Shown here piece by piece: positions 1-28,456 of a stretch of 28,456 nucleotides of DNA; position 1 is the stretch's first letter; every line of letters starts with the position of its first letter. The DNA is taken from positions 1-28,456 of the IMG/VR virus record IMGVR_UViG_3300011969_000004. One strand, 5' to 3'. The position numbers were made by a program, and so were the translations under genes. The notes below the pieces were generated by a model, which ran no database searches, had not been told where the DNA came from, and saw only the letters and a list, made by a program, of their open reading frames with translations. Source of the stretch: a virus.

Positions 1-1940
1 GTTCCTGTGTGTGCCGCCTCGATGATCTGACTGGAGGAAACCAGCATGGCGACGTGGTGAGCCCCACCGCTCTTCGCGTTTCCACCGAAGAATACGAGGT
101 CGCCCGGTTGGGCGTCCTTTTTGTTCACAGGCTTCCCGGCCGTCTGCTGCGCCTGAGAGACCCGTGGCAGGGAGATCCCTACCTGAGCGAAGACATACTG
201 GGTAAGCCCAGAGCAGTCGAATCCCTGCTGCGGGGTTGTACCACCGTAGTGGTAAGGAATCCCAAGATACTTCTTGGCGATGGCTACGACATTCGATGCG
301 GTCTTACCCGCGCCGACAGTTCCAGTAGCCTTAGCGGCAGCACCACTCGCTCGGTCCTGTCCTGCTGCAGCACCACCATCTTGACCACCCGGTGCACCAG
401 CAGGTCGGCGGCTAAGTGTTCCATCAGGATTGACGGTGTAGGGATTTGGCTGAAGGCCTCCCGCGCCAATTCCAATCAGTGGTGAGAACTTCAAGAACTT
501 GGCGTACTTAGCCAACCCCACAGCGGACCCTACTGCCTTACCAGCCACACTGGTAACTGCACCCGGAGCAGACTTCATTCCGGCCATGGCCGACGCTCGG
601 CCTGTGCTTGTGAGTAAAGCCTTCCCACCTGCCTTCGCGAGGAACATTCCACCCATTGCGGATGCTCCAGCGCCGATGTTCCCTACGGTTGCCCCGAGCC
701 CCCCCATGAACCCCTGGGATACTCCAAGACCAGACCCAAGGGGGCCCTTCAGAATGGCAGTAAGCGCATTTGAGAACTGCCCCAGAAGCGTCGTGGCAGC
801 CCCAAGCCCTGTGCTGAATGCGTCGTTGTTGGCGTCCAACTGGGTTGTCTTCATAGCCTGTTGGGCTTTTATTTTGGCCGCGTCGGTAGGTGTCAGGCCA
901 ATTGACGCCAAAGCCTTGGTACCCGCCGCACTGGTGGAGTTCTGGCTTCCGTACTTGTCAAGGATGGACGTGTACTGGTCGTAGGACTTCCCCTTCAAAC
1001 CCGCATTGAGTTCCGCCCGCATCATCGTGGTGACCTGTGACGCAGTATTCTCGTCGAGCATCCCCCTGGAGACCATCGAGTCGAGAGACTGGCCAAACCG
1101 ACTCTTCTGGCCTAGGGAGGCCTCGATTCCAGCCGCGCTGGTTGGCTTGTTCGCACCGAAGGACTTGGTGATGAACTGGTGCGCGAGATCCCGAGGGCTG
1201 GTTGGTGTCCCCCCTTTACCGATTGTGGAGATACCGAACATGCGGAGGGTGTTGAACGTATTACCAGTCTGCATCTGTGCCATAGCCCCGGCAGCCGACG
1301 CCTGAGAAAGGGTGGGGTCAATTAGCCCAGCAGTCCGGTTGTAGTTAGTGGCAGTGTTGTATCCACTGGTTCCAACGGCGTATCCCATCCTCTGCACGGT
1401 ATTCTGCGCTGAGATCGTATCCGCGACGCCCATGGAGGTGAAGTTGTTCTGGAACATCGACCGAGCGCCGCTGCCGTTGACTGCGGTTCGATTGAGCATG
1501 GACGTCGCGGTGTTCATGAGGACGCGGTTGTCCATCTGGGCTATCCCAGAGGCCGCTACGTACCCTACAGCGCCCGCAACGGAACGCGTGAGGGAATGCC
1601 CCCCATTTCCCTTCTGGGAGCCCTCAGTGCCCCCAGAGCGCCCTCCAGAGCCCCCTCCAAGGAGTTCGTCCGTGTAGGCCTTGCCTCTGCGCTGGGGTGG
1701 TGGTGGGGCGGACCCTCCGCCATTGGCCACAGTAGGCTTGTTGCTATTGGAGTTCCAGTCTTTGGAAATCCAGCCCGCCGCGCTTTTAGCAGAGGCACCA
1801 AAGCCCCCGCCGCTCCGCCCCTGCTGGTAGGCCGTGGTGAGTGACTGGACATTCTTACTCAGGGTATCTAGGGCGTGCTGAAGAGACGCCGTACCAAGGA
1901 GCGTGCCGGTCCCCCCGATGGTGCTCTCTTCTTTAGCCAC
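1..1940 (-). CDS. Tape-measure-like tail protein with C-terminal NlpC/P60 peptidase domain (3' end outside window)
   Basis: The frame is open from a GTG at 1940 to the left edge (646 codons seen) and has no stop, so it is partial. GAGG lies 9 bases upstream of the GTG, and the start overlaps the preceding frame by 8 bases (TAA at 1933-1935). The N-terminal half is Gly/Ser/Gln-rich. The middle is Ala/Gly-rich and hydrophobic, as in tape-measure proteins that cross membranes. Near residue 560 an NlpC/P60 domain begins: YLGIPYHYGG, then FDCSGL with the presumed nucleophile Cys576, then HHVAM with His629. NlpC/P60 enzymes cut peptidoglycan stem peptides, so this domain could open the cell wall during DNA injection. 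The position directly after the tube and chaperone genes fits a tape measure. A separate tail lysin is the alternative. The domain is secure; the tape-measure role is inferred. Confidence 0.85.
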   Translation of the reverse strand, partial: MAKEESTIGGTGTLLGTASLQHALDTLSKNVQSLTTAYQQGRSGGGFGASAKSAAGWISKDWNSNSNKPTVANGGGSAPPPPQRRGKAYTDELLGGGSGGRSGGTEGSQKGNGGHSLTRSVAGAVGYVAASGIAQMDNRVLMNTATSMLNRTAVNGSGARSMFQNNFTSMGVADTISAQNTVQRMGYAVGTSGYNTATNYNRTAGLIDPTLSQASAAGAMAQMQTGNTFNTLRMFGISTIGKGGTPTSPRDLAHQFITKSFGANKPTSAAGIEASLGQKSRFGQSLDSMVSRGMLDENTASQVTTMMRAELNAGLKGKSYDQYTSILDKYGSQNSTSAAGTKALASIGLTPTDAAKIKAQQAMKTTQLDANNDAFSTGLGAATTLLGQFSNALTAILKGPLGSGLGVSQGFMGGLGATVGNIGAGASAMGGMFLAKAGGKALLTSTGRASAMAGMKSAPGAVTSVAGKAVGSAVGLAKYAKFLKFSPLIGIGAGGLQPNPYTVNPDGTLSRRPAGAPGGQDGGAAAGQDRASGAAAKATGTVGAGKTASNVVAIAKKYLGIPYHYGGTTPQQGFDCSGLTQYVFAQVGISLPRVSQAQQTAGKPVNKKDAQPGDLVFFGGNAKSGGAHHVAMLVSSSQIIEAAHTG

Positions 1941-2094
1941 TGCTTATCACCTCAGATGCTCGTGCGGATTGCCATTTGAACCAGGAGAACCAATGCCTAC
2001 GTTCTCTTACTGTCAACCGGCGTATCTCACTGAGGCTCCAAGCCGGGTTTGCTGCGACTATTTGTTCGAATTCGAAGTATGTATCGTGAAGATT
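1933..2094 (-). CDS. Frameshifted C-terminal extension of the tail assembly chaperone
   Basis: Directly after the zero-frame stop (2093-2095), the frame shifted by +1 (equivalently -2) stays open for 53 codons to TAA at 1933-1935. It begins NLHDTYFEFE and contains WSLSEIRRLTVRERRHW, which reads like the conserved C-terminus of T4 gp26-type baseplate proteins. No ATG, GTG or TTG with a ribosome site starts it sensibly. An AGGAGG (near 2140) and a GGGGAG lie upstream of the junction and could act as internal Shine-Dalgarno stimulators. The extension overlaps the next gene start by 8 bases, which suggests real translation and coupling. The fused product would be about 337 aa. That it is coding is fairly sure; the mechanism is inferred. 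Confidence 0.65.
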   Translation of the reverse strand, partial: NLHDTYFEFEQIVAANPAWSLSEIRRLTVRERRHWFSWFKWQSARASEVISSG

Positions 2095-2947
2095 ACAGAC
2101 CGAGAAACAACTCCCCGATCGACAAAGCGAAGTGGACCTCCTGCCCGCACGCATCGTGCGTGTAGGTGACATCTTCAAAGTCCGGCCCGGGCTGACGATC
2201 CGTGATCTCACTAAGTAACTTCGCCCGATCCGGAATGGACAGTGCCTTTACCGGGCCACTCTGGCTTGCCACGATCTCAGACTCTCCCTTGGCGTCGGTG
2301 ATGCTGATGACACAACGGGAAAGCAGGAGCGTGTTCTGCTCGGCCGAGTTCAGTTCTAGTGAAGACGTGAGGGCATCACGGTCGCTTCCTACGGGAAGCC
2401 GAACTACGGCTGACTTGCCCTTGCGAAGAGCGACTACGAAGGTGCGTTCGCTGGACGACTTGAGGGTTTTAACCTGGATGTCATCCAGCGTCAGTGTGAG
2501 GTTGTACTGCTCTCCACAGTTGGGGCAGGTGAGGTCATTGAACTCGATCTCATCACCATAGGTAGCACGACGAATTTCTCGGAGAAGATAGTCCGCATCA
2601 CCGATCAGCAGAGCGCTGAGCAACTCCTTGGTGGTGGGTGTACCTCCGATGGAGACGGTTCCGCACTCAAGGATTGCGTTGTAGAACTTATCCATCCGGC
2701 CCGACTGGCGAGCCTTCGTGATCTGCTCTTCATGCATACCGTTCAGTTCCTGAACCTCGGCCTCATACTGAACGTCTTCGAGATCCAGACCGAGCACCAG
2801 ACCTCCTGGCAGCCGTGTGAACGGGTCTGCCGGAAGAGTTGCCACAGGCTTTGGACCGGCCGCTGAATCGCTCTTGATGATAGCCGCGATGTCAGCATTG
2901 GCAGCACTGGGGTTAGCCAGTGGATCGATGAATTCTTTGTTAGCCAC
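2093..2947 (-). CDS. Tail assembly chaperone / T4 gp26-like baseplate protein, zero-frame product
   Basis: 284 aa, GTG start with AGGAGA 8 bases upstream. The protein has a charged N-terminus and a core resembling the T4-type baseplate/chaperone family. A probable zinc site is formed by CPNCG (Cys141, Cys144) and a late HDACG (Cys267). In contractile phages this gene sits between tube and tape measure and supplies a chaperone or baseplate-hub assembly factor. The frame stops at TAA 2093-2095, but the family normally carries a further C-terminal segment with a W-S-x-x-E-I-x-x-L-T-x-x-E-R pattern. That segment is present here in another frame (see 1933-2094). The product is therefore either made in short and frameshifted forms or is broken by a base error. 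The family assignment is moderately sure. Confidence 0.78.
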   Translation of the reverse strand: MANKEFIDPLANPSAANADIAAIIKSDSAAGPKPVATLPADPFTRLPGGLVLGLDLEDVQYEAEVQELNGMHEEQITKARQSGRMDKFYNAILECGTVSIGGTPTTKELLSALLIGDADYLLREIRRATYGDEIEFNDLTCPNCGEQYNLTLTLDDIQVKTLKSSSERTFVVALRKGKSAVVRLPVGSDRDALTSSLELNSAEQNTLLLSRCVISITDAKGESEIVASQSGPVKALSIPDRAKLLSEITDRQPGPDFEDVTYTHDACGQEVHFALSIGELFLGL

Positions 2948-2980
2948 GGATTATTCTCCTGATTAGATTTCGAGTGGGTT

Positions 2981-3538
2981 CTACGAAGTGAAGATAGCCT
3001 CGGTAGGGCCAATCGAGGTAGCCAACTTGTAGTCGAATCCCTCGTGAGCAAGTGTCATCTGTTGGACCATGATCGCGTTAGCACCCGCATCGAGATCCGA
3101 GAACGCGATGGCGGTTGGCCACGCGTTATAGACCTTGAATGCTGCCTTCACTGGAACAGGGCCCTTGGTGACGGGGTGGTCGAGAACCTTGATCAGCAGG
3201 TTGGCGCGGAAGTCCATACCAGCAGTGTTGATACCGGTGCCCTGTTGGACGGTGAACAACTGACGCATCCAGTCGAGCATCCTTGCATCGCCCACAATAA
3301 CTCCCTTTGATAGGGTGATAGGGGCGAAGTCGGACTGCCCGGGCATCTTCTGCGTGGTGGTGTTCATTCCACCCTCACGATACGGGATAACTTCCGTAGT
3401 GATGTTCAGGCCTGATACGGACATGAACCCCATCTTCACCCCACCCAAGGCTAGGTTCGGGTGGTTGATGTCGACGTTGAACTTGAAGTTACGGAGTGGG
3501 TCAGTAGCGATGTGACCGATGCTGCTCGTAGTTGCCAT
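2981..3538 (-). CDS. Tail tube protein, T4 gp19-like
   Basis: 185 aa, ATG start with AGGAG 11 bases upstream. The N-terminal segment DPLRNFKFNVDI followed by MGFMSVSGLNITTEVIPYREGG is characteristic of the gp19-type tube family. In this family a beta-barrel monomer forms hexameric rings that stack into the inner tail tube. Later positions (KGVIVGDARMLDWM, VYNAWPTAIAFSDLDAGANAI, MTLAHEGF) follow the same family pattern, and the length is normal. It lies directly downstream of the sheath gene and upstream of the chaperone, the standard myovirus order. No oddities were seen. Confidence 0.93.
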   Translation of the reverse strand: MATTSSIGHIATDPLRNFKFNVDINHPNLALGGVKMGFMSVSGLNITTEVIPYREGGMNTTTQKMPGQSDFAPITLSKGVIVGDARMLDWMRQLFTVQQGTGINTAGMDFRANLLIKVLDHPVTKGPVPVKAAFKVYNAWPTAIAFSDLDAGANAIMVQQMTLAHEGFDYKLATSIGPTEAIFTS

Positions 3539-3558
3539 GATTAAGGTGCTCCTAAACC

Positions 3559-5052
3559 TTAGACAGCCTGTGAGCCGGAGAGGCTCTGGCCGATGTTGAT
3601 GATGATGAATTCGGCGGGAGACGAGAGAGCCAAGCCGATATCGATGTTTACTTCTCCGGCGTCAGCGGACGACGGGGGGTTGTTCTCGGCATCACACTTG
3701 ATGTAGAACGCCTCCGCAGGAGATGAGCCCTTAAGCACGCCGACCTGCCACTGGGTCTGCAGGAACTGCGAGATGATCTGGGTCAAGAAGCCCCAGAGAT
3801 CCGAGTTGTTATCCTCGAAGAGGGCCGGACGAGAGAGTTCGGTCAACGCGTACTTCAGGTAAATGAGGGTCCTGCGAACCGAGATATACCGGTCCGGCTT
3901 ACCCGTCTTGGTCGTCCGAGCGCCCCAGATGCACAGGCCTGCGCCCGGAGTCGTGCGAATCACGTTCACGCCTACAGGGTTCAGAGTGTCCAGGTCGACC
4001 GAGGAGTAGCGGAACTTAGGAGCCAGCGCACCATTTAGTGTGGTGGATGTACCTGCCGGGGCCTTCTGGACGCCCTTGACCGCATCCGAGTGGGCCATCT
4101 GGCCAAGAACGAAGCCACCCGGGGGGAGCGTCCGAGAGGCTCCCGGAACGGTGTTGCTGGGGTCATCAGCGATGATCCATGGTGCGTAGATCGCGTTGAC
4201 CGAAGAAGGGACGAGCCCACCCGTGGTCAGCGCCACCTGAGCAGCGGCGTTGGTAGCCGCACTATCGGTGTTTGAACCTTGCACGCCATCGACAACGATA
4301 AACACGTTGCCCACCAATTCCGCCCAAGCGACGATCGGGTTGATGACCACCGAGTCATTGACCCCAGGAAGGTTGACATCCAGGGGCGTCGATACGGACT
4401 CCAAGCGCTGAGCCGCTGCGGAAAGGTCTGCGGATCCCGTACCCTCGGAGCCAGTAAGCAGAGGCTGCGCGACGACAACTGCGGGCGCATTGTCCGAGGT
4501 GTACACAGCGGGGCCCATGTACTCCAGCGTGACAAGAGCGGAGCCGGATACCGGGGAGTTGACCACATTGACGGCGCTACGCCAGTCAGCAGGGTCCAGA
4601 GACAGATCTTCGAACCGCTCGACCGTGTTGTTCAGCGTAATGACCAGATCGAAGCGGCCAGCCGAGGCCTCGATATCAACGAGAATGTTGTTTCCCCACA
4701 CGCCAGGGGCCACAGCGGTAACCTTCAGAACGTCGGCCGGGAGAGCCTGTGTGTCCTGGAAGGTCTCGGTCGCAGCCACAGCGGAGGCGGTGATTACCGC
4801 GCGCACAATGAGGCATCCAGAGCCACCATTGTTGAAGTACTCGAATACGGAATATGGGAGCAAATCGCTACCATCACCGAATCCGCCGAACTTGGAGACG
4901 TACTGGGACCATGAGGACACGAAGGTTGGCCCAAGCGGACCACCCTGCTTGTTGGTTCCGACGAATGCCGCAGTAGAACTACCGGAAATGTCAACGCTAG
5001 GGGCGAGAGGGGTGAGCGTCTCACTGATGTAGACGCCGGGGCGCTTGGCCAT
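3559..5052 (-). CDS. Tail sheath protein
   Basis: 497 aa, ATG start with AAGGAG 7-8 bases upstream. The N-terminus MAKRPGVYISE is the usual opening of phage sheath proteins, in which the N-terminal strand interlocks with neighbouring subunits. SSTAAFVGTNKQGPLGP-like and SSWSQYVSKFGGF segments follow, the usual N-terminal sheath-domain markers. The middle is a variable insertion domain. The C-terminal part has GLCIWGARTT, YISVRRTLIYLKYAL and a final FIIINIGQSL, matching the conserved C-terminal sheath domain that binds the tube. Length is typical. The protein polymerises around the tube and contracts during injection. It sits immediately before the tube gene, probably in the same transcript. 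Confidence 0.96.
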   Translation of the reverse strand: MAKRPGVYISETLTPLAPSVDISGSSTAAFVGTNKQGGPLGPTFVSSWSQYVSKFGGFGDGSDLLPYSVFEYFNNGGSGCLIVRAVITASAVAATETFQDTQALPADVLKVTAVAPGVWGNNILVDIEASAGRFDLVITLNNTVERFEDLSLDPADWRSAVNVVNSPVSGSALVTLEYMGPAVYTSDNAPAVVVAQPLLTGSEGTGSADLSAAAQRLESVSTPLDVNLPGVNDSVVINPIVAWAELVGNVFIVVDGVQGSNTDSAATNAAAQVALTTGGLVPSSVNAIYAPWIIADDPSNTVPGASRTLPPGGFVLGQMAHSDAVKGVQKAPAGTSTTLNGALAPKFRYSSVDLDTLNPVGVNVIRTTPGAGLCIWGARTTKTGKPDRYISVRRTLIYLKYALTELSRPALFEDNNSDLWGFLTQIISQFLQTQWQVGVLKGSSPAEAFYIKCDAENNPPSSADAGEVNIDIGLALSSPAEFIIINIGQSLSGSQAV

Positions 5053-5115
5053 GGGTTACTCCTTGATTAGGTATGTGATTCCTTGGGCTGCAGATAAAGG
5101 CTGCGAAGGATGCGA

Positions 5116-5751
5116 CTAATTGACTACGAGGGGTAGTTCGAGGTAGAGGTACTGGTTGATGTTGAGATTGATCTCGGTAGCCGCTACGTACGCAACAATG
5201 GTCGAGGGAAGTTCAGTAGCGACTCGGACGACATAGTGAGTCCTGTAGACCCGCTTTCCATCAACGTCTTTTGCAGACTCGAATTCCGGGCCTCCCTCAA
5301 GGAAGAGGCTGCGAACCGTTCCGTCTTCCGGAATTTCCAGATAGCCGAAGCGCGCGGGAAGCAGTTCCTGTTGAGCCAACTGCCCAACGAGTTCGATATT
5401 GTGCTGCTCCTTGCGGGAGTAGACAGTGATCTCGTAGTTGATGTTGAAAGGGATCGGGAAGTCGACGTTGTACGGGGAGGTGTCGTAGTTCTCCACCAGG
5501 GCATTCCATGCACCTACTGACTCGGGCGTGTACTGCAGGCGGGTTTTGCCACGGTGCTCTCGTTCGTCGTCCTTGAGGATGTTCTGGCGCGCGATGATGA
5601 TCATCGGGAACGTCGCGGTTGCGAACTCGGCCTCAGGCATGCGGTAGCGGCACAAGACGGGACGGGCTCCGGCCCCAGCGTTGGTGTCGGACACCTTTAG
5701 ACCGGTCAACTTGGTCTTAAGAGCAGCATCCTCATTCAGGATCCAGGGCAT
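5116..5751 (-). CDS. Probable tail terminator / neck protein (gp15-like position)
   Basis: 211 aa. The ATG at 5751 overlaps the stop of the preceding 56-aa gene (TGATG), so the two are translationally coupled. The segment NINYEITVYSRKEQHNIELVGQLAQQELLPARFGYLEI resembles phage tail-terminator or tail-completion proteins, which cap the last tube and sheath rings and connect to the head neck. The position just upstream of the sheath gene is where myoviruses keep this function. The assignment rests on this motif style and on gene order. A general head-tail joining role is the alternative. Confidence 0.6.
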   Translation of the reverse strand: MPWILNEDAALKTKLTGLKVSDTNAGAGARPVLCRYRMPEAEFATATFPMIIIARQNILKDDEREHRGKTRLQYTPESVGAWNALVENYDTSPYNVDFPIPFNINYEITVYSRKEQHNIELVGQLAQQELLPARFGYLEIPEDGTVRSLFLEGGPEFESAKDVDGKRVYRTHYVVRVATELPSTIVAYVAATEINLNINQYLYLELPLVVN

Positions 5752-5921
5752 CAGCGTTTACCTTTACGAGCGAGGTGGCGCAGTGCGGCGGAGATTACTG
5801 CTGGTGCAGCAGTGATGGCGAGGTACTTAGCCTGCTGGGCCTGGAAGCCCTTTACGAACTCTTGTAGAGAGGCAACGCTGGCAGCAGATTCCGCTGCAAT
5901 GTCACGCCGTTTTGCGGGCAT
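5751..5921 (-). CDS. Small protein sharing its N-terminal module with the 15698-16120 protein
   Basis: 56 aa, ATG at 5921, stop TGA 5751-5753 overlapping the next ATG. The N-terminus (RRDIAAESAASVASLQEF) closely matches residues 2-18 of the plus-strand protein at 15698 (PRDIAAESADSVANLQGF). The likeness continues through an amphipathic helix (KGFQAQQAKYLA against KDFHANQVKSLA) into an Ala/Val-rich stretch. The DNA is also visibly similar, so this is a duplication and not chance. The protein ends in a basic tail (RHLARKGKR). A short hydrophobic Ala/Ile segment (residues 36-47) might touch membrane. The function is unknown; its place among neck and tail genes suggests a virion or assembly role. 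Confidence 0.75.
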   Translation of the reverse strand: MPAKRRDIAAESAASVASLQEFVKGFQAQQAKYLAITAAPAVISAALRHLARKGKR

Positions 5922-6012
5922 GGTTCACCTCACTGATCGAGACCGTATGGGCAGATATACTTTCGCTGGGGTAGTTCGCCTTCTTATTGTCTCGGCAATG
6001 AGGAGCAAGACG

Positions 6013-6522
6013 TTAGTCGGAGTACTTTGCGAACTGCGCGTCATTGACGAGTTCATCACCACGCACCTGTGTAGCCTCAATGGAGACGATGAGGTCTCTC
6101 CTCTGAATCTGCCCGAGGACGTTGATTTTCATGACACGGAAGACTTTGTTGTCGTAGACAATCCGGTCCCGAAGGTAGTCAGCGGTAGCCAAATCGGGTT
6201 GAGGGAACCCAGCCCTCTCAAACCCCTTGAACGACAGCGTGACGTGCAGGTCGTCGTTGTAGTAGAAGCCGGTGTCATTGTCCTCGTTACCGGCCTCCTC
6301 GTGGATAACCTGCAGACAAGGAAGATCAATCGGGCCGTTGTAGACTCGACCACCAGCGGTACCCTCATCGTAGATGTCATGCATCGTCGAAGACTCACGC
6401 AGGAACCGGAAGTACTCGATGTGGTCCCCATAGCCCTCCGTGTACCCGCGAAATCCCTCTTCGATCTCATTGACCTCAAGATCTGGAGAAAATCTTCCAC
6501 GCTTCCAGTCGAGCCTGGACAT
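6013..6522 (-). CDS. Probable head closure / neck protein
   Basis: 169 aa. ATG 6522 is chosen because it follows the stop of the upstream gene (TAA 6525-6527) by 2 bases. A TTG seven codons earlier would overlap that gene. The protein is acidic and rich in aromatic residues (EGYGDHIEYFRFL, NEDNDTGFYYNDDLHVTLSF), with a central beta-rich region and LRDRIVYDNKVFRVMKINVLGQIQRRDLIVSIEATQ near the end. That last pattern is common in head-closure and neck proteins that finish the connector after packaging. Neighbours are a head-tail adaptor candidate upstream and a tail-terminator candidate downstream. The family is inferred from order and composition, not from a diagnostic motif. Confidence 0.55.
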   Translation of the reverse strand: MSRLDWKRGRFSPDLEVNEIEEGFRGYTEGYGDHIEYFRFLRESSTMHDIYDEGTAGGRVYNGPIDLPCLQVIHEEAGNEDNDTGFYYNDDLHVTLSFKGFERAGFPQPDLATADYLRDRIVYDNKVFRVMKINVLGQIQRRDLIVSIEATQVRGDELVNDAQFAKYSD

Positions 6523-6524
6523 GG

Positions 6525-7340
6525 TTAGTAGAACCCGGCCCAAGCAGGACTAGGGATACCACTCTCATCAGCATTACGTTCGTCGATCGAGGGAAGCAGA
6601 CGCTGTGGAAGCGTGTAGTCGTCGAACTCACGCTCCTTGTATACCGGAACCAACCGGCCTGTGGTACGAGAAACTCGGCGAAGGGTGGACATCTCAATGC
6701 GGTGGATACCCACATTCAGGGCCGCACAGAGGGTGTCGTATTTGTCGGTGAGGACGTCGATCTGGTTACGCATCTGCAGATACCGCTGGCTCCGCGCGAT
6801 GTGGGTGCCGTCGGCGGTCGTGATGTCGATGTCGGTGCTCGCGTCAGTAGTCAATGCCCATAGGCACTCAATTTCCACGAGGAGGACAAGCAACTGCTCC
6901 TCGACGGGCGGAAGATCTACCATCGTCAGAGGGATGTCAACGTAGGAGATGAACCCCTCAACCGTTCGCATGCGCTTAGATACTGTCCGGCCACTGGCAT
7001 GCTGCAGGAACGCGTCGTTAGTGTAGTCGGTTAGTTCCTCGTCCGCGAACATCCCAGCAGTATTCCCGTTTATGAGCAGGGTGGTACCTACCGGAAGTGG
7101 GTTGTAGACACCGAACAGAAACAGACGGCCGTCAACCAAGTCGATGGTGAAGTCGGTTGTCTCCACCAAGTGTGTCAGCCCCACGCTATCCACTGCGTCG
7201 ACCGTAGCGGTGGTTATCTGGGTTTCAGTGAGGTCGTAGTCTCCAGCCTCTCCTGTGCCCGTAAAGGAATCACGAAAGGGTTGCCCGAGATCCCCGAGTT
7301 CTCGTCGAACCCGGGCTACGAGTGTCGTGACATCAGCCAT
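6525..7340 (-). CDS. Probable head-tail connector (adaptor) protein
   Basis: 271 aa, ATG 7340 five bases after the previous stop. The N-terminus DVTTLVARVRRELGDLGQPF is an amphipathic helix typical of connector/adaptor proteins. It is followed by a beta-rich part (DFTIDLVDGRLFLFG) and then by helical segments with a run of Leu/Val (EEQLLVLLVEIECLWALTTDAS) and RSQRYLQMRNQIDVLTDKYDTLCAAL. The late segment RVSRTTGRLVPVYKEREFDD resembles proteins that dock under the portal. It is part of the late operon with almost no intergenic DNA. A role in joining the portal to the tail is inferred from order and composition. Confidence 0.55.
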   Translation of the reverse strand: MADVTTLVARVRRELGDLGQPFRDSFTGTGEAGDYDLTETQITTATVDAVDSVGLTHLVETTDFTIDLVDGRLFLFGVYNPLPVGTTLLINGNTAGMFADEELTDYTNDAFLQHASGRTVSKRMRTVEGFISYVDIPLTMVDLPPVEEQLLVLLVEIECLWALTTDASTDIDITTADGTHIARSQRYLQMRNQIDVLTDKYDTLCAALNVGIHRIEMSTLRRVSRTTGRLVPVYKEREFDDYTLPQRLLPSIDERNADESGIPSPAWAGFY

Positions 7341-7345
7341 TTTCT

Positions 7346-8020
7346 TTACCAGCCCAGCGCCAACGACGCAGCCGGGAACTGGACACTCTCACCAACACCA
7401 GCCTGCAGCACCGTATCCAGCATCCACACGTAGCGAACCTTCCCGGTCGTGCCTGTAGCAGCCTCCACGAGGGCAGCGTAGGCAGCACCAGAGGCCATCC
7501 CAGCCGTAAAGGGCCCGTAGGTGAACAGGGCACTGTTCGTGGTGCCGCGAGGGCTCAGGGTTGGGACCACATGGGATACCAGTTGACGGGCATATCCGGC
7601 GTCTGTGATCTCGACTAGGGAGGCCATCACCGCGTCGTCGCCGGGATCTTCGCTAAGCAGCAAGAGGTACGTGCTGCCTGTGTACGTGTTGCCTGAGACC
7701 TTAGTGATGGACACCGAGGAACCGGCCGACGTTGTGACGATCGGTGTTCCGCCAAGAGTGGCAGCCAGGGTCAGGGTGGTGGTCGTGGGAACGGACGCCA
7801 CGTAGTAGGTGGTGGCTGACACCAGGGGAGCACCCGTGGTCATTGTTCCTAGCACCACGGCCTCATTCACGGACAGGCCGTGGGCTGCTGAAACAGTCAA
7901 AACGCCTGTGGTGATGGCTACGGTTACCGTTCCGAGGCTGGCGGGGGTCCACACGTACGGAGAGCGGCCGGTGATGAAGTCCAGAACCGTGCCAGCGAAA
8001 GTATCAGGCAGTCCAGGCAT
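7346..8020 (-). CDS. Virion-associated protein with an inserted beta-repeat (FCCH-like) domain
   Basis: 224 aa. ATG 8020 directly abuts the TAA of the upstream gene. Residues 1-25 and about 110-224 form one unit: TYLLLLSEDPGDD, then ITDAGYARQLV, then SALFTYGPFT. This is a layout seen in actinophage small head/tail fibre-like proteins. Between them (about residues 28-105) lies a Thr/Val-rich beta segment (LTVSAAHGLSVNEAVVLGTM, TTYYVASVPTTTTLTLAA). It resembles the short FCCH-like beta-sandwich repeats that are widely inserted in phage structural proteins. The insert looks modular. A surface-exposed decoration or fibre role is plausible, but I do not know the exact function. Confidence 0.6.
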   Translation of the reverse strand: MPGLPDTFAGTVLDFITGRSPYVWTPASLGTVTVAITTGVLTVSAAHGLSVNEAVVLGTMTTGAPLVSATTYYVASVPTTTTLTLAATLGGTPIVTTSAGSSVSITKVSGNTYTGSTYLLLLSEDPGDDAVMASLVEITDAGYARQLVSHVVPTLSPRGTTNSALFTYGPFTAGMASGAAYAALVEAATGTTGKVRYVWMLDTVLQAGVGESVQFPAASLALGW

Positions 8021-8278
8021 TTACTTACCAACCTTCTTGAACAGCCGAAGGAAGTGCTCCATCGGAAGATGCGCCGAGCGCTGATTGACCGAGTCTTCCG
8101 GCACCCAGGAGAACAGGACGCCCTCGCTACCACCGACGCCAGGAACCGGCTTCGTATGAATGAGATCGATGGAAACCTTGGTACCCGCAGGCACGGTGCC
8201 AATACCGGTTCCATGCCCCTCAGGTGCGGTCAGTGTGAACGTGTCACCTGACTTGGGCTTGGTCTTCGTGGTAGCCAC
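8021..8278 (-). CDS. Small head-region protein, unknown function
   Basis: 85 aa from GTG 8278. A longer reading from 8407 would overlap the upstream gene by about 100 bases, and this GTG has GAAAGGGA about 6 bases upstream. The protein starts with a Lys/Thr-rich tail (ATTKTKPKSGDTFTL) and continues as a likely small beta fold (GTVPAGTKVSIDLIHTKPVPGV, GVLFSWVPEDSVN). The C-terminus is a basic helix ending in KKVGK. It lies between capsid and connector genes, so a minor head protein or capsid-decorating role is possible. I do not recognise the family. Confidence 0.65.
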   Translation of the reverse strand: MATTKTKPKSGDTFTLTAPEGHGTGIGTVPAGTKVSIDLIHTKPVPGVGGSEGVLFSWVPEDSVNQRSAHLPMEHFLRLFKKVGK

Positions 8279-8306
8279 AGAAGTCCCTTTCTTAGCCGGA
8301 AGTCGA

Positions 8307-8681
8307 TCAGTGCCAGATGTATCCGAGTTTGTCAAGGCGGTCGTAGATGTGCTTCTTGGCACGGTAGGTGCGGCCCTCTTCGAAGTCATATAGGTTGCCA
8401 ACGCCAACGGTCATGTTCTCAATCTTGGTGTTGACCCTGAACTCACGAACAGGCTCCTCCACCTCAACGTCCTGAACCTCTTCGACGACCGGAACCTCAA
8501 CCCTTCTCGGCTCGGTGAGGTCAATGATGCCGTTCTCTTTCTCCTCAGCCGCAGCGGCGCTGGCAAGAGAGATCTCTCCCTCGCGCAGACGAAGGGCCTC
8601 AGCGTTGTCGTCGGCCATCTGGGCCTTGCGACGGCCAGTCATATCGGCAGGGGACTTGCGGGAAACGGATGTAGCAGACAT
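8307..8681 (-). CDS. Small acidic head-region protein, unknown function
   Basis: 124 aa, ATG start with AGGAGAA 6 bases upstream. Residues 1-85 are highly charged and probably flexible or coiled (EEKENGIIDLTEPRR, VVEEVQDVEVEEPV). The C-terminal 40 residues look folded: KIENMTVGVGNLYDFEEGRTYRAKKHIYDRLDKLGYIW. Such a layout, a disordered acidic arm plus a small domain following the capsid gene, is common for actinophage head accessory proteins. It is the first gene after the hairpin at 8734-8777, so its expression relative to capsid may be reduced by partial termination. The function is unknown. Confidence 0.65.
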   Translation of the reverse strand: MSATSVSRKSPADMTGRRKAQMADDNAEALRLREGEISLASAAAAEEKENGIIDLTEPRRVEVPVVEEVQDVEVEEPVREFRVNTKIENMTVGVGNLYDFEEGRTYRAKKHIYDRLDKLGYIWH

Positions 8682-8733
8682 ATGGTTCTCCTGAATAGGG
8701 CACGAGTGTTTTTGGTCTTACTAGAACAGCGTA

Positions 8734-8777
8734 ATGAAGAAGGCCCCCAGACTGTGAGTCCGGAAGGCCTTCTTCAT
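8734..8777 (-). terminator. 12-bp hairpin after the major capsid gene
   Basis: Perfect 12-bp inverted repeat (8734-8745 with 8766-8777, arms atgaagaaggcc / ggccttcttcat). A second shorter stem (ccagact / agtccgg with one mismatch) sits in the 20-base loop. It lies between the capsid gene stop and the 8681 start. There is no good U-tract, but actinobacterial terminators often lack one. It is likely a partial terminator that lets capsid mRNA exceed downstream messages. A processing site is the alternative. Confidence 0.65.
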
Positions 8778-8809
8778 AAGTCTAAGGATTCGCCCTGTTT
8801 GAGCGGGCC

Positions 8810-9796
8810 TTAGTTGGTCTCGATGGTCAGGGTGGCCTGATCGGTGATCATGCCGAGGCCCCAGATCGCGTACCACGCCAGCGCGTGCTCGCGGCCGAAG
8901 TCGAGGATTCCACCGTCACGCAGTTCGACAGGCAGGGAGATCGCGTGACCGAAAGCATTGTCACCGATGATGCTGGCCTGATAGACGGTGCTACCACCGG
9001 TATTCAGAACCTGCTTGACCTGGGTGGTCTCGATGAACACGACGTCGTTCAGACGGCCGATCTCTCCCAGCATGAAGTTACCTGGAGCGGCGTACTTGGT
9101 GACCTCGATGAACTCAGGGTCGTCACGGAGTTTGCGGCTCTGGTGCGGGTGGATGAAGCAGACGTAGGTCTCACCGAGGCGAGGAACGTTCTTGGTCGCC
9201 AGGGTCTCAACGGCGTCCTTGGTGACCGCAGCGGTGAAGTCGAAGCCACCGGTCAGGGTGTCAAGGCTGGTCGCGGCAGTGCCATGGTCATACGGTGACA
9301 GACTGGTTCGAGCGATGGCGGCGGAGAACTTGTCATAGCCGTAGATGACTGAGGTCGCCTGGAGCAGGGTGTCGCGAGCGGAACCATCAAGGTACAGGGC
9401 CATGTTGCGGCCGAGCAGACGAGAGGAGGAGGCCATGACGTCATCGAAGGAAGCATTCAACAGCAACTCGGAGACGGCCACGGCGTAACCGTGCTCGGCA
9501 ACGGTGATGGAGAACTGCGACGCGGACAGCGCGTTGGTCGTCATGCGCACGCCTTCAACGAGTTGGCTTGCGGCCCCCAGGTTGTTGTAGCGCATGAAGT
9601 TGATGGTCAGCCCGGGCTGAACCCCAAGTTCCGTTTTCTTAACGGCAAACTGCTCATACCGCAAGATTGGCATTGACTGGAACAGGATCTCTTTCGACCA
9701 GATGACTTGAATGGCCTGACCCAGTTGACTGTTGGCACCTGCATACGCCGTGGGCGAAGCCGACAGCGCCGTGGAACCGGTAATGGCAGATGCCAT
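8810..9796 (-). CDS. Major capsid protein (N4-gp56 / HK97-fold type)
   Basis: 328 aa, ATG start with AGGAGA 6 bases upstream. The protein begins with an Ala/Ser/Thr-rich arm, then QAIQVIWSKEILFQSMPILRYEQFA. The centre has GYAVAVSELLLNAS and RNMALYLDGSARDTLLQA, then TYVCFIHPHQSRKLRDDPEF. It ends with FGREHALAWYAIWGLGMITDQATLTI. This pattern (HPxQ..L..D followed by a late REHALAWYA motif) is that of N4-gp56 family capsid proteins. The preceding gene encodes a scaffold and the following hairpin could raise relative capsid output. The assignment is strong from motifs and position. Confidence 0.92.
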   Translation of the reverse strand: MASAITGSTALSASPTAYAGANSQLGQAIQVIWSKEILFQSMPILRYEQFAVKKTELGVQPGLTINFMRYNNLGAASQLVEGVRMTTNALSASQFSITVAEHGYAVAVSELLLNASFDDVMASSSRLLGRNMALYLDGSARDTLLQATSVIYGYDKFSAAIARTSLSPYDHGTAATSLDTLTGGFDFTAAVTKDAVETLATKNVPRLGETYVCFIHPHQSRKLRDDPEFIEVTKYAAPGNFMLGEIGRLNDVVFIETTQVKQVLNTGGSTVYQASIIGDNAFGHAISLPVELRDGGILDFGREHALAWYAIWGLGMITDQATLTIETN

Positions 9797-9832
9797 GATG
9801 TCTCCTATTTACGTTATGGTGTCCGGCTTTTG

Positions 9833-10618
9833 TCAGCCGAACATTCCGCGATCCTGCCCTGACTTCACTGCCGCGCCGAGCAGAGCCTGACGATTAGCGG
9901 TGTACTCTTCAATGCTCATGTTCTGGATATCAGCAGCGGTGTACGTCTTGTGCGACTGGTCACCATCCATTGGACCAACTGGTGCATACCCCGTAGGGGA
10001 AACACCTCGCGGAGCAACTTGAGGCGCAGTAGCAGCGGCAATACTTGCGAGAAGACTCTCAGTCGTTGCCTTTACTCTCACAAGGCTAGCGTCGATTTCC
10101 TGTGTATTGTTACCGGTGACATACCCCACAAGTTCCGGAGCAATTTCATTGGCCGCAACGGCCTCAGAAACCTTCACCTGTGCGTAGTCACGCAGTTCAG
10201 TAAAGGAACGCTCCTTAGCGAAAGTCGCGCGCTCAAGTGAGTTCTGATCCGCCATATCAGACAACTTCTTCTCGAACTCAGCGCGCACATCGGCGACCAG
10301 AGTTTTCGAGTCCTGCTCTTCCCAGCGCTTAGCGGCTGCCTCTTCGGCATCCTTCGTAGCCTTCGCAGCAGCATCCGTAACAGCGGTGTCCTTATCCTTC
10401 AGGAGATCCGCCAACTTCTGTCCCTGCTCAGCAAACTTCTCTTCCCAAGACTCAAGGGTTTTGTAGACCTTGTCCTTCTCCTGCGTACGAGCCTTCTCGA
10501 TGTCATCGGCTGTGAACCGAGCAGCGGTCTGCTCTACAGGGGCAGGTGGGGTGATGGGGAGGGTGATACCCGCAGGGGGGATGGGGATAACCGGTGCGGA
10601 GGTAGTAGCAGTAGTCAT
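9833..10618 (-). CDS. Capsid scaffolding protein
   Basis: 261 aa, ATG start with AAGGAG 7 bases upstream. The N-terminus is Pro/Thr-rich (VIPIPPAGITLPITPPAPV). Residues about 35-185 are a long, highly charged Ala/Lys/Glu-rich coiled coil (EKARTQEKDKVYKTLESWEEKF, AAKATKDAEEAAAKRWEEQD). The C-terminus is a Gly/Pro linker followed by a small helical region (YTAADIQNMSIEEYTANRQALL). This is the usual build of phage scaffolds, which organise the prohead and leave or are cut before packaging. It sits directly between portal and capsid genes, the standard scaffold position. Confidence 0.88.
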   Translation of the reverse strand: MTTATTSAPVIPIPPAGITLPITPPAPVEQTAARFTADDIEKARTQEKDKVYKTLESWEEKFAEQGQKLADLLKDKDTAVTDAAAKATKDAEEAAAKRWEEQDSKTLVADVRAEFEKKLSDMADQNSLERATFAKERSFTELRDYAQVKVSEAVAANEIAPELVGYVTGNNTQEIDASLVRVKATTESLLASIAAATAPQVAPRGVSPTGYAPVGPMDGDQSHKTYTAADIQNMSIEEYTANRQALLGAAVKSGQDRGMFG

Positions 10619-10723
10619 GTCTCGACTCCTTGGTCGGAAGTTTCTACGAGTAATCCACGATGAGAACGATGAAGGTATTCAACAGATTTATGCTTTCACA
10701 GAACAGATCAGAGTTTGTAATGC

Positions 10724-12433
10724 TCAACTGTCACTCACCGGGATGCGGGAGCCCAACTTGGTTCCATAGGCCTGTGTCACCAAGTCCGCCATAGCCTGCG
10801 CCTGATTCGCCTCGGTCATCTCGGCAATCTCTGGAGGAATGGCCAGTGGTGCTTCAGTGGGCGTTGGGACGGGGTTACCGTCCGCGTCCTTCTCCTGTGG
10901 ACCCTTCTTATCTACGGGCCCACCCTCAGATCGGTCGATACCCGTCATGGCCATGATGGCTGCGGTGATCTGCGAGTGAAGAAGGTCAAGAGCGCCCTGG
11001 TCGCGTGCATCCCTCACGAGTTCTTCGAAGATCTCTTGCATCTTCTCGTCTGGGAATGCCTCACTCAGTTCCTTGAGCGCGCCGCGCTTGGACTCCAGGC
11101 CCAGCGCCATCTTCGCCTGGATCTCGTTCAACTTGATCAGCGCATCAATAGGCAGTGGGCTGGACCATTCGATACTGTTCTGGTACACCATCGGGTCTGC
11201 GGGGTTAATGACGGGATCTTGGCCAGCCTGAAGAATGCCCTCGGTGTTTGGGTCATACGTCAGGGTATTCGGCTCGAACAGGAACAGCGTCTTCAGAGCG
11301 AGTTCGTTGATTTTCTTAAGAAGCCGCGTGTAGGTCAACTTCTTCATGTTGTGGCGCTGCATCGCTGGCATATACATGATGGAGAGTGCGACACCTGAGG
11401 TATTACTGATGGGCTGCATCTGGCCAAGAGCCGACTCTGGAACACCGGTCAGTTCGTGCATGCTTCTCTTGATGGTCTCAAGGAACTGAAGTGGACCTGC
11501 GAGTTCTACACCGTTGGTCAGGTTGAAAACGTCGGCGTCCTTGGGAAGACCGCCCCAGACCTTCCGCGCGCCCTTCTCAAGGTTGCTCGATTTCGCACCC
11601 TTGATGATCGTGATCGGAGCAGCGTGATAGTTGATGATCTCGCTGATGTCCGTGGCCTTCTCGTTGTACTCACGGTTCAACGAGATGATGTCACTGATGT
11701 CAGCAAGGCCCCAGGGGGAACTGGACACGAGGATATTCGGCTGATGCACGATCGGGATCATCCCAAGAGGATTGGGTCGCTGGTCAATCAACTCGTCGTT
11801 GACATACTCTTCGATCGTGTCGTCAGTAAGTATCTCGACGTAGGTGTAGACCTGACGAGTGCCCTCGGCCGACGTGCTCCAGAAGCGGTACTTCAACTTG
11901 AAGCGGATCATCCGGTCGCGGTCGTGGGGGTGAAACTCCGGGAAGCAGAATGCTGCATTCAATGGGAGAATGCGAACTCGCCCGGGGTGGGCAGCGCCTG
12001 TGCTGTCAACAAACTCCGGGTCATAAGCGACCTTGGCGAAAACATCTCCGGAGACGCCGCCCTGGTTGCCCATCTCCCAGAGCAGTGGTGCCTTGTCGTT
12101 GTCCACTTCCCAGATTCGCTTCAGCAGGGAGGGGATGGTGTGCTGGTACTGCTTGACAGAGGTGAACTCAACGCCACGCGAGAAAGTGAAGTTGGTTATC
12201 CAGTCGCTAAGGGCTTTGACGTAGTTGAACGTGATCTGCTGGTCACCCGAGGGGTTCCTGGTCGCCCAGTGATGTCCCAAATACCATGCCCAGTTTTGCG
12301 CGTATCTGTTCAGGCGAGGGCCATGTACTTCAAACTCCTCATCGGCCAACTCGACGAGGCCGAGGGGGCTGATTGAGACGGTTAGGTCGCTTCCTGACGC
12401 CCGCATCGAGGGCGAAGCAAAGTTCATAGACAT
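10724..12433 (-). CDS. Portal protein
   Basis: 569 aa, ATG 12433; AGGGGG lies 12 bases upstream, rather far. Recognisable parts are LNRYAQNWAWYLGHHWA, NYVKALSDWITNFTF, the wing region PLNAAFCFPEFHPHDRDRMIRFKLKYRFW, NPLGMIPIVHQPN, and DIISLNREYNEKATDISEIINYHAAPITII leading to the long tunnel-type helix region. SALGQMQPISNTSGVALSIMY follows before the C-terminal clip/barrel region. The tail end is Pro/Glu-rich and charged. Twelve copies form the ring through which DNA is packaged and ejected. The order terminase-portal-scaffold-capsid is complete here. Confidence 0.93.
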   Translation of the reverse strand: MSMNFASPSMRASGSDLTVSISPLGLVELADEEFEVHGPRLNRYAQNWAWYLGHHWATRNPSGDQQITFNYVKALSDWITNFTFSRGVEFTSVKQYQHTIPSLLKRIWEVDNDKAPLLWEMGNQGGVSGDVFAKVAYDPEFVDSTGAAHPGRVRILPLNAAFCFPEFHPHDRDRMIRFKLKYRFWSTSAEGTRQVYTYVEILTDDTIEEYVNDELIDQRPNPLGMIPIVHQPNILVSSSPWGLADISDIISLNREYNEKATDISEIINYHAAPITIIKGAKSSNLEKGARKVWGGLPKDADVFNLTNGVELAGPLQFLETIKRSMHELTGVPESALGQMQPISNTSGVALSIMYMPAMQRHNMKKLTYTRLLKKINELALKTLFLFEPNTLTYDPNTEGILQAGQDPVINPADPMVYQNSIEWSSPLPIDALIKLNEIQAKMALGLESKRGALKELSEAFPDEKMQEIFEELVRDARDQGALDLLHSQITAAIMAMTGIDRSEGGPVDKKGPQEKDADGNPVPTPTEAPLAIPPEIAEMTEANQAQAMADLVTQAYGTKLGSRIPVSDS

Positions 12434-12445
12434 GGTTCAGCAGCA

Positions 12446-12467
12446 CCCCCTAACCGTGGTGCGGGGG
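12446..12467 (-). promoter_or_regulatory. GC stem that may cover the portal ribosome-binding site
   Basis: On the minus strand a CCCCC (12463-12467) can pair with the GGGGG (12446-12450) that forms the only visible Shine-Dalgarno of the portal gene. The stem is 5 bp with a 12-base loop. It could lower portal translation, which needs only 12 copies per virion. A 19-codon reading frame starting near 12483 overlaps it, but its reality is doubtful. The effect is inferred. Confidence 0.3.
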
Positions 12468-12519
12468 CACACGAGAGGAGCATGCCACCGAATGTCTTCA
12501 AGGGACTATTCCGTTGCTC

Positions 12520-12924
12520 TCAGTCAGTGACGACGGCCGGAGCAATTCGCTCGTAGCGGCCACCGGAGCGATCGACCTGCTCGTAGTGCTGCTCGGCGTT
12601 CTGCGTGAAAGCACCATGAGCAAACTCGCCGAGGAAAGTCGGAGCCTCCACCCAAGAAGCAGAACCGACGTGAGCGCGCTCAGCCATGGTCTCTTCCGGG
12701 AATTTCTCGTAGACGTTCGCGTTGTGGTTCGGACGGCCGGGAGCGGGGACATAGCCCTGCAGGACACCCTTGGTGAACTCATTGGGGATGTCGGTATCGG
12801 TTCCGATACCTTCCTCGAAGCGCAGAGGGCCTCGATTGCCGGGAATGGACGGGGCAATCTTCTCCTCGTAGGTCGCCGAGATTCGCTCAGGGAACTGTGG
12901 CGCGGGTGCGAGATTGTCAGTCAT
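12520..12924 (-). CDS. Unknown protein between terminase and portal
   Basis: 134 aa, ATG start with AGAAGGA about 7 bases upstream. It is rich in Pro, Glu and aromatic residues with little hydrophobic core (FPERISATYEEKIAPSIPGNRGPLRFEEG, YVPAPGRPNHNANVYEKFPEE). The C-terminus contains FLGEFAHGAFTQNAEQHYEQVDRSGGRYERIAPAV. The composition suggests an extended protein, possibly a minor head component. A frame of 119 codons overlaps in another register but is Ser/Thr/Arg-rich and looks like a shadow. I do not recognise the family. Confidence 0.6.
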   Translation of the reverse strand: MTDNLAPAPQFPERISATYEEKIAPSIPGNRGPLRFEEGIGTDTDIPNEFTKGVLQGYVPAPGRPNHNANVYEKFPEETMAERAHVGSASWVEAPTFLGEFAHGAFTQNAEQHYEQVDRSGGRYERIAPAVVTD

Positions 12925-12994
12925 GGGGGTTCCTTCTTTCCGGAAAGATTGATCAACACAAGCGTAGGGTCGAGGACACTGTCCTTGTTAGCGG

Positions 12995-13405
12995 TTAGGT
13001 AATGGGTACCAACGAGGTGAAGGGGACATCGACAGCGGAGGTTGCCACCAGCGTGTGGAATGTACGCACAACCTGCCCGTAGATGATTACGGTCACCTTG
13101 TAGTTCCATCCGGCAGGGCTAAGGGTTGTATTGTCCGTGGCCGGAACCTTCCCAGCGACAAGTCCGTCGATTACCCGCATCAGCCATTTAGGCTCATGGC
13201 TGACCCCCCCGCTGGGAACATGGGTTAGGTCAGTGCTCGCCTCAAACATCAGAAAACCGTTCTGGTGCTTTCCATCAATGGCCCCGAACTGAGCGACGAT
13301 ATTGACCATCGAGACATCATCCGGAACGGTTGCTGGAGGAAGGTCACTGGTCAGCGGGATTCCGTTAGTGCAGGTCCATCCGGGGGTACCCCATGCGTCT
13401 GCCAT
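12995..13405 (-). CDS. Unknown small protein downstream of terminase
   Basis: 136 aa, ATG 13405 with a strong AGGAGG 8 bases upstream. The protein looks like a single beta-rich domain: VSMVNIVAQFGAIDGKHQNGFLMFE, then EPKWLMRVIDGLVAGKVPATDN and NYKVTVIIYGQVVRTFHTLVATS. Aromatics and alternating Val/Ile patterns suggest a beta sandwich such as those found in capsid decoration or tail-associated proteins. It is cotranscribed with the terminase (13459 stop) and the portal. The function is unknown. Confidence 0.65.
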   Translation of the reverse strand: MADAWGTPGWTCTNGIPLTSDLPPATVPDDVSMVNIVAQFGAIDGKHQNGFLMFEASTDLTHVPSGGVSHEPKWLMRVIDGLVAGKVPATDNTTLSPAGWNYKVTVIIYGQVVRTFHTLVATSAVDVPFTSLVPIT

Positions 13406-13458
13406 CAGTCGAACCTCCTAGATCCATACTCAGGATATTGGTTCTTAGGGGGAGGTTG

Positions 13459-15039
13459 TCATTCATCGTAGAAGTGGTTGTTGGTTACCTCGATCTCGGG
13501 CATCTGGTAGTCCGTCGTAATTGCGACTGCCAATGCAAGGCTGTCCGGGTAGTCGTCGTGCGCGTCGGCCTCATTCGGGGCCTCCGCCAGCACGTATGGT
13601 CCCTCGAACTTCTTGATTAGGTCTTCCATCTGAAGGCGGAATCTCCGGTATGTCTTGAGTCGACGCGTCTTGGCGTGGGCGGGCCATCCGATCTTCCCGC
13701 GCTGCACCAACTCGGACAGGTGCTTCCAGCGCTTGGACTGGTCCGGCCTCTGGGATCCAAGGAGTTCTATCGGGATGTGCGGAAGCAGCACCTTGAGGCG
13801 TCCGCCGACGACATCCCCAACCCCACCTGCGTCGACTCCAATGGCGAAGATGCTGTAGTTGGCCAGGAACTCGACAATGCGAAAGTACTGCTCCTCCCAC
13901 TCCATGCCGGTCAGATCAAGCCAGTTGAGAATGCGGTGCTCGTAGTACCCGAACTCATCCGGATGGTCCCAGTCGACCCAGACCACCGTCACGATCGTTG
14001 AGTCCACCTTGCGGGCACAGTCAATACCCGCCACGCAGGGGGTCTTATGGTAGGAGTGGACGATCTCCATCGACTTGTCACCCAACTCGTCAAGTCTTTC
14101 AGAGGTGACGAACATGCCCTGGTCCAGTAGCCACATGATTCGGTAGGCCAACTTGAACTCGTTAGAGTCCTCGCCAATTCGAAGGAGTTCCTTCTTGACG
14201 AATCTGGCGTAGTTGAGGCTCCACCTTGCTACCTCTTTCCAGTCGGCTTCGAAGTGGTTTTGCTTTGCACCACGACGAGTGGCCAACCGCTTGTTCGCCT
14301 GGATCGTCTTGAAGAAGACGCCCTTCGTATAGGATGGGGTTCCGGTGAAAACCATGGTCGCGTTGGTGGCTGCACCCATAGGGCCAATCGACTTGTTGAC
14401 CATCTTCTCGTCTGCGCCCTGGCACTCATCGACAAGGATCAGATGGTAGGTGCGCCCCTCAATAATCGCCCGGGGGTGCGCAGTCTGCTTTCGGGCTAGT
14501 GACCCGCACTTCTTCAGCGTGACAGTCTTAGCCCCACCACCCACGGCCTCATCAATCTCCGGGTCTGCCATAAACTCCAGTGCCCGCTCAGAGGTAAGGC
14601 GCTCCACAATCCGCCCGAAGAGAGTACTCGCCTGCTCCTCCACGGGGGCGAAAGCACCAACCCACAGACCCTCCTTGAACTTGTCAAGAAGGGAGGGAAA
14701 GAGGGGTGCGAGTCGAGGAAGCATGATCATGCATGCGGCCACTACGTTGGCGATAGTCTCGCTCTTGCCTGACTGGCGTGACCACAAAGCGCTCAGCGTG
14801 GCGCCATCACCAAGCACCAGAGACTCGATAAGCCTCTCGGCGAAAGGGGTTTGGTAGGGCCTAAGTGGGTGCCCAGAGATCTCGTCAACCACGATGAGCA
14901 TCTTCTCGACGATCTTGTCGACTGCCGCCTGAGACACGTCGTCTAGAACGACCTCGATGTCTATACGGGCTTGATGCTCTTCCGGGGTTTCATCTTCGAC
15001 GAAATCAAGATCCTCGTCGAGCAGCGCTGTTTCCGTCAC
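13459..15039 (-). CDS. Terminase large subunit
   Basis: 526 aa, GTG 15039 with GAGGAA 4-5 bases upstream. The ATPase domain has Walker A SRQSGKS (residues 87-93), Walker B LILVDE (200-205) and the coupling motif FTGTPSY (231-237). The nuclease domain has a first acidic motif GIDCARKVDST (Asp340), a second IGVDAGG (Asp403) and a final DAHDDYPDSLALA (around Asp495-499). The enzyme drives DNA into the prohead and cuts it at the end. Length and motif order are typical, so it is probably active. No small-subunit gene is obvious upstream; the 61-aa Cys-rich gene at 15127 is not an evident candidate. Confidence 0.95.
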   Translation of the reverse strand: MTETALLDEDLDFVEDETPEEHQARIDIEVVLDDVSQAAVDKIVEKMLIVVDEISGHPLRPYQTPFAERLIESLVLGDGATLSALWSRQSGKSETIANVVAACMIMLPRLAPLFPSLLDKFKEGLWVGAFAPVEEQASTLFGRIVERLTSERALEFMADPEIDEAVGGGAKTVTLKKCGSLARKQTAHPRAIIEGRTYHLILVDECQGADEKMVNKSIGPMGAATNATMVFTGTPSYTKGVFFKTIQANKRLATRRGAKQNHFEADWKEVARWSLNYARFVKKELLRIGEDSNEFKLAYRIMWLLDQGMFVTSERLDELGDKSMEIVHSYHKTPCVAGIDCARKVDSTIVTVVWVDWDHPDEFGYYEHRILNWLDLTGMEWEEQYFRIVEFLANYSIFAIGVDAGGVGDVVGGRLKVLLPHIPIELLGSQRPDQSKRWKHLSELVQRGKIGWPAHAKTRRLKTYRRFRLQMEDLIKKFEGPYVLAEAPNEADAHDDYPDSLALAVAITTDYQMPEIEVTNNHFYDE

Positions 15040-15048
15040 CAGTTCCTC

Positions 15049-15071
15049 GAATCAATTGTACGAATTGATTC
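15049..15071. promoter_or_regulatory. Perfect 9-bp dyad just upstream of the terminase gene
   Basis: GAATCAATT (15049-15057) and AATTGATTC (15063-15071) form a perfect inverted repeat around a 5-base centre. It touches the terminase Shine-Dalgarno. On the minus strand a TACAAT (15062-15057) inside it resembles a -10 box, but no good -35 box is spaced from it. An operator controlling late transcription is the best guess. A short RNA hairpin at the mRNA start is also possible. Confidence 0.5.
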
Positions 15072-15126
15072 TCAGCCTACGGAACAATGGCCCCACCTTG
15101 TGAGTGAGGCCGCTATAGGTACGGAG

Positions 15127-15312
15127 TTATGCTTCCTGGCCTGCGCAAGGACAGGGGCAGGGCGGATCTAATGGTATCCCCTGGATATAGGTGCAGTTTT
15201 CACACCTTCCAGTGAGGCACCAACCACACCGCCCCTTACGTTTCAGGTCCACCATTGAGGCGGGCTTGACCCGAGGTCTGGCTGTTGCTCGTCGGGCTAC
15301 TGTTCTGGCCAC
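15127..15312 (-). CDS. Small Cys-rich (zinc-binding) protein
   Basis: 61 aa from GTG 15312, preceded by AGGGGG about 5-6 bases upstream. The N-terminal 27 residues are strongly basic (ARTVARRATARPRVKP). Residues 29-40 hold CGWCLTGRCENC, a four-Cys zinc-knuckle-like cluster, and the C-terminus has a second group PCPCPC. A longer upstream extension of the frame overlaps the divergent plus-strand genes and is not used. Basic arm plus zinc cluster suggests nucleic-acid binding. It is the first minus-strand gene before the terminase, so a role in late control is possible but unproven. Confidence 0.65.
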   Translation of the reverse strand: MARTVARRATARPRVKPASMVDLKRKGRCGWCLTGRCENCTYIQGIPLDPPCPCPCAGQEA

Positions 15313-15355
15313 TGTGACCCCCTTCGGGGTATGACGATACAGCCAAAAGAACCGG

Positions 15356-15384
15356 TTGACAAGAACGGGTACAGTTGATACTTT
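15356..15384 (+). promoter_or_regulatory. Promoter for the 15391 operon, probably leaderless
   Basis: TTGACA (15356-15361), 17-bp spacer, TACTTT (15379-15384). The spacer starts AGAACGG, like other promoters in this window. The ATG at 15391 lies only 6 bases after the -10 box, so transcription should begin at or beside the start codon. Confidence 0.7.
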
Positions 15385-15390
15385 GGACAC

Positions 15391-15708
15391 ATGAGCAACG
15401 TACCCATGGCCCAGCCGGACAACTGCCCCCACTGTGGGGTGTCTCTCCTGGGAGGCCCCATCCCGCCGGAGTCCATCGAGCGTCACTACTTCGGCGCAGC
15501 GACCCACTGGCGACGAGAGGTCGGATGTGACGTCCCGGGGGCCTACGACGGAGTACTGTTCTGGATGTGCCCCGACTGCGGGGGTACATGGCAGCGGTTC
15601 GACCTGACCTCCCCCCTGCACCACGCTGCCAAAAAGTACATCCACGGATCCCCATACAAGCGGGGTCGGGTTCGGACCCCAGAGACCGGAGAAGACAATG
15701 CCTCGTGA
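15391..15708 (+). CDS. Small zinc-ribbon protein
   Basis: 105 aa, ATG 15391. There is no ribosome-binding site, and the -10 box ends 6 bases before the ATG, consistent with a leaderless mRNA. Two Cys pairs, CPHCG (residues 12-16) and CPDCG (about 60-64), bracket a region with His and Trp, giving a zinc-ribbon fold (HYFGAATHWRREVGCDVPG, then FWMCPDCGGTWQRFDLT). The basic tail (KKYIHGSPYKRGRVRTP) could contact nucleic acid. Its stop overlaps the start of the next gene. This is the first of three plus-strand genes in an otherwise minus-strand region. The specific role is unknown. Confidence 0.75.
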   Translation: MSNVPMAQPDNCPHCGVSLLGGPIPPESIERHYFGAATHWRREVGCDVPGAYDGVLFWMCPDCGGTWQRFDLTSPLHHAAKKYIHGSPYKRGRVRTPETGEDNAS

Positions 15709-16120
15709 CATAGCAGCGGAATCGGCTGACAGCGTAGCCAACCTACAGGGGTTCCTGAAGGACTTCCACGCCAATCAGGTGAAGTCTCTCGCAGGCCCAG
15801 CCGCCGCCGTGGCTGTCGCTGCCACATTCGCGGCGAAGGATCGATGGCGTGCTGTCGATGAGGCGTTCGCGGCGCGGGATGCGGACCAACTGTTCCAGAT
15901 CCGGAAGCAACAGTGGATCACGAACAAACTGCTGTCCGGTTGGACCATGGACGAGATCAACGAGGAGATCGCCGCTGGGGAAGAGTTGGCCGCAGCGCAG
16001 AAGGAACTTCCGGTGGACCCATTCCCTTGGGGTAGCGTGCTGTTTCTCACGCTGTGCGCCATCGGAGTAGCAGTCGCCCTCATCTACGGCTTCACACACC
16101 CGAACGATGGGGTGCATTAG
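15698..16120 (+). CDS. Single-span membrane protein with a module shared with 5751-5921
   Basis: 140 aa, ATG with GGAGAA 6 bases upstream, overlapping the previous gene by 11 bases. Residues 1-45 are the shared module (RDIAAESADSVANLQGF and an Ala-rich helix). Residues 50-100 are charged and helical (DADQLFQIRKQQWITNKLLSGWTMDEINEEIAAGEEL). Residues about 110-131 form one transmembrane helix (GSVLFLTLCAIGVAVALIYGF) near the C-terminus. A single C-terminal span with a cytoplasmic helical domain fits a tail-anchored membrane protein. A lysis or superinfection role is possible but has no direct support. Confidence 0.75.
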   Translation: MPRDIAAESADSVANLQGFLKDFHANQVKSLAGPAAAVAVAATFAAKDRWRAVDEAFAARDADQLFQIRKQQWITNKLLSGWTMDEINEEIAAGEELAAAQKELPVDPFPWGSVLFLTLCAIGVAVALIYGFTHPNDGVH

Positions 16121-16124
16121 TCCC

Positions 16125-16316
16125 GTGGCTGACGTTACCGGGTGGCTCGACATGGAGGTCGGTCTGTTCCGCAAGACGCACTACTTCCGTGACGGGGTCG
16201 CCATCTGTGACTCGCGGATCACCTGGGGCCAGCAGAGGCTGGCGAAGGGAAGCGATCTACCAGGGCCTAACTCGTGCGAAAAGTGCTTGATTGCGTTCGC
16301 GCGCACCTTCGCCTAA
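16125..16316 (+). CDS. Small Cys/His protein
   Basis: 63 aa from GTG 16125, chosen because a GGGGTG lies upstream; an ATG at 16107 overlaps the previous gene and has no ribosome site. The sequence has HYFRDGVAICDSRITW and SCEKCLIAF, giving His and three Cys residues that could hold one zinc ion. Many actinophages carry such short zinc-finger proteins of unknown role. It is last in the plus-strand trio and ends 4 bases into the convergent minus-strand gene. Confidence 0.65.
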   Translation: MADVTGWLDMEVGLFRKTHYFRDGVAICDSRITWGQQRLAKGSDLPGPNSCEKCLIAFARTFA

Positions 16317-16543
16317 GCGCGGTCCCTAAGTTCCTCTACCACGCCCAGCATCGTCAGCAGACCTGTGTAGGCGTCCTCCAGGGAGTCCTGGCTTCCATCC
16401 CTCTGGTAGTCCGACAGCGCCCTAGCGATCCCTGAACCGGCCGTGTCGGCCCACATGAGGATCTCCGAGGTGGGAAGCCGACTAACACGTACGCGCGCCG
16501 CGCTGGTGACGGCCAAAGGGACAGCCTTCCTGCGGAGTCTCAC
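16313..16543 (-). CDS. Small helical protein, unknown
   Basis: 76 aa, GTG start overlapping the upstream stop (GTGA). The first 20 residues are basic. The rest is a helical acidic segment: SEILMWADTAGSGIARALSDYQ and SLEDAYTGLLTMLGVVEELRDRA. The start could also lie later, at the internal Met of ILMWAD. It is last in a minus-strand run starting with the KTSC gene and converges with the plus-strand trio. No family was recognised. Confidence 0.5.
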   Translation of the reverse strand: MRLRRKAVPLAVTSAARVRVSRLPTSEILMWADTAGSGIARALSDYQRDGSQDSLEDAYTGLLTMLGVVEELRDRA

Positions 16544-16662
16544 AGCAGCCCGAGGTGCTCTAGGAACGCGTACTCCTCCTCAGGGCTCCCAGACTGTCTG
16601 GCAACCATCTTACGGGCTCTCTGCCGATCCTGGGGGGTGTCGGGGATCTGGTGCTCAGACAT
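16540..16662 (-). CDS. Very small acidic protein, unknown
   Basis: 40 aa from ATG 16662, which overlaps the stop of the preceding 97-aa gene. It reads MSEHQIPDTPQDRQRARK, then a Glu-rich helix EEEYAFLEHLGLL. The same frame extends upstream to an ATG at 16851 with a good AGGAA site, which would add a signal-like hydrophobic segment and a Ser/Thr/Pro linker (103 aa). The short form is preferred because the overlapping 97-aa frame has the better coding character near its end. The choice is uncertain. Confidence 0.45.
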   Translation of the reverse strand: MSEHQIPDTPQDRQRARKMVARQSGSPEEEYAFLEHLGLL

Positions 16663-16948
16663 CCCAGTCTTCGAACACGTCGAGGATGTGTCCTGAGTCG
16701 TCGAGGACGGCTGTATCGTGGGCTCTGATTCCGGCTCGGAGGGCTTCTCCCTCTGAGAGACCGCTGCTATTCCACCAGCCCAGAACAAGGCCACGGCGAG
16801 AAGGCCATAGGCGGATAACGAGAGAGTGCGGCGAAGCACGGAATGGGTCATCGAGTTCCTGAGTGGGTGCGAGGTGGACGAGCCGCGTGCGCTCGACTAG
16901 GTAGATCGAGTGAACAAAAAACCGTCCGAGATCATGTGTCTCCGGCAT
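16655..16948 (-). CDS. Unknown protein, overlaps an alternative frame
   Basis: 97 aa from ATG 16948 with only a weak AGGG upstream. It contains LVERTRLVHLAPTQELDD, then LVIRLWPSRRGLVLGWWNSSG and GEALRAGIRAHDTAVLDDSG, ending in VFEDWDV. The Asp/Val-rich end with pyrimidine-ending codons reads as true coding sequence. Another frame over 16663-16851 encodes a plausible membrane segment (AYGLLAVALFWAGGIAAV), so one of the two is a chance pattern or both are used. It follows the KTSC gene. The function is unknown. Confidence 0.5.
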   Translation of the reverse strand: MPETHDLGRFFVHSIYLVERTRLVHLAPTQELDDPFRASPHSLVIRLWPSRRGLVLGWWNSSGLSEGEALRAGIRAHDTAVLDDSGHILDVFEDWDV

Positions 16949-16988
16949 ACTCGAAACCCTATATAGGATCCGGTTTCCGATGGTAATA

Positions 16989-17465
16989 TCACCAAGCGGC
17001 GGGGGCGTAGTCCTTGTGATTGAAGACCCTGTTAATAGCCCGCCCAGGACTCTTTACTCGCTTCATGTTGTTCCACTCTCGTGGGGACACGTCGTAGTAC
17101 TCATAGCCAGCACCCTCGCGGAACCTTACGCGCATAACCTTCGTATCCCGGTCGTACCCCATGGCTAGCGTCCTTGGGCGCGGGGGGTTAATGGATGGTG
17201 TCGGCTGATAGGGGAGGAGTTCGGTGTCATCCCCCGCCTTTGCGGCCTGAATCGCCATCGCGGTATCATACGTCATTGCCCGTTGGGCCCTAGCGCGGGC
17301 GCTCAGGGAGCCTCCTGAGGGCTGCGGGCGGTTCTGCGCGGGCGCAACAGGGGCCTCGCGCTTTAGTGCCGCCAGAATGCCCCTCTCGGCCCGATTAGAG
17401 CCAAGTCCTTCCATCTCCATGATGCGCGCAATCGACGGCATCACAGGACGCTTGCTACGGGCCAT
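16989..17465 (-). CDS. KTSC-domain protein
   Basis: 158 aa, ATG 17465 with GGAGG 6-7 bases upstream (a GTG one codon earlier is less well spaced). The N-terminal 90 residues are basic and Pro/Ala-rich, probably flexible (MPSIARIMEMEGLG, REAPVAPAQNRPQPSGG). Residues about 98-158 are a KTSC domain: LAMGYDRDTKVMRVRF, then YEYYDVSPREWNNMKRVKSPG, then INRVFNHKDY. KTSC domains occur in phage and bacterial proteins, sometimes linked to RNA-related proteins, but their activity is not established. The gene follows a strong hairpin, so it probably starts a separate message. Confidence 0.8.
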   Translation of the reverse strand: MARSKRPVMPSIARIMEMEGLGSNRAERGILAALKREAPVAPAQNRPQPSGGSLSARARAQRAMTYDTAMAIQAAKAGDDTELLPYQPTPSINPPRPRTLAMGYDRDTKVMRVRFREGAGYEYYDVSPREWNNMKRVKSPGRAINRVFNHKDYAPAAW

Positions 17466-17488
17466 CACACACCTCCAAAGATGCGACA

Positions 17489-17520
17489 GCCCCGGCTACT
17501 GTCAGGAAAGTAGCCGGGGC
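17489..17520 (-). terminator. 11-bp GC-rich hairpin
   Basis: Perfect inverted repeat 17489-17499 / 17510-17520 (gccccggctac / gtagccggggc) with a 10-base loop. It lies between the small membrane protein gene at 17555 and the KTSC gene start. No U-tract follows in either direction. It is likely a U-less terminator of the upstream minus-strand genes. Confidence 0.65.
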
Positions 17521-17554
17521 CGTCCGGGTATACCTACTCAGGCCATCTGTTTGT

Positions 17555-17719
17555 CTAGCGTCTGAATGTGAAGTTTCCGACCCCGCCGCCGACTACCAGA
17601 ATAACCAGCCCGATGACGACTATGATGATCGCAGCAGTCTGGCCGATGGCCAGTACAGACAGTAGACCTAGTAGTCCTACGACAATCATGACAAGCCCGA
17701 TGATCCCGAAGATGCCCAC
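17555..17719 (-). CDS. Small two-span membrane protein
   Basis: 54 aa, GTG 17719 sharing one base with the TAG of the upstream gene. Almost the whole protein is hydrophobic: residues 2-25 (GIFGIIGLVMIVVGLL onward) and residues 29-46 (IIIVVIGLVILVVGGG) form two membrane helices joined by a short turn. A polar tail, NFTFRR, follows. The size and shape fit a holin-like or other small phage membrane protein. It is tightly coupled to the acidic 133-aa protein upstream. No catalytic gene such as a lysin is adjacent, so calling it a holin is not justified. Confidence 0.75.
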   Translation of the reverse strand: MGIFGIIGLVMIVVGLLGLLSVLAIGQTAAIIIVVIGLVILVVGGGVGNFTFRR

Positions 17720-18120
17720 TACTTCTCGCCTAGAACGGATGCACGCTCGTCATCATCAGCGGCAACCTCGGGAACACCGTCGGGAGCAGTTCCCACACCT
17801 TGGACGGCATCCCGCTCAGCGTCATCGGCGACAACCACCAGACCGGCATGGTACTGGTCGAGGTCGACACCGGCAGCCACAAGGGAAGCCTTGTAGGGCA
17901 ACTCGGCATACGTGACAACATTGCCGGGGACTGACTCCGGCTCGGAGGGGGCATCCCCTTGCTGGACGGTCCACCCGACGGATGCCTCATGGGAGTCAAT
18001 GGTCTTGGCCCCAGTCTTCACAACCGGCTCCTCGATATCGGCCGGAGCCACCGCAGGCTGCACCACTACAGGAGCCTCTTCAACGGCCACGGGGGCCTCT
18101 ACAACAACTTCGTCAGCCAT
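17719..18120 (-). CDS. Acidic Ala/Val/Glu-rich protein, unknown
   Basis: 133 aa, ATG 18120, overlapping the upstream gene by 8 bases. Residues 1-35 are a low-complexity Val/Glu/Ala/Pro segment (VVVEAPVAVEEAPVVVQP). The middle carries ASVGWTVQQGDAPSEPES, and GWTVQQG also occurs in the protein encoded just upstream. The C-terminal half is acidic (YHAGLVVVADDAERDAVQG, EVAADDDERASVL). It looks extended and negatively charged. The function is unknown, and the shared heptapeptide suggests the neighbours are related in origin or bind a common partner. Confidence 0.6.
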   Translation of the reverse strand: MADEVVVEAPVAVEEAPVVVQPAVAPADIEEPVVKTGAKTIDSHEASVGWTVQQGDAPSEPESVPGNVVTYAELPYKASLVAAGVDLDQYHAGLVVVADDAERDAVQGVGTAPDGVPEVAADDDERASVLGEK

Positions 18121-18274
18121 GGCTAACCCTTTCGGTAGTAGAACCCTGCTGGACAGTCCAGCCCGGTTCGCGCGCAGTTCCCATTTCGTCCTCTGCGCCG
18201 GGGAGGTGGGGGCAGGTTTTACCTGCGTAAACGTGAACTCCGTCGATGAACACGCAGTAATCTACGGCTGCCAT
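18113..18274 (-). CDS. Small protein sharing a GWTVQQG motif with its neighbour
   Basis: 53 aa, ATG 18274 with GGAGG 8 bases upstream. A five-codon longer start (ATGGAGGAA) contains that ribosome site, so it is not used. The protein is AAVDYCVFIDGVHVYAGKTC, followed by Pro/Gly/Glu-rich sequence and REPGWTVQQGSTTERV. The start DYCVFIDGVHVYAG reads like a small beta hairpin. The DNA for GWTVQQG (about 18145-18164) closely matches 17955-17974 in the next gene. The function is unknown. Confidence 0.65.
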   Translation of the reverse strand: MAAVDYCVFIDGVHVYAGKTCPHLPGAEDEMGTAREPGWTVQQGSTTERVSHG

Positions 18275-18297
18275 GAGAAGTTCCTCCATGTCTTCGA

Positions 18298-18326
18298 TAC
18301 TACCGAGAATTTCCTGCTAGGTAGTA
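18298..18326 (-). terminator. Weak 7-bp hairpin
   Basis: Perfect 7-bp inverted repeat (18298-18304 tactacc / 18320-18326 ggtagta) with a 15-base loop, just after the coiled-coil membrane gene stop (18329). There is no U-tract. It could be a weak terminator or chance. Confidence 0.3.
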
Positions 18327-18328
18327 GG

Positions 18329-18793
18329 TCAGGACCCCGGTCGAGTCAGGTACCAGAAAATCGCCAGAACGGCCACAATCCCAGCGGCTGCGGCGTAGAG
18401 ACTGCCTTTGGTGAGTTCAGCACCCTTATGCATCGAGACATAGTCCACCAGGGGCTGCAGTGAGGACTTCAACTCCCCGATGGCCTCAGCCACTCCCGCA
18501 TTCGTGGCGTAGATACCACTCTGCCTGAGGCTGCTGTCACGCATAAGGTCATTCTGGGCTTCCTTATAGACTTGACCCTCCCTGGCGAGTGTCAGAGCAG
18601 CAAGGTCGGCGGTCTCCTTGATCTTCAGCGCGACGGCATTCAGGGTGGCCGCTTCCGCATAGCGCCGGTCACGCTCGACATGGAATCGGATGTCGGACTC
18701 ACGCATCGCCTCGTTGTGGGCAGCATAGGTCTCGATCGTCCATCCCTGCAAGGGGGGCAGAAGTTCCGCAAGTTGCTTTATTTTCTGGGCCAT
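18329..18793 (-). CDS. Coiled-coil protein with C-terminal membrane anchor
   Basis: 154 aa from ATG 18793, which has GGAAGAGG 8 bases upstream. Longer starts at 18811 or 18886 lack a good site, and 18886 would run through a hairpin. Residues 1-120 are helical and charged (AQKIKQLAELLPPLQGW, RESDIRFHVERDRRYAEAATL, ALKIKETADLAALTLARE). Residues 125-133 and the final segment (GSLYAAAAGIVAVLAIFWYL) give one transmembrane helix with a short TRPGS tail. Phages often encode such cytoplasmic coiled coil plus C-terminal span proteins, sometimes annotated as holin or spanin-like. I see no proof of lysis function. Confidence 0.75.
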   Translation of the reverse strand: MAQKIKQLAELLPPLQGWTIETYAAHNEAMRESDIRFHVERDRRYAEAATLNAVALKIKETADLAALTLAREGQVYKEAQNDLMRDSSLRQSGIYATNAGVAEAIGELKSSLQPLVDYVSMHKGAELTKGSLYAAAAGIVAVLAIFWYLTRPGS

Positions 18794-18844
18794 TCTGGCT
18801 GCCTCTTCCATTGGGCTACGTTGATGGGAACACCTTTGCGCACA

Positions 18845-18883
18845 GAAATCCCGGCTCCCTAAGAAGAAGGATACCGGGATTTC
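18845..18883 (-). terminator. 10-bp intergenic hairpin
   Basis: Perfect inverted repeat gaaatcccgg (18845-18854) / ccgggatttc (18874-18883) with a 19-base loop. It lies between the stop of the 63-aa gene (18909) and the start of the coiled-coil membrane gene. It lacks a U-tract. It is likely a terminator or attenuator on the minus strand. Confidence 0.6.
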
Positions 18884-18908
18884 CACTGCATATTAGAAAG
18901 GTTAAAGA

Positions 18909-19100
18909 CTAGGTAAACTCCTCCACGAAGACGTCTAGTTCGCTGGCCGAAGGCGCACTGTCATCATATGACTCCATGAACCAGTCTCGGAACTCGGCCA
19001 CAGCCAGAGTCTTGGCATCGGACTCACCCTCCACGCAGAAGCCGAAAGTGCGGCGCACCTCAAAGATAACCTCGACCTCATAATGCCTTAGGGTGCTCAT
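18909..19100 (-). CDS. Small acidic protein, unknown
   Basis: 63 aa from ATG 19100, 16 bases after the upstream stop. A longer frame (to 19202) overlaps the neighbour and looks non-coding there. The product is STLRHYEVEVIFEVRRTFGF, then DAKTLAVAEFRDWFMESYDDS and a Glu-rich end. The alternating YEVEVIFEV strand and following helix suggest a small alpha/beta domain. The ribosome site is weak, so coupling with the upstream 108-aa gene is likely. No family was recognised. Confidence 0.6.
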   Translation of the reverse strand: MSTLRHYEVEVIFEVRRTFGFCVEGESDAKTLAVAEFRDWFMESYDDSAPSASELDVFVEEFT

Positions 19101-19116
19101 TCTTGTGGGAGGGTCA

Positions 19117-19443
19117 TCAGACGCCCTGAGTGTTCTTACGTGACTGTGCCTCACGGAAGGCGTCCAGGTCGACAACCATATCGCGCTCTTCATGCTCACC
19201 AAACCACTGGTTGACTTTGGCCTTGGTAAACGGGTCTGTCGACACGGAGGACATTGGGGCGTCCCTTAGTACCTTCTTGGGCCACATGGGCGTGAACGAT
19301 CCGCCTGATTCCGAATTGGGATCATGGAAGGCCTGTAGTGCCCGGTCGTCAGGGCCCTCCGTGGTGATGGTGGTCTGCTTGGAGATCCGCCCTGCCTGAT
19401 CGTACTCGAAGGTCACTGTCTCGGTGGTTAGATATTCACTCAT
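19117..19443 (-). CDS. Unknown protein
   Basis: 108 aa, ATG 19443 with GGAGAA 4-5 bases upstream. It starts with a likely beta pair (SEYLTTETVTFEYDQAGRIS, then KQTTITTEG). It continues with polar sequence (HDPNSESGGSFTPMWPKKVL) and a charged helix (FTKAKVNQWFGEHEERDMVV, then DLDAFREAQSRKN). It is placed directly after the metallophosphoesterase gene with a 39-base gap. No domain was recognised. The composition is like its neighbours and nothing suggests a broken gene. Confidence 0.65.
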   Translation of the reverse strand: MSEYLTTETVTFEYDQAGRISKQTTITTEGPDDRALQAFHDPNSESGGSFTPMWPKKVLRDAPMSSVSTDPFTKAKVNQWFGEHEERDMVVDLDAFREAQSRKNTQGV

Positions 19444-19482
19444 GGTTCTCCGCGTTAGGGATGTTAGGTGGGTTTAGGTGCT

Positions 19483-20895
19483 TCAGAAAATACTAAGATC
19501 GCTCCAGCCACGCTTTTTGTCTCGGCCGATGAGGAGGCCCAGCATTCCGGGTGGTGACCAGACCCCATACTGGTTGAGCATGTACTCGCTTGACTTCTCG
19601 GCCTCCAGTGCGGGACAGGAGAACATGGTTCGTCCCTCGAATTCCTGCATGTAGAAGTGGTGGTAGTGCGCCATGAACCAAAGGGGTACCTCACCGAGGG
19701 TGTCTGTCCGGCCGATAATCTGCCTCTCGATGGCGACCTTGGTCTTGATCTCGATGGAGCCACCCTTGCCCTTCTCGATGTACCCGTGTGAGAAGTAGCA
19801 GTCGATGCCAGCGATGTTTACGACGATGCCCGGGTCTCCCCCGCCGATGGTCCAGTCAATCTTGGGCCCACCGAATGGCTCAATCTCCTTGAAGGACTTC
19901 ATCACCTGTCGAGCGATGTGGGTAGACGCGTTGTCTCCGCGCGTCGTGACGACATCCTTGCCGCCGTCGCGGGTCCACTCACCATGGTTGGAGATGACCG
20001 AGGACGCGGACATGGGAAGGCCAAGAGCAGAGACCTCTCGCAGGGTCCACATGCGCAGGTCGTAGTCGAGTTCCAGTTGCCCGGTCAAGTTCAGTTCGAC
20101 GGTGAAGGCCTGTCCAGGGTAGTTGTTGCACACGCCTTCTGTCTCATCACCCTGAAACGCGATGTGTATGTCCTCCGGGCCACGATTGGAAGCCTGCAGA
20201 TCTTTGATCGCACCGATATGTCCTCGCACTCCGCGCTTCCAGTTGGCCACCGCCTCCTCAGTGCCCTTCTTCCCCAACTGTGGGTCGGAGATGAGCATCA
20301 GGTAAGCATCAGACCCCTTACCACCTCCATAGCGGAGGAACTTCGGGAAGGGCTCGTTCTGGCGCTGCACTAGCGCGGTCCGCCAGACGGCACGCTGCTC
20401 GTCCGTGATGGCGCTCTTGCTTAGTCGTTTGAATCGGGCCGAGTGTGAGAACAACTGGACCAAGTCTCTGGTGCCGTCCTCCAGGGCCTTCGACTGCTGC
20501 CATGTCCCGATCTTGACCGTGTCGTCCACGATCATGAACTCGTCCGGGTCCATCTGGTAGATCTTGAAGATCGGTGTCCAGTCCTGTGCTATCGCGCAGT
20601 TGAACCCTTCGAGGATGACCCCATGGAAGGTGACACCGGTCGAGGTGACCTCGGCGGTTCCCTTGATGACCCCTTCATCCTGCGCGGGTTCAGGTTGAGG
20701 CTCCTCTACCGGTATCCACTCAATTGCCTTGCGGTACCTACGGATTGACGCATCCGATGTCTGATGGCCTGGGGCGACTCCGGTGCTTCCGTTGATTTCT
20801 TGAAGAACTTCGATGTGTCCGAGGTTGCGGTCCTCCAGCAACCTCCGTACCTCTGGGTACTGCTCTGCCATCTCAGGAAGCGTAAGCGTCGACAT
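19483..20895 (-). CDS. Calcineurin-like metallophosphoesterase with a helical N-terminal domain
   Basis: 470 aa from ATG 20895 with AAAGG 7 bases upstream; the frame extends further but through the promoter region. Metal-binding motifs are in order: SDPQLG (203-208), GD (249-250), SNHGE (302-306), FSHG (368-371) and AHYHH (409-413). The enzyme should hydrolyse phosphoester bonds with two metal ions. The likely substrate is nucleic acid, but that is not shown. The first 60 residues (LPEMAEQYPEVRRLLEDRN, then SDASIRRYRKAIEW) look like a helix-turn-helix or DNA-docking part. The gene is divergent from the 20995 operon across a 99-base promoter region. Confidence 0.85.
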   Translation of the reverse strand: MSTLTLPEMAEQYPEVRRLLEDRNLGHIEVLQEINGSTGVAPGHQTSDASIRRYRKAIEWIPVEEPQPEPAQDEGVIKGTAEVTSTGVTFHGVILEGFNCAIAQDWTPIFKIYQMDPDEFMIVDDTVKIGTWQQSKALEDGTRDLVQLFSHSARFKRLSKSAITDEQRAVWRTALVQRQNEPFPKFLRYGGGKGSDAYLMLISDPQLGKKGTEEAVANWKRGVRGHIGAIKDLQASNRGPEDIHIAFQGDETEGVCNNYPGQAFTVELNLTGQLELDYDLRMWTLREVSALGLPMSASSVISNHGEWTRDGGKDVVTTRGDNASTHIARQVMKSFKEIEPFGGPKIDWTIGGGDPGIVVNIAGIDCYFSHGYIEKGKGGSIEIKTKVAIERQIIGRTDTLGEVPLWFMAHYHHFYMQEFEGRTMFSCPALEAEKSSEYMLNQYGVWSPPGMLGLLIGRDKKRGWSDLSIF

Positions 20896-20922
20896 TCGGG
20901 GCCTTTCGATTCGGGATGCAGT

Positions 20923-20952
20923 TTGACCTGCCCCTAAACCGTATCCTAAGAT
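20923..20952 (+). promoter_or_regulatory. Candidate promoter for the 20995 operon
   Basis: TTGACC (20923-20928), 18-base spacer, TAAGAT (20947-20952). It overlaps the divergent promoter on the other strand and a gtatc-ctaa-gatac dyad (20941-20954). Confidence 0.45.
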
Positions 20953-20966
20953 ACGTAATAGAACAA
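20938..20966 (-). promoter_or_regulatory. Candidate promoter for the metallophosphoesterase gene
   Basis: On the minus strand TTGTTC (20966-20961), 17-base spacer, TACGGT (20943-20938). The direct repeat AACCGTATCC (20937-20946 and 20965-20974) brackets it. Each copy covers one promoter box, which suggests a shared operator. Confidence 0.5.
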
Positions 20967-20994
20967 CCGTATCCACTCTGGCAGAGGGCCGCAC

Positions 20995-21459
20995 ATGTCT
21001 CGTATCAATGAACTTCGTGGCAGCGGGCTGGACAAACTGTTCCCCAGAGACTGGGACAGCAAGGAGCCCGCTCTGACAGCAGGCACGCCGTGGGGGATGG
21101 CCGGGGGGCGCAAAGACCGGGTGTCCCAGTACGATCGGGGTCTGGTGAAGGACGCGCTCCAGAACCCTGACAGATACCGGGTAGCCCCAATGGACTTGGA
21201 GGACCCGAACCTCCGGTCGACGCAGCCCTCACTGACACGGGCAGGCGTCCAGCACTACATGAGTGATGACTACCGGACCCATGGCACTCTGTACGCGGAG
21301 CAGGAAAATGTGGGCAATCAAAAGCCAATGGTGTACCACCGAGACGACGGGCAGAGCCTGATACTGTCCGGGCACCACCGAGCGGCTGCAGGCCTCCTAG
21401 GGGACCTGCCGGTTGACGCGATTCACGTGCACGGCCCGTGGGGTGCAAAACGCGGCTAA
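20995..21459 (+). CDS. ParB-like domain protein
   Basis: 154 aa, ATG 20995 with GAGG 8 bases upstream. The C-terminal part has KPMVYHRDDGQSLILSGHHR, then AAAGLLGDLPVDAIHVHG. This is the ParB/sulfiredoxin-type pattern of a Gly-His-His-Arg box followed by helix and strand. The N-terminal part (DKLFPRDWDSKEP, then SQYDRGLVKDALQNPDRYR) carries the usual preceding helices. ParB-like phage proteins range from partition or nuclease functions to modifying enzymes, so the activity is open. A second protein with the same style of motif is encoded at 23461-24030. The gene is first in a two-gene plus-strand operon. Confidence 0.65.
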   Translation: MSRINELRGSGLDKLFPRDWDSKEPALTAGTPWGMAGGRKDRVSQYDRGLVKDALQNPDRYRVAPMDLEDPNLRSTQPSLTRAGVQHYMSDDYRTHGTLYAEQENVGNQKPMVYHRDDGQSLILSGHHRAAAGLLGDLPVDAIHVHGPWGAKRG

Positions 21460-21469
21460 ACTAGGCCGC

Positions 21470-21703
21470 ATGATCCGGTCGTACAGCCTCACGCCCAGCC
21501 TCTGGGTTGGTGAGATCCCGATGGCCGGTGGCGTTCACTGCGAGTCCGTTGAGACCGCCGTGCAGGTCATCTACTCCGGTGAGAGTGCGGTGCTCCCCCA
21601 CACCTACTGGGCCACTGCCTGGGAGGTACTGCGCGCGCTGGGGGTTGATGAGAGCACTGTCTTCAAGCGCGTCCACTTCGCCCAGACGGCTACCTTCCCG
21701 TGA
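21470..21703 (+). CDS. Small unknown protein
   Basis: 77 aa from ATG 21470, ten bases after the previous stop, with a weak AGG site. It reads MIRSYSLTPSLWVGEIPMAG, then GVHCESVETAVQVIYSGESA, then a helical end (YWATAWEVLRALGVDESTVF). A small alpha/beta fold is likely. It ends 14 bases inside the convergent integrase gene. No family was recognised. Confidence 0.6.
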   Translation: MIRSYSLTPSLWVGEIPMAGGVHCESVETAVQVIYSGESAVLPHTYWATAWEVLRALGVDESTVFKRVHFAQTATFP

Positions 21704-22871
21704 CCATCGCCGACAGGAATGGCTTCCCGCGCAGGGCCTCATCCCGAGAGTCCCGCTCGGCCGACAGCCCAAGGTAGCGCTCGGTCATTGATGAGTTGCT
21801 GTGGTGCAGTAGGGCGCTCACCTCTCGCAGGGCGTTGTCCCGTCCGACGGATCCGCGCATCGAGTCGAAGTAGGCCCGGGCTACTGCTCTCCGGATCGTG
21901 TGGGTTCCCTCGTAGTACGTGGGGAGGCCTGCTGCCCGAAGCGCGCGGTGGACGATGTCCTGTGTCCTCTGGAGCCCCAGTGCGACCGAGGGAGTCACCT
22001 TCCTCGCCGTGCGCAGCAGCACCCGCTTCCCCTCGTCGTTGGTGACATAGCGGTCGAACAGCGGAGCCGAGATGTTGGGGAAGAGGTAGTCACTGTCCAG
22101 CAGCGGCCGACCAGCCTCCTGCTCGTAAACCGTTAGCCAGCGCCGTAGTTCACCGTCGAGGTCACTCGTGACAGGCATGTGGTCGGCCTGACTGCGCTTG
22201 GAGGTGGTGACCTCGAAGTAGCCCTGCTCCAGGTCTACATCTCCTACCCGGATCCGTATGACCTCGCTGGACCGAAGGGCACTGTTCATCGCCAGGGCCA
22301 AGTAGCAGCGGTCCCGGGGATGCACTGCACTGTCCAGGAAGTTGAGCAGCACACCCGGCTTGGGCTGCTGCCGGACCTTAGTGGGCACCGGCAGGACACC
22401 CACATCCTCCAGCAGGTCGACCCGGGTCATGCCCCGCTTGGACATCCAGTCGAAGAAGACCTTGAGGCGAGAACGGTATTGGTTGTGCGTTGCGGGGCTG
22501 ATTCCGCGCAGGATCTTGCCGCCGTACTGGCCCCCCGTGTGTGGCCCCATGAGGCCCCCGGGCCCGTAGAACCAGTCGGATACGTGAGTCTGTGTAACAT
22601 GCCTGATCTGGATGTTCCGCATGTCCTTGCCAAACTTCCGAAGCAGGCGCTCGTCGGCCTCCATTGTCTTCTGGGAGTAGCGCTTACGCTCGCGGTAGCC
22701 TAGGTACTCCTCGACCGCGTCACCGATCTGGTAGGCCTTATTGTTGGTCATGACACCCATTTCCGTTACTCGGGAGGCTGGGTCGATGTCGATTACGGAT
22801 GCGGTTTCCATGAACGCATTTATATCACACGAACAACCGCACTTTGCATCAACAGCATCAGCCTCGTTCAC
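21690..22871 (-). CDS. int: Tyrosine recombinase (phage integrase)
   Basis: 393 aa from GTG 22871. All catalytic residues are present: Arg200 (NSALRSSEVIR), Lys225 (TTSKRSQADH), His324 and Arg327 (EGTHTIRRAV), His357 (LLHHSNS) and Tyr366 (MTERYLGL). A SAM-like core-binding domain (IGDAVEEYLGYRERKRYSQ) precedes it. A shorter start at 22751 (MTNNKAYQ) is possible, since the first 40 residues with CGCSC are not typical. The enzyme would integrate or excise the genome at att sites. I could not identify attP. The gene is preceded by a TATATT box and a perfect hairpin and has its own likely promoter. Confidence 0.92.
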   Translation of the reverse strand: MNEADAVDAKCGCSCDINAFMETASVIDIDPASRVTEMGVMTNNKAYQIGDAVEEYLGYRERKRYSQKTMEADERLLRKFGKDMRNIQIRHVTQTHVSDWFYGPGGLMGPHTGGQYGGKILRGISPATHNQYRSRLKVFFDWMSKRGMTRVDLLEDVGVLPVPTKVRQQPKPGVLLNFLDSAVHPRDRCYLALAMNSALRSSEVIRIRVGDVDLEQGYFEVTTSKRSQADHMPVTSDLDGELRRWLTVYEQEAGRPLLDSDYLFPNISAPLFDRYVTNDEGKRVLLRTARKVTPSVALGLQRTQDIVHRALRAAGLPTYYEGTHTIRRAVARAYFDSMRGSVGRDNALREVSALLHHSNSSMTERYLGLSAERDSRDEALRGKPFLSAMVTGR

Positions 22872-22895
22872 CTGCAGGTTTCCGACCCTAAATCG

Positions 22896-22914
22896 TCGCT
22901 ATCGACGTAATATA
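22896..22914 (-). promoter_or_regulatory. Likely -10 box and dyad before the integrase
   Basis: On the minus strand TATATT (22914-22909) lies about 38 bases before the GTG 22871 start. It is followed by the dyad CGTCG-ATAG-CGACG. The -35 box is poor. The dyad at the transcription start could bind a repressor of integrase. Confidence 0.4.
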
Positions 22915-22925
22915 GCAACTACTTG

Positions 22926-22950
22926 TCCCCCAAGTAAGCAATTTGGGGGA
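22926..22950 (-). terminator. GC hairpin between GNAT-like gene and integrase
   Basis: Perfect 8-bp inverted repeat tcccccaa / ttggggga (22926-22933, 22943-22950), extendable by two pairs. It is downstream of the 23027 stop. It would stop the upstream minus-strand operon before the integrase promoter. The run TTT follows it only on the plus strand. Confidence 0.6.
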
Positions 22951-23026
22951 TTTCTATCGGACATTTTGGAGGTGTTTTACGGTTTGCTGGAGGCCTTGAT
23001 GTGGACTGTGGGTTCCGGTTCGGCTC

Positions 23027-23461
23027 TCAGAACAGGGCTGCTTGATCCTCGGAGGCTACTGCCCTCGCTTCGCGTGTGCGTGGTTGTAGCCGTGCTTGCC
23101 GTTGCTGGAACTCCTTGCGGGCCATCCCGGCGACCCAGGCTTTGCCGTCAGGGAACTGGATGTCACTGTGCTTCGGCGGGTTGACCCCCCGGGTTCTCTG
23201 GGCGGTTGACTGGGCCTCATTCCATAACTGCGTGGCGACACCCTGTCGGCGGTAGTTCCGGTCGACGTTGATGTCCTCGACCCGGCCGCTCCACGGGTGC
23301 CACTCGATGCTCCCGACCGATTTCCCATCAGGGCTCACGGCGTTGAGCCGGTGCCGGGAGTCGGTTACCGGCACGCCATCGCGGAGGTCAGCCAGAGCCC
23401 TCGCGGGCTTGGCGGGCGTGAACTTGAACTGAAGGTCACTCAGGTGGTCGACGGCGCTCAT
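23027..23461 (-). CDS. GNAT-like acetyltransferase-fold protein
   Basis: 144 aa, ATG 23461 overlapping the upstream stop (TGATG). Residues 45-85 give the GNAT core: VGSIEWHPWSGRVEDINVDR, then NYRRQGVATQLWNEAQ. The RRQGVA part is the acetyl-CoA pyrophosphate-binding loop of GNAT motif A. The usual later strands are short. The C-terminal 45 residues are basic and polar (ARKEFQQRQARLQPRTREAR). GNAT enzymes transfer acetyl groups to small molecules or proteins; the target is unknown. It is translationally coupled to the ParB-like gene, so the two may act together. Confidence 0.7.
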   Translation of the reverse strand: MSAVDHLSDLQFKFTPAKPARALADLRDGVPVTDSRHRLNAVSPDGKSVGSIEWHPWSGRVEDINVDRNYRRQGVATQLWNEAQSTAQRTRGVNPPKHSDIQFPDGKAWVAGMARKEFQQRQARLQPRTREARAVASEDQAALF

Positions 23462-24030
23462 CAGTGCCCCAGCAGTCCCATGATCTCGTTGACCTGATGG
23501 TCCTTGAACTGGTCGGCCGACAGAGGTGCCCGCTCGTTATGCTCACCGAAAAGGTACTTCGGGTGGAGGTCCGAGGGGATGTACCCAGCCTTCGCGTCTT
23601 CCGGAGGAACCCCGGGAATCGGGTCATGCCGCTCTATGTGTCCACCGGTTCCCTCCTCCATTCGGGATCTAGGTCCGTAGTCGGAGCGGATCACCCGGGC
23701 TGGTACATGGGAGACACCCTCTTCGATCGCAGCCTGCAGACGGTGGTTTCCCTCGCCGAGGTATGCCCAGTTGGTCTTGTTGCTGTACTCAATCTGGACC
23801 GGCTCGGTGATCCCTTTTCCAGACCTGATGTCAGCGCGGATGGAGTCGATGGCCCCACGAGAACCTCCTGCGTCCTGGCGGGGGTCAGCGCGGTCATACT
23901 CCCTAAGTGTCTTCAGGTGCTCCGTGGGGACCATCCCGACGACAGAATGCTCGGGGCCGATGCCACCCATGCCACCGTCACGGTAGGGGTGGACATTGGG
24001 GCCAGGAAGATGCACGGGGTAAACGGTCAT
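23461..24030 (-). CDS. ParB-like domain protein
   Basis: 189 aa, ATG 24030 overlapping the previous stop (ATGA). The key segment is DRADPRQDAGGSRGAIDSIR, then GITEPVQIEYSNKTNWAYLG, then EGNHRLQAAIEEGVSHVPAR. The GEGNHR box with the following helix and strand is the ParB/sulfiredoxin-type signature. The C-terminus is polar with several His residues (HIERHDPIPGVPPEDAKAG). Start and stop overlap its neighbours, so the four genes from 24386 to 23027 form one unit. The activity is not predictable from the motif alone. Confidence 0.72.
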   Translation of the reverse strand: MTVYPVHLPGPNVHPYRDGGMGGIGPEHSVVGMVPTEHLKTLREYDRADPRQDAGGSRGAIDSIRADIRSGKGITEPVQIEYSNKTNWAYLGEGNHRLQAAIEEGVSHVPARVIRSDYGPRSRMEEGTGGHIERHDPIPGVPPEDAKAGYIPSDLHPKYLFGEHNERAPLSADQFKDHQVNEIMGLLGH

Positions 24031-24224
24031 GTCAAGTTGTTCGGGTTAGTCGACGCGCGCGCCGCTTGGTGTCGAGCCTCACGGTTCGTCTTCGCCTGCT
24101 CTGCGGCGTTATCCCCGTTGGCAGTCTTGGGGTTCATGCTCTTGTAACCAGTGATTCCGAAGTACGCCGCAGCAGAAGCAGTAGGAACGGCCAGAAGAAG
24201 GGGCAGTACTTCGTGTACAGGCAT
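24027..24224 (-). CDS. Small membrane protein
   Basis: 65 aa, ATG 24224 with AGGAGA 6 bases upstream, 9 bases after the zinc-ribbon gene stop. Residues 4-26 form one hydrophobic span (HEVLPLLLAVPTASAAAYFG). A polar, Asn/Ala-rich tail follows (NGDNAAEQAKTNREARHQAA). The stop overlaps the next start. The function is unknown. Confidence 0.65.
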   Translation of the reverse strand: MPVHEVLPLLLAVPTASAAAYFGITGYKSMNPKTANGDNAAEQAKTNREARHQAARASTNPNNLT

Positions 24225-24233
24225 ATTGCTCTC

Positions 24234-24386
24234 CTACTTTGCGGCCCGAAAGTTACCGGGAAGGGTGAGGGACACTGTCTTCATCTTCTCCACGAAGGAC
24301 AGCCCGCAGGCGCAGCCGATGCCTTCTATGCGACCACAGTCCTTGCAGTACTTGACCTTCTCTTTAGTTTCGACGAGGTTAGACAC
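24234..24386 (-). CDS. Small zinc-ribbon protein behind an RBS hairpin
   Basis: 50 aa from GTG 24386 with AGGAG 7 bases upstream. Two Cys pairs, CKDCG (residues 14-18) and CACG (about 25-28), form a compact zinc ribbon; the C-terminus is basic (EKMKTVSLTLPGNFRAAK). It is the first gene of the operon running to 23027. Its ribosome site lies inside the 3' arm of a perfect 12-bp hairpin (24391-24434), so translation or transcription is probably conditional. The function is unknown; nucleic-acid binding is possible. Confidence 0.72.
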   Translation of the reverse strand: MSNLVETKEKVKYCKDCGRIEGIGCACGLSFVEKMKTVSLTLPGNFRAAK

Positions 24387-24390
24387 AAAT

Positions 24391-24434
24391 GGCTCCTGAG
24401 AACGTGGTCACTATCAACCAGTTTCTCAGGAGCC
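24391..24434 (-). promoter_or_regulatory. Perfect 12-bp hairpin covering the RBS of the zinc-ribbon gene
   Basis: ggctcctgagaa (24391-24402) pairs with ttctcaggagcc (24423-24434) across a 20-base loop. On the minus-strand RNA the AGGAG ribosome site of the 24386 gene is in the 3' arm, 4 bases before the GTG. It could act as a translational switch or, without U-tract, as a terminator with read-through. Confidence 0.6.
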
Positions 24435-24858
24435 GAGTGCTCGTTGTGAGCCTGACACACATCGAGGGTACTGCATCAGCAGGTGCCAACCTACTACGTG
24501 TTCGATAGCCGAGGACTCCCACCTCGGATTACTCCTCCCATGAGGAGCGTGCTTGATCAGGGTTCAGCAAGTCTCTGTTACTTCGGTTGCAACCGTGCCC
24601 AGAGATATGTTCCCGTTGCTGGTCCTGTAGTTCAGCCCAGCGTTTTACACCACTATCGAATTCTTCGGGAGACGCTGGGCCACGGGATCCGGTTTCCCGA
24701 TGCACGGGGGATCCTTGTCGGCTGCACCCTATCGCAAGGCAACAGTCCAGTGGGCGACATCCCAGCGTCTCCTGCTTAATCCCCCCGATCCTGGCCGGTC
24801 CTGGCGAAACGTCCAATAACGCCTTGTTCGGCAGAATCGGGGGAAGTTCTGTAAGTCT
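24435..24858 (-). other. Gene-free, hairpin-rich stretch; candidate structured RNA
   Basis: No convincing gene was found on either strand; the open frames have poor composition and no ribosome sites. Several perfect inverted repeats are present: 24509-24514/24522-24527 (6 bp), 24532-24537/24542-24547 (6 bp, 4-base loop) and a 12-bp palindrome at 24583-24594. Larger ones are 24668-24679/24761-24772 (12 bp, 81-base loop) and 24782-24789/24836-24843 (8 bp, branched interior). It lies between tRNA-Phe and the zinc-ribbon operon on the same strand, so it may be transcribed with them. Confidence 0.45.
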
Positions 24859-24902
24859 AATAGTTCGGTAAACAGCGAAAGTACTAGGTTTCCCGAACTA
24901 TT
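24859..24902 (-). terminator. 10-bp hairpin directly after tRNA-Phe
   Basis: aatagttcgg (24859-24868) pairs with ccgaactatt (24893-24902). The upstream arm begins at the last base of the tRNA CCA end. It could be a terminator or a processing stem for the 3' end of the tRNA. Confidence 0.6.
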
Positions 24903-24977
24903 GGCTCTCTTGGTGGGACTCGAACCCACGTCCTCCCCCAGTTCATGAGGGCGCTTTTCCTATTACGCTACAAGAAA
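24902..24977 (-). tRNA. tRNA-Phe (GAA), unusual anticodon loop
   Basis: 76 bases including an encoded CCA. Acceptor TTTCTTG/CAAGAGA pairs fully (one G-T). Canonical T8, A14, G18G19, T33, TTCGAGT loop and five-base variable region are present. The T stem is GTGGG/CCCAC and the anticodon stem CCCTC/GGGGG. The loop ATGAACT gives anticodon GAA. Odd points are a mismatch in the D stem (G12-A23), C at position 37 and discriminator G73, where Phe tRNAs usually have A73. The tRNA is certain, its amino-acid identity less so. Confidence 0.85.
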
Positions 24978-25261
24978 ACACTGGAATTATCGTGTCCAGC
25001 AAACGCACACCATTGATCGCCCGATACTGCCTCGCGCTGCCACAGAGTTAGGTACCTATCTGCATACCGCGTCGGGTTGGAGATCGTGTGGTTCTCCTCT
25101 GGTTAATTGCGGTGGGCCCAAGCCATGTAGGTGGCCCCGGCATGCAACGGGGCCGCGCCTGAACCTCTACCCTCCGGTCCGAGTACACTGCAGTGCCTCA
25201 GACTTTCAACGGGATTCCTATCGCACCGGATGCCTCCAATGCGGACCGCAAACTTGTGGGG
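24978..25261. other. Gene-free stretch between tRNA-Phe and the 60-aa gene
   Basis: I see no gene here. A minus-strand frame with AGAGGAG but only an ATC start (25084 to 24968) is not accepted. A 7-bp hairpin ggccccg/cggggcc (25133-25139/25148-25154) could be a terminator for the 60-aa gene. No tRNA T-arm is visible. Confidence 0.5.
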
Positions 25262-25444
25262 TTAGGTGGGAAGTTTCTTGATGTAGAGGACGTGCTCCCG
25301 GGGGATCACGAACACTGTCTGGTTGTCCTTGGAGAACTCCAAGAAGCCCGTCTGGGCGCTGAACACGGGAGGAGCGTCTGCCACTACGTTCGTGGCGCTG
25401 TCTCGGGTTGTCTGAATGTGCCAGGAGGAGGAGGAGGAAGCCAT
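25262..25444 (-). CDS. Small unknown protein
   Basis: 60 aa, ATG 25444 with AAAGG 8 bases upstream. It starts with a Ser run (MASSSSSWHIQ, from a TCC/TCT repeat) and continues VVADAPPVFSAQTGFLEFSK, then QTVFVIPREHVLYIKKLP. The second half looks like a compact beta fold. It lies between tmRNA and tRNA-Phe, so it is likely on the same transcript as these RNAs. No family was recognised. Confidence 0.65.
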   Translation of the reverse strand: MASSSSSWHIQTTRDSATNVVADAPPVFSAQTGFLEFSKDNQTVFVIPREHVLYIKKLPT

Positions 25445-25543
25445 GGTGTTGCCTTTCTGGAGGAGGGGGAGGAACTATTTGGGTGCAGGCGGGGAGTGTA
25501 TGCCCCTCTTACGCCGACGACTCCCTGTCACCGGACCTGTCCG

Positions 25544-25918
25544 TGGAGGTGGCGGGAATTGAACCCGCGTCCTTCGGTGATCTGATCTTGAACGTACAAC
25601 CATTCTGCTCACGTGGCAGTCCGTACCGCTGGTTGCCGGTCTCTCCCGGCTGCCGTCCCTTCATCTTTCAGGGATCTCGGAGGAAGTTCTGTTGCCCCGC
25701 AATTATCCTCAGTGCGGCTCCGTGGCCTCTCGGCTCGGTGGTTTGCCTGCTAAGACTCTAGGTCAGACGGACACGAGTGAACGTGCCGTGCTGAACTGCG
25801 AGAGGTAGTCGACGGGTTCTACGTTGCCAGTTATTGGCGTTGGGTGTTTTCAAGTCACTACCCATGACCGGTTGCTTCTCAATCATCACGGAGCCGAAGT
25901 CGAAACCAAGGCACCCCC
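25544..25918 (-). ncRNA. ssrA: tmRNA with a phage-type tag reading frame
   Basis: 375 bases. The 5' end GGGGGTG pairs with CACCTCC at the 3' end, followed by A73; G3-T70 is the alanine identity wobble. The signature GGTTTCGACTTCG follows the 5' arm, as in actinobacteria. The 3' part has a T arm GCGGG-TTCAATT-CCCGC. No CCA is encoded. The tag frame probably resumes at GCC 25838 (ANNWQRRTRR...) and stops at TAG 25758-25760: 26 residues, containing LPLAV internally and ending VRLT, without the usual C-terminal LAA. tmRNA rescues stalled ribosomes with SmpB. The class is sure; the tag frame is inferred. Confidence 0.93.
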
Positions 25919-26022
25919 GAGATGAGCAGTTAGACGCATGCTCAGGCCGCGAATCACGCCGGGAGGAGAGTCTAGGCAAAGCCGAAGCCCGGTTGTCTCT
26001 TGTCATCATTGTGATTGTCGCG

Positions 26023-26094
26023 CTGACCTACTAGGACTCGAACCTAGATCGCCGGATTAACAGTCCGGAGTCTTACCAGTTAGACGACGAGTCA
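26023..26094 (-). tRNA. tRNA-Asn (GTT)
   Basis: 72 bases to the discriminator G; no CCA encoded. The anticodon stem CCGGA/TCCGG carries loop CTGTTAA with anticodon GTT. D stem GTCT/AGAC and T arm CTAGG-TTCGAGT-CCTAG are perfect, and G73 fits Asn. The acceptor stem is weak at its lower end (T-G, C-A, G-T). It is the first RNA of the operon that continues into the tmRNA. Confidence 0.9.
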
Positions 26095-26106
26095 TTGTGA
26101 CGGTGC

Positions 26107-26239
26107 GCCCTCGGGTCTGCCCGCCGAAGCGGCACCAGACTTAGCCTGATGAACCAGTTGACCCGAGGGCACAGTTCCGGCTTTTGGCCGGACATCTTCC
26201 GCTGTTCACTTATCAAAGTCGAGCCCGGTTCTTGGCCGG
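26107..26239 (-). other. Structured leader of the tRNA/tmRNA operon
   Basis: About 150 bases separate the promoter from tRNA-Asn. They contain an 11-bp perfect stem (26107-26117/26160-26170) and two near-identical 15-base hairpin elements, CCGGCTTTTGGCCGG (26177-26191) and CCGGTTCTTGGCCGG (26225-26239). No reading frame with a good start was seen. They may serve processing, antitermination or protein binding. Confidence 0.45.
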
Positions 26240-26254
26240 ATGCCGACAAGAGAA

Positions 26255-26283
26255 ACCATACAGGAGGATACGGTTCAACGCAA
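26255..26283 (-). promoter_or_regulatory. Promoter for the tRNA/tmRNA operon
   Basis: On the minus strand TTGCGT (26283-26278), 17-base spacer beginning TGAACCG, TATGGT (26260-26255). The box layout and the GAACCG in the spacer match the other promoters of this class in the window. Confidence 0.55.
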
Positions 26284-26304
26284 CCGGTAGGCTCCGTGCG
26301 GCCC

Positions 26305-26328
26305 CCACAAGGTATGGACTTGGTCAAG
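26305..26328 (-). repeat. 24-base element, copy 1 (upstream of tRNA/tmRNA promoter)
   Basis: Matches 27711-27734 in 22 of 24 positions in the same orientation. It lies 21 bases upstream of the -35 box of the RNA operon promoter. Copy 2 also lies just upstream of a promoter, so it may be a regulator-binding site. Confidence 0.6.
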
Positions 26329-26339
26329 AAATACTCCGT

Positions 26340-26370
26340 TTGATGTAGGCCTGACGTAGGGCTGACGTAG
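26340..26370 (-). repeat. Three 9-base repeats phased at 11 bp
   Basis: TTGATGTAG (26340-26348), CTGACGTAG (26351-26359) and CTGACGTAG (26362-26370) are spaced exactly 11 bp apart, one helical turn. They sit upstream of the 24-base element and the RNA operon promoter. This is typical of tandem binding sites on one DNA face. Confidence 0.65.
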
Positions 26371-26451
26371 CCTGCCAAGGCAGCCCTCGATTCGGTCCTC
26401 AATCAAGACCCGAGCGCCCTTAACCGACGTGGGTCTGCAGGGGTGACTGAG

Positions 26452-26736
26452 ATGGCTGTGGATGCAACACATGCTCCGGACGCGGATGCGGATGACGCGG
26501 AACTGGACCGAAGGACGAACGAGTTCCTGCGTTTCGTGGTGGACAGGGGGCTCGTGGATCTCTACGTGGATGAGGACGGGGAGTTCGAGTTCACCCCCAC
26601 ACGGAGAAAGGACACTGATGGTCCTCTGAGGGACCATCAGTGTCCTCCTATCCTGGCGTATGCACAGAGGCACATGATTCCGCTGTGCGCGGTGCTTGTT
26701 GCCCTGTATTCCCTGGTTGCCCGGAGAACTTCTTGA
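26452..26736 (+). CDS. Small acidic protein, overlapped by a strong hairpin
   Basis: 94 aa from ATG 26452 with GGGGTGA 6 bases upstream (a GTG three codons earlier has no room for a site). Residues 1-50 are acidic (AVDATHAPDADADDAELDRR, then FLRFVVDRGLVDLYVDEDGE). Residues 70-90 are hydrophobic (HMIPLCAVLVALYSLVA), a possible membrane span. Codons around residues 53-65 form a 16-bp perfect hairpin that probably ends the opposing Lsr2-like message. The frame stays open through the hairpin, so the C-terminal part may be real. It is a single plus-strand gene among minus-strand genes. Confidence 0.5.
   Translation: MAVDATHAPDADADDAELDRRTNEFLRFVVDRGLVDLYVDEDGEFEFTPTRRKDTDGPLRDHQCPPILAYAQRHMIPLCAVLVALYSLVARRTS
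26609..26646 (-). terminator. 16-bp perfect hairpin terminator
   Basis: aggacactgatggtcc (26609-26624) pairs with ggaccatcagtgtcct (26631-26646), loop of 6. On the minus strand it is followed by TTTCTCC. It lies downstream of the Lsr2-like gene stop (26756) and inside the opposing plus-strand frame. Confidence 0.75.
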
Positions 26737-26755
26737 GTTCCTCCCGCTTCGAGGG

Positions 26756-27133
26756 TTACCGGCGCCCCTTGAGGGCCATGAACTCCTGGATGACCGCGTT
26801 CGGGAGGCGCCCACCGGACGAAACCTCTCGGCCCTGCTCCTTCATCCACTTACGCACATCCTGTGAGGTGAAGGAGCGCCCACCCGTGCCCCTCAGAACC
26901 ATGCGCCCCCGTGAGTTGAGTGAGGTGATCGCGCGGCTACGCCGTCCCACCTCTACGAACTGGGCCAGGGCATCCACCAGCGCCTGCCGGTGCTCGCTGC
27001 ACAGATCAGCCGAGTATGAGTCCGGGGCGAGAGCGAACTCCGTCTCGTTGTTTCCCGGAACGGACTGTCCGCAGGCTTTTTCATTGCGGGCGGTACGTAT
27101 CTTGAAATCACACCGCTTCTCGATGATGTCCAT
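26756..27133 (-). CDS. Lsr2-like nucleoid-associated protein with an N-terminal zinc-finger-type motif
   Basis: 125 aa, ATG 27133 with AAGGAG 8 bases upstream. The middle (ETEFALAPDSYSADLCSEHR, then QALVDALAQFVEVGRRSR) resembles the Lsr2 dimerisation half. The C-terminus (TSQDVRKWMKEQGREVSSGG, then RLPNAVIQEFMALKG) matches the Lsr2 DNA-binding domain, in which a short Gly-Arg loop enters the minor groove of AT-rich DNA. Cys8, Cys21, Cys45 and His48 could hold zinc. Phage Lsr2-like proteins may silence genes, counter host Lsr2 or act in lysogeny. It has its own promoter at 27178-27206 and a strong terminator. Confidence 0.8.
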   Translation of the reverse strand: MDIIEKRCDFKIRTARNEKACGQSVPGNNETEFALAPDSYSADLCSEHRQALVDALAQFVEVGRRSRAITSLNSRGRMVLRGTGGRSFTSQDVRKWMKEQGREVSSGGRLPNAVIQEFMALKGRR

Positions 27134-27165
27134 GCTGGCTTCTCCTTGTAGTCGCTAGGGAGTAC

Positions 27166-27255
27166 TTACCAACACCAACAGTAGAACCTTAAACCGGTTC
27201 CGTCAAGAGGTTTCCGGATTTCCGATTTGAGGTGCCCCATGATATGAACCACCAT
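27166..27255 (-). CDS. Possible 29-codon small gene
   Basis: ATG 27255 has GAGGA 7 bases upstream; the frame reads MVVHIMGHLKSEIRKPLDG and ends FYCWCW. It overlaps the promoter of the Lsr2-like gene. The start context is good, but length and overlap make it doubtful. It may be a leader peptide or chance. Confidence 0.25.
   Translation of the reverse strand: MVVHIMGHLKSEIRKPLDGTGLRFYCWCW
27178..27206 (-). promoter_or_regulatory. Promoter for the Lsr2-like gene
   Basis: On the minus strand TTGACG (27206-27201), 17-base spacer beginning GAACCGG, TACTGT (27183-27178). The start codon lies 45 bases downstream of the -10 box with a good ribosome site. Confidence 0.7.
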
Positions 27256-27282
27256 GCTAGTCCTCTTCAGGAGGAGAGTGGG

Positions 27283-27514
27283 TCAGCCCTCTTCGGCTGC
27301 TTCCTTGAAGTCGTATAGTGCGTTCAGGGTCGCGCGTCCCCACTCGTCGACAACAGTGAGCAGCGACGTCGGCACGAAGGGCGTCCACCGACTCGTGGTC
27401 GTTGAATGAGTGGTGTCCGTTGGGCACTTCCGTATCGTGTGTGTAGCCGAACGTGAAGGTGATGCCCGTTCCTTGCGCGTTAACCAGCGTCAGGGAGGAG
27501 TCGAAGAGGAGCAC
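27283..27514 (-). pseudogene. Small protein gene with an apparent frameshift
   Basis: Frame 1 starts at GTG 27514 with GAGGA 6 bases upstream: LLFDSSLTLVNAQGTGITFT, then FGYTHDTEVPNGHHSFNDHE and SVDALRADV (residue 50). It then degrades to HCCRRVGTRDPERT and runs to a stop at 27257. From 27363 another frame, shifted +1 (or -2), gives LLTVVDEWGRATLNALYDFK, then EAAEEG and a stop at 27283-27285. Joined, they form a natural 76-aa protein with a beta region and an amphipathic C-terminal helix. The gene is therefore either mutated, mis-sequenced by one base or frameshifted on purpose. The family was not recognised. It is cotranscribed with the 47-aa gene upstream. Confidence 0.6.
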
Positions 27515-27623
27515 CCGCGTCCTCGGAGCCGGTTCGGACGGATGCGGTGGAAGCCGCTGCGCTCTCTGTGAGGCCGGACAGGAAGTGCTTCTCGCTGAAG
27601 GTACTGTCTTCAAGTGTGGCCAT
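27480..27623 (-). CDS. Very small protein, first gene of its operon
   Basis: 47 aa from ATG 27623 with GGAAGAAG 8 bases upstream, about 40 bases after the predicted start of transcription. It reads MATLEDSTFSEKHFLSGLTE, then Ala/Ser/Thr-rich sequence and LRLLPDAG. Its last 12 codons overlap the next gene start. An ATG at 27640 in another frame gives a Pro/Arg/Ser-rich product and is rejected. The function is unknown. Confidence 0.55.
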   Translation of the reverse strand: MATLEDSTFSEKHFLSGLTESAAASTASVRTGSEDAGAPLRLLPDAG

Positions 27624-27668
27624 TTCGCTGCTTCTTCCATTTTGCTGGGGTTCAGGTGTGTACGAACT

Positions 27669-27697
27669 ACGGTATCTAGTCAATCGGTTCTGGTCAA
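27669..27697 (-). promoter_or_regulatory. Promoter for the 27.5-kb operon
   Basis: On the minus strand TTGACC (27697-27692), 17-base spacer beginning AGAACCG, TACCGT (27674-27669). A 24-base repeat element lies 13 bases upstream. Confidence 0.7.
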
Positions 27698-27710
27698 CCG
27701 TAACTAGGTG

Positions 27711-27734
27711 CCACAAGGTATGGTCTTGGTAAAG
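27711..27734 (-). repeat. 24-base element, copy 2 (upstream of the 27.5-kb promoter)
   Basis: Matches 26305-26328 in 22 of 24 positions. It stands 13 bases upstream of the -35 box and just past the stop of the 27740 gene. Spacing to the promoter differs by 8 bases from copy 1. Confidence 0.6.
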
Positions 27735-27739
27735 TTCTG

Positions 27740-28093
27740 CTAGCCGGAGGGACCTGAGGGCACCCGGTACCCCAGTACTGAAATCCGGACCTCAGGCTCT
27801 GGGGTCTTGCTGATCTCAAGTTCGTTCCAGAAGAACCCAAGAGGGTGGTCCCAGCCGTCCAGAAGGACAGAGCAGTCCCCGTCCCTGAGCGGGCCGGTCT
27901 CAACGATGATGCCGTCCTGCCCATGCACGCAGGGTATTCCCGGCTTGACACAGACACCCATACCCACTTTGAGCATTGACCGGTGTGCCTCTGCCTCCTC
28001 CACGCGCGAGGTGGATCCAGACGTGCTAGCGCGAGGAATAGTGATGTAGTGGGGCGGATGAGGCCGGGTGTAGTTCAGGTCTCCGGTGGGCAC
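27740..28093 (-). CDS. Unknown protein with a likely SH3-like beta barrel
   Basis: 117 aa from GTG 28093, which shares a base with the upstream TAG and has GGTGGA 6 bases before it. A GTG at 28129 is possible but has no site and overlaps more. Residues 1-35 are polar (NYTRPHPPHYITIPRASTSG). Residues 45-100 look like an SH3-like barrel (KVGMGVCVKPGIPCVHGQDG, then IIVETGPLRDGDCSVLLDGW and HPLGFFWNELEI). Such folds often bind nucleic acid or protein partners. The role is unknown. Its end is followed by the promoter of the next operon. Confidence 0.6.
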   Translation of the reverse strand: MPTGDLNYTRPHPPHYITIPRASTSGSTSRVEEAEAHRSMLKVGMGVCVKPGIPCVHGQDGIIVETGPLRDGDCSVLLDGWDHPLGFFWNELEISKTPEPEVRISVLGYRVPSGPSG

Positions 28094-28365
28094 TACGGGT
28101 CCACCAGGGGGTTTGCGAGGCCTTCCCACCTGCGGACGTCTTCGGCCGTGACCTGGATGTTCCGCATCGCTGTGCTCTCCATAATCCGGATCATGTCGGC
28201 GGTCCTCTTCTTCTCCTCAGCAGCCGCCACTGCCAGCGCATCAACCATGATCGTCAGCATCCTGGCTGCCATCTCAATATGGGCATGGAAGGTGGCACTG
28301 TTCAGGTACAGGTTCCGATGCTTCATCCCCACCAGTGCTTCGACGAGTAGGCGTCTGTCATCCAT
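28093..28365 (-). CDS. Unknown helical protein
   Basis: 90 aa from ATG 28365 overlapping the upstream stop (TGATG), with GGAAA 6-7 bases before it. It is almost entirely helical: DDRRLLVEALVGMKHRNLYL, then HIEMAARMLTIMVDALAVAA and EEKKRTADMIRIMESTAMRN. It ends VTAEDVRRWEGLANPLVDP. Met/Ala-rich helices suggest oligomerisation rather than membrane insertion. No family was recognised. It is coupled to the kinase/phosphatase gene. Confidence 0.6.
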   Translation of the reverse strand: MDDRRLLVEALVGMKHRNLYLNSATFHAHIEMAARMLTIMVDALAVAAAEEKKRTADMIRIMESTAMRNIQVTAEDVRRWEGLANPLVDP

Positions 28366-28456
28366 CAGAAATTTCCAGGAGCGACTTGGAAGCACGTGAG
28401 GCCAATTGACCTCCAGAACTGGACTACGCTTTTTCTGTCGTCGAAGACACCCTCCA
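28365..28456 (-). CDS. C-terminal end of a polynucleotide kinase 3'-phosphatase-type protein (5' part outside window)
   Basis: Only the last 29 codons are visible: EGVFDDRKSVVQFWRSIGLT, then CFQVAPGNF and a stop. The pattern VFDDRxxVVxxWRxxGxxCFQVAPG is that of the HAD phosphatase end of T4 Pnk-type enzymes. In HAD phosphatases the DD pair binds Mg2+. Such enzymes repair RNA or DNA ends, in T4 after host anticodon nucleases cut tRNA. The partner ligase would lie outside this window. Assignment from a short fragment is nevertheless fairly specific. Confidence 0.72.
   Translation of the reverse strand, partial: EGVFDDRKSVVQFWRSIGLTCFQVAPGNF

Follow-up and report, generated by a model that had tools for sequence, protein, structure and literature searches.

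The DNA analysed here, the 28,456 bases of an IMG/VR record from a soil phage, which we call the window, very probably encodes a complete phage tmRNA that resumes translation at the GGC codon at position 25828 and adds the tag GNVEPVDYLSQFSTARSLVSV with the help of the host AlaRS and SmpB, the LVSV end of this tag being probably still a degron. The gene, its pseudoknot 1 (PK1), the resume codon, the tag frame and the end other than LAA are read from the sequence. Phage-encoded tmRNAs are established (PMC4131195), and the GN-type tag is, judged by its motif, a new tag family within this known kind of gene; it can be defined as GN[VI]E[KP]V[DN][FY]L...LV. Recognising it puts right two errors about this phage tmRNA, a misreading that was plausible and a miscall by ARAGORN.

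The full-length gene occupies positions 25541..25918 on the minus strand, where the original prediction had rightly placed a tmRNA. It is recovered by Rfam RF00023 (25541-25918, 83.0 bits, E 4.8e-31, model positions 1-374, for a gathering score of 47) and by ARAGORN (25543-25918, minus strand), and it sits between tRNA-Asn(gtt) upstream (26022..26094) and tRNA-Phe(gaa) downstream (24902..24977), both on the minus strand and both found by ARAGORN and Rfam. The 5' strand of the acceptor stem, GGGGGUG (25912..25918, minus strand), pairs with CACCUCC (25545..25551, minus strand), which is followed by the discriminator A at 25544, and the stem includes the G3.U70 alanine identity pair; all seven of its seven pairs form in the window and in both relatives presented below, with compensatory changes. 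A further helix, ACGGCACG/CGUG(U)CCGU (25767..25789, minus strand), spans the tag end with eight pairs, one bulged U being excluded, and the Rfam alignment puts it on the same helix of the model. A gene for an Lsr2-like nucleoid-associated protein lies near the tmRNA (26756-27133, minus strand).

Besides the tmRNA, the window codes for a terminase, a portal, a major head protein, a tail tube, a contractile sheath and a tyrosine integrase. The terminase large subunit (13459..15039, minus strand), which was the query used to find the relatives of the phage, is 61-62% identical to those of the Streptomyces phages BRock, Alone3, LuckySocke, GiJojo and pSt2308; because of this resemblance, the window probably belongs to a BRock-related actinophage with an actinobacterial, probably Streptomyces, host. 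The terminase gathered 57 loci from IMG/VR, and a search of most of their records with RF00023 revealed a full tmRNA in one relative, G041. The second, in IMG/VR record G047 (locus L218), was found with a degenerate pattern made from the tag common to the window and G041. Since the terminases of G041 and G047 are homologous to that of the window (75% and 68% identical, respectively), the three form one lineage. The G047 terminase large subunit (L284 1495-4149, minus strand) is split by about 370 residues inserted in frame (CLDADT...QVSN/S), which look like an intein. A blastn search of phages with the window tmRNA gave no match and its neighbour proteins, used as queries, returned no relatives. 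Relaxed tag patterns recovered from IMG/VR just the two known relatives and chance matches without a tmRNA, and from genome contigs two matches, neither with a tmRNA call; one composite query found no GN-type tag in 50,697 phage records.

The position of the resume codon follows from the comparison of the three RNAs. PK1 (25841..25868, minus strand) can form with both stems in the window, G041 and G047: S1 is UGGGU/ACCCA, UGGGC/GCCCG and UGAGC/GCUCA, and S2 is GUCA/UGAC, GACU/AGUC and GACG/CGUC, so that compensatory changes are seen among these three RNAs, the stems having been picked by eye and their pairs then checked. The E. coli RNA resumes at a codon 12 nt downstream of PK1, with A86 four bases ahead of it; a C or U in place of A86 leaves the RNA inactive in a kanamycin assay (PMC2481249). 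In the window, GGC (RNA position 91, window 25828) lies exactly 12 nt past PK1 and directly after UAACU (25829..25833, minus strand), whose U at -5 and A at -4 are the equivalents of E. coli U85 and A86; among all positions up to 20 nt past PK1 in the window, this GGC alone combines U at -5 with A at -4. The relatives use the same GGC, after UACUC or UAACU. We read the resume codon as GGC at 25828, with high confidence in the frame.

The original prediction had translation resume at GCC 25838, in the frame ANNWQRRTRRLPLAVQHGTFTRVRLT running from GCC to TAG (25758..25838, minus strand), and thus gave the RNA a tag of 26 residues with a basic, polar VRLT end. This frame is real: it is open for 26 codons and has the A-N start of many tags, an open frame of that length being by itself weak evidence. 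However, GCC lies just 2 nt past PK1, its -4 position is occupied by C instead of A, and in the two nearest relatives the frame reads RQHREGQLPRCSP or WQR before a stop, that is, it is cut short or unlike; resumption at this codon is scarcely credible. The covariation folding suggested for placing the resume codon, carried out here on PK1 in three RNAs, spoke against GCC and in favour of the GGC of the LVSV frame, which starts ten bases after GCC. If translation resumed instead at the GCA that begins one base further on than GGC, it would leave a minimal tag, Ala-Thr followed by UAG. This register has A at -4 in the window, the Rfam alignment sets the consensus GCA one base past GGC, and two-residue tags occur in some bacteria (PMC11915505); but its A at -5 in the window is disfavoured in E. 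coli (PMC2481249), in G041 the base at -4 is C and the register runs on without an early stop, and the conserved GN frame would be left unexplained, which makes the GCA reading very unlikely. ARAGORN, for its part, calls the tag AGQQNFLRDP in the window (25668..25700, minus strand). This call is an artefact, situated 140 nt past PK1 after a chance UAAUU followed by GCG, and no frame of its type exists in the aligned sequence of the relatives. As A occupies -4 in all 40 ARAGORN tag calls, and seems to be built into the program, its presence there is not independent evidence.

The frame that begins at GGC runs over 25766..25828 and is closed by UGA at 25763..25765, both on the minus strand. It is kept in G041 and G047, where the tags at the same place are GNIEKVNFLGAVRDANLVTV and GNVEKVDFLSGSRDLVLA, each followed by a stop, and where ARAGORN itself reads this frame. 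The nine gap-free codons that start with GGC give GNVEPVDYL, GNIEKVNFL and GNVEKVDFL in the three phages, whereas the two other frames are interrupted by stops or agree less well in their residues across the three tmRNAs. When the columns were shuffled, 50 of 20,000 shuffles matched or exceeded the observed protein similarity, the frame being tested here on codons that had helped to choose it. The tests of covariation and of frame are small because three tmRNAs of the GN tag family, its entire known membership, are available. The tags end in LVSV in the window and in LVTV and LVLA in the relatives, each before UGA. The conservation of the nine codons and the matching ends therefore identify the tag as GNVEPVDYLSQFSTARSLVSV. 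It has 21 residues counted from GGC 25828, not the 26 announced, and its end is the hydrophobic LVSV, not a basic and polar one; the second frame with an LVSV end, which the original prediction had mentioned, exists and is the correct alternative, conserved in the relatives. The atypical C-terminus that had been claimed stands because no frame of the window ends in LAA. A standard LAA frame had been named in advance as the finding that would speak against it, and an LAA-type end is likewise absent from the window tag and from those of both relatives.

In the following model we infer that this RNA is charged with alanine, that it uses SmpB and that it tags proteins in cells, as well as what becomes of these proteins. 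The host AlaRS would charge the phage tmRNA with alanine via G3.U70, as expected because this pair and the discriminator A are kept. The charged RNA would work with the host SmpB, which is presumably used because a search of eight phage records (the window, G041, G047 and five others, the window, G041 and perhaps G047 being fragments) turned up no SmpB gene. It would enter the ribosomes stalled in infection and switch them to GGC 25828, alanine and the 21 residues would be appended, and release would occur at UGA. The aliphatic LVSV end would still be a degron, with a strength or a protease preference unlike that of the host LAA-type tag. Streptomyces host tags carry an LAA-type end. The Streptomyces tag has two C-terminal Ala residues (PMC2635970), and in S. 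lividans the ssrA variants ending in AAV, LVA and ASV speed the degradation of a reporter about 15-, 2- and 3-fold (PMC5765039). The original prediction had expected rescued peptides to meet another fate than with the host tag. By analogy, LVSV is probably a degron of altered strength, a changed degradation rate being likelier than an escape because this uncharged aliphatic end resembles the variants LVA, AAV and ASV. A tag of changed strength could have consequences for the cell, since in S. coelicolor a degradation-resistant tag complements an ssrA deletion in part only (PMC2635970).

In the same lineage, a second kind of RNA takes a different form. Five isolated BRock-cluster Streptomyces phages and the IMG/VR relative G035 gave no full tmRNA match and contain instead a 77-nt RNA that consists of the tRNA-like domain (TLD) of tmRNA only, without a tag frame, and that combines G3.U70, GGTTTCGAC, a short covarying P2 and a GGAC T-arm. 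The approximately 80-nt RF00023 matches in BRock-type phages had been considered as tRNA noise; this reading was rejected, for they represent a separate conserved RNA. Copies of about 77 nt lie at KX925554.1 97144-97220 (minus strand), OR725497.1 17977-18053, PP725410.1 17025-17101, PV588686.1 33356-33432, OR725492.1 18155-18230, MT701595.1 42932-43009, G035 60434-60510 and in loci L245-L282. The RNA also occurs in Streptomyces phage Shaeky, and in 38 IMG/VR contigs according to a pattern scan that required the CCGCAYGCGG hairpin, which is invariant in most copies. Across an alignment of 24 distinct sequences, standard pairs fill 96.2% of the paired cells; all seven pairs of P2 (7/7) change on both sides, with a covariation score of 0.582 versus <=0.100 when slid, and G3.U70 is kept in all 26 distinct copies. 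A covariance model made from these RNAs scores 65-96 bits in the five isolates and G035 and at most 34 bits in the window, G041 and G047, where its best matches lie inside their own tmRNAs; the matches of 21-34 bits that were checked (window, G041, G047 and Gordonia phage GMA2) all fall in full-length tmRNAs. The records of BRock, Shaeky and GiJojo have no tmRNA annotation at the 77-nt RNA.

The full tmRNA and the 77-nt RNA were never found together in the records searched, and several large relatives (80-110 kb) have neither. The two share a neighbourhood, since, upstream of the terminase and on its strand, the 77-nt RNA lies at 7-8 kb and the full tmRNAs at about 10-12 kb, which places both within 7-12 kb. 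One phage example of a TLD-only RNA, that of DS6A, had been reported earlier (PMC4131195, PMC11915505), and tmRNA is reportedly inhibited by a similar molecule (Mao 2009 as cited in PMC4131195), an effect that may come from the titration of SmpB (PMC4131195, PMC11915505). Could the RNA of the window, too, chiefly compete with the host tmRNA or block it, for example by binding SmpB, its tag hardly mattering? The occurrence of TLD-only RNAs in the same region of close relatives and the inhibition by such a molecule are in keeping with this idea; yet PK1, the frame signal and a conserved tag are all retained in the window gene, although mere competition would need none of them, and we regard the idea as improbable. 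Beyond the tagging tmRNA that we propose for the window, it can tentatively be imagined, though we hold it rather doubtful, that a single lineage has evolved two takeovers of host trans-translation, one in which the tmRNA tag diverts peptides from the LAA pathway and another in which the 77-nt RNA blocks the host tmRNA. That a tag-less tmRNA is widespread in actinophages, and alternates with a full tmRNA inside a single lineage, suggests that phages target trans-translation.

Among the known tmRNAs, the commonest tag length is 10 residues (PMC11915505), and 32 of the 40 distinct ARAGORN tag calls in this analysis end in AA. The comparison with other phage tags confirms that the window tag departs from LAA, but not that it is exceptional in this, other actinophage tags being hydrophobic and non-LAA as well. 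The mycobacteriophages of cluster C (Bxz1 group; Asterius tag ATDTDATVTDAEIEAFFAEEAAALV) carry, like the window, a tmRNA near tRNA genes, with a tag of 25 aa ending in AAALV that is likewise long, aliphatic and non-LAA; this tag is nevertheless unrelated to that of the window, with its GCA start and acidic ATDTDATV core, and belongs to another phage lineage. An LAA-type end is typical of tmRNA, not universal or defining, since cluster C tags lack it too. The tags of Mycobacterium phage Phabba (ANDNDATVTEADFAEIEAFANDSVLV, end SVLV) and of Gordonia phage GMA2 (end EAFANSEAAALV, AAALV) are long, V-ended and non-LAA like that of the window, but they possess the cluster C core, and no terminase relationship links either phage to the window. 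The window tag is devoid of this core, DATVTxADFAEIEAF, common to cluster C, Phabba and GMA2, and the core of the Phabba tag used as a query finds Phabba, Phrappuccino, Settecandela and GMA2. Now that non-LAA tags are seen outside the mycobacteriophages, in an unrelated lineage, it becomes possible to test why phages carry a tmRNA of their own.

In GMA2 (KR063281.1), a full tmRNA (L234 422-833, 94.6 bits) is not annotated as such, and its tag, which ends in EAFANSEAAALV, falls within an overlapping hypothetical protein, GMA2_58 (475-606); a Pistol ribozyme match (L234 1143-1199, 56.8 bits) lies among the tRNA genes of the same phage. Gene 9 of Mycobacterium phage Phrappuccino (L296 614-775; also in Settecandela), a 'hypothetical protein' downstream of a queuine tRNA-ribosyltransferase gene, contains a segment that matches the Phabba tag at 82% identity and may be a misannotated tmRNA. 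In Streptomyces phage TunaTartare (L237 56-834), an endonuclease VII gene situated within the tmRNA match stretches it to 779 nt, and the tag region is still ANYKNASAYALAA-like.

The Streptomyces BE-type phages Faust, Sham and Forrest resemble the window in having a phage tmRNA and many tRNA genes, whereas their tags (ANSKNASAYALAA, ANSNFALAA) are of the ordinary short ALAA kind. The TLD-only tmRNA of Mycobacterium phage DS6A, set apart here by its description, is the kind of molecule also present in the BRock-cluster relatives of the window, whose own gene retains the whole mRNA-like domain. Finally, the E. coli ssrA RNA has in common with that of the window the fold, PK1, the 12-nt spacing, the U-A frame signal and G3.U70; in place of the E. 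coli tag ANDENYALAA, the window offers a GGC resume codon, 21 residues and an LVSV end.
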